Positions 1 through 64,000 of a stretch of 64,000 nt of DNA are shown here, in pieces (positions within the stretch are counted from its first letter, which is position 1; the number at the start of each line of letters is the position of its first letter). The DNA is from Salinarchaeum sp. Harcht-Bsk1. Lineage in GTDB: Archaea; Halobacteriota; Halobacteria; Halobacteriales; Salinarchaeaceae. A program made the translations under genes and the position numbers. The notes under the pieces were generated by a model. It was not told the origin of the DNA and did no database searches. It saw nothing but the letters and a program-made list of their open reading frames with translations. Location: the NCBI RefSeq assembly GCF_000403645.1, contig NC_021313.1, forward strand, positions 3,119,014 through 3,183,013, written 5' to 3'.

Positions 1-756
1 TCCGTCGGCGGTCGCACGCTGTTCAAGCGGGAGGTCCAGCGGTTCGTGCGCCGGCCCAAGAACACTTTCATGCCGCCGGCAATCACGAATGTGCTCTACT
101 TCGCGGTGTTCGGGGTGGTACTCGGCGGTCGGATCGACGAGATCGCTGGCTTTCCCTACATCCAGTTCATCCTGCCAGGTCTGATCGTGCTCGGGGCCAT
201 CTCGAACGCCTTCGAGAACGCCTCCTTCTCGATCTTCCACGGCCGGTGGAACGAGTACATCGACGAGCCACTCACGTCGCCGCTGTCCTACACCGAAATC
301 GTCGCGGCGTACGTCGGTGCGAGCGCGCTCCGCGGATTGCTCGTCGGCATCATCATTGCCGGCGTCGGTCGACTGTTCGCTCCGATCTCGGTACGCCACG
401 GTGCGGTGCTCGTGGTGACCATGGTCGTCATCTGCGTGCTCTTCGCAGGCCTCGGGATGATCGGTGGGCTGTTCGCACGGGACTTCGACGACCTCACGGT
501 CATGAACCAGTTCATTCTCCGGCCGCTCGTGTTCTTCGGGGCCGTCTTCTACTCGCTCGACGTGCTACCCGACCTCTGGCGAACGGTCTCGTTGCTCAAC
601 CCGATGGTCTACATGGTGGATACGATCCGGTACGGGCTGCTGGGCTACTCGGATCTCACGCCTGCCGTCTCCGTCGTCGTGCTGGTCGGCGTGACGAGCG
701 CCGTACTGACTATCGACGTACTTCTCGTCAGGAGAGGCGTGGGTCTGACGGATTGA
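1..756 (+). CDS. ABC-2 type transporter permease (5' end outside window)
   Basis: The reading frame is open from the first base, so the true start lies upstream; the GTG at 46 is probably internal. About 250 residues are visible. They start with a basic stretch (LFKREVQRFVRRPK) typical of the cytoplasmic N-terminus of ABC-2 permeases, followed by about six hydrophobic segments. The family forms the membrane half of exporters for drugs, polysaccharides or other substrates and pairs with an ATPase, which would be expected just upstream. The substrate cannot be read from the sequence. The gene ends 91 bases before the acyl-CoA dehydrogenase and is probably a separate unit. Confidence 0.8.
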   Translation, partial: SVGGRTLFKREVQRFVRRPKNTFMPPAITNVLYFAVFGVVLGGRIDEIAGFPYIQFILPGLIVLGAISNAFENASFSIFHGRWNEYIDEPLTSPLSYTEIVAAYVGASALRGLLVGIIIAGVGRLFAPISVRHGAVLVVTMVVICVLFAGLGMIGGLFARDFDDLTVMNQFILRPLVFFGAVFYSLDVLPDLWRTVSLLNPMVYMVDTIRYGLLGYSDLTPAVSVVVLVGVTSAVLTIDVLLVRRGVGLTD

Positions 757-847
757 CACCGGTCGATCAGTGCCGACCATGGCGTACGCTCACTGCCCCG
801 GACTCACTGCGCACTGGATATTTGGCCGCTGCGCCCGTTAACTCCGT

Positions 848-2020
848 ATGGACCTCCTCGAGGAGTCGATCGTCCCCGAGCACGCCCGCCCCGTCAAGCA
901 GGAAGCGCGGAGCTTTGCCGAGGAACACGTCGAACCGAACGCCGAGGTGTGCTTTCGCGAGGCCGAGTACCCGTGGGACGTCCTCGAAGCCGCACGCGAC
1001 GCGAACCTGATCGCACAGGATATTCCCGAGGAGTACGGCGGCCGGGGACTCTCGCTGACGGAGGTGCTCGCCATCGCGGAAGAGTTTTTCCGTGCCGACG
1101 CGGGAATCGCACTGACGCTCCAGCTCGCGAGCTTCGGCGCCGAACTCGTGATGGAGTACGGAAGTGAGGAGCAAAAGGAGACGTACCTCCGCCCCGTCGC
1201 GGAGGGCGACCAGCTAACGGGGCTCGCGGTGTCGGAGCCGGAGACCGGGAGCGACCTCGCCGGCATGCAGACCCGCGCAGAATTCGATGACGACGGAGCG
1301 GACGGCGAGGGCGAATGGGTGCTGAACGGTGAGAAGTACTGGATCGGCAACGGCGTCGAAGCGGATTGGCTCACCGTGTACGCACGCACAGGCGACGACG
1401 AGACGAATCGCTACGGCAACCACACCTGCTTCGTCGTCCCGACCGACGCCGACGGCTACCACGCCGAACACATTCCCGAGAAGATGGGGATGCGTGCCTC
1501 GAAGCAGGCCCACGTCGTCTTCGACGACTGCCGGATTCCCGCCGACAACGTGATCGGCACCGAGGGCGCTGGCTTCTGGATGCTCGCGGAGTTCTTCAAT
1601 CACGGCCGGATCGTCGTTGCCGGCCACGGACTCGGCCTCGCGGCTGCAGCGATCGAGGAGGCGTGGTCGTTCACCCACGATCGCGAGGAGTTCGGCCGGT
1701 CGATCAGCGACTTCCAGTCGGTGCAGCACGGTCTGGCGGACATGCGAATGGACTTCGAGAGCGCTCGTGCACTCACGTGGCGTGCCGCTGCAAAGGTCGA
1801 GGCCGGGGAGCGGCCAGGGTTCTGGGCGGCGATGGCGAAGACCGTCGCCACGGAGGCGGCGACGAACTGTGCGGAGCGGGGGATGCAGTTCCACGGTGGC
1901 CGGTCGATCCTCTCGGATCGTCGCATCGCAAGGGTGTACCGGGACGTTCGCATTCCGGTCATCTACGAGGGTGCGAACGAGATCCAGCGCAATCTGGTCT
2001 ACCGGCAGTCTGGCGAGTGA
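848..2020 (+). CDS. acyl-CoA dehydrogenase
   Basis: 390 residues, normal for the family. These FAD flavoenzymes oxidise acyl-CoA to the 2,3-enoyl-CoA in beta-oxidation or branched amino-acid breakdown. The N-terminal helical domain, middle beta domain (LTGLAVSEPETGSD, the flavin-contacting region near residue 120) and C-terminal helical domain are in the usual order. The C-terminal motif IYEGANEIQRN contains the Glu used as catalytic base in most family members. The start at 848 follows directly on an AT-containing promoter-like region and gives a normal N-terminus. No electron-transfer flavoprotein gene is nearby. Chain-length specificity cannot be deduced. Confidence 0.92.
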   Translation: MDLLEESIVPEHARPVKQEARSFAEEHVEPNAEVCFREAEYPWDVLEAARDANLIAQDIPEEYGGRGLSLTEVLAIAEEFFRADAGIALTLQLASFGAELVMEYGSEEQKETYLRPVAEGDQLTGLAVSEPETGSDLAGMQTRAEFDDDGADGEGEWVLNGEKYWIGNGVEADWLTVYARTGDDETNRYGNHTCFVVPTDADGYHAEHIPEKMGMRASKQAHVVFDDCRIPADNVIGTEGAGFWMLAEFFNHGRIVVAGHGLGLAAAAIEEAWSFTHDREEFGRSISDFQSVQHGLADMRMDFESARALTWRAAAKVEAGERPGFWAAMAKTVATEAATNCAERGMQFHGGRSILSDRRIARVYRDVRIPVIYEGANEIQRNLVYRQSGE

Positions 2021-2182
2021 GGGCGATGGGATCGATCCGTCGATCGGCCGCCGGTGTTGCGTTCCACGATCGCCGTCCACACCGCCACTCGTTGGCAGGA
2101 AGCATTAAAGTTCGATGCGCTGTACTGTTTAGGAAGTGTACGGACTCCTGCTGTCAGCCGATCGTAGGGGGGTGACCCTGCC

Positions 2183-4123
2183 GTGACGAGTCGCGTCCTC
2201 TGTCTCAGTGACGACGCAGCCTTTGCTTCGCGGATCAGTGCGCCCCTGGAGTACTCCTATCCGGAGGTGAGCGTACTGAGCGTCGACGACGTCGCCGAAG
2301 GAGTGGAGGTCGTTCGAACCGAGCACGTCGACGCCGTCGTGACCGACGCAGCGACGATCGCCGCGGCGCCTGCCCTCCTGGAGGCAGTCCGCTCTCGTCG
2401 TCCGGAGCTTTCACTGCTGGTCCTCTCGACGTACGAGACCGGTGGGGAGCATCGTACTGCCGTCGCGGAAGTCGTCGACTTTCTGGACGGCGTCGGGTCG
2501 GCGGACGACGGCGCACTCGCCGACTGGGTCGCCAATTCCGTGGTCGACGACGGCGATGCACCCGTTCCGGGCGCAGCCTCGCAACTCGACACCGTCGTCG
2601 CCGGTATCAAGCGGGAACTCGTCGACGCTACTCGGCCAGGTGACGTCGAGAGTGCAGTCTGCGAGCGACTGGTCCTCGCGGACCAGTACGCGTTCGCGTG
2701 GATCGGCGAGTTCGATCGCGGCGAGGGACAGGTCGTCCCCTGGGGCACGGCTGCTGCCGACGGTGACTGGCCGCGGTCTCGGACCTTCCCCGCTGGCGAC
2801 GACGTCGACGGCGTCGTCGCCGAGGTGTTGCGAACGCGTCGGCCGACCGTCGTCGACGACGTCGAGGGATACGGCCCGCCAGTTCCCTGGCGTGAAGCCT
2901 CACTCGAGCGGGACTGCGAGTCGCTCGTCTTCGTGCCGCTCCAGACCGAGGAAGAGCTATTCGGCGTGCTCGGCGTCTATTCTACCGATCCGGAGGGAGT
3001 TGACGTCCCGGAGCAAGAAGCACTCGTCGAGGTTGCAGACACGACCGCTCGCGTCCTCGAGGGGATGGCGATCCGTGGGCGGATCGACCAGCAGGAACGG
3101 ATCCTCCGTCGGTACGAACGGCTGGTCGAGACGGTCGGTGACGGGATGTACGCGCTCGACGCCGAGGGCCACTTCATGACGGTCAACGACGCGCTGTGTG
3201 CCATGACCGGGTACGCACGTGAAGGACTCCTCGGCGAGCACATCGACACCATCCTCGACGCGGATGCCGCCCGATCCTGGAGTGAGGCAGTCGAGTCGCT
3301 GCAAGGGACGGCGGGTGAATCTCGATCGCTGGAACTCACAGTCGAGACCAAGCACTGCGATACCTTCCCCTGTGAGAACAAGGTGGGGTTGCTCCCGAGT
3401 GACGAGGACGGCGTACCGAGAGGGACGGTGGGGGTGCTCCGGGATATCACGGAGCGAAAAGAACGCGAACGGGCGCTCCATCGACAGAACGAACGACTCG
3501 ACGCGTTCGCGTCGATCGTCTCGCACGACCTCCGGAATCCCCTGAGCGTCGCCCAGGGGTACCTCGAGCACGTCGCAGAATCGACAGCGGATCAGGAATC
3601 CGTCGCGCGCGTCGAGGAATCACTCGATCGGATGAACGAGTTGATCGACGACGTCCTCGCACTGGCACGCGGTGGCGAGACCGTGACCGATACGTCGCCC
3701 GTTCACCTCTCGACGGCCGTACGGTCCGCCTGGTCGAACGTCGACACGAGGGGCGCGTCCCTCGACGTCAGTGCCGACGTGAAAATCGAGGCCGCCGACT
3801 CCCGACTGTTACGCCTCTTCGAGAACCTGTTTCGAAACGCGATCGAACACGGGGGCGAGGACGTCACCGTGACGGTGGGTGTCCTCGAAACTACCGATCC
3901 GGACACTGTCGGTCTCTACGTCGAAGACAACGGTCCCGGAATTCCGCCCGACGTACGGGATCACGTCTTCGAGTCGCAGTTCACGACGTCCGAACGTGGC
4001 AATGGGATCGGACTGTGGGTCGTGAGCGAGGTTGCGGACGCACACGACTGGACCGCAACGGCGTGTGTCGGTTCGGAAGGCGGTGCACGCTTCGAGTTTG
4101 CGCAGATCGAACGTAGCAGTTGA
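2183..4123 (+). CDS. receiver/GAF/PAS sensor histidine kinase
   Basis: 646 residues, GTG start. The order is a receiver-like domain (about 1-115, with an acidic pair near residue 10 and an Asp in VDAVVTDA), a GAF-like domain (about 140-290), a PAS domain (about 305-420), a HisKA dimerisation domain with the phospho-accepting His in SIVSHDLRNP, and a HATPase domain (N box LFENLFRNAIEHGG; VEDNGPGIPP; GNGIGLWVV). There are no membrane segments, so it is probably a cytoplasmic sensor. This domain string is common in haloarchaea, where cognate response regulators are often unlinked; none lies next to it here. The ligand is unknown. Confidence 0.88.
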   Translation: MTSRVLCLSDDAAFASRISAPLEYSYPEVSVLSVDDVAEGVEVVRTEHVDAVVTDAATIAAAPALLEAVRSRRPELSLLVLSTYETGGEHRTAVAEVVDFLDGVGSADDGALADWVANSVVDDGDAPVPGAASQLDTVVAGIKRELVDATRPGDVESAVCERLVLADQYAFAWIGEFDRGEGQVVPWGTAAADGDWPRSRTFPAGDDVDGVVAEVLRTRRPTVVDDVEGYGPPVPWREASLERDCESLVFVPLQTEEELFGVLGVYSTDPEGVDVPEQEALVEVADTTARVLEGMAIRGRIDQQERILRRYERLVETVGDGMYALDAEGHFMTVNDALCAMTGYAREGLLGEHIDTILDADAARSWSEAVESLQGTAGESRSLELTVETKHCDTFPCENKVGLLPSDEDGVPRGTVGVLRDITERKERERALHRQNERLDAFASIVSHDLRNPLSVAQGYLEHVAESTADQESVARVEESLDRMNELIDDVLALARGGETVTDTSPVHLSTAVRSAWSNVDTRGASLDVSADVKIEAADSRLLRLFENLFRNAIEHGGEDVTVTVGVLETTDPDTVGLYVEDNGPGIPPDVRDHVFESQFTTSERGNGIGLWVVSEVADAHDWTATACVGSEGGARFEFAQIERSS

Positions 4124-4161
4124 CGCTGCACCCTGGGGCAGTGCCGTGACGGTATTCTCGG

Positions 4162-4749
4162 TTAGATCTGATCCCAGTACTCCGGTTCGTTCCCGTCCCG
4201 CCACTTGATCGTGCACCCGCGCGAGGGCTGCCCGTCGACGTCTACAGGGTCGCCTCCCCGGACGGCGTCGATCGCTTCCCGGATGTGCACTCTCGTTGCT
4301 TCGTCGTCTGGATTCAGGGCGTCGTCGAGCTGGGCGTGGTACGCTAACTGGAACTCCCCGTCCCCGTTGTCGAACAGGAACGGATCCGGCGTACAGACCG
4401 CACCGTACGACGCTGCGACAGATTGGGACTCGTCGAAGAGGTAGGCGTCGTAGGCAACCTCTCCACTCTCGACGGCTTCCTGCATCGATTCGAACGAATC
4501 CTCGGGGTAGGCGTCGGGGTCGTTCGGGTTGATCCCGACCACGGACACGTCGTCGTACTCCGCTGCCAGGTCGTTCAGGAGTGGGTGCTTCGCCTGGGCG
4601 TACGGGCAGTGGTTACACGTGAATACGACGAGGACCGCCGTCGCGTCGTCGAAGGAATCGAGTGAATACGTCCTTCCGTCCGTTCCCGGCAGTTCGAAGG
4701 ACGGTGCGCTGTCACCGGTCTCGAGTCGGTCGATCGATTCGCCTGCCAT
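4162..4749 (-). CDS. thioredoxin-fold redoxin (AhpC/TSA-like)
   Basis: 195 residues when started at the ATG at 4749. A longer upstream reading exists but it has no redoxin homology and crosses the inverted repeat at 4771-4946, so I reject it. The N-terminal redoxin fold contains a CNHCPYA motif (Cys45 and Cys48, a C-x2-C redox centre) after the strand AVLVVFT. The family reduces thiols or peroxides in the cytoplasm. The later motif TPDPFLFD fits the cis-Pro loop of thioredoxins (CTPDPFL). It is transcribed away from the small membrane protein gene at 5017. The exact substrate is unknown. Confidence 0.85.
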   Translation of the reverse strand: MAGESIDRLETGDSAPSFELPGTDGRTYSLDSFDDATAVLVVFTCNHCPYAQAKHPLLNDLAAEYDDVSVVGINPNDPDAYPEDSFESMQEAVESGEVAYDAYLFDESQSVAASYGAVCTPDPFLFDNGDGEFQLAYHAQLDDALNPDDEATRVHIREAIDAVRGGDPVDVDGQPSRGCTIKWRDGNEPEYWDQI

Positions 4750-4770
4750 ACCATCGTGTTTAGTCGGCCG

Positions 4771-4946
4771 GGGCAAAACGATTGGCGCCCCGGAGAGGTA
4801 GTACACCATCTCCTCTGCCCCGTGGCCCGTTCCCGCCAGGGGTTTCAGCGTGGACTTCGTCCAGAATACGACAATCGCAGTAGTTGAGACTGGTCGTCTC
4901 AATGCATAAGATTGGATTCGACGGTTGAACGCCAATCGTTTTCCCC
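4771..4946. repeat. 176-bp element with terminal inverted repeats (MITE-like)
   Basis: A perfect 13-base inverted repeat (AAAACGATTGGCG at 4775-4787 and its complement at 4930-4942) sits in the divergent intergenic region. It extends outward to GGGG on one side and CCCC on the other with a single inserted base. The interior has no gene. Both arms read toward the two divergent genes as CGCCAATCGTTTT, so they could instead be a duplicated promoter or operator site. No clear target-site duplication is visible. Confidence 0.55.
4884..4902. promoter_or_regulatory. operator-like inverted repeat TTGAGAC-N5-GTCTCAA
   Basis: Perfect 7-base arms separated by five bases, inside the 176-bp element between the redoxin gene and the small membrane protein gene. 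The size suits a dimeric winged-helix regulator, and one is encoded at 5308. The link is inference only. Confidence 0.35.
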
Positions 4947-5016
4947 GCTACCCCCTTCGACTGAATTGTATCGATCGCCGAGCACGTCGCTCCGGCTGTG
5001 TGTACAGATACAACGT

Positions 5017-5304
5017 ATGCCACTCGCTCAACTCCTCGAACAATACGTTAGTCTGGGTATCTTCATCCTCGCTGCAGGCCTGAGTGTACTCAGCTTCCTC
5101 GCGTGGCGGCGGGAACGTGATCGTCGTATGTGGATCGTTACGCTCGGGTACGCGATGTTTGCCGTCTACGGACTCATCGTGTTTCTCGAGTACCCGCTGC
5201 TCCCGTACTTCCCGTACGCGACGCTGGAATTACTCGAACACGGGAGTGCAATCCTGATCCTCGGTGGCCTCCTAGCGTTTTTTGTCGCTTTGACGCGGGA
5301 CTGA
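5017..5304 (+). CDS. small three-helix membrane protein
   Basis: 95 residues from the ATG at 5017. An upstream ATG at 4912 would add a non-hydrophobic tail and overlap the inverted-repeat element, so it is rejected. Three hydrophobic segments are visible (about 13-30, 38-58, 68-90) with a basic RRERDRR loop after the first. I recognise no enzyme motif. The stop is three bases before the start of the double winged-helix regulator, so the two are almost certainly co-transcribed. Membrane protein plus winged-helix regulator pairs are common in haloarchaea. Function is unknown. Confidence 0.75.
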   Translation: MPLAQLLEQYVSLGIFILAAGLSVLSFLAWRRERDRRMWIVTLGYAMFAVYGLIVFLEYPLLPYFPYATLELLEHGSAILILGGLLAFFVALTRD

Positions 5305-5307
5305 GCA

Positions 5308-5829
5308 ATGGCGGATCCGGATCTCGAATTGGCCTCTCGGCGGGAAATCTACCAGCGGATAGCCGATACGCCCGGTATTCACTTTCGCGCGCTCCTCGCC
5401 GATCTTGAGTACGCACAAGGGACGCTCCAATACCAGCTCAGGTGGCTCGCCGATGAGGACCTGATCGACGTCTCGGACGACGGCAAGTACACGCGGTACT
5501 ATCCGGCTGCCGAGTTTGACGAAGTCGATCGGACAGTGATGAACGCGCTGCGCCGGGAATACAGTCGCCGCATCCTCGCACATCTTCTCACGGACGGTCC
5601 GCTCTCGACAACCGAACTCAGCGACCGCCTCGACAAGGCACAATCGACCGTCTCGTGGCATCTTTCGAAGCTCGCCGAGGCCGACCTCGTCACGAAAGAA
5701 CGCGACGGCCGAAGCGTGGTCTACGAGGTCAGCGATCCCGATCGCGTCAAGTACCTCTACACGCTTCACCGGCGCTCGTTCACAGACAAAGTCGTCGACC
5801 GTATCCTGGGCCTCTGGGACAGCTACTAA
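5308..5829 (+). CDS. double winged-helix transcriptional regulator
   Basis: 173 residues with two winged-helix domains: about 12-65 (IYQRIADTPGIHFRALLADL... then GTLQYQLRWL) and about 80-150 (LSTTELSDRLDKAQSTVSWHL, a clear ArsR/MarR-type recognition helix). Haloarchaea have many such cytoplasmic DNA-binding proteins. It lies three bases downstream of the small membrane protein. Its stop codon overlaps, tail to tail, the stop of the convergent heme-type membrane protein gene (5826-5829). It is a reasonable candidate regulator of the neighbouring redox locus, but no binding data can be read from the sequence. Confidence 0.82.
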   Translation: MADPDLELASRREIYQRIADTPGIHFRALLADLEYAQGTLQYQLRWLADEDLIDVSDDGKYTRYYPAAEFDEVDRTVMNALRREYSRRILAHLLTDGPLSTTELSDRLDKAQSTVSWHLSKLAEADLVTKERDGRSVVYEVSDPDRVKYLYTLHRRSFTDKVVDRILGLWDSY

Positions 5830-6368
5830 CCCGGGGTCGCGTTCGACGGAATCTCTCGAAGCACCAACAGACGCAACAGGAGTACGTACACGAGAAACGC
5901 CACTGAGGGTCCCAGCAGAGGACGGATGAGTCCCGTCAGGTCAGTCCCGATCGCTGCAGCATGGATTGTCCCGAACGCGAACCCAGCATATGCGAATGAG
6001 TGGACGACGCGTGGGCCCCAAGGGCGCTGGAAGCGTTTTGCGTCAGTAAAGCCAAGCACCGCGACGACGAGCATGAGCAGTGCCCCCGCACCTACGGTGA
6101 TGCCGCCGAGAAAGTACGGCATCGAGTATGCCGGCGCTGGAACCTGTCCGGTGACGACGAACCACGCATCAAGGACACCGAGTACCGCATGTAGCAACGT
6201 GACGATCATCGCGAACACGGATAGTTCGATATGGATTCGTTGAGCGGCCTCGTGGAGCATTCCAAACGACTCCGTGTTGTAGAGGATTCCCGTGAGAACT
6301 GCCAGATACAACGCCGGATACGTCACGAGTGCGGCACCTCGGTCGAGGAGCCAGACGAGCTGTGACAT
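5826..6368 (-). CDS. ferric-reductase-like bis-heme membrane protein
   Basis: 180 residues from the ATG at 6368, which overlaps the stop of the preceding gene (TGATG). A longer in-frame start is rejected because that stretch is hydrophilic and lies inside the upstream gene. Five hydrophobic segments are seen. His46 and His60 (H-x13-H) lie on one helix and His123 and His136 (H-x12-H) on another, the arrangement used to bind two b hemes in ferric reductase/YedZ/cytochrome b-type four-helix cores. There is no FAD- or NAD-binding domain, so it must take electrons from a partner. It is the last gene of a four-gene operon with apbE. Role inferred: transmembrane electron transfer. Confidence 0.7.
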   Translation of the reverse strand: MSQLVWLLDRGAALVTYPALYLAVLTGILYNTESFGMLHEAAQRIHIELSVFAMIVTLLHAVLGVLDAWFVVTGQVPAPAYSMPYFLGGITVGAGALLMLVVAVLGFTDAKRFQRPWGPRVVHSFAYAGFAFGTIHAAAIGTDLTGLIRPLLGPSVAFLVYVLLLRLLVLREIPSNATPG

Positions 6369-6655
6369 CACGATGCCCCCGTCGTTTCGACGACATCGGG
6401 ACAGCCGTCCACGTCCCGGAACCCGTTGTTCGTTTCCGGTCGTGTCGGACACGTATCCGCAGTGTCGTTGATACCATCACCATCGTAATCGGTGGGGGCC
6501 TGTCGCGTCGAAACGGTCTGGTCGACGAGGTCGCTTTGTTTTTGTTCAGTCGCTTGGGCGGCACGCACGTCTCCGATCTGCCAAAGAGCAGGGACAGCCA
6601 CCACTAAGACGACCATCGCCACGACGGTGACTCGTTGCTTATGTGTCCAAGACAT
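6368..6655 (-). CDS. exported thrombospondin type-3-repeat protein ending in TGAS
   Basis: 95 residues from the ATG at 6655, which overlaps the end of apbE; two further in-frame ATGs upstream (6670, 6691) are less likely. The N-terminus is a basic tip plus one hydrophobic segment (residues 8-26), a signal peptide or anchor. The outer part has a calcium-binding thrombospondin type-3-like motif (DYDGDGINDTADTCP) with a second half, NGFRDVDGCPDV. The last four residues are T-G-A-S, the type of tetrapeptide to which ApbE attaches FMN in other systems. Translationally coupled to apbE upstream and the heme-type protein downstream. I infer an exported redox or scaffold partner; not an established family. 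Confidence 0.65.
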   Translation of the reverse strand: MSWTHKQRVTVVAMVVLVVAVPALWQIGDVRAAQATEQKQSDLVDQTVSTRQAPTDYDGDGINDTADTCPTRPETNNGFRDVDGCPDVVETTGAS

Positions 6656-7517
6656 GTGTCTCAAAGCCATCTGTCGTATGGAAGACGCCATCGTGGATAA
6701 TGAGTGCCTCTAGACCCTCCCATTCCGATGCTAATTCGCGTGCCTTGACAAGTGGAAGTGCCGCGAGGGTCGTCGCCAGGGCGTCGGCTTCCATACAGTC
6801 TCGGCGCGCCAAGACGGTGACCGATTCATGACGAGAGCCGAGCGATTCGGTGGTCGGATCGTAGACGTGGTTAGTGCCGTTTCGCGACCGTCGGTATCCG
6901 CCGGATGTTGCGACGTACCAGTCCGTGTCGAGGATCTTCAGCGGTGTGTCGTCACCGTACGGGCTCTCGATGGCGACCGGTCCCGTCGGTGGAGACATAT
7001 CCCCCCCACCACTGACGAACCCACATCGGCCGAGTCCCGTAAGCGTCTCGGCGGTTCGATCCACGATGTACCCCTTGGCGAGGCCATTCAGGTCGAGTTC
7101 GACATCGGTCGTGATGTGAGAGCCGCTGGTTTGGACAGTTCCAGTCTCAAACTCTGTTGGTAGTGTTTCACTGTCACCACGCAGGAATGTTTTGAGGGTG
7201 TGTTCGACGCGGCCCTGGTGAATATCGAACACACCACCGGTTCGGTCGTTGTATTCGATTCCACGGCGAACGATTCGGGCAACGTGTTCGTTCCTGACTT
7301 CTCCATCACGGTTGAGCTGGCTGACGGCACTCGCCGCATCGAAGGCGTTCAGCTGGGATTCGAGTGATTCAGCCGTTTTTCGGGCCGCAGTAGCCCCAGC
7401 CTCAGCCCGAACGCCCGTCGCCTGAATCCGAAACGCTGTGTCACAACACTCGAACTCGCGTTGGGTGTCCCCGAATCGTTCGTAGACCGATGCGAGCGAT
7501 CCCATCATCTCGGTCAC
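6639..7517 (-). CDS. apbE: ApbE-type FAD:protein FMN transferase
   Basis: 292 residues, close to the usual catalytic length. ApbE uses FAD and a divalent metal to attach FMN through a phosphoester bond to a Thr or Ser of target redox proteins. The visible family motifs in order are GGVFDI (94-99), DLNGLAKGYIVDR (142-154), SGGGDM (169-174), TSGGY (204-208), HVYDP (217-221) and EADALATTL (243-251, the metal/FAD site near the end). No signal peptide or lipobox is obvious, unlike many bacterial ApbE proteins. The start overlaps the stop of the acidic protein by four bases. Possible substrates are the TGAS-bearing proteins on either side. Confidence 0.85.
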   Translation of the reverse strand: MTEMMGSLASVYERFGDTQREFECCDTAFRIQATGVRAEAGATAARKTAESLESQLNAFDAASAVSQLNRDGEVRNEHVARIVRRGIEYNDRTGGVFDIHQGRVEHTLKTFLRGDSETLPTEFETGTVQTSGSHITTDVELDLNGLAKGYIVDRTAETLTGLGRCGFVSGGGDMSPPTGPVAIESPYGDDTPLKILDTDWYVATSGGYRRSRNGTNHVYDPTTESLGSRHESVTVLARRDCMEADALATTLAALPLVKARELASEWEGLEALIIHDGVFHTTDGFETHVLDT

Positions 7518-7834
7518 TCGTCCTCTTCGTGTTCTTCGTCCTCGTGTTCCTCTTCGTATTCTTCCTCGTCGTCCTCTTCATACTCCTCGTGTTCTTCTTC
7601 CTCGTAGCCGGACTGGGTCTGGACTGCCGGCGTGAAGTCCTGATTCGGCGTCGGCGCATCCGAAGCGGCCTGTTGTGATGCTTCCGACGCCGTTGAACCG
7701 GGTGAGTCAGGTTGCTCGCCAGCCTGTGCGAGGCCGCCGCCGGGCAGAGCAAGGGCCCCAGCGACACCAGCTGTGAGGAGCGCACCGATGAGAGTGAATG
7801 CGACGAGTTTGTTCTTCGGGACAGGAACGCGCAT
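7514..7834 (-). CDS. exported protein with an E/D/H/Y-rich tail
   Basis: 106 residues. A short basic N-terminus and a hydrophobic segment (about 9-37) make an export signal or membrane anchor. A Ser/Gln/Pro-rich linker follows. The last 30 residues (from about 77) are almost only Glu, Asp, His and Tyr (EEEEHEEYEEDDEEEYEE...). I recognise no family. Such a tail could bind divalent or ferric ions outside the cell, or act as a simple polyanion. It is first in the operon that continues with apbE (four-base overlap), so its job is probably tied to the redox locus. Confidence 0.65.
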   Translation of the reverse strand: MRVPVPKNKLVAFTLIGALLTAGVAGALALPGGGLAQAGEQPDSPGSTASEASQQAASDAPTPNQDFTPAVQTQSGYEEEEHEEYEEDDEEEYEEEHEDEEHEEDE

Positions 7835-8139
7835 AATTAGCTACCCCTCGGTTCAGAACCACTATCTTCGACGTATCGGTCGTTGCGTTCTGCCATTGCA
7901 GATAGAGGGTTCAGACAGCCTTAGTAAGGCGTTCGCGTCCAACCATCGAATTTTCGTACAGCTATCGAATCGGTTCAGAGCGCGAGGTGGATTCTGAATA
8001 TGGATGTGACTTCATTATCGAGCGGCTGGCACTACTGGCGATCCCCTGTTTGCTCTGCGTACGGAATGATTCGGCGGTTGTACGAGGATTCGATAGATGG
8101 ACGCGAACGAACTTTTCGGCGTTGTGTCTACGTGTTTCT
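7835..8139. other. divergent intergenic region of the redox locus
   Basis: About 305 bases between the leftward acidic-protein/apbE operon and the rightward heme-type gene. It is less GC-rich than the surrounding genes and must hold both promoters. An open frame runs into the rightward gene from 7987, but its residues show no export signal and I treat it as untranslated. I see no convincing operator. Confidence 0.5.
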
Positions 8140-8850
8140 ATGCAGACTCGTTTACAGCGAGCAAGTCTGGTCGTTGTACTCTTGCTAGTCGTTAGTGGAG
8201 TCGGCACTATTCAAGCGGGGGCATTGTCAGTAGGTGGTGATCATGCAGTTGTGAAAAATCTCGACGCAACAGAACAGTCACTCCCTCCTGTTGCGGACGT
8301 GGATGAATTGGATGGTGAGGAAGAGGAAGGTGAAGATGCAGAGGATTCGGACGAAGATGAGACAGGCGCTAGTCTGATTGGAGATTGGTGGGGCCTTGGT
8401 GGCGAAGTGAGTGAGGCCCCGTACATTGGTGTGGTTGAAGCGGGCATTGTCTTTCTCGTCGTCGGTGTCCTCGGGTACAGTCTTGCAAAGCGAAAGCGAT
8501 TGCTGCCGGTGCAATACCGTCGATATCAGTTACAAACACACCAGTGGATCGTTCTCATCGGAACGGCACTCACGCTGCCACACTTCATTGCTGTCGAAGA
8601 GTGGGAAGGCCTCGGTCTCGCAGTTGCTGTCTTACTCGGTGTAGAGGTGGCGAGTGGCCTGTACGGTCGATATCTACATCGACACGTCGTCCAGCTTGGA
8701 CGAGGAGATGAGACACCGTCAGTCGTTGGCCGTGTGCTGACCGTCACCAAAGAGACTCTCTTTTCACGATGGCGACGAGTACACGTCTTGCTGACTGTTG
8801 TCACTGCTATCGTCCTCGTCCTCCACATTATCACCGCAATCGGTGACTGA
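8140..8850 (+). CDS. bis-heme-type membrane protein with extracytoplasmic TGAS motif
   Basis: 236 residues from the ATG at 8140. An N-terminal signal or anchor helix (about 8-28) is followed by an acidic loop (about 33-95) containing TGAS at residues 75-78 (EDETGAS), then four helices. His134/His148 and His215/His229 are both H-x13-H, the spacing of two-heme four-helix cores like those of ferric reductases and cytochromes b. The TGAS lies in the segment predicted outside the cell, where an ApbE-attached FMN would be placed. Transcribed divergently from the apbE operon. Base composition is lower in GC than typical neighbours. The electron donor and acceptor are unknown. Confidence 0.68.
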   Translation: MQTRLQRASLVVVLLLVVSGVGTIQAGALSVGGDHAVVKNLDATEQSLPPVADVDELDGEEEEGEDAEDSDEDETGASLIGDWWGLGGEVSEAPYIGVVEAGIVFLVVGVLGYSLAKRKRLLPVQYRRYQLQTHQWIVLIGTALTLPHFIAVEEWEGLGLAVAVLLGVEVASGLYGRYLHRHVVQLGRGDETPSVVGRVLTVTKETLFSRWRRVHVLLTVVTAIVLVLHIITAIGD

Positions 8851-9009
8851 CCTTCCCGTGGTCTCGACTCAGCCTGATAGTAGAGGAATGACGGCAAAGT
8901 TGGAATTGGCCCGTTCCGGACAGTGCCGCACATCTTTCGATGGAGATGAGTCCGTACACGAGTCAGGGGTATGGAGTTCTAGTCGTCCCGACTAACACTT
9001 CCCGCCGTG

Positions 9010-10660
9010 ATGTCTTTCGACGAATCGCTCAACGCCCACACGTCGATTGGCCGGCCTACGACTCGACGTCACTGTACGACCAAAGTTCACTGACAGCGCT
9101 CACAGAGGATATCGGACCGTCTCGGGGATCTGGTTCGAACACAGCGCCCACAACTCGGTTGAGGGGTTCGTCTGTCAGTATCCACTATCCTACGTGGAGT
9201 TCAATCCCCACGACCAGTACTCTGGTCCGACTCGATACGAGATGCCACAGCTCTTCAGGGCGTTCGTGCTGAAAGAGATACACGGCTGGAGCCACGATAC
9301 CGCGCTTGTCGAGTATCTCCGGCAGCACCCAGGACCCCGTCACTCGCTCGGGTTCGACTCCGTGCCCGACCAGTCGACACTCTGGCGCAGTTGGAACCAG
9401 CGCTTCAGTGCTGACCTCCGTGAGACCACTCGAGAGGACGGCGCGGACGATTCTCATCAACGCACAGAATTCCGGTGTTGCGATTCCTCGTGAACCGGAA
9501 CCGAAGCTCCAGTACCACAACGACGAGTCTAGTGCGACCGATCCGGACGAACAGACTGTTTTGGAAGAAACAGCGAAGATCACTGACCACGTCAGCCGTG
9601 TCGTCTTTCCGGCGTTCTCGCTGGACCGTGGCGAGGGCTGTGAGATCCACGAGAACGCCTACTGGGACTTACAGACGTATCTCGGACTCCGTGAGAGACT
9701 GGCTGCGAACGAAGGGGCTCGCAGTTTCGTACATGAATCCACTCGGGATCGGACCCCACTGGGACACGCCCCTCGCAAACACATCCGTGATCTCTCGATT
9801 GACCAAGTGCGAGAGATGTACCGACAGGCCATCACTCGGCTCCTGAACGAAGTTGCGGAGACAGAGCAGTTCTTTCGAGCAGGGATCGTTGCAATCGACA
9901 TTACCGAAGCTGACCCGTTCACCGGCGATAGAACGGGCTACGAAGACGAGATTATCGGGACGAAATAGAAGACCGACGAATACGCCTATCAGTGGGCGAC
10001 GGTACAGTTGGTCGGTAACGCTGTCCCATTCGTGCTCGACGCTCGCCCCGTGCGGAAAGGCGAGTCGCGAAAAGAGGTCGTCGAGGACTTGGTCGATTCG
10101 GCTGAAGGTCTCGTTCGCGTCGATGACGTGCTGATGGATCGGGAGTTCGACAGCCAGCACATTCTAAAGATGATCAGCCAGCGTGGGCTCTCCTACGTCG
10201 TTCCCAAGCGGATTCAGACCAGCGAGAAAGCGCAGGCGAACCGGTTGCTCCAGTGTGTGATCAGGAGCGGTGTGAAACCGACCGGAAGCTCCACCTCGGG
10301 AACAACGAGTGGCACGAGACGACGCTCATCTATCGTCGGAAGGAGAACTCCGAACACACCGATCATCAGCAGTATTCGGTGTTCATGACGAATCGGGGGA
10401 GTGGACACCTCACGGAGTACGGGTATCGGTGGGAGATCGAGAGCGGCTACAAGTCGATCAAGCGGTTTATGGCCGCCACAACGTCGAAGCACTTCGGCCT
10501 GCGGTTCTTCTATTTCGCGTTCGCGAGTCTGCTGTACTCGGTCTGGCGGGCGGTCGATTTACTCGTGGAGGTACAGTTGACCGGTGAATACGAACACTCG
10601 CCGATCGTAACAGCCGACAATACGCTGACACTGGTGAAGAAGGACACCGGAATCGGATAG
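9010..10660 (+). pseudogene. IS4-type transposase, multiply broken
   Basis: A single transposase can be pieced together only by changing frame several times. The fragments are: about 9010-9130, 9130-9430 (GIWFEHSAHNSVEGFV onward), 9430-9965, 9969-10245 and 10253-10660. An in-frame TAG at 9966-9968 interrupts ...IIGTK / KTDEYAYQW. The DDE residues are visible as AIDITEAD, DDVLMDREFD and YRWEIESGYKSIK. The last fits the IS4-family Y-x2-R-x3-E-x6-K signature exactly when read from YGYR. No terminal inverted repeats were found by eye. It marks an old insertion between the redox locus and SRP19. Confidence 0.8.
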
Positions 10661-11090
10661 TAACGAGACTCTCTCCGCGATAGCGCGGCGTCTGAGTGGC
10701 AACACTATCCAGAGTCTCGGAAATCCGCTGGAATAGTTGCCTACAGAAAAAGAGCAGCTGTTCAGAAAGCGATCTGACGCAGATTCCGCTTATCGATTCG
10801 GGCGATGCCGCGCATTACAGGCCCGCTATACCCGCTGTAGTCTCAACTTCCGGACGATCTGGTTCTGTATAGCGATATGTGATATACGAGTCCTGCGTTC
10901 GCCGAATACTATATATCCTGATGTGACCGATGACTGGTATGATTCGCCACCATTCGTCCGTCTGAACGATCACGCGACGCGACGCGTCGAAGTGGAACGC
11001 CGCGCCGATCACCGTACAGCACCGGATGGGGGCGAGAGCCTGACGGCGCCCGAGCACAGGGATTATACCGAATCCACTCGCAGTTCAGGC
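10661..11090. other. intergenic region with inverted-repeat element upstream of SRP19
   Basis: About 430 bases after the transposase remnant. An open frame through it into SRP19 shows no recognisable protein. The notable content is the paired GTATAGCG element at 10824-10890, listed separately. The stretch 10900-10920 is AT-rich. Confidence 0.5.
10824..10886. repeat. paired inverted-repeat element, copy A
   Basis: CGCTATAC at 10824-10831 and its complement GTATAGCG at 10867-10874 are separated by 35 bases. The right arm continues as GTATAGCGATATGTGATATA (10867-10886). A second copy in opposite orientation is at 16378-16440, with the same 35-base spacing and 19 of 20 bases shared in the right-arm extension. 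It could be a regulatory site, a small structured RNA or a recombination site. Confidence 0.5.
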
Positions 11091-11372
11091 ATGGTCGAGA
11101 ACGTCCTCTGGCCTGCCTACTTCGACGCCGATCTCTCGCGTTCCGACGGGCGACGGGTCCCTTCCGATCTCGCGGTGGAGGACCCGACCGTCGAAGAGAT
11201 CGCCGAAGCCGTCGGGCAGGTCGGCTACGACGCCACCGTCGAGCGAGACGTCGCCTACCCGCGGGAACACTACCAGAAGCGCGGACGGATCGTCGTCCAC
11301 GACGCGACTGACACCGGGAAAGCAGACCTGATTCAGGCCGTCGGTGCCTACGTGACTGCGCTTCGAAACTGA
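11091..11372 (+). CDS. srp19: signal recognition particle 19 kDa subunit
   Basis: 93 residues from the ATG at 11091. A much longer upstream frame has no SRP19 similarity and is rejected. The family hallmarks are the N-terminal [20 protein letters not shown] and [25 protein letters not shown]19 binds the 7S RNA helices in the cytoplasm and lets SRP54 assemble, as part of co-translational membrane targeting. It is followed after nine bases by gar1, a pairing familiar from other haloarchaea. The 7S RNA gene itself is not seen in this window. Confidence 0.93.
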
Positions 11373-11381
11373 GCGATTCAG

Positions 11382-11603
11382 ATGGAACGACTCGGAACGA
11401 CCCACCGGATCGCACAGGGCCTCGCGATCGTGAAAGTCGACGACGTCCCCGACATCGGAACGGAGGTCGTCGACGACCAGCTCGACGAGGTCGGGAGCGT
11501 CGTCGACGTCTTCGGTCCCGTCAGCGAGCCGTACGCCGCCGTCTCGCCGCGCTCTGATCGATCCCTGGCACCGCTCATCGGGCAGCCCCTGTATCTCCGG
11601 TGA
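11382..11603 (+). CDS. gar1: H/ACA RNA-protein component Gar1
   Basis: 73 residues, typical of the short archaeal Gar1 core. The beta-barrel sequence GLAIVKVDDVPDIGTEVVDD and the later VVDVFGPVSEPYAAV match the family. Gar1 joins Cbf5, Nop10 and L7Ae on H/ACA guide RNAs to form the pseudouridine synthase that modifies rRNA. It sits nine bases downstream of SRP19 and is almost certainly in the same transcript. No glycine/arginine-rich tails are present, as expected for archaea. Confidence 0.88.
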   Translation: MERLGTTHRIAQGLAIVKVDDVPDIGTEVVDDQLDEVGSVVDVFGPVSEPYAAVSPRSDRSLAPLIGQPLYLR

Positions 11604-11751
11604 CCGCAGGACGACGGTTGGTTGTACCGGAAACCATCGACTCGACAAGTAGCTGCTTCGCTCACGATCGTACGTCGTCTCACATGGACACCTCCTGGGT
11701 CACTGCGTCCGAAGCGTAACCGGGAAGGCCGGACCCCCCGAGGCTGTCACC

Positions 11752-12870
11752 ATGGACGACCGGACGCGATCGATGGTAGCGGTCGCAGGGACGATCGGGC
11801 TCTTTCTGTGCGTCCAGCTCGGCGCGCTCGCACTGCTCGATCCCTACGTCGCCGCTGACGCCCAGCCTGTCGACGATCCGTCCAACGCATCCAACGTCGC
11901 GTACTTCTTCGGTGTGATACTGGTCGCTACGGCCGGCATGCTGGCTGCGATCAAGTTCGGCCTCGAGCGACTGATCCGGGGGTTCGTACTGTTGTCCTGC
12001 GGGTGGATTAGCTGGATCGTACTGGATACGATCCTGGCGTCGCTTGGGGCTGATTCGGTGGGGACGGGCACTGCGAGCACGGCAATCGAAGCGCTCGCGT
12101 TCATCGTACCGTTCGCAGTGGCTGCGACGCTCGTCGTGGCCCTCTTCGTACACCCGGAGTGGTACGTCATCGACGTCGCAGGCGTGTTGCTCGGCGCCGG
12201 CGCAGCGGGTCTGTTCGGACTCGCGTTCACCCCGCAACTCACCATCGTCTTTCTGGTCTTGCTGGCTGTCTACGACGCCATCAGCGTGTACGGTACGGAA
12301 CACATGCTGACCCTCGCAGAGGGCGTCTCCGACCTGAACGTGCCCGTCATGCTGGTCGTGCCGACGACGGGATCGTTCTCGTTGCTCACCGATACTGGCC
12401 CGTCGTCACTCGACGGGGACGAGACTGCGACTGGTGAGTCTGCCACCGAATCCACGGGAGCAGAACCGGCGGAAACGACCGTCGAAGCCCCGCAGGGCGG
12501 AGACGGCCCAGGGGTCGAGCAGGCTGCTAGCGAGGACGATTATCCCGCTGCGAACGACGGCGGCGGTCGAAACGCGATCTACATCGGCCTCGGTGACGCC
12601 GTCATGCCGACGATTCTCGTCGTGAGCGCCGCGTACTTCCTGCGTGACTCGGCCCCGCTGTACGACGTTCCGATCCTCGCGATCAATCTCCCTGCCCTTA
12701 CGGCGTTGCTCGGGACGCTCGTCGGCCTCGGTGCGCTGCTTGCGATGGTTCTGAAGGGCAGGCCCCACGCTGGGCTACCGATGCTCAACGGGGGAGCGAT
12801 CGCAGGCTATCTGATCGGGGCGCTCGCGAGCGGTATCGGCGTCGTCGAGGCCCTCGGCCTCCCGCTCTGA
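11752..12870 (+). CDS. presenilin-family intramembrane aspartyl protease (PSH)
   Basis: 372 residues with about nine hydrophobic helices. The two catalytic aspartates are in AVYDAISVYGTEHM (YD motif, about residue 181) and IGLGDAVMPT (GxGD motif, about residue 283). Between them is a long acidic cytoplasmic loop rich in Asp, Glu and Thr. The C-terminal motif normally read as PAL appears here as GLPMLNGG. Presenilin homologues cut membrane-spanning segments of substrate proteins within the membrane. Archaeal substrates are largely unknown. Monocistronic by position, 148 bases after gar1. Confidence 0.88.
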   Translation: MDDRTRSMVAVAGTIGLFLCVQLGALALLDPYVAADAQPVDDPSNASNVAYFFGVILVATAGMLAAIKFGLERLIRGFVLLSCGWISWIVLDTILASLGADSVGTGTASTAIEALAFIVPFAVAATLVVALFVHPEWYVIDVAGVLLGAGAAGLFGLAFTPQLTIVFLVLLAVYDAISVYGTEHMLTLAEGVSDLNVPVMLVVPTTGSFSLLTDTGPSSLDGDETATGESATESTGAEPAETTVEAPQGGDGPGVEQAASEDDYPAANDGGGRNAIYIGLGDAVMPTILVVSAAYFLRDSAPLYDVPILAINLPALTALLGTLVGLGALLAMVLKGRPHAGLPMLNGGAIAGYLIGALASGIGVVEALGLPL

Positions 12871-12899
12871 AAGCGTTCGAGGTCGCTGCGTTCGCCCGC

Positions 12900-13895
12900 T
12901 CAGTGCCCCGTGAGCGCCTCGCTCGCGGCGGAGAGCTCCAGTTCTGTGCCCAGCCCTCGTTCGATCGCTCGCTCGTAGAGCAAGTGTGCGGCGGCGACGG
13001 TCTCGATGCCTGTCCCACCGCTGTCGAACACGGTGATTTGCTCATCGCTCGTTCGACCGGGTGCAGTTCCGGCGACGACGTCGCCGAGTTCAGCGTGGAC
13101 GTGTGATTCGTCGACGACGCCGGCTTCGAGCGCGTCCAGAAAGGAGCCCGCGTCCTGTTCGACGCGGTCGCGAAGGTCGGGAACGTACCTGGAACGCTGG
13201 ATCGTTGGGTGGTCGAGTTCCCGCTTCTCGGGGTGGTACTGGCCCATCGCGGTGACGTGTGTCCCTGGATCGAGTTGCTCCCCGTCGAAGACCGGTTCGC
13301 TGGCGTTCGTGGCTGTGACGACGACGTCGGCCCCGTCGATGGCACTCGCACTGTCCGGAACCGCCCTTACCGCCGCCTCCAACCGTTCGTCGAACTCCGA
13401 TGCGAACGATTCGCGATGGGCCGTCGTCGGCGAGTAGACCCGAACCTCGGAGAGGTCGCGAACCGTGGCGATTGCCCTGAGTTGACCGCGCGCCTGTGGT
13501 CCGGATCCAATGACAGCGACGGTATTGGCGTCGTGTCGTGCCAGCGCATCGACCGCAACGGCGCCTGCAGCACCCGTCTTGAACGGGTTCATCCAGGCGC
13601 CGTCGAGGATGGCGAGTGGTTCGCCGGACTCGGCGTCGAACAGCGGCGTGACGAACCAGGCGTCACCTGCTTCGAACCCGGCCGAGTACGTGTACCCGCC
13701 CATCGCACCCGTCTCGGGCAGTATGGCGGTGTAGCCGGTGAGCATTCCTGGCGGATCGGACGACCCGAGCGTCGTCCGTGGCTTCGCGGGAGCGCCGTTG
13801 CCACGTTGTCGGTATCCGCTCCGGACGGCGTCGACGAAGGCTACTGGCTCTGCGAGTCCACGGAGGTCGTCACTGGCGAGGAAGACTGGCTGCAT
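12900..13895 (-). CDS. ornithine cyclodeaminase / mu-crystallin family oxidoreductase
   Basis: 331 residues, family length. The NAD-binding Rossmann motif VAVIGSGPQARGQLRAI lies near residue 130, and the preceding helix DGAWMNPFKTGAAGAVAVDAL is a family signature. Members include ornithine cyclodeaminase, alanine dehydrogenase and ketimine reductase, and the sequence alone does not settle which this is. It converges on the presenilin-like gene, with 29 bases between stops. Cytoplasmic. A proline-related function would fit with proCBA elsewhere in the window, but the two loci are not linked. Confidence 0.85.
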   Translation of the reverse strand: MQPVFLASDDLRGLAEPVAFVDAVRSGYRQRGNGAPAKPRTTLGSSDPPGMLTGYTAILPETGAMGGYTYSAGFEAGDAWFVTPLFDAESGEPLAILDGAWMNPFKTGAAGAVAVDALARHDANTVAVIGSGPQARGQLRAIATVRDLSEVRVYSPTTAHRESFASEFDERLEAAVRAVPDSASAIDGADVVVTATNASEPVFDGEQLDPGTHVTAMGQYHPEKRELDHPTIQRSRYVPDLRDRVEQDAGSFLDALEAGVVDESHVHAELGDVVAGTAPGRTSDEQITVFDSGGTGIETVAAAHLLYERAIERGLGTELELSAASEALTGH

Positions 13896-13931
13896 AGGAA
13901 GGAGGAAGCGTCGGAGACGGGAAAGTTCTGT

Positions 13932-14171
13932 TCAGTCGGCCTGGATTGCAGTGCTGCCCGAGGACTGCGTCTGCGACGTGGAGGCTGCGGTGGAGGCGGC
14001 CGTCTCGACTGGGCCGTTGACGAAGATAGCGTGACCCATCATACCGAATGCAGTGGTTCCCGCGAGCGATACGGCGACGGACTGTGGGACGCCGGCGACG
14101 AGGAGCGCACCCCCGATCCCGAGGAGCGCAATCGGGATGAGTGCCAGAATGAGGTCGTAGTATCCAGTCAT
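13932..14171 (-). CDS. small haloarchaeal membrane protein
   Basis: 79 residues from the ATG at 14171 (MTGYYDLILALIPIALLG). A longer in-frame start at 14258 is rejected because it would cover an AT-rich promoter-like region with inverted repeats. Two hydrophobic segments (about 7-28 and 33-55) are followed by a Ser/Thr/Gln/Ala-rich tail. Small proteins of this look are common in haloarchaea and have no known function. Confidence 0.7.
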   Translation of the reverse strand: MTGYYDLILALIPIALLGIGGALLVAGVPQSVAVSLAGTTAFGMMGHAIFVNGPVETAASTAASTSQTQSSGSTAIQAD

Positions 14172-14180
14172 AATATACTC

Positions 14181-14204
14181 TATGATAGTACTGGGTATAT
14201 CATA
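14181..14204 (-). promoter_or_regulatory. promoter/operator region of the small membrane protein
   Basis: An AT-rich inverted repeat, TATGATA at 14181-14187 and TATCATA at 14198-14204, begins ten bases upstream of the start codon at 14171. TATATCAT occurs again at 14229-14236. The position suits a TATA element plus a repressor or activator site. Confidence 0.4.
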
Positions 14205-14385
14205 AGTGTTCCGCCGGTATGCGAGTAGTATATCATCAGTCAATCCTCTAAAGGCCAAGCATAGAATCGGTATAACTTATGAGTACTATTACTCGGTGCC
14301 TGCTTGCGATTATATCGGTGTGTTAGCCAAACCCTACGTAGGCTGACCGTCTCGATGCTAAGGGCGCTGGAATCACAGCAGTAGC

Positions 14386-14667
14386 GTCATTTCGTCGTTT
14401 GCCGTCGTCGAACTGCGCGACCCCTCCGGTGAGTCACAGGCGTCAGATCGAGAGCTCGGGAATCGCGAGGCTCGAATCGATGAGATCGAGAATACTCGGG
14501 CGGCGCTGATCAAACGGCAAACGGGCTGCATCCTCGAGGAAGTCGGTCGTGGGTTGGACGTGAGGTACTTTACTGGACCGTTGGCTACCCCAGTTTCTGA
14601 TCCCTCCAGCATATATTGGGTCGTGGATTGTGGACACACTGGAAAGAATTGTCAATCAGCCAATTAG
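14386..14667 (+). pseudogene. possible decayed gene remnant
   Basis: An open frame of about 94 codons without a usable start codon encodes protein-like sequence (e.g. VVELRDPSGESQASDRELG and IDEIENTRAALIKRQTGCIL). Its amphipathic, charged composition looks like real coding sequence rather than a shadow frame. I do not recognise the family. It lies between the small membrane protein and the recombinase module and may be the tail of a gene cut down by an old rearrangement. Confidence 0.3.
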
Positions 14668-14781
14668 TATGCCCCGTATTCGGCCCAAAATCCGGGAAAA
14701 TACGGGACTACAATCGACGATAAGAGTCCTTATCCAGTGATGTACGGATAGATTGATGTGGCGGCCACTCGATGGCCAGGT

Positions 14782-15186
14782 ATGACCGAACAGGATCCCG
14801 AACGCACCAGCGTTCGCACCTACGTCCCAGCCTACCAGAAGGAGGAGTGGGCGACGCGTGCAAACGAACTCGAGATGAGCCTCAGCGAGTTCGTTCGGAC
14901 GATGGTCCAGGCGGGGAAGCGTGGATTCGAGGGGGGCCAGCCAGCGGCCGAATCTCGCGATCGCGAGAAAGGTGGTTCTGGCGACGCTACCCCTGGGGGT
15001 CAGGACCTGGAAACCACCGTCCTCGATGCCCTGGAAAATGGGCCGCTCGAATTCGACGAATTGGTCGACGTCGTGGCCGAGGATTTCCGGCGAGACGTCG
15101 ACGAAGCGCTCGGGCGCCTCGAGGAGGAGGATCGCGTCGAGCACGATCGGCTCGACGGCGGCTACCGGGTGACCGACGATGGCTAA
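14782..15186 (+). CDS. haloarchaeal DNA-binding-like protein coupled to recombinase (DUF5805-like)
   Basis: 134 residues from the ATG at 14782; an alternative start eight codons earlier is possible. The N-terminal half (RTYVPAYQKEEWATRANELE, then MSLSEFVRTMVQAGK) resembles a ribbon-helix-helix or related DNA-binding segment. The C-terminal half (LETTVLDALENGPLEFDELV) looks like a winged helix. The 3' end overlaps the recombinase start by eight bases, so the two are translationally coupled. The pairing recurs in haloarchaea by my recollection of the family. A role as recombinase accessory or repressor is inference. Confidence 0.62.
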   Translation: MTEQDPERTSVRTYVPAYQKEEWATRANELEMSLSEFVRTMVQAGKRGFEGGQPAAESRDREKGGSGDATPGGQDLETTVLDALENGPLEFDELVDVVAEDFRRDVDEALGRLEEEDRVEHDRLDGGYRVTDDG

Positions 15187-16216
15187 GACGGTCACCCCCG
15201 AAGCCGCAACGGACGATCCGATCGCGCACTTCCTCGAAGAGCAGCGGTACCACGGCAAGAGTCAACGAACGCTCGACGCCTACGAACGTGTGCTTCGTCG
15301 CTTCGAGGCGTTCCTCGCTGATCCGGAACGGGTCCCGACGGCTCCGACCACTCCAGCCGAGGCGACGCGCAGAGAGTGCATGGCGTGGATCCACGAACTT
15401 CGCGGGGAGTACGCCCGGAGCACCATCGCGTCGTACGCAGCCTACGTCCACCGATTCTACGGGTACATGGTCCGCGTCGAGGAGTTCGATTCGAATCCGA
15501 TGGCCCTGGTCCGCGAGGAAATGGACGAGCGCATCGAGAAGAATCCGACGCGCCGGGACCTCAGCGTCGCGGACATGCGAGCCTTCGTCGGTTCGATCGA
15601 GCATCCGCTCCACCGTGCGCTGGTGGTCACGCTACTCAAGACCGGGATGCGGGTCGGGGAACTCTGTAATCTGGATCTCCGCGACGTGGCGATCCACCAC
15701 GAACTCCGGGCGGAGTCAGCAACGCCGACGCGGGCCGCGCTCGACGGCCGTCCGAATGCCATCTACGTGGCTGCTGGCACGGAACTCGACGGCGACCGGT
15801 CTGCTGCGAACAAACGACAGCGATCGACGATCGTCCCCGTCGACGACGAATTGCAGTCCACGCTCGTTCGTTGGCTTGCGATCAGACCCGATGCCAGGAG
15901 CGATCCCGCCCCGCTATTTTCGCCGACGGACGGCGACTGGGGAGACCGCATCGAACCACACGCCGTCCGTCGCATCGTTCGCCAGTACGCCGAGCAGTGG
16001 GGATGGTACGAATCCGGCGCAGGTGCCGGCGAGAACGTCACTCCTCACTACTTTCGGCACTTCTTCACCACCCACCTCCGGGACAGAATCGGGGATCGGG
16101 GCGTCGTCAAGTATCTTCGAGGGGACGTCGCCGAGGACATCATCGACACGTACACCCACAACTGGGGCGGTCGGGTGCGGGGAGTGTACGAAGCGAACGT
16201 CTACTCCCTGGTGTAG
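15179..16216 (+). CDS. tyrosine site-specific recombinase (phage-integrase/Xer family)
   Basis: 345 residues. There is an N-terminal SAM-like core-binding domain (about 12-105) and a C-terminal catalytic domain. The expected residues are Arg in TGMRVGEL, His and Arg in HYFRHFF, and the nucleophile Tyr325 in DTYTHNW. The position normally held by His or Trp nine residues before the Tyr is Asp316 (LRGD). Such enzymes cut and join DNA at short inverted-repeat sites for integration or chromosome resolution. It overlaps the upstream DNA-binding-like gene. No tRNA or att site is evident beside it, so it may be a chromosomal Xer-like enzyme rather than a provirus integrase. Confidence 0.85.
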   Translation: MAKTVTPEAATDDPIAHFLEEQRYHGKSQRTLDAYERVLRRFEAFLADPERVPTAPTTPAEATRRECMAWIHELRGEYARSTIASYAAYVHRFYGYMVRVEEFDSNPMALVREEMDERIEKNPTRRDLSVADMRAFVGSIEHPLHRALVVTLLKTGMRVGELCNLDLRDVAIHHELRAESATPTRAALDGRPNAIYVAAGTELDGDRSAANKRQRSTIVPVDDELQSTLVRWLAIRPDARSDPAPLFSPTDGDWGDRIEPHAVRRIVRQYAEQWGWYESGAGAGENVTPHYFRHFFTTHLRDRIGDRGVVKYLRGDVAEDIIDTYTHNWGGRVRGVYEANVYSLV

Positions 16217-16710
16217 GCCAGTTCGAGGTTCGACGACCGAGCTCCTCCCCGGAGGTCTACGAAGTTGACCTCACTCGCACCCCTGTTTCGTGGTTGTCCG
16301 ATTTCGCGACTCTGCGCAACCTATCGAATATTAGCTATGTATTGCTACCTGATACTGCATGGTCCAGGCCGAACGAATATATCATATATCGCTATACTCA
16401 ACGGTTCGGACGATCCCGCAGTACGAATGCCGCTATAGCGCGCCGCAATACGCCGATTTGGCGGGGTTGGCAGGACTCGCCCGTGCCTTCACTCGCCACG
16501 GATGCCCTCCGGGTAGTGACATCCTGGAACGTCCAGAGACTGCTCACCGACGCTCGGGAATCGGTCGGATCACCGTCGGTGCCGATCTGACTGCTCGGCA
16601 GACGGATCCGTTGCCTGGCGGACAGCCACGCGTACCGGCCGACACCCGAGCACTGCCGTAGCCTTGCCGGTTGGCGAATCCGCTTGTCACTCCTCGATGT
16701 TCCCCCGAGC
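16217..16710. other. intergenic region after the recombinase
   Basis: About 495 bases. 16320-16440 is AT-rich and carries copy B of the paired inverted-repeat element. The remainder is GC-rich with no convincing gene. Confidence 0.5.
16378..16440. repeat. paired inverted-repeat element, copy B
   Basis: CGCTATAC (16390-16397) and CTATAGCG (16433-16440) are separated by 35 bases, the same spacing as copy A at 10824-10886 and in opposite orientation. The left flank TATATCATATATCGCTATAC is the near-complement of copy A's right arm. The CGCTATAGCG at 16431-16440 is itself a 10-base palindrome. Confidence 0.5.
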
Positions 16711-17460
16711 ATGGCTTCGCAGCAGGTCACCGTCTGGAATGAGTTCGTCCACGAGCGCGAGAACGACGCGGTCGCCGAGGTGTACCCCGACGGAATCCAC
16801 GACGCGATCGCCACTGGGCTCGAGGACCGCGGATACGAGACGCGAACCGCGACGCTCCAGGAGCCCGAACACGGACTGACCGAAGCAGTCCTTGAGGAGA
16901 CCGACGTCCTCACCTGGTGGGGGCACACCGCCCACGACGAGGTCGAGGAGGAGGTCGTGGAGCGGATAACCGAGCGAGTGCGCGACGGGATGGGACTGAT
17001 CGTGCTCCACTCGGGGCACTACTCCAAACCGTTCAAGCGGCTGATGGGGACCTCCTGCTCGTTGAAGTGGCGGGAAGCAGACGACCGCGAGCGAATCTGG
17101 GTGATCGAGCCTGGCCACCCGATCGCACAGGGCGTCGACGATTGCATCGAAATCGACGCGGCCGAGACGTACGGCGAGCGCTTCGACGTACCGGCCCCCG
17201 ACGAACTCGTATTCACGTCCTGGTTCCAGGGCGGTGAGGTGTTCCGCTCGGGCTGTTGCTACCGCCGCGGGAACGGTCGGATCTTCTACTTCCGTCCCGG
17301 CCACGAGACCTACCCGATCTATCACCGTGAAGACGTGCGCGACGTGCTCGCGAACGCCGTAGAGTGGGCTGCGCCCGTCGCGAACCCGGGGACGTCTCTT
17401 CAGGGGAACCAGGAGCCCCGGGAGGACGTCGACATCGAGTCCGACAGCACCGTTCACTGA
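16711..17460 (+). CDS. ThuA-like glutamine-amidotransferase-fold protein
   Basis: 249 residues from the ATG at 16711 ([12 protein letters not shown]). The ThuA/trehalose-utilisation fold is recognised by [10 protein letters not shown] at the start, the strand [28 protein letters not shown], and [17 protein letters not shown] near the C-terminus. The family is related to class I glutamine amidotransferases but lacks their full triad, and its biochemical role is poorly known. ThuA was named from trehalose/sucrose uptake loci. There are no sugar genes nearby here, so function stays open. Probably cytoplasmic. Confidence 0.82.
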
Positions 17461-17577
17461 TCGGACGTCGGTGCCGACGGGACGGTCGAGGGCCGATCCC
17501 GCGTTCGTCGCGTACGGGTTCGTCGCGTGCGAAAATCACAGGCGCTATGTCCCTCTCTGTACGAGAAGGGGCATAGA

Positions 17578-18354
17578 ATGGCACGAGCTAGCGTTATCGG
17601 CTGCGGTAACATGGGCAGTGCCCTCGTGCGGGGCCTCGCCCAGTCCGGCGATCACACGGTGATCGCCTACGACGTCGACGAGGAGGCACTCGCGTCGGTG
17701 TCGGAGTACAGCACGGAGACGACGACCGACCTCGACGTCGCGACGGCATCCGACATCGTCTTCGTCGTGGTCAAGCCGGACATCGCCCCTGGCGTCGTCG
17801 AGGAACTCGATCTCGATGCTGACCAGACCCTGGTCTCCTTCGCCGCCGGTGTCTCGACGGACGTCATCGAACCGCTCACCGACGCGACGGTGCTCCGCGT
17901 CATGCCGAATCTCGCTGCTGCGACGGGGAACATGGCCGCCGCCGTCACCGGGGGCGAGCTAACTCCCGAAATCGAGGCGCTGCTCGAAGAGGCCGGCGTG
18001 TTCGTCGAGGTCGACGAGGAGTACATGGACATCGCGACGGCGGTCAACGGCAGCGGCCCGGCCTTCGTCTTCTATCTCATCCAGGCGATGCAGCAGGCCG
18101 GCGAGGATGCGGGGCTCGACACCGAGGACGCACAGGTACTCGCCGCACAGACGTTCAAGGGCGCCGCGGAGACGGTCCTGCGGTCCGACGAACCAATCGA
18201 GGACCTCATCGACGCGGTCTGTTCGCCGAACGGAACCACGATCGAGGGGATGGACGTCCTCTGGAACAGCGACGTGGACGAGGAACTCGCCGCGGCAGTC
18301 GCCGCCGCAGAGCGCCGTTCCAGGGAACTGGCCGCCGAGTCCAGCGATGCCTGA
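17578..18354 (+). CDS. proC: pyrroline-5-carboxylate reductase
   Basis: 258 residues from the ATG at 17578. The N-terminal Rossmann motif is [15 protein letters not shown] and the C-terminal domain has the family signature around [19 protein letters not shown]. It reduces 1-pyrroline-5-carboxylate to proline with NAD(P)H, the last step of proline synthesis, in the cytoplasm. It is the first of three adjacent genes, proC-proB-proA. The next start lies four bases past its stop, or overlaps it if the ATG at 18347 is used. Confidence 0.93.
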
Positions 18355-18358
18355 TTCA

Positions 18359-19219
18359 ATGAGCGACACAGTCGGAACCGACGACGAGGTCGAGTCCGTG
18401 AGTGCCGAAACGGCAGACGCTGCCCGCAAACTCGCCGCCGACGCAGAGCGCGTGGTCGTCAAGGCCGGGACGAACACGCTGACCGACGACGAGTCGAACC
18501 TCGACGTCGAGAAGGTGGCCAAACTCGTCGACGACGTCAACGACCTGCTCGAACGCGACAGAGAGGTGCTGCTCGTGTCCTCGGGCGCGGTCGGCGCAGG
18601 CAAGGGCCGCGTCGACTACCCCAACGACACGGTGGAGGAGTCTCAGGCGCTCTCGACGGTCGGCCAGTCACAGTTGATGGCAGAGTACTCCGACAGCTTC
18701 GACCGCTACGACCGGACGGTCGCACAGATTCTCCTCACCGAGAACGACCTCGAGGACACCGAGCGGTTCACGAATTTCACGAACACCGTCGAGACGCTCC
18801 TCGAGTGGGACGTCGTTCCGATCATCAACGAGAACGACGCCGTGGCCACCGAGGAGATCCGGATCGGCGACAACGACATGCTCTCCTCCTCGGTCGCGAT
18901 CGGGGTCGGAGCGGATCTGCTCGTGACGCTGACCGACGTTGGCGGGGTCTACACCGCCAATCCGAAGGAGGACGACGCCGCCGAGCGAATCGAGGTCGTC
19001 GGCAACAACTACGCCGAGGTCCAACAGCTCGTCGACCGGAGTTCCTCGGCGACGTTCGGCGGCATCCAGACGAAAGTCCACGGCGCACGCGAGGTGAGCG
19101 AGCACGAGATCCCTGCGATCATCGCGAAGTCGACGGAGCCCGACGTCCTCGAACAGATCGTGACAGGCAAACCCGTGGGCACCCTGTTCGTTCCCACGAA
19201 CGGTGAGACCGATGAGTGA
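18359..19219 (+). CDS. proB: glutamate 5-kinase
   Basis: 286 residues from the ATG at 18359; an in-frame ATG at 18347 overlapping proC is also possible. The amino-acid-kinase fold shows [37 protein letters not shown] and [13 protein letters not shown]. It phosphorylates glutamate to glutamyl-5-phosphate, the committed and usually proline-inhibited step. The C-terminal PUA domain found in many bacterial enzymes is absent. The 3' end overlaps proA by eight bases if proA starts at 19212. In the cell it probably hands its labile product to ProA. Confidence 0.93.
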
Positions 19220-20702
19220 GCAACTGGAAAAACCGACGGCGGAGAAGGTCGCCGACGCGGAGCGCGCGGCGCTCTCGCTCGCGAAGTGTTCCGATCGGAT
19301 GCGATCGGCAGCCCTCCACGAAATTGCCGACGCCATCGCGGCGAATCACGACGAGATCCTGGCGGCGAACGAGCGCGACGTCGCCGAGGCCGAGGAACTC
19401 CTGGAGGCCGGCGAGTACACGCAGGCGCTGGTCGACCGGCTGAAACTCTCGGAGTCCAAACTTGAGAGCATCGAGGAGATGGTCCGGAGCGTCGCGGGGC
19501 AGGACGACCCCCTCGGCGACACGCAGACCGCGCGAGCGCTCGACGACGGACTTGAGCTCTATCGCGTCTCCGTGCCGATCGGCGTCGTCGGCACCATCTT
19601 CGAGTCCCGACCCGACGCCCTCGTCCAGATCGCCGCGCTCTGCCTTCGCTCCGGGAACGCCGTGATCCTGAAAGGCGGTAGCGAGGCGAGCCATTCGAAT
19701 CGCGTCCTCTACGAACTCATCGAGGACGCGACCGCCGGATTCGCGGTCGACGGCGACGAAGAAACCGGCGACGAGGATGCCGGTGCTCACGCCGCCGAGG
19801 AGGATGCCGGTGATGACGACGCCGCTGACGACGATACCGCTGAAGACGACGCCGGTGATCGCCACGAAGCCGACGACGAACTGCCCGACGGCTGGGCCCA
19901 ACTCATCGAGGCTCGCGCGGACGTGGACACCGTCCTCGAGATGGACGACGCGATCGACCTCGTGATGCCCCGGGGGAGTTCCGAGTTCGTCGAGTACATC
20001 CAGCAGAACACGCACATCCCCGTCCTCGGCCACACCGAGGGCGTCTGTCACGTCTACGTCGACGACGCCGCGGACCTCTCGATGGCGAGCGACATCGCGT
20101 TCGACGCCAAGGTCCAGTATCCGGCGGTCTGCAACGCCGTCGAGACGGTCCTCGTCCACGAGGCGGTCGCCGACGAATTCCTGCCCGAGATCGCGGAGCG
20201 CTACCGGGAGGCTGACGTCGAGATCCGTGGCGACGAGCAGACGCGAGCGATCGTCGACGTGGCTGCTGCGAGCGAGGAAGACTGGGACACCGAGTACGGC
20301 GACCTGATCGTCGCGATCCGGGTCGTCGACTCCATCGACGACGCCGTCGATCACGTTGCGACGTACGGATCGAAGCACACGGATTCGATCGTGACGGAGG
20401 ACACCGGCCACGCGCGCTTCTTCATGCGGAGTCTCGACTCCGCGAGCGTGTTTCACAACGCGTCGACGCGCTTCGCAGACGGGTTCCGGTACGGACTCGG
20501 TGCAGAGGTGGGTATCAGCACCGGGAAGATCCACGCACGGGGCCCAGTCGGTCTCGAGGGGCTGACGACGTACCAGTACTACCTCGAGGGCGACGGGCAA
20601 ATCGTGGGCACATACGCGGGCGCGGACGCGAAACCATTCCGCCACGAGGACTTCGACGGCGAGTGGAGGCCCGGCCAGCTCTCATCAGACAGGTCTGGCT
20701 AA
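19212..20702 (+). CDS. proA: gamma-glutamyl-phosphate reductase with acidic insertion
   Basis: 496 residues from the ATG at 19212; a GTG at 19203 is the alternative. It makes glutamate-5-semialdehyde from glutamyl phosphate using NADPH. Family motifs include [14 protein letters not shown], the catalytic Cys307 in [15 protein letters not shown], and [16 protein letters not shown] near the C-terminus. The enzyme is normally about 420-450 residues. Here a low-complexity stretch of about 45 residues, almost all Asp, Glu, Ala, Gly and Thr (roughly 178-222), interrupts the NADPH domain before [11 protein letters not shown]. Last gene of proCBA, with a strong hairpin right after the stop. Confidence 0.93.
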
Positions 20703-20703
20703 G

Positions 20704-20720
20704 GCGGCTCTGGGAGCCGC
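20704..20720 (+). terminator. hairpin after proA
   Basis: GCGGCTC-TGG-GAGCCGC, a perfect 7-base stem with a 3-base loop starting two bases after the proA stop. No T-run follows, so it may protect the 3' end or help termination rather than act as a classical terminator. Confidence 0.45.
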
Positions 20721-20796
20721 ACTCGCGCCGCGTCGTGCCCCATCGACTGTTCACGCGTAGCCCGCGACGGTAACAGCCAGTTTGGTTACGTATATA

Positions 20797-20833
20797 TGCG
20801 ACATTCTGTCCACCAGGGACCACTATTGTCGCA
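20797..20833. promoter_or_regulatory. inverted repeat TGCGACA / TGTCGCA upstream of the dpp operon
   Basis: Two perfect 7-base arms at 20797-20803 and 20827-20833 with a 23-base spacer, next to a TATATATG run at 20791-20798. It could be an upstream control site; significance is uncertain. Confidence 0.3.
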
Positions 20834-20867
20834 CCCGTACCTCTCCCGCTATCGTTTATCTACGCGG

Positions 20868-20883
20868 GTGGTAAATTTACCAC
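20868..20883. promoter_or_regulatory. 16-base perfect palindrome, likely operator of the peptide ABC operon
   Basis: GTGGTAAATTTACCAC reads the same on both strands. It ends 57 bases upstream of the start of the binding-protein gene, close to where a basal promoter would be. A perfect 16-base palindrome is a typical dimeric-regulator site. Which regulator binds is unknown. Confidence 0.5.
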
Positions 20884-20940
20884 TACAAATTTTCTGCATT
20901 AACCATGAACTATTAGGTGACCTCCCACATCGAATCCCAC

Positions 20941-22650
20941 ATGGCGGACGACAACTGGTTCGATCGGCGGACGTTCCTCAAGCACGGATCCGTGGCAGGT
21001 GCATCGATCGCGGGAATATCGCTCGCTGGATGTACGAGCGACGGTGACGGTGACGACGACGGGGACGGGGACGGGGGCGACGACAGTGGCACCGATAGCG
21101 GTGGCGGTGACACCGACGGCGACGATACCGACGGCGGTGGAGGTGACGACGTCCCTGAAGGTATCATGCAGGACGACTACTGGCAGGACCTCGAGGAGCC
21201 CTCGAGTCGCGAAGGGTACCTGCAGCGAGCGAATCTCGCGGCCCACCAGGAGGCGCCCTGGATCTTCCTGAACCGACAGTACAGTAACTACGGGAAGGTA
21301 ACGAGCCTCGAGTGGACCGCGCGGAGCGACGAACTGATCTGGGCGTACCCGATGAGCCCGGACGGGAACTCGGTTACGGTCACCCAGGGCCAGATGGACA
21401 CCGGGCTCGACCCGCACGCTCACCGCGAGACGCCGACTGACAACATCGTCACGCAGGCGTACGATCGCCTGCTCATGCGAACGCCCGACGACGAAATCGA
21501 AGGCGCGCTCGCGTCGGACTGGGAGCGCATCGAGGAGGGGCACGTTCGGTTCCAGATTCGCGAGGGCGTCACGTTCCACAACGGCGACGAACTGACGCCG
21601 GACGACGTTGCGTTCAGCATCAACCGGGTCGTCGATCCCGAAGTGAGCCTGGAGAGCCCACAGAACGACCAGCTTGCTGGGGTCACCGGGGCCGAGGTCG
21701 TCGACGGGGAGCGCGCAGTGGACGTCTTCTCCGATGGCATCAACCCCGTGATCTTCTCGCTGTTCGCGTCCTACTGTAACATCGTCCAGCGCGACTGGAT
21801 CGAGTCCAGGGACACCTCCGAGATCAACTCGGACATGAACGGCACGGGAGCGTTCCAGCTTTCGTCCTACGAATCGGGGGAGAGCGTGGTGTACGAAGCC
21901 TTCGACGATCACTGGCGCGGAGCGCCAGAGTTCGACACGCTCGAGTTCAGGGCTGCATCGGAAGACAGCACTCGGGTCAACCAGCTCCTCCAGGGAGAGA
22001 CCGACATTGTCGTCAACGTCCCGCCCCAGGAGGTCTCCCGCGTCCAGGACGAGTCCTCGACGGAGATGGCTCCCGTTCCCAGTACGCGGATCATCTACAA
22101 CGGGATGAAGTACAACGCAGAACCCTTCGACGACCCGCTATTCCGTCGCGCGATGAACTACGCCATCGACCTGGAGTCGATCGTGCAGAACGTGCTCCAG
22201 ACCTTCGCCGACCAGACGGCACAACCGACGCTCGAGGGCTTCGTCGGCTACAACCCGGACCTGGATCCGTACCCGTACGATCCCGAGATGGCCGAGCAAC
22301 TCGTCGAGGCGTCGGGGTACGCCGGTGTGGAACTCGAACTCCACACCCCGGTCGGCCGGTACTTGAAGGACCTCGAAATCGCACAGGCGACCGCGGGCTA
22401 CGTCGACGAACTCAGCAACGTCAGTGCGAGCGTCAACCAGCGCGAGTTCGCTTCGCTCGCGGGTGAACTCACCGACGGCGATCTCTCCACGAGTCCGGAC
22501 TGGTACCTGATCGGGTGGGGGAACGCGGTCTTCGACGCCAGCCAGACGATCATCCCGCTGCTCACCAGTGACGGGGCCCTGACCTCGTGGCAGAACGAGG
22601 ACTTCGACACCCTCGTCGACGAGGCGCAGAGCCTGCCCGGTAGTCAGTAA
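20941..22650 (+). CDS. peptide/solute ABC transporter binding lipoprotein (family 5), apparently circularly permuted
   Basis: 569 residues from the ATG at 20941. A Tat signal (DRRTFLKHG) and lipobox LAGC (Cys31) show export by the twin-arginine pathway and lipid anchoring outside the cell, followed by an Asp/Gly-rich linker to about residue 70. The family's usual C-terminal segment (ANLAAHQEAPWIFLNRQYSN, about 97-116) is found before the usual N-terminal segment (VTVTQGQMDTGLDPH, 145-159; FQIREGVTFHNGDELTPDDV later). The protein ends at DFDTLVDEAQSLPGSQ, where relatives continue with that same missing segment. First gene of the five-gene operon to 27421. Substrate probably peptide-like, not proven. 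Confidence 0.85.
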   Translation: MADDNWFDRRTFLKHGSVAGASIAGISLAGCTSDGDGDDDGDGDGGDDSGTDSGGGDTDGDDTDGGGGDDVPEGIMQDDYWQDLEEPSSREGYLQRANLAAHQEAPWIFLNRQYSNYGKVTSLEWTARSDELIWAYPMSPDGNSVTVTQGQMDTGLDPHAHRETPTDNIVTQAYDRLLMRTPDDEIEGALASDWERIEEGHVRFQIREGVTFHNGDELTPDDVAFSINRVVDPEVSLESPQNDQLAGVTGAEVVDGERAVDVFSDGINPVIFSLFASYCNIVQRDWIESRDTSEINSDMNGTGAFQLSSYESGESVVYEAFDDHWRGAPEFDTLEFRAASEDSTRVNQLLQGETDIVVNVPPQEVSRVQDESSTEMAPVPSTRIIYNGMKYNAEPFDDPLFRRAMNYAIDLESIVQNVLQTFADQTAQPTLEGFVGYNPDLDPYPYDPEMAEQLVEASGYAGVELELHTPVGRYLKDLEIAQATAGYVDELSNVSASVNQREFASLAGELTDGDLSTSPDWYLIGWGNAVFDASQTIIPLLTSDGALTSWQNEDFDTLVDEAQSLPGSQ

Positions 22651-22664
22651 TCGCCCAGCGATCG

Positions 22665-23696
22665 ATGTCGTTGGGACGGTTCCTCGTCAGACGAACGTTG
22701 CAGGGCCTGCTGGTGGTCTGGGGAGTGATTACTGTGGTCTTCCTCCTTCGATTTCTCTCCCCAGGCGACCCAGTGACGTTTATCGCTCCACTGGACGCGA
22801 GTCCCGAACTCAAGGAGCGGATCGCCGCAGATCTCGGGCTCGACCAGCCGATTCACGTCCAGTACGCCGACTACATCGTTGGCGTCCTACAGGCCGATTT
22901 CGGTTACTCGTTCCAGCGAGGCCTCCCTGCGAGCGAGGTGGTCTGGCTCCGGGTACCGGCGACCGTCGAACTGGCAATCGCCGCGAGCGTCGTCGCGTTC
23001 GTGCTCTCGATTCCACTCGGCGTCGTCGCCGCCACTCGACGACACAGCCCGGCCGACTACGGAGCGACGCTGTTCTCGCTTCTCGGAATCTCGACGCCGA
23101 ACTTCTGGCTCGGGATCATGCTCATCCTCGTCCTATCGGTCCAGCTCGACCTGTTTCCGACGAGCCAGCGACCGATCGGCTTCCTCGAGGCCTGGAGTAA
23201 CCTGATCGTGATCCACACCGGCGATCCGTCGGTATCGTTCCCGATGAAGCTCGGTTCGTTCGGCGACGATCTGGGGACGTGGCTCTGGCACATCGCACTT
23301 CCGGCGATCACCCTGGGCACGTACTTCACCGCGCTCATCACGCGATTGACCCGGAGTGGAATGCTCGACGAACTTGGGAAGGAGTACGTGACTGCCTCGC
23401 GAGCGAAGGGGCTCCCGGAGACGCTGGTGCGCTACCGGCACGCCCTCAGGAACACCCTCATTCCGATCATCACGGTTCTCGGGCTGCAGCTCGGGACGCT
23501 CATCGGCGGCGCGGTCATCACCGAACAGGTCTTCGCCTGGCCCGGGCTGGGATCGCTCCTGATCGACGCGATCAACGATCGTGACTGGCCGGTGATCCAG
23601 GCGTCGCTGATCGTCATCGGCGTGAGCTTCGTCATCATCAACATCGTCGTCGATGCGCTGTACGGCTACCTGAACCCGAAGGTGGGATTCGAATAA
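22665..23696 (+). CDS. dppB: ABC transporter permease, DppB-type
   Basis: 343 residues with the six-helix pattern of the DppB/OppB family, including the N-terminal RFLVRRTLQGLLVVWGVITV and the cytoplasmic coupling motif EYVTASRAKGLPETLVRYRH. It forms one half of the membrane channel for peptide uptake. It starts 14 bases after the binding protein and its stop overlaps the next start by one base. Substrate assignment (peptides, or possibly nickel or sugars) rests on family only. Confidence 0.9.
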   Translation: MSLGRFLVRRTLQGLLVVWGVITVVFLLRFLSPGDPVTFIAPLDASPELKERIAADLGLDQPIHVQYADYIVGVLQADFGYSFQRGLPASEVVWLRVPATVELAIAASVVAFVLSIPLGVVAATRRHSPADYGATLFSLLGISTPNFWLGIMLILVLSVQLDLFPTSQRPIGFLEAWSNLIVIHTGDPSVSFPMKLGSFGDDLGTWLWHIALPAITLGTYFTALITRLTRSGMLDELGKEYVTASRAKGLPETLVRYRHALRNTLIPIITVLGLQLGTLIGGAVITEQVFAWPGLGSLLIDAINDRDWPVIQASLIVIGVSFVIINIVVDALYGYLNPKVGFE

Positions 23697-24760
23697 TGGT
23701 CTCAGATCGAACCTGGCGAAACCTGCGAGCGGAGTTGCGTCGGAGTCACCTCGCGAAGCTCGGCGTCCTGCTGGTCCTCTTCATCGTCACGGCGGCGATC
23801 CTCGCGCCCGTCCTCGCGCCGCACGACCCGACCAAAACGAATCCAGAGGACAGCAATCTCCCGCCACTCGGCTTCAGTGAGACGAAGAACCAGTCGACGT
23901 CGCAGATGGTCGACGGAGAGATTCAGATCGTCGAGGAGAAGGTCGAGGTCAACGCGAAGAGCGAGCATCCACTCGGGACCGACCACGTCGGCCGGGACGT
24001 GCTCTCTCGAGTCCTCTTCGGCGCGCGGACGTCCCTCGTCGTCGGCATCATCGGCACAGCGCTCGCCGCACTGTTCGGCGTGAGCGTCGGCCTCGTGTCC
24101 GGCTACTACGGCGGACGGGTCGACGACGGCTTCATGCGGGCGGCCGACATCATGCTGGCGTTCCCATCGCTCGTGCTCGCGATCGCGCTCGTCGGCATCT
24201 GGGGACAGCAGTCCTACGAGATACCCGACCCGTTCCACGCGCTCGGAATCACTCCGGACATGCCGGAAGCGACCGTGGTACCGGGCACTGTCATCATCGT
24301 GGTCGCCCTCGTCAACTGGGTGTGGTTCGCGCGCGTCGCGCGCGGTGAGGCACTGCGGGTTCGCAACGAGGAGTACATCAAGGCGGCGCGAGCCAGCGGA
24401 ATGCGGGACGTCGAGATCGGCTCCGTCTACGTCTTCGGTCGACGACTCCCGTTCCCGAGAGGAATCGTCATCCAGCACGTCCTCCCCAACAGCGTCACGC
24501 CGATCATCGTTCTCGCGACGATCCAGGTCGCCGCGATCATCCTCCTCGAGAGCGCGCTGTCGTTCCTCGGGTTCTCCGGGGCCAACCTCTCGTGGGGGAT
24601 CGACATATCGCAGGGGCGGAACTACCTCTCGTCCTCGTGGTGGATCGCGACCGTGCCGGGCGTCGCCATCGTGATCGCCGTCGTGGGGATCAACTTGCTC
24701 GGCGATTGGCTCCGCGACGCACTCGACCCTGGCATCGACCAGGGGGAGGGCGGTGTCTGA
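23696..24760 (+). CDS. dppC: ABC transporter permease, DppC-type
   Basis: 354 residues. An N-terminal helix (about 18-40) is followed by an outside loop that is longer than usual (about 45-95, KTNPEDSNLPPLGFSETKNQ...). The five-helix channel domain follows, with the coupling motif EEYIKAARASGMRDVEI. It pairs with the upstream DppB-like permease. The start codon overlaps the stop of the previous gene, and its stop overlaps the next start (TGATG), showing tight translational coupling through the operon. Confidence 0.9.
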   Translation: MVSDRTWRNLRAELRRSHLAKLGVLLVLFIVTAAILAPVLAPHDPTKTNPEDSNLPPLGFSETKNQSTSQMVDGEIQIVEEKVEVNAKSEHPLGTDHVGRDVLSRVLFGARTSLVVGIIGTALAALFGVSVGLVSGYYGGRVDDGFMRAADIMLAFPSLVLAIALVGIWGQQSYEIPDPFHALGITPDMPEATVVPGTVIIVVALVNWVWFARVARGEALRVRNEEYIKAARASGMRDVEIGSVYVFGRRLPFPRGIVIQHVLPNSVTPIIVLATIQVAAIILLESALSFLGFSGANLSWGIDISQGRNYLSSSWWIATVPGVAIVIAVVGINLLGDWLRDALDPGIDQGEGGV

Positions 24761-26016
24761 TGCCCGAGGACCTCCTCCGCGTCCGCGGACTGACGACCCG
24801 CTTCTTCACGCAAGAGGGGCAGGTCAACGCCGTCGAGGACGTCTCCTTCGACGTCCGCGAAGGCGAGGTGCTGGGCATCGTCGGTGAATCGGGCTCTGGC
24901 AAGAGCGTCACGGCACTCTCTCTGGTCGACCTGATCGACGACCCGGGTCGCGTCACCGACGGTGAGATCTGGTATCGCAACGAGGCGCTCGCGGACGCCG
25001 CTCGCGACCGCGGTGACGCGGCCGTCGACGGCGACTTCGTCGACGTGCGTCAGTTGGCGCTCCGACACCGCCGTGCGCTTCGAGGGCCCGACTTCGCGTC
25101 GATCTTCCAGGATCCAGCGAGCAGCCTCAACCCGTCACTGCCGGTCGGCGAGCAGATCGCGGAGGCCGTCGAGGTGCAGCGCCGCGCGAGCGCGAACCCC
25201 CGATCGACCCGCTCCCGGACCCAGTCCTACGGACTCGGCAAGTTCCTCGTCGGCGCGGCTGTCCCCGGCCGCGGGTATCTCAGCGAGGAGAGCAAGGCCC
25301 GGGCGATCGAACTCCTCGAGATGGTCGGGATTCCCGATCCGGCGGAGCGCGCCGAGGCGCTTCCCCACGAGTACTCCGGCGGGATGCTCCAGCGGGCGAT
25401 GATCGCGCAGGCCCTGGCTGGCGAACCGAACGTGTTGATCGCCGACGAACCGACGACCGCGCTCGACGTCACGATCCAGGCACAGATCCTCGACCTCCTC
25501 CGGGACCTGCAGGAGGAAACCGGGATGACCATCCTGCTCATCACGCACAACCTCGGCGTCATCGCGCGGATGTGCGATCGCGTCGGCGTGATGTACGCCG
25601 GCGAAATCGTCGAACGGGGCACCCTCGAGGACGTGTTCGACGATCCCATCCATCCCTACACGCGGGGCTTGCTGGGATCGATCCCCGACCTCGAATCCGC
25701 CGGCGGACGGCTCCAGCCCATCGAGGGCAACGTCCCGAGTCTCCTCGACCACGAGATGGAGGACCGCTGTTACTTCGCGGACCGGTGTCCGAAAGCGATG
25801 GAGGAATGTCTGGAGAAACCCCCCGAATTCGACGGGCCCGGCACCGCGAATCACCGCGCGAAGTGCTACCTCGCGGACCATCCCTACGAACCGGAGCAGG
25901 CGTTGCCGGAAGGGTACTTCGAGGACGGAGATGGAGCGACGGGCAGTGATGGCGACGGCGGAGACGGAACGCGCGCCTCCGAAGTTCGCGCAGACGAGGT
26001 GGGAGCCGATGACTGA
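24760..26016 (+). CDS. dppD: ABC transporter ATPase, DppD-type
   Basis: 418 residues from the ATG at 24760. Walker A is GESGSGKSV, the signature motif is [15 protein letters not shown] and Walker B is [12 protein letters not shown]. The C-terminal oligopeptide-ABC domain includes the cysteine cluster [16 protein letters not shown] ... KCYL that in relatives can hold an iron-sulfur cluster. It powers the uptake system on the cytoplasmic side together with DppF. An insertion of about 40 residues after [16 protein letters not shown] lies between Walker A and the signature. The 3' end overlaps the next gene by eight bases. Confidence 0.9.
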
Positions 26017-27421
26017 ACCACTGCTCGAAGTTCGCGACCTCGAGAAGTACTTCTTCGAGCGCGACACCTACGTCGACCGTATCATGGGGTCGGATCCGGT
26101 GTCGATCAAAGCAGTCGACGGGATCAGCTTCGACGTCCACGAGGGCGAAACGCTCGGTCTCGTCGGCGAATCGGGCTGTGGCAAGTCCACGACCGGCGAG
26201 ACGCTGCTCGGGCTTCAGGAGCCCACCGGCGGCACCGTGCGATTCGACGGGGACGACGTGTTCTCGCTCTCTCGGAGCGGGATGCGGACGTTCCGCCGAA
26301 ACGCGCAGGTGGTGTTCCAGGATCCGTTCTCGAGTCTGGATCCACGGATGACCGTCGGTGCGATCGTCCGGCAACCGCTGGAGGTCCACGGCGTTGGAAC
26401 GCTGGCCGAGCAACGTGAGCGAGTCCACGACCTGCTCGAGCGCGTCGGCCTGAGCGCCGACCAGTACGACCGCTACCCCCACGAGTTCTCCGGTGGCCAG
26501 CGCCAGCGGATCGGAATCGCGCGAGCACTCGCGCTCGAACCGGAGTTCCTCGTGCTCGACGAGCCGACGAGTGCGCTGGACGTCTCGGTACAGGCCCAGA
26601 TCCTCAACTTGCTCTCGGACCTGCAGGACGAGTTCGACCTCACCTATCTGCTGATCTCCCACGACCTCTCCGTTATTCGCCACATCTGCGATCGCGTCGC
26701 GGTGATGTATCTCGGCGAACTTGTGGAGGTCGGTCCGGTCGGTGAGATCTTCGAGTCGCCACGACACCCCTACACGCAGGCGCTGCTGGAGAGCGTGCCG
26801 CGGGCCTCGACGGACGAGCGAGATCGCGACGTCGAAACGCTATCCGGCGACGTCCCGTCACCGCGCAATCCGCCCAGCGGCTGCCGGTTCAGGACGCGGT
26901 GTCCCGACGTCATCCCACCCGACGCGCTCGACGTCGAACAGGCGGAGTACCGACAGATCATGGACGTCCGGGAGCGCATCGAATCCGAGGACGTCGACCT
27001 GGATTCGGTCTGGGACTACGTCGCGGATGGGCCCCCGTCGTCGTTCGGATCGATCAGGTCGTACCTCGACAGGTCCGGCGACGGGACGGACGACTATCGC
27101 GACCAGCACGTGGACGCGTTCGTCGACCGCCTGGAAACGCGACTCGTGGACGTCGATCTGTCCGCACCGCACGACCGTACGGTGCGTGAGGCGTTCCGCG
27201 AACTCTGCTACGGCGACTGGGACGAGGCTGCGGCGGTGCTCGCTGACGACTACGAGAGCATCTGTGAGACCGTCACGCCGGTGTTGCAGGACGGCGCCGA
27301 TCACCCCGTCGCGTGTCACCTCTACGACCAGCCACCGGTCGAGGACGGCCGATCGACGGGCGCGAGACCCGATGTCGGATCTGCCGATTCGGTTGACGCG
27401 GAGAACGCCAGTTCGGATTGA
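26009..27421 (+). CDS. dppF: ABC transporter ATPase, DppF-type, with long C-terminal extension
   Basis: 470 residues from the ATG at 26009; longer upstream starts lie inside dppD. Walker A is GESGCGKST, the signature is [15 protein letters not shown] and Walker B is [11 protein letters not shown]. The oligopeptide C-terminal domain ([13 protein letters not shown]) ends near residue 310. About 150 extra residues follow (from about 320), acidic and partly helical, with a repeat-like use of Arg/Glu. Their role is unknown. DppF forms a heterodimer with DppD to drive peptide import. Last gene of the operon. Confidence 0.9.
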
Positions 27422-27495
27422 GCAGGGCTACGCGGTCGTCGATCGATTTCGTCATGGCGGGCACTCACGTCGGTTTCGACCGGCCGTTGCGCAGG

Positions 27496-27500
27496 TTTAT
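27496..27500 (+). promoter_or_regulatory. TATA-like box for the bactofilin-like gene
   Basis: TTTAT centred 26-30 bases upstream of the GTG at 27526, the distance expected of a haloarchaeal promoter on a nearly leaderless transcript. This spacing supports the GTG as the start. Confidence 0.35.
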
Positions 27501-27525
27501 GCCGCTTGTTACCGTATAGCTATTC

Positions 27526-28572
27526 GTGTTCGCCGATCGCAGGATCTTCGTCCTTCTCACAGCCGCGCTGCTCGTGCTCGTCCCGGTCGTCGGCGCCGTC
27601 GGCGTCGTCACCGGTCAGGACACGACGCGCGTCGACGAGGGGGGCACCTACTCCGGCGGGACCGTCGTCATCGAGGGTCCGATCGACGGCGACGTGCGGG
27701 TGTTCGCGGGGACGGTCATCATCCAGGGAGACGTCGACGGCGACGTGCAGGCGTTCGCTGGTACGGTGCAGGTCCAGGGGACGATTTCGGGCAATCTGCA
27801 GGCGGCTGCCGGCACTGTGGTCGTCGACGGCTCGGTTCGCGGCGACGTCTCCGTCGCCGCAGGGACGCTGGCGATCGACGGGAGCGTCGGGGGCAACGTC
27901 CGTTCGGCCTCCGGGACGACCCAGCTCGGCGAGCGATCCGTCGTCCTCGGCGATCTGGAGTACACGGGCGATCTGGAGCGACTCGAGGGGTCGCGCGTGC
28001 TCGGATCGGTCGACCAGCGGGTCGCCCTCCAGATCGGCCCAGTGCTCGTGCCCCCGCTCTGGGGCTGGTTCGTGACGGTCTTCGCGATGCTCGCCCACGC
28101 AGCACTCGGCGCGGTGTTGCTCCTGGCGTTCCCGGAGTACAGCAGGTCCGTGGTGGATCGGATCGAATCCGACCCACTCGTCACCGGGGCTGCTGGGCTG
28201 GGTGTGTTCGTTGGCGTCCCGATCGTGCTCGTGCTCCTGTTGCTCACGATCGTGGGGATCCCCGTCTCGATTGCGGGGCTGGTCATCTTCGGGATCGTCT
28301 GCTGGATCGGACTCGTGTACGGCCGGTTCGCGGTCGGGTACGTGCTCGTCAGGCGGGCCGGCCGCGACTCGCCGTGGCTCGGCCTGGGCGTGGGACTTGT
28401 CGGCGTCGGGGTGCTCACGCAACTGCCCTACGTCGGTGGACTCGTTCAGTTCGTGACCTTGTTACTCGGGCTGGGAGCACTCGGCGTGAGCGGTGCTCGC
28501 GAACTGCGACGGCGACGCGGGGAAATCGACTCAGATGCAGAGCCCACCGCTGCCGACGAAACCGCGTCGTAG
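27526..28572 (+). CDS. bactofilin-like polymer-forming domain membrane protein
   Basis: 348 residues, GTG start. A signal or anchor helix (about 7-28) is followed by a right-handed beta-helix-like repeat region (about 40-150) of short units such as GTVVIEGPIDGDVRVFAGTV and GTVVVDGSVRGDVSVAAGTL, each about 20 residues. This pattern is that of bactofilin/polymer-forming domains. Four or more hydrophobic helices follow (about 175-320), then a charged tail. The repeat part is predicted outside the membrane. Function is unknown, possibly envelope organisation. It starts 104 bases after the dpp operon and is likely a separate unit. Confidence 0.75.
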   Translation: MFADRRIFVLLTAALLVLVPVVGAVGVVTGQDTTRVDEGGTYSGGTVVIEGPIDGDVRVFAGTVIIQGDVDGDVQAFAGTVQVQGTISGNLQAAAGTVVVDGSVRGDVSVAAGTLAIDGSVGGNVRSASGTTQLGERSVVLGDLEYTGDLERLEGSRVLGSVDQRVALQIGPVLVPPLWGWFVTVFAMLAHAALGAVLLLAFPEYSRSVVDRIESDPLVTGAAGLGVFVGVPIVLVLLLLTIVGIPVSIAGLVIFGIVCWIGLVYGRFAVGYVLVRRAGRDSPWLGLGVGLVGVGVLTQLPYVGGLVQFVTLLLGLGALGVSGARELRRRRGEIDSDAEPTAADETAS

Positions 28573-28681
28573 AACACCGCAATCCGACCGTCAGTCAGCG
28601 AGTCGCCGTGCTATCTCTTGGAGCAGTATTCTCTTAGAAACGGTCTCCGTCCGTCCGAAGTCGGGCGTGGCGGATTCCGCC

Positions 28682-29650
28682 TCAGCCCGCGATTGCGCCT
28701 TCCGCCTCGAGCAGCTCGTGGTACCGGTTCCGGATCGTGACCTCGGAGATGTTCGCGACCCGGCTAACCTCGTTCTGGGTGACCTTCTCGTTGGTGAGCA
28801 ACGATGCAGCGTAGACGGCCGCCGCGGCGAGGCCGACCGGCGACTTGCCGCTGTGGATGCCCTCGCTCTTGGCCGTCTTCAGGAGCTTCCTGGCACGGCG
28901 TTCGACCTCTTCTGAGAGGCCGAGTTCCGAAACGAATCGCGGGACGTACTGCTCCGGGTCGGCGGGTTTGATCTCTAGACCAAGTTCGCGGACGACGTAG
29001 CGGTACGTTCGTGCGATCTCGTCCTTCTCGACGCGGGAGACCGCCGTGATTTCGTCGAGGCTGCGGGGAGTCCCGGCCTGTCGTGCAGCGGCGTACAGGC
29101 TCGCGGTCGCGACGCCCTCGATCGACCGACCTGGAAGGAGGTCCTCGGCGAGCGCACGCCGGTAGATCACACTCGCGGTCTCGCGGACGTTCTCGGGGAG
29201 ACCGAGCGCGGACGCCATCCGGTCGATCTCGCCGAGCGCCTGCTTGAGATTGCGCTCCTTCGAGTCACGCGTGCGGAAGCGCTCGTTCCAGGTGCGCAGG
29301 CGCTGCATCTTTTCGCGCTGCCGGCTGGAGAGCTGGCGCCCGTAGGCGTCCTTGTCCTGCCAGCCGATGTTCGTCGAGAGCCCCTCGTCGTGCATCATCT
29401 TCGTCGTGGGGGCGCCGACGCGGCTCTTCTCGTCCTTCTCGCGGGAGTCGAACGCGCGCCACTCCGGGCCGCGGTCGATCTCGTCAGTTTCGACGACCAG
29501 TCCGCAATCCTGACAGACGGTTTCGCCGTGTTCCTCGTCGTTGACGAGCTTGCCGCCACACTCCGGACACTGGACCGTCTCGTCGACGGATTCTGTTTCG
29601 GACTCGGTCTCGTCACGCTCCCGTTCGCGGGTTCTACGTCCGTCTGACAT
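28682..29650 (-). CDS. tfb: transcription initiation factor TFB
   Basis: 322 residues, normal for haloarchaeal TFB. The N-terminal zinc ribbon uses Cys28, Cys31, Cys46 and Cys49 (CPECGGK, CQDCGLV). The B-reader region (RVGAPTTKMMHDEGLSTNIG) and two cyclin repeats (about 130-215 and 225-315) follow. TFB binds the TATA-TBP complex and the BRE and recruits RNA polymerase. Haloarchaea carry several tfb paralogues, so which this is cannot be said. A 14-base palindrome lies upstream at 29703-29716. Confidence 0.95.
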   Translation of the reverse strand: MSDGRRTRERERDETESETESVDETVQCPECGGKLVNDEEHGETVCQDCGLVVETDEIDRGPEWRAFDSREKDEKSRVGAPTTKMMHDEGLSTNIGWQDKDAYGRQLSSRQREKMQRLRTWNERFRTRDSKERNLKQALGEIDRMASALGLPENVRETASVIYRRALAEDLLPGRSIEGVATASLYAAARQAGTPRSLDEITAVSRVEKDEIARTYRYVVRELGLEIKPADPEQYVPRFVSELGLSEEVERRARKLLKTAKSEGIHSGKSPVGLAAAAVYAASLLTNEKVTQNEVSRVANISEVTIRNRYHELLEAEGAIAG

Positions 29651-29957
29651 TATTGTGGGACTCCCTTTCGGGAAAACCGCTCCTATATGTCTTGCGCAGG
29701 ACAGACCTTAAGGTCTTTGCCCAATTTCGACCCAATTCCGGCAGCAAGCGCCGATACGTCGGTTCTCGCTGCCGTTTAGCGGTTCGAGCGCTGGGACGCA
29801 ACCGAGGCGACCGCTCGAGGGGCTACCGGTCGGTCCATTGACGGGAATCGACGCGTTTTCTCGGCCTGGTTGTATCGCGGCGAGCGCCGGAGCTGCCAGT
29901 CGAGTGACCGGACCGCCATTCGAAACGCTTACTCCCGGTCCGCAAGTGGATTCGGCC
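29651..29957. other. divergent region between tfb and gatC
   Basis: About 307 bases. On the tfb side it has a TATA-like CATATAG (complement, near 29682-29689) and the palindrome at 29703-29716. Short open frames upstream of gatC show no protein-like features, and the ATG at 29958 is taken as the gatC start. Confidence 0.5.
29703..29716. promoter_or_regulatory. 14-base perfect palindrome upstream of tfb
   Basis: AGACCTTAAGGTCT is identical on both strands and lies 53-66 bases upstream of the tfb start. It could be an operator for tfb. Its TTAA core makes chance occurrence less likely in this GC-rich sequence. Confidence 0.4.
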
Positions 29958-30236
29958 ATGAGCGAGCAACGCGTCGACGAAGACGAGGTCGAGCACGTGG
30001 CGAGTCTCGCCCGCGTGGATCTCGACGAGGGGGACGCCGAGCGGTTCGTCGAGCAGTTCGCCGACATTCTCGAGGCCTTCGATGCGCTCGACGAGGTCCC
30101 CGCGGTCGACCGCGACGCAGATCTCACGAACGTGATGCGACCGGACGAGGAACGCGACTCTCTCGACCAGGAGGAAGCGCTCGCGAACGCTCCCGAATCG
30201 GAGGACGGCTTCTTCAAGGGGCCGAACGTCTCATAG
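29958..30236 (+). CDS. gatC: aspartyl/glutamyl-tRNA amidotransferase subunit C
   Basis: 92 residues from the ATG at 29958. The short helical protein has the family pattern VEHVASLARVDLDEGDAERF and ends GFFKGPNVS, matching the conserved C-terminal FxVP-like element. GatC stabilises GatA in the GatCAB complex that turns Asp-tRNA-Asn and Glu-tRNA-Gln into the amide forms. Its stop abuts the gatA start with no gap. gatB is not in this window, which is common in archaea. Confidence 0.92.
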   Translation: MSEQRVDEDEVEHVASLARVDLDEGDAERFVEQFADILEAFDALDEVPAVDRDADLTNVMRPDEERDSLDQEEALANAPESEDGFFKGPNVS

Positions 30237-31505
30237 ATGGCCCACGACGCGTTCATCACCGAGATGGAGATCGCCGGGGCCGACGATGGCCCACTCGCCG
30301 GCGCCACCGTCGCCGTCAAGGACAACATCTCCACGCAGGGCGTGCCGACGACCTGTGGCTCCGCGATGCTCGCGGAGTACGAACCGCCCTACGACGCCAC
30401 CGTCGTCGAGTCGATCCTCGACGCCGGTGCGACCGTCGTGGGCAAGACGAACATGGACGAGTTCGGCATGGGCACGACGACCGAGACCTCCGCCTTCGGC
30501 GTGACGGACAACCCGGCGGCACCGGGCCACGTTCCAGGTGGCTCCTCCGGCGGGTCGGCGGCCGCCGTCGCAGACGGTGAGGCCGACCTCGCGCTCGGCA
30601 CGGACACCGGCGGCTCCGTTCGCTGTCCGGCGGCCTTCTGTGGCGTCGTCGGCATCAAGCCGACCTACGGTCTCGTCTCCCGGTACGGGCTGGTCGCCTA
30701 CGCCAACAGCCTCGAACAGATCGGCCCCATCGCGCCGACCGTCGAAGAAGCGGCAGCCCTCCTCGACGTGATCGCAGGCCCCGACCCCAACGACGCGACG
30801 ACGCGCGAGAAGGGTGCGGACAGCGACTACGTCGATGCCGCGGACGGCGACGTCGAGGGGCTCGACGTCGGCATCCCGACCGAACTGCTCGACGGCGCGG
30901 ACGACGGCGTCGTGGAGACCTTCTGGGACGCGATCGACGACCTCGAGGCCCAGGGCGCGTCGACTCACGAGGTCTCCCTGCCCTCCCTCGAGCACGCCGT
31001 CGAGGCCTACTACGTGATCGCCATGTCCGAGGCCTCCTCGAATCTCGCGCGCTTCGACGGCGTCCGCTACGGACACTCCGGCGGCTACGACGGCAACTGG
31101 AACGAGACCTTCGCGAAAGCGCGACGCGAAGGCTTCGGCGACGAGGTCGTCCGCCGCATTCTGCTCGGAACGTACGCGCTCTCGGCGGGCTACCACGAGA
31201 AGTACTACGACCAGGCCCAGAACGCCCGGGCGTGGGTCAAACAGGACTTCGACGAGGCGCTCGATGACGCCGACGTGCTGGCATCCCCGACAATGCCGAT
31301 CCCGCCATTCGAACTCGGCGAATCGCTCGACGATCCGCTGACGATGTACCTCGCCGACGCGAACACGACGCCAGTCAACCTCGCCGACCTTCCGGCGATC
31401 TCGGTGCCTGCGGGCGAGACGGACGGCCTCCCGGTCGGCATCCAGTTCGTGGGTCCAGCTTTCGGTGAGGAGACGATCGTTCGGGCCGGGAGTGCACTCG
31501 CCTGA
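30237..31505 (+). CDS. gatA: aspartyl/glutamyl-tRNA amidotransferase subunit A
   Basis: 422 residues. Amidase-signature enzyme: the catalytic Lys in VAVKDNIST, the Gly/Ser-rich motif PGGSSGGSAAAVAD and the nucleophilic Ser region GTDTGGSVRCPAAFCG are all present. GatA frees ammonia from glutamine and passes it to GatB for amidation of mischarged tRNA. The N-terminus is shorter than in bacterial GatA, typical of haloarchaea. Translated directly after gatC. Confidence 0.93.
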   Translation: MAHDAFITEMEIAGADDGPLAGATVAVKDNISTQGVPTTCGSAMLAEYEPPYDATVVESILDAGATVVGKTNMDEFGMGTTTETSAFGVTDNPAAPGHVPGGSSGGSAAAVADGEADLALGTDTGGSVRCPAAFCGVVGIKPTYGLVSRYGLVAYANSLEQIGPIAPTVEEAAALLDVIAGPDPNDATTREKGADSDYVDAADGDVEGLDVGIPTELLDGADDGVVETFWDAIDDLEAQGASTHEVSLPSLEHAVEAYYVIAMSEASSNLARFDGVRYGHSGGYDGNWNETFAKARREGFGDEVVRRILLGTYALSAGYHEKYYDQAQNARAWVKQDFDEALDDADVLASPTMPIPPFELGESLDDPLTMYLADANTTPVNLADLPAISVPAGETDGLPVGIQFVGPAFGEETIVRAGSALA

Positions 31506-31523
31506 GAGCGGTTCGCACCAGCC

Positions 31524-31910
31524 TCACCGCGGCGGGCGAGGGGCCCGCTCGTAGCGCAGGATCCGATCCGGTTTCTCCAGTTTGGCGTAGCTCTCCTGGA
31601 GCGCACGCTGTCGCTCGGGGGTGAGTCGGCGGTCGAGGACGTGCGAACCGAAGTCGGTAGTCGCGAAGAAGCGATCGGGTAGCTTCGGCGACGGCGCGCC
31701 GTCCTCGAACGTGACCTCTTCGACGAGTCCCTGTTCGACGAGTCGGTTGAGGCGTCGCTTGACCAGGTCGCGACCGTGCTCCCCGGCCGCCCAGCAGAGT
31801 TCCGGGAGCGTGGGCATTCGGTACGGGTGACCGACGATCCCCGTGAGGATCGCGACGTCTGCCTCGGTCAGGTAGACCTGGGCCGAGTCGTCCGGATCGT
31901 CGATCGACAC
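31524..31910 (-). CDS. winged-helix DNA-binding protein, haloarchaeal
   Basis: 128 residues. A winged-helix fold is suggested by VYLTEADVAILTGIVGHPYR ... LCWAAGEHGRDLVKRRLNRLVEQGLVEEV. There is no sensor domain beyond a charged C-terminal part that continues DRRLTPERQRALQESYAKL. Likely a cytoplasmic regulator with an unknown target. It converges on gatA (18 bases between stops). The tandem-repeat stretch at 32005-32119 lies upstream of it and of the LLM oxidoreductase, which run in opposite directions. Confidence 0.65.
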   Translation of the reverse strand: MSIDDPDDSAQVYLTEADVAILTGIVGHPYRMPTLPELCWAAGEHGRDLVKRRLNRLVEQGLVEEVTFEDGAPSPKLPDRFFATTDFGSHVLDRRLTPERQRALQESYAKLEKPDRILRYERAPRPPR

Positions 31911-32004
31911 GAGCGGCGATTCGCACCAGGGTGACTTACCGATTTGGGAGCCTCCGATCGAACCCGCTCGTCACGACCGAGCCACGTCGCTGGTTCCCCT
32001 TCTC

Positions 32005-32119
32005 GGCGGTGCTCCCTTGTTAGCACGGCACACCCCTTGCTGGCGGTGATCCTCCCTTTTTGGCGGTGGCCCTCTCGTTGCTGGCGATGGTCCTCCCTGT
32101 CCCGGCGGTGCCTTTTGGC
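32005..32119. repeat. about 21-base degenerate tandem repeat
   Basis: About six units starting with GGCGGTG or GGCGATG and continuing with a pyrimidine-rich half (for example at 32005, 32042, 32062, 32083 and 32104). Units are 16-21 bases. It lies between two divergent genes and does not encode a recognisable protein. Origin by replication slippage is the simplest reading. Confidence 0.6.
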
Positions 32120-32170
32120 TGATTGGGCCGGACTGTGCACGGGAAGCGGGGACTGCAATTCAGTCCCACC

Positions 32171-33123
32171 ATGACCGACATCGGCTACACGCTCTCGAGC
32201 GAGGAGCACAGTCCCACGGATCTGGTCGAGCAGGCCAGCACGGCCGAGGCAGCGGGCTTCGACTTTCTCTCCATCTCCGATCACTACCACCCCTGGACCA
32301 CCGCCCAGGGTCACTCGCCGTTCGTCTGGTCGACGCTCGGTGGCGTCTCGGCGGCGACCGAATCGATCGACGTCGGCGTTGGCGTCTCGGCGCCGATCCA
32401 GCGCATCCACCCGGCGATCTACGCGCAAGCCGCGGCGACGACGGCGGCGATGTTCGACGGTCGGCAGTTCTACGCGGGCGTCGGTACCGGCGAGAACCTC
32501 AACGAACACGTCGTCGGCGAGCACTGGCCAGAACACGCCGTGCGATTGGAGATGCTCGAGGAGGCCGTCGAGGTCGTCGACGCGCTCTGGACGGGCGAGG
32601 AAGTCAGCCACTACGGCGAACACTACACCGTCGAGAACGCCCAACTCTTCACGCTCCCAGCAGAGCGGCCACCCATCTGCGTCTCTGCCTACGGCGAGCG
32701 AGCGGCCCGGGCAGCGGCGGAGTTCGGCGACGGGTCTGGTCGGTCGGGCCCCAGGACGTCGTCGAGACGTGGGAGGAAGCAGGCGGTGACGGGCCGAGAG
32801 TCTGCCAGCTACAGGCCTGCGTCGCGGAAACGGAGGCCGAGGCCGTCGAGACGGCCTACGAGCAGTGGCCGATCACGGGCCTCGAAGGGGAACTCAACTC
32901 GATCCTACCGACACCAAGACACGTCGAGCAGGCGACCCAGATGGTTTCGAGAGCGGACGTCGCCGAGAGTTCGATCCTGACCGGGCCGGATCTCGACGCG
33001 CACGTCGAGCAGATCCAGACGGCGATCGACGCCGGCTACGACCACGTCTACGTCCACCAGATCGGAGACGACCAGGCGGCACTCGTCGACGCGTACCGCG
33101 ACGAAGTGCTGCCGTCGTTCTAA
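32171..33123 (+). pseudogene. LLM-class F420/flavin-dependent oxidoreductase with a single-base frameshift
   Basis: The first part (32171 to about 32735) encodes a luciferase-like monooxygenase fold: MTDIGYTLSSEEHSPTDLVE, FDFLSISDHYHPW, GVGTGENLNEHVVGEHW. Near 32735 a T appears to be missing (GACGGGTCTGG where GACGGGTTCTGG would keep the frame, giving DGFWSVGPQDVVETW). The rest continues in another frame to LVDAYRDEVLPSF at 33123. With the base restored the protein would be about 317 residues, normal for F420-dependent LLM oxidoreductases. Either a real inactivating mutation or an assembly error. The tandem repeat at 32005 is just upstream. Confidence 0.8.
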
Positions 33124-33184
33124 TGCCGGTCTGGCGCTCGATCGCAGGTCGGCCAATCGAGGCGACGATGGAGGCTCCCCGGAC

Positions 33185-34357
33185 TCAGACCGGACTGATC
33201 TCGTCGTTGTCGTCCGTGATCAGGTCCTCGATCTCGGATTCGCGGTCGGACTTTTGCTCCGAGATGCTGTCCCGGGCGTCGAGGGCCTGCGACTGGAGTT
33301 CGTCGACGCGATCGACGTCGGTCACGTTCGAGAGGATGACGACGGCAGACACCGTGTCTGCGGAGGGGATGGGTGCGTCGCCCGCGAGGACCTCCATGCT
33401 GTTCGTCTGGTCTTCGACCCATCGCCGCGCACTCTCGAGGCCCTTTCTCGAGAACTCCTCGGGCGGGCCGGCGATCACGATGAGCGATCGCTCCGCGGAC
33501 TCGACGTTCACCGGGAGCGTCAGCCGCGACTGGACGGCCTGCCGGACGAGGCCGCTGATCTTCTTCGCCTTGTCCGAGTCCTCCTGGGTGCCGTTCTTGC
33601 GGAACCGGTTCAGGAAGCTACGAGATTCGAAAGTCGACCGGTCGATCCCGGTCTCGGCGTACGCGATCGTGCTGATGCCGCCGGTCGCGAGTGTCCGACG
33701 GACGTCGCTCGCGTCCATCGCGTTCTCGGAGACCTCTTCACCGACGTTCCCGGCCGAGAGCAGGGTTTCGATGCGCTTGGCGATCTCGCGGTTCGTCCGT
33801 TCGTACCCACCGCCGATCGAGTCGGCGTTGCCGCGCCAGGCGTCGTTGTCGAAGACGATCAGGTTCTCTGTGGCCTCGACGAACGAGGGGAACGCCCGGG
33901 CCGCATTGTAGGACGGCCGTCCGCCTTCCTCGGTACTCGGGAGGACGCCGAGGCCGAACACGGGTTCCTCGTAGGTCTCGTTGAGCATCTCGCCGAGCAC
34001 CGGCGCCCCTCCGCTCCCCGTCCCGCCGCCGAGCCCCGCCACGACGATGAACGCGTCGACGTCGTAAATCGGGACCTCCGAGAGCGCTCGTTCGACCTCG
34101 TGGAGGTCCTCCTCGATCACGGTTGCACCGAGGTCCGGGTCGGCACCGACGCCGTGGCCCTTGACCTGCCCGTTCGTCTGGCCGAGGAGCAGCCGATCCT
34201 CCTCCGGAATCGTGTCCAGTTTCGCGAGATCGGTGCCGGCCGTGTTGACGGCCATGACGGCTCGACAGAGGTCACGACCACTCTCGTTTTGATATCGGAA
34301 TAGCTCGTCGGCGATCTTGCCACCGGCGTTGCCCACACCGATGAGCGCGATTTTCAT
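33185..34357 (-). CDS. cetZ: CetZ-type tubulin/FtsZ superfamily GTPase
   Basis: 390 residues. The GTP-binding motifs are IGVGNAGGKIADELF at the start and the tubulin signature GLGGGTGSGG (about 110-119), followed by the DNDAWRGNADSIGGGY helix region. Archaeal CetZ proteins polymerise under the membrane and control cell shape. The sequence resembles CetZ more than classical FtsZ because the N-terminus begins directly MKIALIGVG, and the C-terminus ends in an acidic tail without the FtsZ binding peptide. Several paralogues exist in haloarchaea, so the number of this one is not assigned. Confidence 0.88.
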   Translation of the reverse strand: MKIALIGVGNAGGKIADELFRYQNESGRDLCRAVMAVNTAGTDLAKLDTIPEEDRLLLGQTNGQVKGHGVGADPDLGATVIEEDLHEVERALSEVPIYDVDAFIVVAGLGGGTGSGGAPVLGEMLNETYEEPVFGLGVLPSTEEGGRPSYNAARAFPSFVEATENLIVFDNDAWRGNADSIGGGYERTNREIAKRIETLLSAGNVGEEVSENAMDASDVRRTLATGGISTIAYAETGIDRSTFESRSFLNRFRKNGTQEDSDKAKKISGLVRQAVQSRLTLPVNVESAERSLIVIAGPPEEFSRKGLESARRWVEDQTNSMEVLAGDAPIPSADTVSAVVILSNVTDVDRVDELQSQALDARDSISEQKSDRESEIEDLITDDNDEISPV

Positions 34358-37244
<2,887 letters not shown>

Positions 37245-37294
37245 ACTGAGCGGCGGTTCTCGACGCCAGCGGTTTTCGCCTCTCGCCCCCGTCG

Positions 37295-38455
37295 TCACTC
37301 GAAGGCGGTCATGCGTCGGATCGCAATCTGGAGCAGGGACGGCGTTACCAGCACCGAGACGAGCACGAGCAAGACGAACGCCGAGAACAGCTGCCTCGTT
37401 ACGTATCCCTCCGTGAGTGCGGTACCGACAATCGCCAGGCCGACTCCCGCTTTGGGTACCATACCGACGCCGATGGCCACCGACTCGCCGACGTCACCGC
37501 CCGCGATGGCGTTGCCAACGAGTCCGCCGACGAACTTCGACACTACCCCGAGGGTTACGACGGCGATGAGGAACGCGTCGAGGGTGCTCAGGACCCGAAG
37601 GTCGATTCGGGCGCCCACGCCAGCGAAGAATATCGGTATGAACACGCCGTACCCGATGCCGACGATGCCCTCCCGGACCTCCAGTCGCGAGAAGCGCTCA
37701 TTTTCACCGACGAGCAGCCCCACGACGAGCGCTCCGATGGTGACGTCGAGACCGGCCGCTTCTGCACCGTAACTGCCGAGAAACACCGCGCTGAGGAGTG
37801 CCAGGACGTCCACCCCGATCTGACGTGATCGTGCGAGGAGCGAGGAGAGCCACGCGACGATTCCGAATCGTGCCACCGCGACGGCGGCGAAGAACACGAT
37901 CACCTTTCCAAGCGTCGTCACGGCCGCCTGGAACCCCTCTCCGGAGACGGTAGTCAACAGCAGGGCGAACGCGAGCAGTCCCAGTACGTCGTCCACGACT
38001 GCCGCGCCGACGATGCGGTGTCCGATCCGCGACTCGAGTCGCTCGAGGTCCACCAGCGTTCGTGCGGTGACCGCGATTGAGGTAACCGAGAGCGCGAGCG
38101 CCAGGAACGCCGTCTCGACCGCACCGTAGCCGAATGCGAGCCCCAGTGCCACGCCGGTGGCTGCGGGCACCACCATCCCGCAGAGGCCGATGCTGATCGC
38201 TGCTGGACCGACCGCGAGAAGTTCCGTGAGGTCGAGGTGCTCGTAGCCGACGTCGAAGAAGAGCAGCATCGCACCGATGGTTGCGAACACGGCGAAGGTG
38301 CCGTCGTAGTCGATGAGACCGACGACGGACGGCCCGAGGACGAGGCCCGCCACGATCTCACCGACGAGTGCAGGTTCCCCCAGGCGCTCGAGAACCTCGC
38401 CGAAAACGAGCGCGACGGCCAAGGTCGCGCCGACGACGAGCAGGACGTCCGCCAT
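37295..38455 (-). CDS. cation:proton antiporter (CPA2/Kef-type), membrane domain only
   Basis: 386 residues from the ATG at 38455; an upstream in-frame ATG at 38515 would add a hydrophilic tail and is less likely. About 12 hydrophobic segments with the family pattern EPALVGEIVAGLVLGPSVVGL and AAVVDDVLGLLAFALLL, where the Asp pair is the usual ion-binding site. It exchanges Na+ or K+ for H+ across the membrane, important for a halophile. The C-terminal TrkA/RCK regulatory domain of many Kef proteins is absent. Convergent with katG, 50 bases apart. Confidence 0.88.
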   Translation of the reverse strand: MADVLLVVGATLAVALVFGEVLERLGEPALVGEIVAGLVLGPSVVGLIDYDGTFAVFATIGAMLLFFDVGYEHLDLTELLAVGPAAISIGLCGMVVPAATGVALGLAFGYGAVETAFLALALSVTSIAVTARTLVDLERLESRIGHRIVGAAVVDDVLGLLAFALLLTTVSGEGFQAAVTTLGKVIVFFAAVAVARFGIVAWLSSLLARSRQIGVDVLALLSAVFLGSYGAEAAGLDVTIGALVVGLLVGENERFSRLEVREGIVGIGYGVFIPIFFAGVGARIDLRVLSTLDAFLIAVVTLGVVSKFVGGLVGNAIAGGDVGESVAIGVGMVPKAGVGLAIVGTALTEGYVTRQLFSAFVLLVLVSVLVTPSLLQIAIRRMTAFE

Positions 38456-38682
38456 CGGGACCACGTTGTGCTCGCATTCACCTGTCTCTTGCTCCAACGG
38501 AGAGGACGACTGCACCGATCGCGTCGTTTGCCGGGGACACGAGAAGAGAAATCGATTTCGTCCGGCCGTCCAGCCGAGTTTTCGCTTCGGTACCGATCAC
38601 GCGGTACCAATCAGGTAATTGATGGTATGGAAATCGAAAGCGCGACTTTGGTGGTGGTGAGCGAAGTTCGAGGTGGGATACC

Positions 38683-39135
38683 ATGTCAACGACAGCCGAG
38701 GAGAACAAGCGCATCGTTCGTCGGATCCGTGACGAAGTCGAGGAGCAGGGTGATCTCGAGTCAGTTGACGAGATTTTCGCCGCGGACGTCGTGGTACACA
38801 CGCCGATGGGAGAGTTCCGTGGTCGTGAGGCGATCAAAGAGATGTACCAGAGCGACAACGAGGCATTTTCGGACTCCACGGAGACGATTCACGACGTCGT
38901 CGCGGATGATGACACCGTCGCCATCCGAATGACGGAGCGTGGCACCCACGACGGCGAGTTCTTGGGGATGGAACCAACCGGCAGAGAATACGAGATACAG
39001 ACCACGGCCTTCCTCCACCTGGACGACGGGAAGGTCACTGAATGGTGGATACAACCGGATACGCTCGGATTCTTTCGACAACTCGGCGTTGATCCCGAAG
39101 AGATCAGTGAGGCGGTACCGGCCGCCGACGACTGA
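38683..39135 (+). CDS. SnoaL-like (NTF2-fold) ester cyclase family protein
   Basis: 150 residues with an NTF2-like cone fold: helix EENKRIVRRIRDEVEEQ, then VVVHTPMGEFRGREAIKEMY, AIRMTERGTHDGEFLGMEPTG and the final strands KVTEWWIQPDTLGFFRQLGV. Relatives include polyketide cyclases, but most are of unknown activity. It lies 21 bases before the alpha/beta hydrolase gene and is probably co-transcribed with it, suggesting a shared small-molecule pathway, unidentified. Confidence 0.82.
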   Translation: MSTTAEENKRIVRRIRDEVEEQGDLESVDEIFAADVVVHTPMGEFRGREAIKEMYQSDNEAFSDSTETIHDVVADDDTVAIRMTERGTHDGEFLGMEPTGREYEIQTTAFLHLDDGKVTEWWIQPDTLGFFRQLGVDPEEISEAVPAADD

Positions 39136-39156
39136 CTTCCGTCACGCACCCCTCAG

Positions 39157-39972
39157 ATGCCAGATTGGGTTTCGACCTTCGGCGCGAAGTCGGATCGGAC
39201 GGTCGTCCTGCTCCATCCAGCCGGGTGGACGCGCCACGCGTGGACGCCCCACGCAGAGCGGCTGGCCGACAGGTACTGCGTCGTGACAATCGACTTGCCG
39301 GGACACGGCGTCCATCCCGCTCCCGAATTCTCGATGGAGCGGGCCGTCGCCGACGTCGATCGCGTCCTCGACTCGTTCGGTACTGCAGCCCTCGTCGGCC
39401 ATTCGCTGGGGGGATACGTTGCGATTCGTGCTGCGGCTGGCGATCCCGAACGAGTGGATGGACTGCTCCTGGCAGGCGCCGCCTACAACTGGTATTGGCG
39501 GTCGCCCGTGGGACTGGCGCTGAGTGTCGCCCAACGTCTTCAGTCCTCTCTCTTCGAGGGACTCTCGCACTTCCCCCGACTGGCTCGGCGGTTCAAGCAC
39601 GTCCCCGACGACGAGACGCAGTTGCCGCCCCCGCACGAGGACACGCACCCGTACTGGACGGGCTTCGTCAGCGCCATCCGGGATATCACCTTTCGACAGT
39701 CCTGGCAGGACGTCGAAGCCTACGGCGGGCCGACGCTGATTATCCACGGCGATACGGAACTGCTTGCAGGGCAGGCGGGTGCCCTCGCCGCGAGGGCCAA
39801 GGCGAATTTGCGATGGATCGAGGGCGACCACTACGCCCCGATGGACGATGCAGAGACGTTCACGGCGGAGGTGGCACGGTTCCTCGACGACGTCTACGCC
39901 GTGCAGATGGAGGCGAGTGCATCTGAGAACAGGAGCCACCGAGTTCGGGACCTGCTCCGAGTTGGGGGGTGA
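39157..39972 (+). CDS. alpha/beta-fold hydrolase
   Basis: 271 residues. The nucleophile elbow is GHSLGG (Ser near residue 88), the oxyanion-hole strand is VVLLHPAGW, and a candidate His is in EGDHYAPMDD. A lid segment lies at about 115-175. The third triad member is likely the Asp in IIHGDTEL. The family includes esterases, haloperoxidases and thioesterases; the substrate is unknown. It follows the SnoaL-like gene with a 21-base gap. Confidence 0.85.
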   Translation: MPDWVSTFGAKSDRTVVLLHPAGWTRHAWTPHAERLADRYCVVTIDLPGHGVHPAPEFSMERAVADVDRVLDSFGTAALVGHSLGGYVAIRAAAGDPERVDGLLLAGAAYNWYWRSPVGLALSVAQRLQSSLFEGLSHFPRLARRFKHVPDDETQLPPPHEDTHPYWTGFVSAIRDITFRQSWQDVEAYGGPTLIIHGDTELLAGQAGALAARAKANLRWIEGDHYAPMDDAETFTAEVARFLDDVYAVQMEASASENRSHRVRDLLRVGG

Positions 39973-40484
39973 TCCCCCTACGGCTGTAACGCGGGAATCC
40001 CGACAGGACCACCGACGACGTAGCCTTCCAGAACGCCCCGGAGTACGTGGCCCTTTCCTCGGAGACGACCCTGTCGAGATCCGAGCGGCGACAGCGGACG
40101 TCGACGGATCAGCCGTCACCACTGTCGAGCGCTCCTCGAAGGCCGGTCGCCGTACTCTGCGGTGGCCGTCGGCAACCTGCATCTCGACGTGGCGTCGGTC
40201 GACACACTATTCGAAGCCCCTTCGTCGGATAATGCCTCCGAGAGCGTTCGGTTGCATCGCACCACCAGACGCACGGTGAGAACTAAACGGATCATGGTCG
40301 GAGATAGGGGAAGAACCCCTCACGGTAACGTCTTCTTCAGTAGTCACCGATACGCGTGCCGTGGTTCGTTTGCCGACTCCAAACTCTGGAGTCACCGAAT
40401 ATACTGTCTCCACCGCACCCGATTCCAGGTGGAACACGGACGCGTAAGCAGCGTCGTCGCGATTGAGAGGGGTATCGGGAGGGA
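39973..40484. other. intergenic region with gene-like debris
   Basis: About 510 bases. Fragments in different frames look protein-like (DDVAFQNAPEYVAL, GDDPVEIRAATADVDGSAVT, AVAVGNLHLDVASVDTLFEA) and could be one decayed gene, unrecognised. A hairpin GACTCCA-AACTC-TGGAGTC is at 40375-40393. Confidence 0.35.
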
Positions 40485-40904
40485 TCACTCCTCCGCCAGC
40501 AGTCCAGTGAGTGCACTGGCCGCGTCTTCGAAGGCATTGACGTCCATGCTATCGGTGGTGAACAGAACGCCCGCATCACCTCGAAGGATTCGGACGACGA
40601 AACCGTCCTCGTGGAATCTCACGGTAAACTCGTAGGCACCGATGTCCGTGCCATCTTCGCGCTGGGCAAGCATCGTACGCACTGGGCCCTCGGCGAACCC
40701 GGTTCGTTCGAACTCGACAAGTTGCGACTTGGCCTCTCTCACAGTATGGGTCGATTCGTAGAGTCCCTGCCTCGTATAGAGGACGTCGAAATTCGATGGG
40801 GTGAAATACACGACGCTCCGGAGCGTATCCCCGAGACTCGTTCGGACGGCGCTGACGATGCTCTCGCTCATCTCTTCAGTGAGGGCTGTCTGGAGGGTCA
40901 TCAC
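40485..40904 (-). CDS. conserved haloarchaeal protein of unknown function
   Basis: 139 residues, acidic, without membrane segments. The middle runs SVVYFTPSNFDVLYTRQGLY and the end RFHEDGFVVRILRGDAGVLF. I recall similar proteins in many haloarchaea, but no function can be given. It stands alone, with gene-like debris downstream and the tRNA-fragment region upstream. Confidence 0.65.
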   Translation of the reverse strand: MMTLQTALTEEMSESIVSAVRTSLGDTLRSVVYFTPSNFDVLYTRQGLYESTHTVREAKSQLVEFERTGFAEGPVRTMLAQREDGTDIGAYEFTVRFHEDGFVVRILRGDAGVLFTTDSMDVNAFEDAASALTGLLAEE

Positions 40905-41147
40905 TCCACCAGATTGAATTGGTGTTCCGCGGTGACAACGATTGCGGTGGGGAAGCTACGTGGCGTCCGTCCAGTAACTGACTGGAAATTGAACCGTTCG
41001 GCGTGATAGACTGGACGACCGTCGACGAATTGTGAACGCCTGACGGAAGCAGATGCGCCTCGGCACGGGTTGCAATCACGAATCAGGGCACTGAAGCGAT
41101 AGATACCCCTTCTGTCGTCCCGTACCCTCGACCGTGAAGTGTGGTCG

Positions 41148-41169
41148 TGGGCGCTGCAGGCGTTGAACC
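41148..41169 (-). repeat. tRNA-Arg 3'-end fragment (att-like copy 1)
   Basis: TGGGCGCTGCAGG followed by CGTTGAACC matches the acceptor/T-arm end of the tRNA-Arg gene at 44841 in 20 of 22 positions, in the same orientation. It cannot form a tRNA. It looks like the far attachment site left by integration at the tRNA 3' end. Confidence 0.6.
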
Positions 41170-41271
41170 GGAGCCAGAGGTTCCTGCTCACTTCCACTGC
41201 GCGGGCTGCCTCTGGCCGGGTTCGAACCGTTGGACCAAGCGCTGCTCGTCACGACGTTCCTCGCAGGAGCA

Positions 41272-41294
41272 TGGGCGCTGCAGGCTCCGGTTCG
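41272..41294 (-). repeat. tRNA-Arg 3'-end fragment (att-like copy 2)
   Basis: TGGGCGCTGCAGG followed by CTCCGGTTCG. The first 13 bases are identical to the tRNA-Arg end. The next ten agree almost fully with copy 3 at 43267 rather than the tRNA, so copies 2 and 3 share a later history. Confidence 0.6.
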
Positions 41295-41574
41295 ACTGTC
41301 AAACGGAGATCTTTGCGACGCCGGGACTGGATTCGGGTGTGTCCGAGGTGGCAACATTAGATAGTTCTACACGCGTATTCGATCCCGTACTGAATCGAAT
41401 CCACGTATCTGGCACGGGGTTCTGCCACTCGTCTCGACAACAGGAGTGCTGCCACTGGATACGGGAGTCATCGAATCGAGAGTTGGATGGCTCCATAGAA
41501 TGGAGCGTCAGCAGTCAAAGCTCCGTCGACTGAGAGAACTCACGCGGATCCCACCGAGCAACTCCGCACCCTTC

Positions 41575-42906
41575 TCAGTCCGGCCCTGGATCATCCACCG
41601 CACGATCGTGGACCCGAATCGTCGAAATTCGAGTCCCCTCGACGCCCGTCACCTCGAGGACGTGCCGGTCAATCTCGACGCGATCGCCACGTTCCGGGGC
41701 ACGGTCGAGTTGTTCGAGTACAAGTCCGCCGATCGTTTCGACCTCTTCGCTCGTGAGGTCTCCCTCGATCACGTCGTTGATTGTTGACAGCGGGACGCCG
41801 CCATCGACGTCGTACCCGTCGTCGTCACGCTGGCGAATCGAGGGCTCACGCTCGTCCACGTCAAACTCATCCCGGAGGTCTCCGACGAGCGCCTCGACGA
41901 CGTCTTCGACCGTTGCAATCCCCTCTAGTGCCCCCCACTCGTCGATCACTGCGGCCATCTGCTGTTGGTCTTCCCTGAACTGTCGCAACAGATCGCTTAG
42001 CGCCATCGTCTCGGGGGCGATGATGATCTCGCGTGCGATGTCGCCGACCACTTCGGCGTTCTCGCCTCCCACCTCCGCGCGTAGCACGTCCTTGACGTCA
42101 ACGAATCCGACCACCTGGTCGCCGTCGTCGGCCTGGAGCACTGGATAGCGCGTATGCCCCTCCTCGAGGACGATCGAATGAAGGTCGGAGAGCGAGCTAT
42201 CAGCCGGAACGCTCACCACGTCCGGTCGTGGAACCATCACCTCCCGCACCACGATATCGTCGAGATCAAAGACCCGCTCGATCATGGTCACTTCCGCGAC
42301 GTCGATGTCACCCCCCTCACCCGATCGAGTGAGCACCCGCAAAAGCTCCCGTTCGCCGAGCGTCTCGTCCGTTTCGGAAGCGGGTGGGACGCCGAGTGAT
42401 CGCGTGAATGCGTTGGCGGCACCGTTGAACACGACGATCCCCGGATAGAGCAAGAAATAGAAGATCTTCATTGGCGGGGCGAGGAACAGGGAGAGTCGCT
42501 CTGTCTGGGCGATTGCGAGCGTCTTCGGCGCGAGTTCACCGAAGACGACGTGAAGGAACGTGATGATACTGAAACCGATTGCGAACGCGACGAGATGGAT
42601 GAGGCTCGCCGGGAGAACCGATTCCAGTACGGGCTCGATGAGTGCCGCCACTGCTGGTTCGCCGACCCATCCCAATCCGAGTGAAGCGATGGTGATACCG
42701 AGTTGCGTCGTGGCGAGATAGTCGTCGAGATTCTCCATCACCTCCTGGAACGTCCCCGCACCGGTGCGCCCCTCCTCTGCAAGTTGTTCGACCGATGTCC
42801 CTCGTATCCGCACGAAGGCGAACTCTGCAGCGACGAAGAAGCCGTTGAGTACCACGAGCACCAGCGCAACGACGACCTGCGCCAGTGAGAGTGCGAGGTT
42901 TACCAT
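41575..42906 (-). CDS. CNNM/CorC-type transporter (HlyC family)
   Basis: 443 residues from the ATG at 42906; an ATG 18 codons earlier adds a hydrophilic tip and is less likely. An N-terminal DUF21/CNNM membrane domain of about four helices (about 1-190) is followed by two CBS domains (about 205-330) and a C-terminal transporter-associated domain (about 340-430). Such proteins are implicated in Mg2+ or Co2+ efflux and sense nucleotides with the CBS pair. It lies between tRNA-Arg fragments 2 and 3, so it may have arrived with an integrated element or simply be bracketed by one. Confidence 0.87.
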   Translation of the reverse strand: MVNLALSLAQVVVALVLVVLNGFFVAAEFAFVRIRGTSVEQLAEEGRTGAGTFQEVMENLDDYLATTQLGITIASLGLGWVGEPAVAALIEPVLESVLPASLIHLVAFAIGFSIITFLHVVFGELAPKTLAIAQTERLSLFLAPPMKIFYFLLYPGIVVFNGAANAFTRSLGVPPASETDETLGERELLRVLTRSGEGGDIDVAEVTMIERVFDLDDIVVREVMVPRPDVVSVPADSSLSDLHSIVLEEGHTRYPVLQADDGDQVVGFVDVKDVLRAEVGGENAEVVGDIAREIIIAPETMALSDLLRQFREDQQQMAAVIDEWGALEGIATVEDVVEALVGDLRDEFDVDEREPSIRQRDDDGYDVDGGVPLSTINDVIEGDLTSEEVETIGGLVLEQLDRAPERGDRVEIDRHVLEVTGVEGTRISTIRVHDRAVDDPGPD

Positions 42907-43623
42907 TGGTGGGGCTGGAGGCTTCGGCTGTTCGATTCTCGTGTGACCATAGTCGTGCATCTCGTTCCACCTACAAAAATCGTTTAAAAGATGCTCGCAG
43001 CGATCCGACTGTCGTGATCATCGAACGAACGCAGCGGACCGGCCTGTTCGGCCGGAAATGGCCGCGCTAGCTGGCGATCATATCAAGACGCACCTCTGGG
43101 CGTTGCAGGGTTGTGAAGTACGCCCAGACGTGCTCGTTTCGATGCGCGCGTTTGGTCTCGTTCAAATCCTTCGCGCTACACTTCTCGCTCCTCAGATCCG
43201 TCCACCGAAGCGGCGAAGCCGCTTTGAGCAGTCGCTCACTGCGTTCGCGACAACTTCCCAAGGGAGTGGGCGCTGCAGGCTCTGGTTCGATGATCGAACG
43301 AATCGACCTTTGCGGCGTGAGGCTGCTTTATTCGGGCATTTGAGAAGTGGTGAATGTCTGGTTCTGAGCATGTATCCAAACCATGCTGAATAGAACGTGC
43401 GTATTGACCACCGCAGTTTAGACAGTTCAAAGAGATGTTTCGATAGCTGTGCGAGATACAGGGCGCGAATGTTGCACAAACTGAGAACCAATCTGTGATG
43501 TGTAGTGACCGATCAGTAGCAGCCAAGTAAACGAAGACATATCAGCTATCAAACTGTCAGTGTAGTTATATTTGTAGCTGTTGCAGTATGAGCGGAACAC
43601 TGCACGCAGTGTTCAGCTCAACT
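42907..43623. other. region with att-like copy 3 and eroded sequence
   Basis: About 715 bases between two divergent genes. It carries the tRNA-Arg fragment at 43267-43289. Several short frames suggest eroded coding DNA but none is credible. The part from 43380 is less GC-rich than the chromosome average and holds the promoter of the CHRD gene. Confidence 0.5.
43267..43289 (-). repeat. tRNA-Arg 3'-end fragment (att-like copy 3)
   Basis: TGGGCGCTGCAGG followed by CTCTGGTTCG, same orientation as the tRNA-Arg gene at 44841. It matches copy 2 at 41272 in 22 of 23 bases. Confidence 0.6.
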
Positions 43624-44451
43624 ATGGATCGACGTGAATTATTACAAGCGGGGGCGGGCGCGCTGGCGCTCACCCAGGTGCCGATAGCACTTGCACAGGA
43701 CGACGAGGATTTCGACGCTGCCGCATTGTTTAGTGCCGGTTCGATGACCGGCGATCAACAGAATCCGCCGCTCGAAAGTGACGGTGTCGGCGCTGCGGTC
43801 TTCAGTCTGTCACAGGATGCATCCGAACTTCACTACGTATTACTCAATACGGAACTTGAGGGAGTTACTCAAGCACATATTCACGCCGGAGAGCGCGAAG
43901 AGACCGGTGATGTCGTCGCGTTTCTGTTTGGCCAGCGAGATGAGGACGGTGTCTACACAGGGGAAATTGAGGGGGGAGTTACCTTCAACGGCGTTCACGC
44001 AACCGGTACGATCACGGAGGACGATCTTCTCGGGCCGTTCGAGGGTGAATCGTTCCAGATACTCGTAGACGCCATGCAAAATGAGGAAACGTATGTGAAC
44101 GTTCACACAGTCGAACATCCTGAGGGTGAAATCCGGGGACAATTGATGGAAGTTCAAGACATCGACATCAAGTTCACCGAGATGGACGACATCTGGCATG
44201 AGGGTGGACAGCTCCACATGCAACCCGACTCTCGATTGCTGATCCGCGAAAACGACGAGATTATTCACCACCACGATAACACCCGAGGACGCCAACGACA
44301 TCACGATCCAGAGACCGATGGGGATGATGAGCGTGGTCGAGAGCCAGATGATGACGGTCGTGGTCGAGGGCCAGATCACGGGCCCGACGACGCCCGGGGG
44401 CGTGGACGAGGCGATCATCATCGACGCCGAAGAGATGACGACGATGAGTAG
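43624..44451 (+). CDS. Tat-exported CHRD-domain protein with His/Asp/Arg-rich tail
   Basis: 275 residues from the ATG at 43624 (MDRRELLQAGAGALALTQV), a twin-arginine signal; an ATG 12 codons upstream would hide it. The CHRD (chordin-like) domain spans about 25-180 with THVxxG-type pieces QAHIHAGEREETGDVVAFLF and VNVHTVEHPEGEIRGQL. From about 215 the tail is a low-complexity run of His, Asp, Arg and Gly. CHRD proteins are secreted and poorly understood. Base composition is lower in GC than neighbours, and it sits between tRNA-Arg and its fragment at 43267, suggesting acquisition by integration. Confidence 0.75.
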   Translation: MDRRELLQAGAGALALTQVPIALAQDDEDFDAAALFSAGSMTGDQQNPPLESDGVGAAVFSLSQDASELHYVLLNTELEGVTQAHIHAGEREETGDVVAFLFGQRDEDGVYTGEIEGGVTFNGVHATGTITEDDLLGPFEGESFQILVDAMQNEETYVNVHTVEHPEGEIRGQLMEVQDIDIKFTEMDDIWHEGGQLHMQPDSRLLIRENDEIIHHHDNTRGRQRHHDPETDGDDERGREPDDDGRGRGPDHGPDDARGRGRGDHHRRRRDDDDE

Positions 44452-44840
44452 TTGATTACGGTAACCGTCTCCGTTGTTCAGGGGGAGCCATAATACATTT
44501 GTCAATTCCAGACCGGCCGTGTTCTGTTCGCACGTGAAGTGTACGTATAATCCACATATTTCTGTGCGAAAGAAATAAGGTCATCGTACTGCACTTAACC
44601 TCTGTATTCAGCACGGAATTCCTGACAAAACCTGGGATGATTCTGACCCGAGTTCTCCGATTCGGCGCAAGCACGATTGCTCATCAATCGGCGATTGATT
44701 TTCCGAATTGCCACCAGTTTGGCTGTACGCGAATCCCTGTGGAAATCACTCGCTGTTCGACCATCGAATGAAAGCAACGGCGCTGCGTTCGGTTGGCGGG
44801 CCACCTCGACGCTGCCGTGCGATTATATCTCGGGAAAATA
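44452..44840. other. intergenic region 3' of tRNA-Arg
   Basis: About 390 bases, AT-richer than average. It contains an inverted repeat ATCAATC-GGC-GATTGAT (44683-44699) and the T-rich stretch just beyond the tRNA 3' end that probably ends its transcription. No gene seen. Confidence 0.5.
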
Positions 44841-44915
44841 TGGGCGCTGCAGGATTTGAACCCGCGACAACTTGGTCCGAAGCCAAGCACTCTATCCAGA
44901 CTGAGCTAAGCGCCC
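44841..44915 (-). tRNA. tRNA-Arg (anticodon UCG)
   Basis: 75 bases including the discriminator A; no intron and no encoded CCA. The acceptor stem GGGCGCT pairs with AGCGCCC. The anticodon stem CTTGG/CCAAG encloses the loop CTTCGGA with anticodon UCG (complement at 44878-44880), and the T-arm GCGGGTTCAAATCCTGC is regular. A TATA-like box TTTAAG lies 26-31 bases upstream (44941-44946). Its 3' end is repeated three times downstream, marking it as an integration target. Confidence 0.92.
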
Positions 44916-44940
44916 TGCGCTGACGTATCGCTGGATTGCG

Positions 44941-44946
44941 TTTAAG
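44941..44946 (-). promoter_or_regulatory. TATA-like box of tRNA-Arg
   Basis: TTTAAG on the plus strand (CTTAAA on the coding strand), 26-31 bases from the first tRNA base, at the expected archaeal promoter distance. Confidence 0.5.
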
Positions 44947-45003
44947 TCCGACGATTCACCGTGGCGGGTAGTATTATCTGGCTCGAACGAGTCGCGAGTT
45001 AGC

Positions 45004-46437
45004 ATGAGCCACCGTCCCGGCATCGTTGGCCTCATCGCAACCGAGGACGGGGGTGTTGCCGAGATCGAAACCGCCCTCACCGAGCGAGGGCACGAGGTAC
45101 GGGCGGCGACCGAGGTGGAATCCGCGCGCAAACTCGCGAACGAACGTGCCGTCGATTGCCTCGTGGTTGCAGGGGGCGACGGGGTCGACGTCGTTGCGGT
45201 CCTGTCTGTGATCAACGAGGCGGATGCGCTGCTACCGACGGTCTGCTATCCTTACGCCGGCTCCGAAGCACTGGCGGCACGGACCATCGAACTCGACGTC
45301 GATACGTACGTCCCCCGATCGGCTGGCCTCGAGTCGCTCGTGGCGGCGGTGGACGACGCCTGCGCCGCCGGGGACGATCCGCTGCGGGACGCCGAGGGGA
45401 TGCTCCGTACCTTGACGGACGCGGTGCCGGTCTCACTGTCGATCTACTTCAAGGACGCGATGGGCCGGCACCTGCACGTCTCCGAACACTTCCCGAAACT
45501 GATCGGGCCTCCGTACATGGAGACGCCTGACGAGAAGATCATCCACCATCCGGCGGACGCGCTCGGGATGACCGATTTCGATCTCTATGGCCCGGAACTC
45601 GGCGTGGAGACTGCAGCGGACGAAGAGCGAATCATGAAGACCGGTGAACCGATCGTCGACAAACTCGAAGATGCCTCCGAGTCCGGTGACGAGGACTACT
45701 ACGTCTCGACCACGAAAGCGCCGTGGTACGATTCGACCGGCCGACTCCGCGGGATCGTCGGCGTCACGATCGACGTTTCCGAGCGCGAACGAAACCGACG
45801 TACGCTCGCCCGTCAGAACGAGCGACTCGAACGATTCGCGAGCACACTGAGTCACGACCTGCGCAATCCGCTGGCGATCGCGCAGGGACGACTCCGAGAA
45901 CTCGAGGGCGACTCGGAAGCGGTGGCGGACGTCGAGTGGGCCCTCGATCGGATGGACCAACTGATCAGTGAGATGCTCGAACTTGCTCGCCAGGGATCGG
46001 TCGTGGACGATCCCGAGCCAGTCGATCTCGCACTGCCGGCCCGGCACGCCTGGGATACCGTCGCTGCTGGTGGCACACTCACCGTCGGCGATCTTCGCAC
46101 GGTGGAGGGCGATCCAGAGCGGATCAGGACCCTCTTCGAGAATCTCTTTCGCAACGCCGTCGAGCACGGCGGCGACGACGTCGCGATCGCGGTTCAGGAT
46201 ACCGCTGACGGGTTCGCGGTGACGGACGACGGGCCGGGGATCCCAGGCGACGATCCCAGTGAGATATTCGAGCACGGGTTCACGACGAGAGCCGATGGGA
46301 CCGGATTCGGTCTCTCGATCGTCCGTGAGATTGCCGACGCTCACGGATGGACGATCGACGCCACGAACGGGGCCGCCGGGGGCGCTCGATTCGACGTTCG
46401 CGTCGTTCACCCACCGGATGGAGGCGGTGACGAGTGA
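45004..46437 (+). CDS. PAS-domain sensor histidine kinase with degenerate receiver
   Basis: 477 residues. A receiver-like domain (about 1-115) has lost the phospho-acceptor Asp: the strand reads VDCLVVAGGDG where the Asp is expected. A PAS domain (about 130-255, VSLSIYFKDAMGRHLHVSEH), a HisKA with the His in STLSHDLRNPLAIAQG and a HATPase (LFENLFRNAVEHGG; VTDDGPGIPG; GTGFGLSIV) follow. Cytoplasmic. The HisKA-HATPase half is close in sequence to the kinase at 2183. Input signal unknown. Confidence 0.87.
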   Translation: MSHRPGIVGLIATEDGGVAEIETALTERGHEVRAATEVESARKLANERAVDCLVVAGGDGVDVVAVLSVINEADALLPTVCYPYAGSEALAARTIELDVDTYVPRSAGLESLVAAVDDACAAGDDPLRDAEGMLRTLTDAVPVSLSIYFKDAMGRHLHVSEHFPKLIGPPYMETPDEKIIHHPADALGMTDFDLYGPELGVETAADEERIMKTGEPIVDKLEDASESGDEDYYVSTTKAPWYDSTGRLRGIVGVTIDVSERERNRRTLARQNERLERFASTLSHDLRNPLAIAQGRLRELEGDSEAVADVEWALDRMDQLISEMLELARQGSVVDDPEPVDLALPARHAWDTVAAGGTLTVGDLRTVEGDPERIRTLFENLFRNAVEHGGDDVAIAVQDTADGFAVTDDGPGIPGDDPSEIFEHGFTTRADGTGFGLSIVREIADAHGWTIDATNGAAGGARFDVRVVHPPDGGGDE

Positions 46438-46637
46438 GCTACTCACTGGAGATGTACCGGCCCCGAGTATCCCGATAACGACGCCTACCACGATGAGTCA
46501 CGACCCTGTGGGATAGCCGGTGCTATGCCTCCGACGATCGCCGGATCACCTCGGGGCGGTCTGATTAGCCCGGGACGGCGATCGACGACTGTCGACGATC
46601 CGCGCCATTTATCCGCTGGCCATCGCAGGAATCGGGC

Positions 46638-47483
46638 ATGGACGTGGGAACGGCCCTTCGGGGGTACTTCGATCTGACGCGGGCCGGGAACGCGATCACG
46701 TCGGGCGTCCTGACCTTCGTCGGAGCGTACGTGACTGGCGGTGCGTTCGAGGAGCCACTGGCGGCGACCGCTGCAGTCGTCGCCACGATCTTCGGCGTCG
46801 CTGCGGGGAACTCGATCAACGACTACTTCGACCGCGACATCGACGCGATCAATGCACCAGATCGGCCGCTACCGCGAGGAGCGGTGTCACCGAGGGGTGC
46901 ACTCCTCTTCAGCGGTGGGCTGTTCGCTGGAGCAGTGGTACTCGCATTGACGTTGCCTCCGCTGGCCATCGCGATCGCGCTCGTCAACCTCGTGGCGCTC
47001 GTCGCGTACACCAAACTGTTCAAAGGCCTTCCCGGGGCCGGGAACGTGGTGGTCGCGTACCTGGGTGGGAGTACGTTCCTGTTCGGGGCAGCGGCCGTCG
47101 CGACGCCCGACGCTGCCGCGCTCGTGCTGTTCGTGCTGGCCGCGCTCTCGACACTGGCGCGGGAGGTCGTCAAAGACGTCGAGGACGTCGAGGGGGACCG
47201 CTCGGAAGGACTCAACACGCTCCCGATCGCGATCGGCGAACGTCGCTCACTCCAGTTCGCCGTGCTGCTCGTACTCGTCGCCGTCCTCGTCAGCCCAGCA
47301 CCCTACCTGGTTGATGCCCTCGGTGTGAGCTACCTGATCGTCGTGGTTCCCGCACTCGCGATCCTCGTCTACGCAAGCTATCGTAGCTTCGAGGACCCTA
47401 CCAGGGGCCAGTCGTTCCTGAAGTACGGGATGTTGGTAGCCACCCTGGCGTTCGTCGTCGGACGCGCGGTACCGCTCTCCTGA
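46638..47483 (+). CDS. digeranylgeranylglyceryl phosphate synthase (UbiA family)
   Basis: 281 residues with eight or nine hydrophobic helices. The two Asp-rich prenyl-diphosphate motifs are NSINDYFDRDIDAIN (about 60-74) and KDVEDVEGDRSEGLNTLP (about 180-197). This membrane enzyme adds the second geranylgeranyl chain to geranylgeranylglyceryl phosphate in archaeal ether-lipid synthesis. The DYFDRDID spacing is that of the archaeal lipid branch rather than ubiquinone or heme branches. Monocistronic by spacing. Confidence 0.88.
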   Translation: MDVGTALRGYFDLTRAGNAITSGVLTFVGAYVTGGAFEEPLAATAAVVATIFGVAAGNSINDYFDRDIDAINAPDRPLPRGAVSPRGALLFSGGLFAGAVVLALTLPPLAIAIALVNLVALVAYTKLFKGLPGAGNVVVAYLGGSTFLFGAAAVATPDAAALVLFVLAALSTLAREVVKDVEDVEGDRSEGLNTLPIAIGERRSLQFAVLLVLVAVLVSPAPYLVDALGVSYLIVVVPALAILVYASYRSFEDPTRGQSFLKYGMLVATLAFVVGRAVPLS

Positions 47484-47680
47484 GCCGGGACGAGCGACTG
47501 ATTGCGGCGGCTGAACGAGGGAACCGCAGCCGTTTTCGCCGGGTCTGCTCCTCGTTCGACACCACTCGATTCACCGGAGGAACGCCGGAAAGCGGGGGGT
47601 ACCAATCACAAGTACTATATGGGTATCCACTCATTTTCCGGTAGCACTGGACTCCGTCGAGCAGTGAGTCTCGATATAGC

Positions 47681-48313
47681 ATGTACGATCTGGACGACGT
47701 CTTGCCTGACGCCGAGATCGGCCCCGGAACGAACCTTTTGATCTCCGGGCCACCAATGACTGGCAAGCGACGCGTTGCGTTTCAGATACTGGCTCGGGGC
47801 ACCGATCATGGCGAGGGCGTGATCGTCGTCTCGACGAAGGACGGCGCCGAGAAGGTGTTCGACGAGTACGGCCGTTTCGCCAGCGGTCTCGAGGACTCCC
47901 CGGTCGGCGTCGTCGACTGCGTCACGAAGCAACAGGGCGCAGGCGACGTCGAGGATTCTGCACGGGTCAAATACGCTTCCTCTCCCGTCGACATGACCGG
48001 TATCGGGATCAAACTCTCCGAGTTCCTCGAGGAGTTCTACGACGGGCGTGGCGTCCAGCGAAATCGCATCTTGCTTCATTCGATCTCCACGCTGTTGATG
48101 TACTCGAACCTCCAGACGGTGTTTCGATTCCTCCACGTGTTCACCGGCCGAATCCAGAGCGCCGACGCGCTCGGTCTTTACGTCATCGACTCGACGGCCC
48201 ACGACGACCAGACGATGAACACTCTCAAACAGCTCTTCGACGGCGTGATCGAGGTCGACGAGGACGACGCCGGCGAGCAGTCGATCTCGACGGCCGGCAT
48301 TCAGTCGGCGTAA
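47681..48313 (+). CDS. KaiC/RadA-like ATPase of unknown role
   Basis: 210 residues. Walker A is ISGPPMTGKRR (about 20-30), and the strand ALGLYVIDSTAHDDQT near 160 fits a Walker B position. The RecA-like core resembles KaiC/RAD55-type proteins that haloarchaea have in many copies, often linked to signalling. There is only one ATPase domain and no extra partner domain. A TATA-like run (ACTATATGGG near 47625) precedes it. Function unknown. Confidence 0.75.
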   Translation: MYDLDDVLPDAEIGPGTNLLISGPPMTGKRRVAFQILARGTDHGEGVIVVSTKDGAEKVFDEYGRFASGLEDSPVGVVDCVTKQQGAGDVEDSARVKYASSPVDMTGIGIKLSEFLEEFYDGRGVQRNRILLHSISTLLMYSNLQTVFRFLHVFTGRIQSADALGLYVIDSTAHDDQTMNTLKQLFDGVIEVDEDDAGEQSISTAGIQSA

Positions 48314-48415
48314 CTGTCGTTCGGTAGCACGTTCTCGATGCTTCTCGCTCGTACGTAGCAAGTGCTGCAGCCGCTGTCCAACTCGCTTATTGCCCCGCCC
48401 CTCCTGACTTCGACC

Positions 48416-48826
48416 ATGCCGCCGACCGACGCCCAGCTCCGGGAAGTGCTTTCCCTCGATCGGATCGCCGTGGTCGGATGCTCGACGTCCCCAGGAAAGG
48501 CCGCCCACGACATTCCGAAGTACCTCCTGGAACACGGCTACGACGTCGTGCCAGTCAACCCGTTCGCCGAAGAAATCTTCGAACGAGAAGCGTACGACTC
48601 CCTCGCAGACGTCCCCGGCCCGATCGACGTGGTGGACGTATTCCGACCGAGTGAGGAGGTCGGGGACATCGTCGACGCGGCGATCGAACGGGACGACGTC
48701 GACGTAATCTGGACGCAACTGGGTATCTCCGATCACGACGCCGCGGGACGGGCCCGCGACGCAGGGATGATCGTGGTGCAGGATCGCTGCATGAAGGTCG
48801 AACACCAGGAGCTTATGACAGCGTAA
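48416..48826 (+). CDS. CoA-binding domain protein
   Basis: 136 residues from the ATG at 48416. A single Rossmann-type CoA-binding domain: IAVVGCSTSPGKAAHDIPKYL, YDVVPVNPFAEEIF, and GMIVVQDRCMKVEHQ at the end, which matches the YccU/CoA-binding family. Single-domain members are widespread and of unclear role. It is followed by the convergent cysteine synthase gene. Confidence 0.85.
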   Translation: MPPTDAQLREVLSLDRIAVVGCSTSPGKAAHDIPKYLLEHGYDVVPVNPFAEEIFEREAYDSLADVPGPIDVVDVFRPSEEVGDIVDAAIERDDVDVIWTQLGISDHDAAGRARDAGMIVVQDRCMKVEHQELMTA

Positions 48827-48862
48827 CCCCCGATCGATGCCGACAGCAGCAGGCTGAGCAGC

Positions 48863-49843
48863 CTACCCCTGCCACTCCTCGAACGACCGATAGACGCCCT
48901 TCGAGAGATAGCGCTCGCTCGAGTCGGGGAACACCGTGACGACGGTGTCGTATGGCGCGTCGATCGTTCCGTCGGCGATTCCCTCCGCGACGTGCTGGGC
49001 GGCGAGACTGTTCGCTGCTGCGCTGGAGGCGACGAGGTGTCCCTCCTCCGTCGCGAGGCGACGCATCTCGGCGTGGATCGAGCGATCGTCGATCGTCAGG
49101 AGGTCGTCGACGAGGTCGGGCTCGAACAGGTCGTTCGTCGCGACGTCGTGCGTGCCGATGCCCTCCGTCTTGTACTCGTCTTCGTCCGGATCGCGACCGA
49201 ACAGCTCCCCGAACGTCGAGCCCTCGGGTTCGACGGCGACTACGTGTACGTCGGGGATCTCCTCGCGGACCGCCTTCGTGATCCCCATGAGGGTCCCTCC
49301 GGTTCCACAGCCAGCCACGATCGCGCCGACCTCCTCGTCGAGTGCCTGCATGATCTCCGGTCCAGTCGTCGCTGCGTGGGCCTGAGCGTTGAGCGGATTG
49401 GAGAACTGCTGGGGAACGACCGCGTCCTCGAGTTCCTCGGCGAGCTGGTGGGCACGATCGATCGCTCCCTGCATTCCGTCCTCGGTAGGCGTGTTCACCA
49501 CGGTCGCGCCGAGTGCGTCCATCAACTGCTGTTTCTCGACGCTGAACCGCTCGGGAACGACGAACACGGCGTCGAGTTCGAGTTCGCCGGCCGCGACCGC
49601 GAAGCCGATGCCGGTGTTGCCGGCCGTCGGCTCCACGACGGTGCCTCCCGGTGCGACGTCTCCTCGCTCGAGCATCGCCTCGAGCATGTACTTCCCGATC
49701 CGGTCTTTCACGCTCGCGCCCGGATTGAACGACTCCAGTTTGGCGTAGATCGGCACGTCGTCCGGCGCGGCGTGGACGGCCACGAGCGGCGTCTCTCCGA
49801 CCGTGTCGAGGACCGAGTCGAGTGGCTCCCCGTGCGTCGTCAT
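48863..49843 (-). CDS. cysteine synthase-type PLP enzyme
   Basis: 326 residues. Fold type II PLP enzyme: the Lys in NPGASVKDRIGKYM binds PLP, PTAGNTGIGFAVAA is the substrate loop, and GCGTGGTLMGI holds the phosphate. It makes cysteine from O-acetylserine or a related serine derivative and sulfide; cystathionine beta-synthase-like activity cannot be excluded. A partner serine acetyltransferase is not in the window. Transcribed toward the CoA-binding gene. Confidence 0.87.
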   Translation of the reverse strand: MTTHGEPLDSVLDTVGETPLVAVHAAPDDVPIYAKLESFNPGASVKDRIGKYMLEAMLERGDVAPGGTVVEPTAGNTGIGFAVAAGELELDAVFVVPERFSVEKQQLMDALGATVVNTPTEDGMQGAIDRAHQLAEELEDAVVPQQFSNPLNAQAHAATTGPEIMQALDEEVGAIVAGCGTGGTLMGITKAVREEIPDVHVVAVEPEGSTFGELFGRDPDEDEYKTEGIGTHDVATNDLFEPDLVDDLLTIDDRSIHAEMRRLATEEGHLVASSAAANSLAAQHVAEGIADGTIDAPYDTVVTVFPDSSERYLSKGVYRSFEEWQG

Positions 49844-49936
49844 CGTCTGCAGGCTTCGGGCACCGGGAGTAAAGTGCTGTCCCGAACAGGGGTGTCCACC
49901 GTCGGACGACGATATGCACTGACGCCGGTGGTGTGA

Positions 49937-50716
49937 CTATCGAAAGCGATCCGGCAGGAGCGCGTTCGGAGCGCCACCGAACTCGGCGAGCGCATCGGCT
50001 TCCATGGCGTGCAGATCGCCGGGAACGACGAGGAGGTGCAACGGCTCGCCGAACGTCCGATCTGCAAGCGACTCGATCGAATCCGCGACGACCAGGGGCT
50101 CCGGACTCCCGGCGCGAGCGACGACGACGCCGAGCAGGTCTCCGTAGGCGGCTGCGAGGAGGGCTGCCGCCCGGTCCGCCGTCATGAACCGATCTTGCGC
50201 AGCCTTGATGTCGAGAAAGACGAGCGTGTGGAGTCCCCGGTCGCGATTGTCCTCGATGGTGTCCGTGACGCTCGCCGGGAGGCCGTCCGCTCCGTGGGAG
50301 TCGGGGAACGGAAGCGTCGTCGCTGGTCCGAACCGGTAGTTCTGCAACCCGGTCAACGAACTCGCAGCGGACTGTGCCGTCACGCCGTGGACGACCCGGG
50401 TCTCGATGCCGCGGGATGCCGCCCGCAGCCGCAGATCCACGTGCGTCGTCGCGATCATCGTATCTCCAGCGGTGAGGAAGACGGCGTCACCGCTCTCGGC
50501 CGCCTCCAGGATCGGTTCTGGATCCTGCTCGACGCCGGCCCGATCGCGGACGTCGATGTCGACGTCGTGGTGGGATTCGAGGTCCTCGACCGTCGCCCCG
50601 AGCAGTTTGCTGGTGTAGAACTCCGCGAAGACGGCGTCGGCGTCGGCGATCGCCGCTTCCCCCGCACGCGTGATCGAGTCCTCGTCGTAGAGTCCCAGGC
50701 CGACGAAGGTGAGCAT
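49937..50716 (-). CDS. dphB: diphthine synthase
   Basis: 259 residues. SAM-dependent tetrapyrrole-methylase fold: MLTFVGLGLYDEDSITRAGE at the start, then AVFAEFYTSKL, AVFLTAGDTMIATTHVDL and VHGVTAQSAASSLTGLQNYRF. DphB methylates the histidine-derived intermediate on elongation factor 2 on the way to diphthamide, in archaea and eukaryotes only. It ends 93 bases beyond the start of the cysteine synthase gene and is transcribed in the same direction, so the two may share a transcript. Confidence 0.93.
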   Translation of the reverse strand: MLTFVGLGLYDEDSITRAGEAAIADADAVFAEFYTSKLLGATVEDLESHHDVDIDVRDRAGVEQDPEPILEAAESGDAVFLTAGDTMIATTHVDLRLRAASRGIETRVVHGVTAQSAASSLTGLQNYRFGPATTLPFPDSHGADGLPASVTDTIEDNRDRGLHTLVFLDIKAAQDRFMTADRAAALLAAAYGDLLGVVVARAGSPEPLVVADSIESLADRTFGEPLHLLVVPGDLHAMEADALAEFGGAPNALLPDRFR

Positions 50717-50804
50717 GGCCGTTGCTGGGGTGGCCTGTGGCTTAAGGCGTGTGCACGCCGGCCGTCCCCCCGATATTTATCAAGTGGCGAGTGAGAGGAC
50801 GGCT

Positions 50805-51686
50805 ATGACCGAGAACGGTCGCCTCGCGCTGGTCTTCGACGATGGGTACCGATCGGATTTCGCGCAGCTTCGTCCAGTGCTCGACGCCCGGGATGCGCCG
50901 GCGTCGTTCGCCATCGTGAGCGAGTGGGTGGCCCGCGACGGCCACCTCGACGTCGACCAGCTTCGGGACCTCGTCGACCTCGGCGGGGAGGTGCTCGCCC
51001 ACGGTCGATATCACCGAGTGCTTCGACCGCACCACCTGGCCGACGACGTGGCTGCGGACGCTCGCCGGATCCCGATCGAGAGCCACGTCTTCCCGGAGAA
51101 CGAATCCGGCGTGCACGTCGGTGACGAGTACGAACTCGTCGACGCGGATCGACGCCAAACAGTGACGGTCGCTGGAAAGGGATCCGACGAGGCTGCACCG
51201 TACGTCGAACTCGCCGAGCCTGTGGCCGACTCGTGGTCGGCCTCGGAGACGGTCTTTCGGCTGCCCGACCGGCTCCTCGACGCCGAAATTCGGGGATCGG
51301 GCGCCGACCTTCGAGACCACGGCTTCGAGCCGGCGGGATTCGTGTTCCCGTACGACGCGGCGGACGTTCGGGCCCATCGCATCGCACGTTCGGAGTACGG
51401 CGTGATCCCCAACGCGGCCGTCCGATCGCTCCCGAATCCGTCCGGGACGCCGGCCTGGAATCTCCGCAGGTACTACCTCGAGACGGACGCGCTGACCCGC
51501 GTCGAGATCGCTGACTACCTCGACGCCGTGGCGAGGGACGGTGGGTTCGGTATCCTCGCTGGCCACAGCGACTGGGACACCGTCCCCGCCGAGCGCGTTC
51601 GGTTCGTGATCGAGGCCGCGCGAGACAGGGGGATCGAACTCACGACGTTCTCCGAGTGCGTCGGCACTGCGGACAGAACGCGCTGA
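50805..51686 (+). CDS. polysaccharide deacetylase-like protein
   Basis: 293 residues from the ATG at 50805; a start at 50709 would overlap dphB and its promoter. The NodB-like fold is suggested by LALVFDDGYRSDFAQLRPVL (Asp-Asp metal motif), a His in LAHGRYHRVLRPHH, and GFGILAGHSDWDTVP near the end. Such enzymes remove acetyl groups from glycans. An unusual middle part (about 90-160) is not seen in short relatives. No signal peptide, so it may act inside the cell on a non-polymer substrate. Confidence 0.75.
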   Translation: MTENGRLALVFDDGYRSDFAQLRPVLDARDAPASFAIVSEWVARDGHLDVDQLRDLVDLGGEVLAHGRYHRVLRPHHLADDVAADARRIPIESHVFPENESGVHVGDEYELVDADRRQTVTVAGKGSDEAAPYVELAEPVADSWSASETVFRLPDRLLDAEIRGSGADLRDHGFEPAGFVFPYDAADVRAHRIARSEYGVIPNAAVRSLPNPSGTPAWNLRRYYLETDALTRVEIADYLDAVARDGGFGILAGHSDWDTVPAERVRFVIEAARDRGIELTTFSECVGTADRTR

Positions 51687-51736
51687 ACGCGTCTGGCCAT
51701 CCGACGGCGAGGGGAGTCGTTCGCAGAACGCGAGGG

Positions 51737-53059
51737 TCAGTCGCCGCGGAGTTCCTCGGCGTGGTCGACCCGCGACTGGACGAGGTCCGCCTTCCCGATG
51801 TCGTGGCGAACGCGGAGACCCTCGGTACCAGCCCGCTCGAGTGCGGCCTCGGCGATCTCTTCGGCTTCGGCGATGGTGTCGGCGATGCCGACGACGGCGT
51901 AGGACCGTGAGGTCGTCGTGTAGATGCCGTCGTCGCGGTCGTCGACGCTCGCGTAGAAGAGGAGCGCCTCGCCGTCGTACGCGTCGCTGACGTCGGCGAC
52001 GACCTCGTCGTCGATCGTGACGGTCGCGCCGTCCTCGGGGTCGGTCGGATAGCCTTCGGGAACGGCGTACTTGACGACGGTTGCCTTCTCCGCGAAGGAG
52101 ATTTCCGGCATCGGCTGGCGATCCCGCGCTGCCTGGAGGATCTCGACGAAGTCCGTCTCGAGTGCGGGCAGAGTGTTCATCGCCTCGGGATCGCCGAAGC
52201 GGGCGTTGAACTCGACGACCTTCAGGCCGTCCTCGGTGAGCATGAACTGCCCGTAGAGGATCCCCTTGTAGGCCGGGAGCTCGTCGATCACGGCCTTGAG
52301 GATCGTGAGCGCTTCCGCGGAGTCGACCTCGGTCATGAAGGGTAGCTGGAACGAGGCGTCGGTGTAGGAGCCCATTCCGCCGGTGTTCGGTCCCTCGTCG
52401 CCCTCGTAGGCGCGCTTGTGGTCCTGGACTGCTGGCGTGATGAGCACCGATCCGTTCGCGACGAACGCCTGGACTGTCAACTCCTCGCCGACGAGGCGCT
52501 CTTCGAGGACGAACTCCTCGTAGTCGCTTTCGAGGATGTACTCGACGCCCTCCTCCGTGGTGAGCTGGTCGCCGGTGACGCGAACGCCCTTCCCGCCGGT
52601 GAGCCCACGCGGTTTGATCGCCATGTCGCCCTCGTACCGGCGGAGCGTTTCGGCTGCTTCCTCCGCGTCGTCGAAGACCTGGAAGTCCGGCGTACCCGGG
52701 ATGTCGTTCTCGCGCATGAACTCCCGCTGGTAGGCCTTGTCCGTCTCGATGCGGGCCTCCGCCTCGCGGGGGCCGAACGCGTATATCCCGGCGTCGTCGA
52801 GTGCGTCCACGACGCCAGCCTCTAGAGCGCTCTCCGGACCGATCACCGCGAGCGTCGCGCCGACGGACGTCGCGTAGTCGACGATCGCGTCGGCGTCGGT
52901 CTCGTCGACCGTGACGAATCCCGACGAAAGCTCGGCGATGCCGGGGTTCTTGTTCGAAGCTGCTGCGTACAGTTCCACGTCCTCGTCGCTGTCGGCGACT
53001 GCCCGCGCGATCGCGTGTTCGCGCCCGCCGCCGCCCACCAGCAGCACGGTTTCGCTCAT
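51737..53059 (-). CDS. purD: phosphoribosylamine-glycine ligase
   Basis: 440 residues. ATP-grasp enzyme: VLLVGGGGREHAIARAV at the start, IKPRGLTGGKGVRVT in the ATP lid region, and EFNARFGDPEAMNTLPALET as the conserved metal/ATP site. It joins glycine to phosphoribosylamine in step two of purine synthesis. Standalone, as usual in archaea. Start at 53059 gives a canonical N-terminus. Confidence 0.95.
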   Translation of the reverse strand: MSETVLLVGGGGREHAIARAVADSDEDVELYAAASNKNPGIAELSSGFVTVDETDADAIVDYATSVGATLAVIGPESALEAGVVDALDDAGIYAFGPREAEARIETDKAYQREFMRENDIPGTPDFQVFDDAEEAAETLRRYEGDMAIKPRGLTGGKGVRVTGDQLTTEEGVEYILESDYEEFVLEERLVGEELTVQAFVANGSVLITPAVQDHKRAYEGDEGPNTGGMGSYTDASFQLPFMTEVDSAEALTILKAVIDELPAYKGILYGQFMLTEDGLKVVEFNARFGDPEAMNTLPALETDFVEILQAARDRQPMPEISFAEKATVVKYAVPEGYPTDPEDGATVTIDDEVVADVSDAYDGEALLFYASVDDRDDGIYTTTSRSYAVVGIADTIAEAEEIAEAALERAGTEGLRVRHDIGKADLVQSRVDHAEELRGD

Positions 53060-53231
53060 GGCTGAACGCGGGCGTGCAGTCTGTGTAAAGGTTGCCGTTC
53101 TTCCCGGCGCACTCCACCGATGGAAAGGCCGTTCAGGGAGGTGATTCCCCGGGCTGGGAGGGGATTACGAATCGAAAACCCTCGCCGGGCCGCAGAGAAA
53201 GGCATTTCACTGCACACCCGTTTGCTCGGGT

Positions 53232-53816
53232 ATGAGCGAGCCGCCACAGGAGTTCTACTCCGAGGATCGTTGGCAGAACTGGATCGACCGTCTCTCGAAC
53301 GAGGACATCGACCCCGAGGACGAGGACTCCGCACGCCTCCTTCTGAATCTCCAGGACGACGCTGCGCTCGCGGTCGCGAAGATAGTCACCGCGTACGAGG
53401 ACGAACAGCTCGGCGAGGACGAGGCCATGGAGGAGATCGCCGACATCCGCGACGTCGTGCTCGACGATCCCGGTCTCGACGACGAGGAGACCGCGATTCT
53501 CGTCGACGGCGTCCAGACCAGTCTGATGTGCGTCTTCTACGCGTCCGAGGAGTACATCGTCGGCGGCCCCGCCGAGGACGCAGACGTCGCAGAGTACCTC
53601 CGCGCCGCGGCCGACGCCGAAGCCGAGGAAGACCTCGACGCCGCGCTCGGCTTCGCGGCCCAGGCTGGTACGCTCGTCATCGACGGCGAGGAACTCGACA
53701 TGAGCGTCGCGGAGGACCTCGAGTACGGCCTCGTCACCGAGTGGATCAACGGCCTCGACAGCCTCCAGAGCGCGATGAGCGATCCCGAGGTCGTCGAGGA
53801 AGACGACGAGGACTGA
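53232..53816 (+). CDS. DUF2150 family protein
   Basis: 194 residues, very acidic and largely helical, with no membrane part. The pattern FYSEDRWQNWIDRLSNEDID and the C-terminal LEYGLVTEWINGLDSLQSAM are those of the DUF2150 family found across haloarchaea and some methanogens. Function unknown. It stands between purD and the pilin-like gene with its own promoter region. Confidence 0.85.
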   Translation: MSEPPQEFYSEDRWQNWIDRLSNEDIDPEDEDSARLLLNLQDDAALAVAKIVTAYEDEQLGEDEAMEEIADIRDVVLDDPGLDDEETAILVDGVQTSLMCVFYASEEYIVGGPAEDADVAEYLRAAADAEAEEDLDAALGFAAQAGTLVIDGEELDMSVAEDLEYGLVTEWINGLDSLQSAMSDPEVVEEDDED

Positions 53817-54015
53817 GGACGACCAGTCGCTAATTTTCCGTCGCACGCAGCCAGCCTGTCGGTAGAATCGACCCGTGAGCGACGCATCTACCACGGTCCT
53901 GCCAGAGTGGTGCGGGGCCCAAACTACTGCGCTTTCCGTACCAGTATGATTGGCCTACCCCGGAGCCTGGTGGGGCAACAAGGGTTTTACGTCGATCACG
54001 ACTATCTCCCGTAAA

Positions 54016-55920
54016 ATGCGGCTCCTCGACGACGAACGTGGCCAGTCCGTGCAGGTCGGGGCAGCCATTCTGCTGGGGTTCGTCGTCATTGCGATTACGA
54101 TCTACCAAGTAGAAGTGGTCGCGGACCAGAACGCCGAGGTCGAGTTCAATCACAATGAGGAGGTCCGACAGGACCTGACGGAGCTTCGAAATGCGATATC
54201 GAACGCGGGCTCACAGGGAGTCTCCGAATCCGTGTCTGTGAAGCTCGGAACACAGTATCCGCCCCGGACGATTTTCGTGAATCCGCCGCCAGTCCACGGT
54301 CAAATCGTGACGAGGCCGGTGGGGAACCTTTCCTTCGGTAACGCGCAGGTCGAGGGCAGCTACGACGGGAATGCGGCAGGCCTCGTGAACGGGAACCACT
54401 CTACAAGCCGTATCGTCTATGTTCCCAGGTACTTCGAACTGGACGACGGCGGAACGACGATCCTTGAGCACTCGCTCGCGTTCAATGTCTTCCAGAACAA
54501 CGCGACGAACGCGATGACGGGCCAGGGGATCGTCAGTGGTGATCGGTTGACGCTGACAGTCCTCCAGGGGAACTACGCAGAACAGGGAACTGGGTCCGTA
54601 TCACTCGATCCGACGACTGTGAGTGGCCCCACCGATCCCATCACGATCACGAACGCTTCCTCCGGGCCGATCGAACTGTACCTCCCGACGCGAACGCCGG
54701 GCGTCTGGAATGAGACGCTCGGGACGACGTTCGGTGACGACGATGCACGCGTCGCGGGTTACGACGGGCAGCGAATTACGGTGCAGCTTGACCGAAAGGA
54801 GTACCAGCTACGGATGGCGCTCGTAGGGGTCGGCAGTGGCGTTAATGGAACTGACCGGTACGCTATACACTCTCCATCCTCCAATGGTTCCGATTCTAGA
54901 GATTCGCGCTATTCGTTAAACTGGAGGGACCCATCCGGACAGACTGGAACGCAGGAACCATGTGACGCGGACGCCTGCACGTGGAACGTTTCTGCCGACA
55001 CTGATTCTCAATTAAACATCACGGCGGAGACGGTTCCGTCCCTCGACGGTGTGGACGTGGATTTCGCTGTCAACGAATCGGCTATTGCGAACGTGTCTGG
55101 AGACGGGGAAACCACCAGCGGCACCAATACTGCTACGTTGTCTGCACAAGGGATGAATGGGACCGTCGGAGTCTATGCGATATCTGGAGATGGAAGCGAT
55201 CTGATTAACATCAGCATTCGCTATGCCGGTAGTAACACGCCGGCGAACACTGGCCCCAGCGCCGACTTTACGTGGAGTTGCACTGGCAGCAGCTGCTCGT
55301 TCGATGGGAGTTCGTCGAACGACCCCGACGGTTCCATCGTCTCGTATGATTGGAACTTTGGGGACAGTTCGACCGGTACTGGCTCGTCGACGAGTCATTC
55401 CTACAGTCCACCAGGGACATACAACGTGTCTTTGACCGTCACTGACGATGATGGGGCGACGGACACGGTGAACAAGACCATATCCTCAGGTGGTGGAATC
55501 TCATTTGGCCAAACCAGCACGTGGTCGACGTACGAATCGGTCGTCCAACAGGATCTTTCCAGTATTCGCAACGATGAGGTGACGATCGTATCTGTAAAAG
55601 TCAACGATACGCCAAATCGTGTTAGCCAACTTGACGGGACCCGGCTCGGCTATCCCGAAGTCGAGTTGTACGACAATAACGGCCAGGTCGGTTTCGCCGA
55701 TGCACCGAGTGGATACACGCTTCCTGCGGATATGAGCCTCGCCGCGGATGGTTCAACCGCGCCATTCCCGAGTAGCAGCTCACTCACTCTCTACCTCACG
55801 GAATTCCAGAACAATGGCGGCAACCCCAGAAACATGCAGGGCGAATCGATCACCATCACCCTTACTTACAGGGTCAACGGATTAACCTATACGAGTACAC
55901 AAACGGTCACAGTCGCCTGA
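54016..55920 (+). CDS. pilin-like secreted protein with PKD domain
   Basis: 634 residues from the ATG at 54016. The N-terminus MRLLDDERGQSVQVGAAILL resembles a type IV pilin-like leader (RGQS then a hydrophobic helix) seen in haloarchaeal DUF7289-type proteins. A large beta-rich outer part follows. A PKD domain lies at about 415-500 (GSIVSYDWNFGDSSTGTGSS, GTYNVSLTVTDDDGATDT). A Cys pair occurs within the PKD (CTGSSCSF) and another before it (CDADAC). The C-terminal domain (about 510-634) is unassigned. Probably surface-exposed or assembled in a pilus-like structure. Confidence 0.72.
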   Translation: MRLLDDERGQSVQVGAAILLGFVVIAITIYQVEVVADQNAEVEFNHNEEVRQDLTELRNAISNAGSQGVSESVSVKLGTQYPPRTIFVNPPPVHGQIVTRPVGNLSFGNAQVEGSYDGNAAGLVNGNHSTSRIVYVPRYFELDDGGTTILEHSLAFNVFQNNATNAMTGQGIVSGDRLTLTVLQGNYAEQGTGSVSLDPTTVSGPTDPITITNASSGPIELYLPTRTPGVWNETLGTTFGDDDARVAGYDGQRITVQLDRKEYQLRMALVGVGSGVNGTDRYAIHSPSSNGSDSRDSRYSLNWRDPSGQTGTQEPCDADACTWNVSADTDSQLNITAETVPSLDGVDVDFAVNESAIANVSGDGETTSGTNTATLSAQGMNGTVGVYAISGDGSDLINISIRYAGSNTPANTGPSADFTWSCTGSSCSFDGSSSNDPDGSIVSYDWNFGDSSTGTGSSTSHSYSPPGTYNVSLTVTDDDGATDTVNKTISSGGGISFGQTSTWSTYESVVQQDLSSIRNDEVTIVSVKVNDTPNRVSQLDGTRLGYPEVELYDNNGQVGFADAPSGYTLPADMSLAADGSTAPFPSSSSLTLYLTEFQNNGGNPRNMQGESITITLTYRVNGLTYTSTQTVTVA

Positions 55921-56010
55921 ATATCATCGAAATCGACGCCTGAACATCGACGATCGTCGAACCCGACGATCGACAAGCCCTTATCCCGCGCCGACTGCCT
56001 ACCAGATAGT

Positions 56011-57348
56011 ATGACAGCCGTCGGGATCGACGCCATGGAGATCTGGGTGGGGAACCTCGAACTCGACCTGCCGGGCACGTTCGCGCCGGCGCAGGGAGAG
56101 GACCCGGGCAAGTACACCAAGGGTCTGGGGCTCCACTCGAGTTCCTTCCCGGACAGCTACGAAGACATCGTGACGATGGGCGCGAACGCGGCTCATCGGC
56201 TGATGGACCGCAAGGGACTCGAACCCGAGGACATCGGCCGCATCGACGTGGCGACGGAGAGTGCCTTCGACAACTCCAAGCCAGTCTCGACGTACATCGC
56301 GGGCTGCCTGGAGCAAGTCTACGAGGGGGACTTCCACCACGCGAACAAGGGCGAGCGGAAGTTCGCGTGCATCTCGGGTACCCAGAGCGTCAACGACGCG
56401 TTCAACTGGATCAAGTCGGGGCGGAGCCGCGGCCGCTCAGCACTCGTTATCGCGACGGACACTGCACTCTACGCTCGCGACGATCCCGGCGAGGCGACGC
56501 AGGGCGCTGGGGCAGTAGCGATGTTGATCTCGGAGGATCCGTCACTCGTCGAACTCTCCACCGAGCAGGGGTTCGGGAGCGCCGACGAGACGGACTTCCT
56601 CAAACCCCAGCAGCAGTTCCCGAGCGTCGACGGAAAGCGCTCGATGCAGGTGTATCTCGCCCGGATGCGGGAGGCCCTGGAGGACTACGAGGCGATCGCC
56701 GAGGACATTCACCCCGACTCCTTCGCGTACATCCCCTTCCACACCCCGTTCCCGGGGATGGTGCGCAAGGCCGCACTGCTCGCCTATCGACACACCTCGC
56801 GTGACACCGACGTCGAAGACTCGCTCGCGGAGGAAATCGGTCGGCAGCCCCGCGAGTCCGAGTTCGAGGACCGCGAGAGCTACGAAGACGCCGTTCGGGA
56901 GTACACCGACGCCCTTGCGGAAACGGAGACCTACCAGTCGTGGTACGAGGCCGTCGTCGAACCCACGCTATCGATCTCTCGGGAGGTCGGCAACTGGTAC
57001 ACCGGCTCCGTCCACATCGCACGAGCGAGTGCGCTTCGACACGCCTACCAGAACGACGTCGACCTCGAGGGCAAGACCCTCGGCGTCGGATCGTATGGCA
57101 GCGGCGCGCAGGCGGAGGTTCACGCCGAATACGTCCAGTCGGGCTGGAGAGAGGAAATCGAGGCGATGAACGTCGAGGAACAACTCGACTCGCGCTACGA
57201 CCTCACCTTCGAGGAGTACGAGACGATCCACGACGCCCACAACCACGACCTCGACACCGACATCGAGGCCCTCACCACGCCGGAGAACGAGTTCGTCTTC
57301 GACGGCTGGGGCCGGATGGGTGAACGGCAGTACAGCTACGTCGAGTAA
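56011..57348 (+). CDS. hmgS: hydroxymethylglutaryl-CoA synthase
   Basis: 445 residues, the archaeal short form. The likely catalytic residues are Glu83 in ATESAFDNSKP, Cys120 in RKFACISGTQS, and a His in YIPFHTPFPGMVRKAA (about 247). It condenses acetyl-CoA and acetoacetyl-CoA to HMG-CoA, the entry into the mevalonate route for archaeal lipids and carotenoids. Standalone; the next gene is convergent and encodes an HTH regulator. The HMG-CoA reductase gene is not in the window. Confidence 0.94.
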   Translation: MTAVGIDAMEIWVGNLELDLPGTFAPAQGEDPGKYTKGLGLHSSSFPDSYEDIVTMGANAAHRLMDRKGLEPEDIGRIDVATESAFDNSKPVSTYIAGCLEQVYEGDFHHANKGERKFACISGTQSVNDAFNWIKSGRSRGRSALVIATDTALYARDDPGEATQGAGAVAMLISEDPSLVELSTEQGFGSADETDFLKPQQQFPSVDGKRSMQVYLARMREALEDYEAIAEDIHPDSFAYIPFHTPFPGMVRKAALLAYRHTSRDTDVEDSLAEEIGRQPRESEFEDRESYEDAVREYTDALAETETYQSWYEAVVEPTLSISREVGNWYTGSVHIARASALRHAYQNDVDLEGKTLGVGSYGSGAQAEVHAEYVQSGWREEIEAMNVEEQLDSRYDLTFEEYETIHDAHNHDLDTDIEALTTPENEFVFDGWGRMGERQYSYVE

Positions 57349-57404
57349 CAGCCGGCGACGTTCTTGTTTTTCCCTGACGGGCGGGGGACGTGGCGCGCCT
57401 TCGT

Positions 57405-58112
57405 TCAGGGAAGCGACTCGAGCCCGTCGAGCACCGTCTCCAGCGGCGTCGTGCAGGTAGCGAGGGCGAACCCGTCGACGCGTGCCAGATCGGGTGCGTG
57501 CTCCCAGAGCTCGTCTTCGTCGATGCCGTGCAGCACGACGGCGTTGGGCGTCGGTGACACGACGCGCTGGGCGACCAGCGGCGATTCGCCCCGCGTGAGG
57601 CCAGTGAAGATCAGCACTCGGCTCGTGGACTGCCCGTAGAGATTGAATATCTCCTCGCTGGAGAGCCGCTGGATCGCTTCGACGCTGTCGATGACGGTGT
57701 GTCCCGTGATGCGATCGCGTTCGCCGTCGACGAGCCCCTCGGCGCCGATCTCGTCGAACACCGAGTCGATCGAGATCGCGGCCGAGTACTCTCTGAGATC
57801 CAGCACGACGTCGCTCTCGAAGCCTGCTGAGAGCACGCGGCCGTACTGTCGAATACGGTCACCGCCCCGACGCTCGTCGATGTCGAGTAGCCCGGTCACG
57901 ATGCGGCGGACGACCGCGATGCCGGGACTGTCCCGGCGACCGCTCTCGTAGTCGCTGATGACCGACGACGAGATGTCGAGTATCTCCGCGAGTTCGGTCT
58001 GTGTCACGTCGAAGTCTGTACGCCACTTTCGTAAGGTCGCACCAGGATCGTCGCTGAGCGCGACTTCGCCGGCGATCTTCTCGGCAAGCTCGCCGCGCGG
58101 CCCCTCTCCCAT
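57405..58112 (-). CDS. Xre-type HTH regulator
   Basis: 235 residues from the ATG at 58112; upstream in-frame starts give an unlikely N-terminus. An N-terminal helix-turn-helix of the Xre/Cro type is clear at FDVTQTELAEILDISSSVIS. The C-terminal domain (about 100-235) resembles the conserved archaeal HTH-regulator family (EEIFNLYGQSTSRVLIFTGL, PNAVVLHGIDEDELW). It is convergent with HMG-CoA synthase. The target is unknown. Confidence 0.82.
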   Translation of the reverse strand: MGEGPRGELAEKIAGEVALSDDPGATLRKWRTDFDVTQTELAEILDISSSVISDYESGRRDSPGIAVVRRIVTGLLDIDERRGGDRIRQYGRVLSAGFESDVVLDLREYSAAISIDSVFDEIGAEGLVDGERDRITGHTVIDSVEAIQRLSSEEIFNLYGQSTSRVLIFTGLTRGESPLVAQRVVSPTPNAVVLHGIDEDELWEHAPDLARVDGFALATCTTPLETVLDGLESLP

Positions 58113-58369
58113 AGCCCCGATGTTACGTGGCCGATAGTTAGCGCTTACGGCAGATTCGGGTGCCTCCATCGGGAATCGGAAATCACTGGATGGCTCTACC
58201 GCGAGGAGAAAAGTTCCGACCGCCTCAAATGCGTGGAGGAAAGATGGTGGGACGCACAACGTGAGATCGGGCAAGAGCGCCCCATGCGCGAAGCACATGC
58301 GCCTCGTTGCTGTGTGCCACTCCTACACGCACAATCCTTTTGCGAGTATTCCCTGTATGAACGCATAGC

Positions 58370-58630
58370 ATGGGCCGGGACACGCGGATCGTCGGCGAAC
58401 GAGGACAGATCACGATTCCGAAAGATCTACGCGAGCAGTTCGGGATCCGCGGCGGCGACGAGGTCGTCGTCCGCGCCGAAGAGGACAAGATCGTCATCGC
58501 ACAGCGGACCGTCGACGACAGGCTAGCCGAGGGCTACCGCGAGTGGAACGATCGCGACCGGACCGTCGCACGCACAACGTCGGCCGACGCGACCGACCGC
58601 GACGACCCGGACGACGTTCCCGAGTGGTGA
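58370..58630 (+). CDS. AbrB/MazE-type antitoxin
   Basis: 86 residues. The swapped-hairpin AbrB fold shows RIVGERGQITIPKDLREQFG and GGDEVVVRAEEDKIVI. The C-terminal tail is charged and disordered, the usual toxin-binding part of an antitoxin. It ends six bases before the MazF-like gene, a typical operon. It would repress its own promoter and neutralise the toxin. Confidence 0.83.
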   Translation: MGRDTRIVGERGQITIPKDLREQFGIRGGDEVVVRAEEDKIVIAQRTVDDRLAEGYREWNDRDRTVARTTSADATDRDDPDDVPEW

Positions 58631-58636
58631 TCCCGG

Positions 58637-58996
58637 ATGGACGTCAATCGCGGTGACGTGGTGCTGGTTGCGTTCGGGCGTAGCGAAACGGGCGACTCGC
58701 GGCCGACTCGACCCTGCGTCGTCGTCCAGAACGACGTGGGGAACGAACACGCCTCGACGACGGTCGTCGTCCCCCTGACGACCGCGTTCGGGAACGAACG
58801 CTATCCGCACGAGGTCCTCGTTCGTGCTGGAGACGCGGGACTGTCCGAACACGCGGTCGCGCTGTGTAGCCAGCCGAACACCGTCGACGTGAAGCGGGAC
58901 GTCGTGGAGACGCTCGGTCGGCTTCCCGAGGACGTGCTGTTAGACGTCGACCGCGCACTGGAGTACAGTCTGGATCTCGGCGGCCCGCTGGAGTGA
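58637..58996 (+). CDS. MazF/PemK-type endoribonuclease toxin
   Basis: 119 residues. The SH3-like barrel has NRGDVVLVAFGRSETGDSRP, then RPCVVVQNDVGN, STTVVVPLTT and SQPNTVDVKRDVVETLGRL. MazF-like toxins cut mRNA at short sites and slow growth. With the AbrB-type gene just upstream it forms a type II toxin-antitoxin pair. Cutting specificity is unknown. Confidence 0.85.
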   Translation: MDVNRGDVVLVAFGRSETGDSRPTRPCVVVQNDVGNEHASTTVVVPLTTAFGNERYPHEVLVRAGDAGLSEHAVALCSQPNTVDVKRDVVETLGRLPEDVLLDVDRALEYSLDLGGPLE

Positions 58997-59073
58997 GCGG
59001 CTTCGGCTGCGTCCGTTGCCATCGCACCGCCGCTCCGCAAGTCCTAACCCCCGACCCTGCCAACTGAATTTCG

Positions 59074-60609
59074 ATGGAATGGACGGAGAAGTACCGCCCG
59101 AGTACGCTCACCGAGGTGCGAGGTAACGACGCTGCCCGGGATGAGCTACGCGAGTGGGCGGAGTCCTGGGAGGACCATCGCGAAGCGGCGATCGTCCACG
59201 GTCGCCCCGGCGTCGGGAAGACGTCCGCAGCCCACGCGCTGGCGAACGACCTCGGCTGGGACGTGATGGAACTCAACGCCAGCGACGATCGCACTCGCGA
59301 CGTGGTCGAGCGGATCGCCGGCGAGGCCTCGAAGTCGGCGACGCTGACCGGCGGAACGCGGCGCCTGGTCGTCCTCGACGAGGCCGACAACTTCCACGGC
59401 AACGCCGACTACGGCGGCTCTCGCGCGGTGACGGACGTCGTCAAGGACGCCAACCAGCCGATCGTCCTCGTCGCCAACGAGTTCTACGACATGTCTCGCG
59501 GCTTGCGGAACGCCTGCCAGGAGATCGAGTTCCGCGACGTTTCGGCACGGTCGATCGTGCCGGTGCTCCGCGACATCTGCCGCAAGGAAGGGGTCGAATT
59601 CGAGGACGCTGCGCTCGAGGCGGTCGCCGAACGGACGAGCGGCGACCTCCGATCCGCGATCAACGACCTCCAGGCGATCGCGGAGGGCCGCGACAGACTC
59701 ACCGAAGCCGACGTGTCCACTGGCGAACGCGACGGATCCGTCGGCATCTTCGACTTTCTCGACCTGGTCATCAAAGAGCAGGGTGCCGAGGACGCGCTGA
59801 AGAGTTCCTACGACGTCGAGGAGACGCCCGACGACCTGATCCAGTGGATCGAGGACAACGTCCCGAAAGACTACGAGGGCGCCGAACTCGCCGACGCCTA
59901 CGACCACCTCTCCAACGCGGACCGCTGGCTCGGGCGCGTTCGAGCCACCCAGAACTACACGTACTGGCGCTACGCGAGCGACGCGATGGTCGCCGGCGTC
60001 GCCGCATCCCGTCGGGAGCCGAAAGGCGGGTGGACTCGCTACGGACCACCGAGTTTCCGGTCCAAACTCGGCCGATCGAAAGGAACGCGGAACACGCGAG
60101 ACGGCATCGCCCAGCGCATCGCCGAACGCGAAGGCTGTTCGCTCGGCACGGCGCGTCGACGCGTCGTCCCGTATCTCGCCGCGATGACCCACCACTGCAA
60201 ACCCCGGGATCTCACCGTCAGCGTCGCAGCCGCATACGACCTCGACGCCGGCGAACTGTCCTTCCTCACCGGGAGCGGCGAGGATACCAACAAGGTCCAG
60301 TCGATCGTCGAGGACGCGGCATCGCTCAAAGAGTCCGCTGCCGTCGACGCGTCACAGGGCGCGTTCGAGGGAGCGACTCGCGACGACGGAACGACCGACG
60401 GCTCCGACGAGGACGGGGTATCCGGACAGGCGGAGAGCAATACGGCTGCCCAGTCGGACGGCCAGTCCACCCTGGCAGACTCCGGGACGAACGACGACGG
60501 GACCGATTCGGCTGAGGAGGATTCGGCAGGGAACTCGTCAGAACCTGACGCGGACGCTAACGGAGCGGACGATCAAGAGGATCAATCCGGCCTCGACGAA
60601 TTCTTCTGA
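59074..60609 (+). CDS. rfcL: replication factor C large subunit
   Basis: 511 residues. AAA+ clamp loader: Walker A HGRPGVGKTSAAHAL, Walker B RLVVLDEADN. The N-terminus WTEKYRPSTLTEVRGNDAAR is the family signature. A long acidic tail (about 405-500) ends in QSGLDEFF, a PCNA-interacting (PIP) box. It opens the PCNA ring with the small RFC subunits and loads it on DNA. The small subunits are not in this window. Confidence 0.95.
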   Translation: MEWTEKYRPSTLTEVRGNDAARDELREWAESWEDHREAAIVHGRPGVGKTSAAHALANDLGWDVMELNASDDRTRDVVERIAGEASKSATLTGGTRRLVVLDEADNFHGNADYGGSRAVTDVVKDANQPIVLVANEFYDMSRGLRNACQEIEFRDVSARSIVPVLRDICRKEGVEFEDAALEAVAERTSGDLRSAINDLQAIAEGRDRLTEADVSTGERDGSVGIFDFLDLVIKEQGAEDALKSSYDVEETPDDLIQWIEDNVPKDYEGAELADAYDHLSNADRWLGRVRATQNYTYWRYASDAMVAGVAASRREPKGGWTRYGPPSFRSKLGRSKGTRNTRDGIAQRIAEREGCSLGTARRRVVPYLAAMTHHCKPRDLTVSVAAAYDLDAGELSFLTGSGEDTNKVQSIVEDAASLKESAAVDASQGAFEGATRDDGTTDGSDEDGVSGQAESNTAAQSDGQSTLADSGTNDDGTDSAEEDSAGNSSEPDADANGADDQEDQSGLDEFF

Positions 60610-60681
60610 TAGTCGTCGTATCACTACGACGAGGGACGAACGATTGAATACCGTTCGTGGAGTATCTATCGGCGACACAGG

Positions 60682-60849
60682 ATGGTCCCCTCAACTTCCC
60701 TCCAGTGCCCATGGTGTGAGCACGAGACAGACGAAGCCGACGGCTTTCGGACCCATCTGATGGTCCAGCATCGCAAGAGCGACCTCGCGACGTACGTCCT
60801 CCACGGCGTCGACAACGAACAGGAACCCGAGCAACCCCTCCGACCCTGA
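60682..60849 (+). CDS. tiny C2H2-type zinc-finger protein
   Basis: 55 residues, from the ATG at 60682 to the TGA at 60847. A C-x2-C ... H-x4-H finger is plain: LQCPWCEHETDEADGFRTHL followed by MVQHRK. Small zinc proteins of this size are frequent in haloarchaea and mostly uncharacterised. It follows rfcL by 72 bases in the same direction and may be co-transcribed. Binding partner (DNA, RNA or protein) unknown. Confidence 0.7.
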   Translation: MVPSTSLQCPWCEHETDEADGFRTHLMVQHRKSDLATYVLHGVDNEQEPEQPLRP

Positions 60850-61285
60850 CGTAGCTATGCTCGGCGGTCGCGGTCCGTCGCATCTTTTTCGATTTCGGAC
60901 CCCTGTCCCCAATACGTGCGCAGCCATGGAAAACTCAACTCCATAGTGATATCATTCCGACAACACGATCTTTCATATATCTCAGCTCCAACGCCCGATC
61001 GTACTGCCAGCAGACTACCCGTGTCCCGTCTGCAGGGCCCCGGCGACCGATTCAGACCTACGAGACCACCTGACACCCGGGCATCGCGAGAGGGGACCTC
61101 AGGGACCTCCTCGTCGATTCCAGCGACGGCGCTCGGGAGGACCGCCACTCCGCCTGACCGGTCACTATCGCGAGTGATTCCCCGGGCGCGGCTGGCGACG
61201 GACCCTCCCAGAGCGCACTTCCGATGGGTACGATCGCCTGTACGAGGTACCAAGCAGTGAGATTCCCTGCTGACGCCGGCCAAAC
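60850..61285. other. intergenic region with zinc-finger remnant
   Basis: About 435 bases, AT-richer in 60930-60990. An open frame ending at the TGA 61175-61177 contains a second finger-like sequence, listed separately. Otherwise nothing recognised. Confidence 0.5.
60986..61177 (+). pseudogene. possible second zinc-finger gene remnant
   Basis: The frame encodes DYPCPVCRAPATDSDLRDHL followed by TPGHRERG (the finger Cys pair starts at 61022), the same C-x2-C ... H-x4-H layout as the 55-residue protein at 60682. There is no ATG or GTG in frame before the finger (only a CTG), and the sequence after it loses protein character. I read it as a decayed tandem duplicate, or a gene starting at a non-standard codon. 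Confidence 0.4.
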
Positions 61286-62050
61286 TCACTCTCCAGCGTC
61301 GCCGTCCTGTCCTCCCGATCCAGCGAGGGCCGATCGAACTGCGGGTACGATCGCCGCGGGATCGCTCGCCTCGAAGGTCGGAACCGTGGCGATCGGCACG
61401 TCGAGCATCCGCCGAAGTTCTGCTGGATTCGTCCGTTCGGCGACGGTCGCCCCATCGTACTCGTTGAGCACGACGAACGGAACTGCCACGCCGCGATCCC
61501 GGAGTGCGTCGACGGTCAGCGCGGTGTGATTGAGCGTCCCGAGACCGGAACGAGCGACGACGAGTGTCGGGAGACCAAGGTCGACGATCAGGTCGATCAC
61601 CTCGCGGTCGTCCGTGAGTGGGACTCGGAGGCCACCGATCCCCTCGACGACGGGGAATCCCGAGGCGTCGACGGCGGCCTCGCAGTCGTCGCGGATGACG
61701 TCGTAGGAGAGGTCGACGTTCTCGCGCTCGGCAGCCACGCGTGGGGCGAGTGCCGGGTCGAGTCGCTCGAGACAGGTACTCGCGGCAGGATCGTCGCAGG
61801 CGTTCGCGACGAGTGCAGCGTCGTCATCCGCCGGGGCTCCGGTCTGGGCCGGTTTGATCGCGGTTGCTTCGACGCCCCGCTCGCGAAGCACGCCGGTGAG
61901 TCCCGCGGTAACGATCGTCTTCCCGACGCCCGTGTCGGTTCCTGCCACGAAGATCCCTGGGCCATCGAGCAACTCTTCGAGACGGCCGCCCAGGATATCG
62001 GGGCGTTCGTTCTCGATGCTGTCAGCCCCAGGTTCGTCCGTCGACGGCAC
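61286..62050 (-). CDS. bioD: dethiobiotin synthase
   Basis: 254 residues, GTG start directly after the bioF stop. Walker A is GTDTGVGKT, near residue 38 after an N-terminal extension. ATAIKPAQTGAP and VVEGIGGLRVPL are family motifs. It closes the ureido ring of dethiobiotin from 7,8-diaminononanoate, CO2 and ATP, the next-to-last biotin step. With bioF it makes a two-gene unit; bioA and bioB are not in the window. Confidence 0.9.
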   Translation of the reverse strand: MPSTDEPGADSIENERPDILGGRLEELLDGPGIFVAGTDTGVGKTIVTAGLTGVLRERGVEATAIKPAQTGAPADDDAALVANACDDPAASTCLERLDPALAPRVAAERENVDLSYDVIRDDCEAAVDASGFPVVEGIGGLRVPLTDDREVIDLIVDLGLPTLVVARSGLGTLNHTALTVDALRDRGVAVPFVVLNEYDGATVAERTNPAELRRMLDVPIATVPTFEASDPAAIVPAVRSALAGSGGQDGDAGE

Positions 62051-63289
62051 TCAGATCACCCCGACTTCGTCCGCTGCGACCGCGAACGCGTCGATGCAGG
62101 TTTCCAGTTCGGCGGCGGAGTGCGTCGCCATCGGCGCGACGCGGATCCGACTCGTCCCCTCCGGAACGGTCGGGGGGCGGATCGCGGGTGCGATGACGTC
62201 GCGGTCGCGGAGCGCCGCGGCGAGTGCGAGTGCGTCCTCGCGATCACCGACGTGGACCGGAAGAATCTGCGTCTCGCCGCCCACGTCGAGGCCGACGTCC
62301 TCGAGGCCGTCGCGTAGCTTGTCGACGTTTCGCCAGAGGCGGGCGCGCCGATCGGTCGTCCTGGCGAGGTGGAGCGCTTCGCCCGCCGCTGCCGCAGCCG
62401 GCGGTGCTAGCCCAGTCGAGTAGACGAAGGACCTCGCCTCGTTGACGAGGAACTCGATCAAGTCACTGGACCCGGCGACGTACCCACCCTGACTCCCGAG
62501 GGCCTTTGAGAGCGTACCGAGTTGAATCTGGACGCGATCCTCGAGCCCCGCCCGCTGGACGATCCCGCCACCGTCGACGAAGCAGCCGGTCGCGTGCGCC
62601 TCGTCGGCGAGCAACCACGCTCCGAACTCCTCGGCCAGGTCTGCGAGGGCTTCGAACGGTGCGATGGTTCCGTCCATGCTGAAGACGGAGTCGGTCACGA
62701 CGAGCCAGGACTCGTCGGCACCGCCGTTGGGAACTGCCACGTCGCCGGCAGCGACCGGCTCGGCCCGGCGTTCGCTCATCCGCTCACGGAGGTCGGACGG
62801 GTCGCAGTGATCGTAGACGACCACGTCGGCGTCGGCCAGCCGACAGCCGTCCACGATGCTCGCGTGATTCAGTTCGTCGGAGAAGACGACGTCCGGATCG
62901 AGTGCCGCGATCGTCCCGACGTTTGCAGCATAGCCCGAGGAGAAGGCGAGCGCCCGCTCGGTGCCCTTCGCATCCGCGATGCGGGACTCGAGGTCGCGGT
63001 GAACCAGGGTGTCCCCAGTGACGAGACGGCTCGCACCGGCGCCGGTGCCGACGACGTCCGCAGCGTTCTGAGCGGCTTCGACGACGCGTTCGTCGCCGGC
63101 GAGTCCGAGGTAGTTGTTCGCCGCGAAGACGAGCTGGTGGTCCGGCTCGATGACCGGCAGGTCCGCACCCGGATCGGGTGCGAAACGAGCACTGTGCCCC
63201 ACGGCGTCTGCAGGCTGGAGGTCACGGTAGAGCGTGCGAGATCGTCGCTCCCGGAGACGGTCGTCGAGATCGAACCCTCGCTCACACAT
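62051..63289 (-). CDS. bioF: 8-amino-7-oxononanoate synthase
   Basis: 412 residues. PLP enzyme of the alpha-oxoamine synthase family: NNYLGLAGDERV at the N-terminal domain, FSSGYAANVGTIAAL, DELNHASIVDGCRL, and the PLP Lys in LGTLSKALGSQGGYV. It condenses pimeloyl-thioester with alanine, the first committed step of biotin ring assembly. The bioD start follows its stop without a gap. Confidence 0.9.
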   Translation of the reverse strand: MCERGFDLDDRLRERRSRTLYRDLQPADAVGHSARFAPDPGADLPVIEPDHQLVFAANNYLGLAGDERVVEAAQNAADVVGTGAGASRLVTGDTLVHRDLESRIADAKGTERALAFSSGYAANVGTIAALDPDVVFSDELNHASIVDGCRLADADVVVYDHCDPSDLRERMSERRAEPVAAGDVAVPNGGADESWLVVTDSVFSMDGTIAPFEALADLAEEFGAWLLADEAHATGCFVDGGGIVQRAGLEDRVQIQLGTLSKALGSQGGYVAGSSDLIEFLVNEARSFVYSTGLAPPAAAAAGEALHLARTTDRRARLWRNVDKLRDGLEDVGLDVGGETQILPVHVGDREDALALAAALRDRDVIAPAIRPPTVPEGTSRIRVAPMATHSAAELETCIDAFAVAADEVGVI

Positions 63290-63386
63290 TGTATTCGCGC
63301 TCGCCGGCGGGGGATTTAGGAACCGCGGTTTCCATTGCTGTCAATCGATCCTCTCACAGTCGGTGAATCGGAAACGACCTCCTCGT

Positions 63387-64000
63387 TCAGAAGCCGGGCA
63401 TCAGCTCTGCAGGTCCGTAGACGCCGTAATCGCCGGCGCGGTTGCGCTCGACTGCGCGCTGGAGGTAGCCCAGCGCCGGCCCGTTGACGTTCGCAGCCAT
63501 CGAGGTGTCGTCGTCGAGTTCGAAGGTGTTCGTCCCGGTCTCGCCGTCGAACGTCGTGCCGGTCACCTCGACCGTCGTGGTCGTGGGCTTCTCGTCGTTC
63601 CGGAGGTCGAGAACGCCGCCGACGCTGACGTCCTCGGCGTCACAGATCCCTGCACGCTCTAAAAGCACGTCGTCGGCGTGCTCCATGTCGTGGAATTCGA
63701 GGACGCCGTTGTGGTCGTCGACGATCTCCTCGATTTCCTCCTCGGAGAGGTCTCGCGCCGTCTCCACGTCGTACCCGTCGAGGTGGGCGATGTCCTCGCG
63801 GACGGTGCCACGGTTGTCCTCGTAGCCGGACTTGAGACCGACGCCCCACCAGATGTCGACGCTCTCGACCTCGACGAAGGACTGTGCAGCGAGGGCTGCC
63901 GCGCCGGTCAGGAAGCCGGGCGTCGCACCGGCCCCACAGACGAACGTAATGCCGGAATCCTCGAAGCGATCCGCTCGGACGTCGAGCATGTCGATCACGC
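63387..64000 (-). CDS. saccharopine dehydrogenase-like oxidoreductase (N-terminal part outside window)
   Basis: About 204 residues of the C-terminal part are visible; the frame runs off the right edge, and the GTG at 63998 is probably internal. The sequence ITFVCGAGATPGFLTGAAAL and VNGPALGYLQRAVERN suggest a saccharopine-dehydrogenase-type family, but the NAD-binding N-terminus that would prove it is missing. It shares direction with bioF, 97 bases upstream of it, and may begin that operon. Alternative: another carboxynorspermidine/homospermidine-type dehydrogenase. Confidence 0.45.
   Translation of the reverse strand, partial: VIDMLDVRADRFEDSGITFVCGAGATPGFLTGAAALAAQSFVEVESVDIWWGVGLKSGYEDNRGTVREDIAHLDGYDVETARDLSEEEIEEIVDDHNGVLEFHDMEHADDVLLERAGICDAEDVSVGGVLDLRNDEKPTTTTVEVTGTTFDGETGTNTFELDDDTSMAANVNGPALGYLQRAVERNRAGDYGVYGPAELMPGF

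Follow-up and report, generated by a model that had tools for sequence, protein, structure and literature searches.

Circular permutation is in itself a known phenomenon. The locus analyzed here raises the question of whether the binding protein (SBP) of an archaeal importer has been circularly permuted in nature, and whether this has happened more than once. The window (the whole stretch of 64,000 nucleotides of Salinarchaeum sp. Harcht-Bsk1 that was analyzed) contains a lipoprotein gene for which a first-pass annotation had proposed such a rearrangement: a segment that family-5 proteins normally carry near the C-terminus appeared to lie at the N-terminus. We consider it very probable that the product is a naturally circularly permuted, lipid-anchored SBP of a DppABCDF-type importer. 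Its ligands are most likely peptides, as assumed from the family.

The gene and its product

The SBP gene is a single open frame on the forward strand (20941-22650) encoding 569 aa. Pfam SBP_bac_5 (PF00496) matches residues 185-545 with 224 bits (E 3.8e-66), so the protein passes the gathering score of this cluster C profile (32.4). Inspection of the translation revealed the two features of a haloarchaeal Tat lipoprotein, namely the twin-arginine motif DRRTFLK and the lipobox LAGC with Cys31; the PF10518 TAT_signal profile gave a sub-threshold match (E 0.04). The linker that follows is acidic and rich in Gly, Ser and Asp, and the junction at its end reads EEPS, versus PEPETR in most homologues of the main permuted group described below.

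The translation bore out the proposed layout (Table 1). The APWIFL segment, placed by the first-pass annotation at about residues 90-140 and delimited here, with essentially the same limits, as 89-140, follows the lipoprotein linker and directly precedes the normal N-terminal strand VTVTQGQMDTGLDPH. It comprises a helix (REGYLQRAN..) and a strand (APWIFLNRQYSNYG..DELIWAYPM), contains APWIFLNRQY and also includes SREGYLQRANLAAHQEAPWIFLNRQYSNYGKVTSLEWTARSDELIWAYPM. Canonical proteins terminate within a few residues of the point equivalent to the short fusion at 141-143. The Harcht-Bsk1 protein itself terminates in DEAQSLPGSQ, at the helix that normally precedes the transposed segment. It thus departs from the usual SBP_bac_5 element order, which is typical but not strictly defining, in that the tail precedes the core. 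The next best SBP relatives within the same genome are only 24-28% identical.

Table 1. Features of the Harcht-Bsk1 window and, in the last four rows, permuted SBP genes at loci of a second archaeal class
Feature	Position	Strand	Basis or remark
Tat-type signal and lipobox of a lipid-anchored exported protein	20941..21033	+	translation; PF10518 sub-threshold
Acidic, Gly/Ser-rich tether linker with the EEPS junction at its end (residues 32-88)	21034..21204	+	
Moved family-5 C-terminal segment (residues 89-140)	21205..21360	+	profile match; predicted helix/strand
Short fusion of old C-terminus to old N-terminal strand, residues 141-143	21361..21369	+	canonical ends
Family-5 core, from VTVTQGQMDTGLDPH to helix DFDTLVDEAQS, residues 144-564	21370..22632	+	Pfam
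New C-terminus LPGSQ and stop, where canonical proteins have a helix-helix turn	22633..22650	+	
DppB-type permease gene	22665..23696	+	15 bp downstream of SBP; operon order common to both forms
DppC-type permease gene	23696..24760	+	operon order
DppD-type ATPase gene, start inferred	24760..26016	+	operon order
DppF-type ATPase gene, start inferred	26009..27421	+	operon order
Permuted SBP L175	5730-7472	-	
Permuted SBP L183	5583-7211	+	
Permuted SBP L184	7324-8943	-	
Permuted SBP L185	7535-9157	+	

Segment order in orthologues

Searches of 98 related genomes and 394 genomes of the order returned two classes of match: nearly the whole query (1-569) in some genomes, and about residue 140 to 565 in many. 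The latter are canonical orthologues, in which the core is followed by, for example, ...REQLLREANQLAHDEAPWIFLNRQYSVYGASSRIDWQARRDESIKAYEI and a stop; their cores are up to 66% identical to that of the window protein (64-66% in the best ones). We built separate profiles of the core and of the moved segment, both from permuted proteins, and scanned every neighbourhood protein with them. The N-terminal-segment profile matched the N-termini of all 38 permuted orthologues, which are tail-first, and the C-termini of all 57 canonical ones (E 1e-17 to 1e-32), which are core-first. Each of these 95 classified proteins carries one copy of the tail.

The circular permutation of this SBP is thereby confirmed as real and widespread in haloarchaea, and chance does not explain the order swap. 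The same permuted order occurs in the sister species Salinarchaeum laminariae R26 (L008). Altogether 47 permuted haloarchaeal genomes were found (the 38 classified by profile, one with the frameshifted gene L155, and eight from a class-level search only), spread over families coded f1, f4, f5, f6, f8 and f15. Thirteen tail positions are conserved at >90% and 50 core positions at >95% in both forms.

The first-pass annotation had also pointed to a duplication intermediate as something to look for. None emerged: none of the orthologues scanned by profile has a tail at each end, and when all loci were scanned with the profile in six frames, the permuted genes showed no additional tail, the extra tail-profile matches in that scan being other SBP genes. 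The same scan detected no residual tail downstream of permuted genes in any frame, which disposes of the suggestion that a missing C-terminal piece might lie out of frame beyond position 22650.

Some individual loci deserve mention. The second-group SBP L155 (G311) is tail-first with a frameshift within the core, reflecting a sequencing error or a pseudogene. In four permuted proteins of family f4 (L070, L071, L076 and L080), the new C-terminus is extended by a long stretch rich in Gly, Ser, Asn and Thr, like a second flexible tail. L165 (G093) has two canonical SBP genes of this family, some 6 kb apart and in the same orientation, which may have arisen by tandem duplication. Apparent matches from residue 95 on bacterial plasmids (Ruegeria, Pseudochrobactrum) were considered as permuted candidates and rejected: the alignments start upstream of the annotated start and both genes continue for some 65 codons beyond the end of the match, which makes them canonical genes with over-extended alignments.

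Breakpoint and predicted structure

The loop that was cut reads, for example, ...SLVEQAQS-ESDPAQR-KQYLEDAN... in the canonical protein L108. In the permuted protein L066, the core ends in ...EEAQSLPGSQ and the N-terminal segment starts with ...LPEPETREEYLQRAN..., while the old C-terminus (..IDAYAISP) meets the old N-terminal strand via a few residues. The main permuted group has the junction residues PEPETR, YLQRAN and AQSLPG in common; a second permuted group (L098-L101) has the junction ELPEDPTRExLxHAN and the end QANNIPSG.

Structure prediction agreed with the permutation reading. AlphaFold models, made from alignments of 38 (permuted) and 42 (canonical) sequences, predict that the two proteins have the same fold, with one helix and one strand at opposite ends. 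The canonical model (pLDDT 93.8, pTM 0.89) ends with H416-426, a four-residue turn, H431-448 and E451-464; the permuted model (pLDDT 86.0, pTM 0.73) starts with H8-22 and E28-38 and ends with H471-482. The cut site corresponds to the four-residue turn that joins H416-426 to H431-448 in the canonical model. In the permuted model, the moved helix and strand have a pLDDT of about 78-89, and the tail is predicted to pack in its native place; block pLDDT drops to 63-77 over parts of the final 50 residues.

Foldseek placed the permuted model closest to 5u4o, 1uqw and 1dpp/1dpe (TM 0.64-0.80 over ordered alignments), and the predicted model accordingly has a two-lobed DppA/OppA-like fold. For the two best PDB templates common to both models, the ordered alignments comprised 448 and 436 columns with the permuted model versus 492 and 495 with the canonical one. 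Shortfalls of 44 and 59 columns are what one would expect of a tail that sequence-ordered alignment has to leave unmatched.

Operon context

The window SBP gene is followed by two permease genes and two ATPase genes, the arrangement of a DppABCDF-type operon. This order (SBP, permease, permease, ATPase, ATPase) is common to permuted and canonical loci, and in both the first permease mostly starts 1-110 bp past the SBP stop; the gap is longer at a few loci, and the operon is missing from a few canonical ones (e.g., L102, L164 and L167-L169). The unpermuted orthologues that the first-pass annotation had suggested looking for in related genomes were found in the same operon. At the strong-match level, genomes have one form or the other; among the matches listed only G389 has both, and its canonical copy lies outside any such operon. 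With one form per genome at the same operon position, the permuted gene thus takes the place of the canonical one.

Upstream of the SBP gene, proA (proline synthesis) is kept only in the sister species. The window ProA (gamma-glutamyl phosphate reductase; 19203-20702, +) has an apparent internal Asp/Glu-rich low-complexity insertion, and the DppF-type ATPase has an apparent long extra stretch in its C-terminal Cys-containing region, before HPVACHLY.

Alternative explanations of the single protein

An N-terminal segment that is an unrelated insertion, together with a truncated C-terminus, would make this a degenerating gene, and the usual C-terminal helix and strand are indeed absent from the protein end. 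However, the N-terminal segment matches canonical C-termini with the E values given above, shares its conserved positions with canonical proteins and is kept in 47 genomes, with operons intact where examined. Degeneration is therefore extremely improbable, and the idea of residues 90-140 as an unrelated insertion, which the first-pass annotation had set against its own proposal, failed. That the order is an artefact of assembling or annotating this genome is less probable still, since the same order is found in S. laminariae and in more than 40 other species of several families. The protein might also have been exapted from transport, for example as a sensor or an adhesin, with the new terminus serving another interaction; the Gly/Ser/Asn-rich C-terminal extensions of L070, L071, L076 and L080 would suit such a role. 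We regard this as very unlikely, because the gene lies upstream of both permeases and the ATPases, like the canonical genes, and the conserved core positions are common to both forms. A permuted SBP that still serves its importer is the reading that we retain.

Origins of the permutation in haloarchaea

A maximum-likelihood SBP tree was built from 95 proteins, all put in canonical order. At least three order changes are needed on its well-supported branches, and a single clade of all permuted SBPs was rejected by the AU test (p 6.1e-48). A quick, independent tree of two permeases and one ATPase also rejected a single permuted clade (p 8.5e-73); the topology tests hold under the models used. 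The second permuted group joins the canonical proteins L156-L158 in the SBP tree (support 100/99) and stands beside the same canonical operons in the permease/ATPase tree, and its four members held as one clade were not rejected (p 0.33). A chimeric origin of this group was considered but not supported, since for most of its tails and cores the closest canonical relatives coincide. This group has junctions of its own and is nested with canonical members in both trees, and thus the same loop has probably been cut at least twice in haloarchaea, where permutation apparently recurred.

For the main permuted group, the shared PEPETR, YLQRAN and AQSLPG residues favour one origin, which the SBP tree did not reject (p 0.45) but the permease/ATPase tree did (p 3.6e-4). 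This disagreement suggests SBP gene exchange or further permutation. In our reading, permutation occurred at least twice, and in addition either SBP genes were exchanged between operons or there was a further origin.

Recurrence would be unnecessary if there had been one ancient permutation and the canonical proteins nested among permuted ones in the tree had arisen by reversion or gene conversion. The common cut site of the two groups, the residues common to the main group and the single main-group origin kept by the SBP tree are all in line with this. Yet a single gain followed only by reversals requires ten reversals on the SBP tree and nine on the operon tree, versus five gains on each. 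Monophyly of all permuted forms conflicts with both the SBP and the permease/ATPase data, junction residues differ between the two groups, and the nearest relatives of the second-group cores throughout, and of most second-group tails, are canonical. We thus consider one ancient permutation unlikely and prefer recurrence.

Mechanism and comparison with known systems

The permuted protein would retain the two-lobed structure of its relatives, close on its ligand as they do and hand it over to the permeases. We infer that the permutation affects anchoring: the lipid tether would enter at the last helix, not the first strand, with the free C-terminus alongside. The former termini lie next to each other, so that a few residues suffice to join them. 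The rearrangement probably arose within the gene, either through duplication and deletion or through transposition of the end segment. The apparent recurrence at one turn suggests that tethering there is tolerated or useful, and we hypothesize that tether position has been under selection.

The canonical haloarchaeal DppA-type SBPs (e.g., L107, L111 and L113) share family, operon and conserved core positions with the window protein and differ in that the equivalent of its residues 89-140 is C-terminal; a similar lipoprotein architecture was seen by eye in some. A more distant, annotated canonical DppA-type SBP is WP_276255968.1 of Halomontanus rarus.

The open literature searched, which left most subscription journals outside its scope, yielded no description of permuted family-5 SBPs, and TpMglB-2 was the only natural permuted SBP noticed there; the other results concerned engineered sensors or were unrelated. 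TpMglB-2 (Tp0684) of Treponema pallidum, for which a "Type Ic / Cluster Bc" of ligand-binding proteins was proposed, is the anchored glucose-binding lipoprotein of an ABC importer, is naturally permuted and still binds its sugar (PMC4990184). Its authors proposed that tethering may have driven the permutation (PMC4990184). The window protein resembles it as a natural circular permutation of an anchored ABC-importer SBP, but it falls outside Type Ic / Cluster Bc, a class I fold with a permuted N lobe, and the two are alike only in being permuted. TpMglB-2 has the bacterial class I/cluster B sugar-binding fold with N-lobe strands moved towards the C-terminus, whereas the window protein belongs, by sequence and predicted fold, to family 5/cluster C and has its last helix and strand moved to the N-terminus.

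The coexistence of both orders in close orthologues at the same operon position is unusual for natural circular permutations and provides a natural experiment on where a binding protein can be tethered. The apparent recurrence at the same loop makes it testable whether neutral drift through tolerated loops or selection, for example on tether position, is responsible. Permuted SBPs also offer ready scaffolds for peptide biosensors. Family-5 annotation hides such topology changes, as Pfam covers only the middle part of the protein.

Permuted binding proteins in a second archaeal class

Searching the phylum with a profile revealed L175, a family-5 SBP from another archaeal class. About 160 residues after its signal peptide match the C-terminal part of the canonical relative L176, and the N-terminal part of L176 comes next; the swapped BLAST pieces have E values of 3e-14 and 2e-53. 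L183-L185, of the same family as L175, gave swapped pieces with E values of 4e-11 to 5e-13 and 4e-28 to 3e-32. All four genes adjoin DppBCDF-like genes (two permeases and two ATPases). Like the haloarchaeal form, these are permuted family-5 proteins, but about 140-160 C-terminal residues are moved to the N-terminus. Since the breakpoint differs, their permutation is most likely an event independent of the haloarchaeal one.

Taken further, these data could reflect at least three independent permutations of archaeal family-5 SBPs (at least two at one haloarchaeal turn and one in the second class), selected for permease docking through a shift of the tether. We put this forward tentatively, as possible but somewhat less than probable. 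If true, selection would have exploited circular permutation repeatedly within a single protein family. The L175 SBP has, in addition, a C-terminal PGF-CTERM-like anchor.

Follow-up and report, generated by a model that had tools for sequence, protein, structure and literature searches.

Viruses and plasmids classically enter archaeal chromosomes at the 3′ ends of tRNA genes. Among the systems closest to the locus described here are the SNJ2-type integrative elements of haloarchaea (the pleolipoviruses SNJ2, Halfgib1 and HHPV4 and plasmid pHK2), which, as in the window (the whole 64,000-nt stretch of DNA analysed), use a tRNA 3′ end as their site. The 13-nt core repeated in the window is identical, in 13/13 nt, to the attP that is annotated for Haloferax virus Halfgib1, and a gibbonsii paper (PMC7911831) also speaks for the insertion reading. 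Relatives that share arms with the window segments carry an integrase of the SNJ2 family; the segments themselves, in contrast, measure 1.6–1.8 kb and hold neither an integrase nor recognised virus genes.

The tandem ssrA islands of Dehalococcoides, whose CcrB-like integrase is of the serine type, and cis-mobilizable elements, which build up by accretion, resemble the stack in the window in being tandem and repeat-bounded. For these islands, passages of PMC3146451 describe many direct repeats of the ssrA 3′ end lying downstream of the gene, islands in tandem, some of them without an integration module, and an integrase likened to CcrB. Here, in contrast, the relatives use a tyrosine integrase of SNJ2 type, the inserts are much smaller and hairpin units lie between them. 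From Haloquadratum walsbyi, passages of PMC3119063 report partial tRNA duplications, tRNA tail copies at prophage ends and the SMR-A repeats, which are ~110 bp long and lack a transposase. SMR-A insert into PATEs or IS605-type elements without duplicating the target; the type I hairpin units described below instead sit at tRNA ends, with a 21–24-nt copy.

Copies of the tRNA-Arg(TCG) 3′ end

The last 13 nt of tRNA-Arg(TCG), read on the + strand as TGGGCGCTGCAGG, occur exactly at 41148, 41272, 43267 and 44841; every copy is on the + strand and thus to the 3′ side of the tRNA (Table 1). An earlier note on this DNA had reported these four copies and their common orientation, together with an agreement of 22/23 between copies 2 and 3 and of 20/22 between the copy at 41148 and the tRNA; an exact 13-mer search confirmed the former, and both agreements are correct on the sequence. 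Its list stands with one addition, a fifth copy with a single mismatch that it had overlooked. The CHRD and CNNM genes that it placed in the intervals are present, and the two short intervals turned out to be hairpin units that it had passed over. The identity of the 13-mer to the attP core of a known pleolipovirus had likewise been missed. Throughout the 3,255,260-bp genome the exact 13-mer occurs four times only, all inside 3.7 kb, and its reversed control pattern gave 1 + 1 matches in the same genome. With up to two mismatches, 10 matches were found in the window against 1.48 expected, a number reached in 0 of 100 shuffles. An Rfam scan of 38000–48000 returned no match except tRNA-Arg(TCG).

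Table 1. Features at the 3′ end of tRNA-Arg(TCG), in window positions
Feature	Position	Strand	Basis and remarks
Decayed type I hairpin unit B (124 bp)	41148–41271	-	Model R1 match 41163–41225, E 3.4e-7; ends in copy 41148–41160; inverted T-arm ~41220–41228
CNNM segment, 1825 bp	41272–43096		13-nt copies; ends in copy 41272–41284
Left arm, CNNM segment	41285–41316	-	Part of 45-nt repeat D4, with 43256–43300
CNNM/CorC-type transporter gene	41575–42960	-	Pfam PF01595, E 4.1e-49
Decayed type I hairpin unit A (170 bp)	43097–43266	-	Model R1 match 43106–43173, E 1.6e-4; ends in one-mismatch copy 43097–43109; inverted T-arm ~43160–43169
CHRD cassette, 1574 bp	43267–44840		Exact 13-nt copies at both ends; includes far-end copy 43267–43279
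Left arm, CHRD cassette	43280–43311	-	Pattern search; ..GATTCGTTCGATCATCGAACCAGAG before core; adjoins integrase genes elsewhere
CHRD-domain protein gene	43624–44451	+	ORF; Pfam PF07452, E 1.2e-22; frame also open from 43588
Right (tRNA-proximal) arm, CHRD cassette	44684–44791	-	blastn to G002 and G181
Insertion site, last 13 nt of tRNA-Arg(TCG)	44841–44853		+ strand letters TGGGCGCTGCAGG
tRNA-Arg(TCG)	44841–44915	-	ARAGORN; Rfam RF00005, 65 bits

The CHRD and CNNM intervals and SNJ2-type elements

The best reading of the CHRD interval is that of an integrative element, added by accretion and lacking an integrase. The earlier note had suggested looking for an integrase fragment in the intervals; tblastn with two integrases over 37001–46000 of the window gave no match and no fragment, and we therefore infer the mobility of the CHRD segment from its ends. 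By blastn, its right arm matches the corresponding position in G002 (E 2.7e-20) as well as arms in G181 (best E 3.8e-18). The pattern of left arm plus core was found at 18 sites, spread over 14 of 293 Halobacteriales genomes, the reversed control giving 0. This type of left arm adjoins integrase genes in G210, G243 and G257 and a broken integrase in G192; in G272 the core beside the integrase carries a different left arm. Of 13 regions, 5 contained an integrase homologue at a distance of 107–124 nt from a core, at full length in four, and the integrase at tRNA-Arg(TCG) in G008 is most similar to that of SNJ2 (42.8% aa). A further core copy within ~10 kb was lacking in 28 of 33 other tRNA-Arg flanks, a sample that includes five genomes picked because copies were already known there.

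Set against the SNJ2-type elements, the window offers an att core that coincides both with the end of the tRNA and with an attP known from these elements, arms in common with integrase-bearing relatives, and, within 37001–46000, no SNJ2-family tyrosine integrase of its own. The features of cis-mobilizable elements (att-bounded, integrase-less, tandem) were found in full for the CHRD segment and in part for the CNNM segment. In G002, G181 and six more genomes, the cores at this tRNA enclose other segments; of 14 segments shorter than 5 kb and bounded on either side by a core copy, 13 gave no integrase match and one held a broken integrase. The cargo between the same cores elsewhere includes Fic/DOC and PIN_2 (Pfam, G181 and G002), and that of G279 and G244 was assigned by visible likeness of translations. 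Homologues of CHRD were not detected in G001 or G002 at the thresholds used, and those of other genomes sit away from tRNA-Arg(TCG), none at it, so that no donor element carrying CHRD was found.

Counterparts of the CHRD interval in other genomes hold different cargo, often toxin-antitoxin genes. Several other tRNA-Arg right arms resemble the virus attP side, by a motif fit chosen after these arms had been seen.

The CNNM interval is probably similar to the CHRD interval, an integrase-less integrative element as well. Over 45 nt its left arm is 78% identical to the left arm of the CHRD cassette, and its right arm is weak or lost (blastn). The CNNM gene is patchy among relatives, with the closest homologues (80–81%) in three other families and none detected in G001 or G002 at the thresholds used.

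Type I hairpin units

The remaining intervals, of 170 and 124 bp, are decayed type I units, that is, hairpins with an inverted T-arm and a copy of the tRNA 3′ end, and unit A has a homologue in G001, where it immediately follows tRNA-Arg. We consider these units to matter more than the cassettes. Units of this type stand behind many tRNAs and carry the tail of the respective host. They were analysed in the tRNA flanks of G000, to which the window belongs (34 loci plus the window, of 42 Rfam matches), G001 (36 of 41) and G181 (10 of 41). A tRNA's own last 14 nt were found behind 14 of 35 tRNAs in G000 and 12 of 36 in G001, against 0/1186 and 0/1254 for swapped controls, and the inverted arm tracks the host tRNA too (13/34 vs 11/695 at ≥13/15). 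Compared with MITEs, the units have inverted arms that are internal and follow the host tRNA.

Covariance model R1 was built from 23 of 34 units, those with an inverted arm below 11/15 or too long being dropped and tRNA-Val(tac) being left out by hand. It had matches in 45 of 59 relatives, or 43 of 57 without G000 and G001, which supplied model rows, and in 31 of 196 genomes of the phylum, all of one order, the units being found only in Halobacteriales. A scan with the unit-core motif gave at least 120 stretches, of which 80 were examined; 50 of the 75 haloarchaeal matches listed were without a tRNA in the examined stretch of up to 700 nt upstream, and 36 of the 39 tRNA-less matches examined were not followed by a T-arm and are parts of other repeats. 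At 25 core-motif matches listed, 19 tail copies were 20/20, these being best fits over 60 nt without a shuffled control.

Our tentative reading, to which we give slightly less than an even chance, is that the units are an undescribed miniature mobile element of Halobacteriales, ~100–180 bp long, which may enter almost any tRNA 3′ end with a fixed 21–22-nt host copy and have its inverted arm re-made to the host T-arm, perhaps by templated correction of an imperfect palindrome. On this reading the cores would travel between tRNAs and the ends be host-tailored, which an element-borne, site-specific attP cannot explain. We also rejected an origin as scars of SNJ2-type attP, the attP regions of SNJ2, HHPV4, Halfgib1, Humcor2, Harhisp1 and pHK2 showing no hairpin of this kind by eye. 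A literature search among open-licence papers yielded no description of type I units, which is weak evidence of novelty. If mobile, the units would be among the smallest mobile DNA known and would target essential tRNA genes harmlessly, and their host-following tails and arms raise a mechanistic question that is testable by strain comparison. One unit compared with plasmids by blastn gave no match. Nine viral contigs match an inverted T-arm pattern.

Were the units instead non-mobile, conserved trailers of tRNA transcripts, acting in 3′ processing, termination or as small RNA and with functional tail copies, this would fit the strong covariation between their paired bases (double changes at 14 of 19 pairs), the fold z-scores of three intact units (−3.1 to −4.2, against +0.5 for a 121-nt piece of decayed unit A) and their position, nearly always in the tRNA sense and close to the tRNA. 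We judge this unlikely, as the presence of units varies within one genus, with precise empty sites between two of its species, and up to three units stand in tandem at one tRNA (L035). Moreover, cores that share a tRNA resemble each other no more closely (mean identity 0.57, n=10) than do cores from different tRNAs within a single genome (0.62, n=240), and 17/34 and 19/36 flanks have no model R1 match in the tRNA sense.

An integron-like array, in which a recombinase would capture folded single-stranded hairpins with the tRNA end as attI, would suit the small tandem cassettes, their toxin-antitoxin cargo and the inverted arm, with which a unit in single-stranded form can restore a portion of the tRNA end. 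It is very unlikely in our view, since no IntI lies beside the array, an integrase within 10 kb of the tRNA was found at one of 33 tRNA-Arg loci and is of SNJ2 type, and the cassette cores match virus attP. Casposons use tRNA genes, and a Cas1- or casposase-like insertion with fixed target duplication could be imagined to make the hairpin units, whose uninterrupted tail identity spans 21–24 nt in 19 of 34 (21 or 22 in 17) and whose copied tail is the host's own, as an element-carried attP would not give; the Cas1 family PF01867, however, is absent from G000 and G001 and was found in 2 of 8 unit-bearing genomes searched, making this route highly improbable. As to chance repeats or simple tandem duplication of the tRNA end, the sequence is GC-rich and 13 nt are short, but the 13-mer counts, shuffles and reversed and swapped-tail controls contradict chance, the arms are held in common with differing cargo, and tandem duplication without gene gain was rejected as well; we leave this explanation almost no weight.

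Proposed history of the locus

We hold it to be very probable that the 3′ end of tRNA-Arg(TCG) received several inserts, each leaving a copy of the tRNA end on its far side, and that these were integrase-less SNJ2-type cassettes and separate hairpin units. Outward from the tRNA, the stack would consist of the CHRD cassette, a hairpin unit, a probable CNNM cassette and a further hairpin unit. The cassettes would be related to the SNJ2-type elements of pleolipoviruses or plasmids and lack an integrase, with att core and arms shared with elements that encode the tyrosine integrase, and presumably were inserted, or trimmed after insertion, with the integrase of an SNJ2-type element. The hairpin units would form a separate, haloarchaea-wide family, gained or lost as exact units to judge by the empty sites. 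The locus may be seen as preserving successive visits in layers, in which single genes, in many cases toxin-antitoxin modules, stay behind without the enzyme of their arrival.

Successive insertion at the tRNA 3′ end, as the earlier note proposed, is supported by the copies, the empty sites and the differing cargo. The related-genome comparison that it recommended showed the hairpin unit directly at tRNA-Arg in the congener G001, with the CHRD cassette missing between the two. Conservation of gene order and copies in distant haloarchaea, which it named as the mark of an old fixed feature, was not observed, as G001, G002 and G181 differ; with the CHRD segment lacking in G001 and homologues of both genes undetected in G001 and G002, we rejected such an arrangement. 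Newer inserts would lie nearer the tRNA, as is shown for the CHRD segment by comparison with G001 and as we infer for the rest; at tRNA-Arg(TCT), tRNA-Phe and tRNA-Glu, elements and units are likewise arranged with the newer inserts nearer the tRNA.

Repeated tRNA ends and the gene cassettes of tRNA-Arg(TCG)

The recurrence of the tRNA-Arg(TCG) 3' end behind its gene, as described in the earlier note, was borne out: TGGGCGCTGCAGG, the last 13 bases of this tRNA (the core), has exact copies at 41148, 41272, 43267 and 44841 of the window, and a copy with one mismatch at 43097. As these four are the only exact 13-mers in the whole 3.26-Mb genome, the ladder is real and far beyond chance. The gene order read from the window likewise places the CHRD and CNNM genes in the intervals, as had been claimed, and the 170- and 124-bp intervals are decayed forms of hairpin units that are intact elsewhere (Table).

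When the tRNA-Arg flank was compared among relatives, a check proposed in the same note, the congener G001 was found to lack the CHRD segment, its unit directly abutting tRNA-Arg(TCG). At the thresholds used, a search for CHRD homologues in G001 and in a further relative, G002, found none, and the CNNM gene is likewise absent from both; its nearest relatives (80-81%) belong to three other families, none of them beside tRNA-Arg.

In tRNA sense, the CHRD segment terminates in AAAGGTCGATTCGTTCGATCATCGAACCAGAG followed by the core. This pattern of left arm (the end before the far core) plus core was found at 18 sites in 14 of 293 Halobacteriales genomes, and its reversed control at none. tRNA-Arg(TCG) lies upstream in 6 of 13 fetched regions, and left-arm sites stand in tandem in G279, G239 and G192, as also in G181. 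The right (tRNA-proximal) arm of the CHRD segment has counterparts at the corresponding position of G002 and at two positions of G181, the cargo between cores being a PIN_2 protein and its small partner in the former and a Fic/DOC protein with a small membrane protein in the latter, which also holds DUF433 and DUF5615 proteins behind a unit. Fourteen core-bounded segments were delimited (0.9-4.9 kb), one of them containing an integrase homologue, which is broken.

Full-length integrase genes begin 110-124 nt inside the core in G210, G243 and G257, with a CHRD-type left arm, and in G272, with another left arm; a broken one begins 107 nt inside the core in G192. An integrase lies within 10 kb of tRNA-Arg in 1 of 33 flanks (G008), and its best match among phage records was SNJ2 (42.8% amino acid identity), followed by other pleolipoviruses. 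According to PMC7911831, Hfx. volcanii carries at the same tRNA a provirus related to the gibbonsii one. Because its left arm recurs beside integrase genes, and given the SNJ2-like integrase of G008 and the identity of the 13-nt core with the annotated attP of Haloferax virus Halfgib1, the most likely reading of the CHRD segment is an element that lacks an integrase and uses the SNJ2-group att site. The CNNM segment is less surely a second cassette, since it has the left arm in common with the CHRD segment but comparison found no clear right arm. An SNJ2-type integrase would recombine the cassettes site-specifically at the tRNA end, its gene then being lost or the integrase being supplied in trans; we infer the act itself, the route being well supported by the ends and the relatives.

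At 15611-16162 of the window, 25 kb away, an open frame encodes a Phage_integrase domain (PF00589, E 1e-12), and its predicted protein might act in trans on the cassettes. A second right-arm kind, the first 130 nt behind tRNA-Arg(TCG), is conserved over several families; most of these flanks have a GGGGTCGCCG..GTC.TGCGATT motif resembling that beyond the virus attP, a fit obtained with a motif picked after viewing these arms. No far ends of such elements were found within 10 kb. At ~1.819-1.820 Mb of the source genome (stretches L053 and L045), a gene pair that resembles the one of G002, and is called PIN/antitoxin-like for that reason, has the CHRD-type left arm at its end, next to a worn core; no tRNA was found inside the fetched 3 kb, and the pair is a cassette away from the usual site.

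Features of the tRNA-Arg(TCG) flank and related elements (G000, source genome; G001, its congener; other G-numbers, relatives' genomes; L-numbers, fetched stretches)
Feature	Location	Strand	Size	Source
tRNA-Arg(TCG)	window 44841-44915	minus		ARAGORN
CHRD gene segment	downstream of tRNA, 1st		1574 bp	
Interval with decayed unit	downstream of tRNA, 2nd		170 bp	
CNNM gene segment	downstream of tRNA, 3rd		1825 bp	
Interval with decayed unit	downstream of tRNA, 4th		124 bp	
Chromosome with DUF7522 gene	beyond 124-bp interval			
Intact unit behind tRNA-Arg(TCG), one	G001		125 bp	
Intact unit behind tRNA-Arg(TCG), one	G004			
Intact units behind tRNA-Arg(TCG), two	G014			
Intact units behind tRNA-Arg(TCG), three	G165			
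Intact unit behind second cassette	G181			
Integrase element between tRNA and units	tRNA-Arg(TCT), G001		~5.8 kb	
Integrase element between tRNA and units	tRNA-Phe, G000		~8.5 kb	
Integrase element between tRNA and units	tRNA-Glu(TTC), G000		~9.4 kb	
Second right-arm kind	L172, L174, L175, L178, L179, L183, L186, L190, L167			
Dispersed repeat, examples	L204 184-228; L216 231-275; L229 3568-3612; others			

Hairpin units and their host tails

On the side of the tRNA, a type I unit opens with a hairpin, after which the host T-arm appears in inverted form; next come a GC-rich hairpin, in which the pair AGTCGCAGC..GACCGTCT recurs, and a renewed T-arm and acceptor strand of the host. Type II is shorter: only the last 13-14 nt form its end, preceded by a small hairpin plus CTCAGTCCC. 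In the source genome, tRNAs for Ser, Gly, Arg, Leu, His, Met, Thr, Val, Glu and Lys are followed by such units, each with its own host's tail. A tRNA's own last 14 nt recur at most 400 nt downstream for 14 of 35 tRNAs in the source genome and 12 of 36 in G001, compared with 0/1186 and 0/1254 when tails were swapped between tRNAs. At a cut-off of at least 18/22 tail bases, 34 units were collected from 81 tRNAs; tail identity is uninterrupted over 21-24 bases in 19 of them, 17 of these having 21 or 22. The inverted arm follows the host tRNA, matching it at 13/15 positions or better in 13/34 units (swapped hosts, 11/695), and an alignment of 23 unit cores has double changes at 14 of 19 predicted pairs.

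At tRNA-Glu(CTC) and tRNA-Leu(TAA), the sequence beyond the unit in the source genome is that directly after the tRNA in G001, and a type I plus type II composite at tRNA-Lys(TTT) has a precise empty site of this sort too. Cores at the same tRNA are no more alike than cores at different tRNAs, mean identity being 0.57 for the same tRNA in two genomes (n=10) and 0.62 for different tRNAs of one genome (n=240). The window keeps the order of tRNA, element and unit found where integrase elements intervene, with the CHRD cassette replacing the larger element. In L356 (690-1100), two units with a tRNA-Glu tail come after a 5'-truncated tRNA-Glu(TTC) copy, at a distance of ~9.4 kb from the gene itself. 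A unit also directly follows each of two related integrase genes (L352 4300-4440, L358 1150-1290); the fetched stretches, 9-10.5 kb long, contain no tRNA.

A tyrosine recombinase accounts for where the units sit, but not for tails of the present host on cores common to several tRNAs. Insertion with a fixed 21-22-nt target copy accounts for these tails, but an enzyme for it is lacking, Cas1 being absent from the source genome. The inverted arm may stay in register via templated correction of an imperfect palindrome.

Distribution and novelty of the units

A covariance model of the unit core matched 45 of 59 Halobacteriales relatives, with 32 matches in the source genome and 30 in G001; besides these two, 43/57 match, none of the 57 having supplied model rows. 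In a phylum sample it matched 31/196 genomes, every one of which belongs to the same order. Among the 70 fetched flanks, matches in tRNA sense, counted by hand from the match table, occur in 17/34 of the source genome and 17/36 of G001.

A pattern scan of named genomes found the core motif in Halorubrum, Haloparvum, Halorussus, Haloferax, Haloarcula and other genera. Among the matches listed, 25 of 75 haloarchaeal ones lie behind a tRNA, 24 of these 25 with a tail copy of at least 16/20 (best fits over a 60-nt stretch), 50/75 lack an upstream tRNA within the stretch examined, and none of 8 bacterial ones has a tRNA. Most tRNA-less matches read are another dispersed repeat having the core in common, which counts against the simple picture. 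This repeat, found in Halorubrum and other haloarchaea, has the units' hairpin core without T-arm or tRNA. That two repeat families have the same fold suggests one binding partner for both.

Integration at tRNA ends, accretion and integrase-less islands are already known, as PMC8371274 and PMC3146451 describe. No description of the small-cassette stack or the recurrent hairpin units was found in the open-licence literature; to our knowledge both are undescribed so far, and the units are possibly a new kind of element. Nine viral contigs (L157-L165) match an inverted T-arm pattern.
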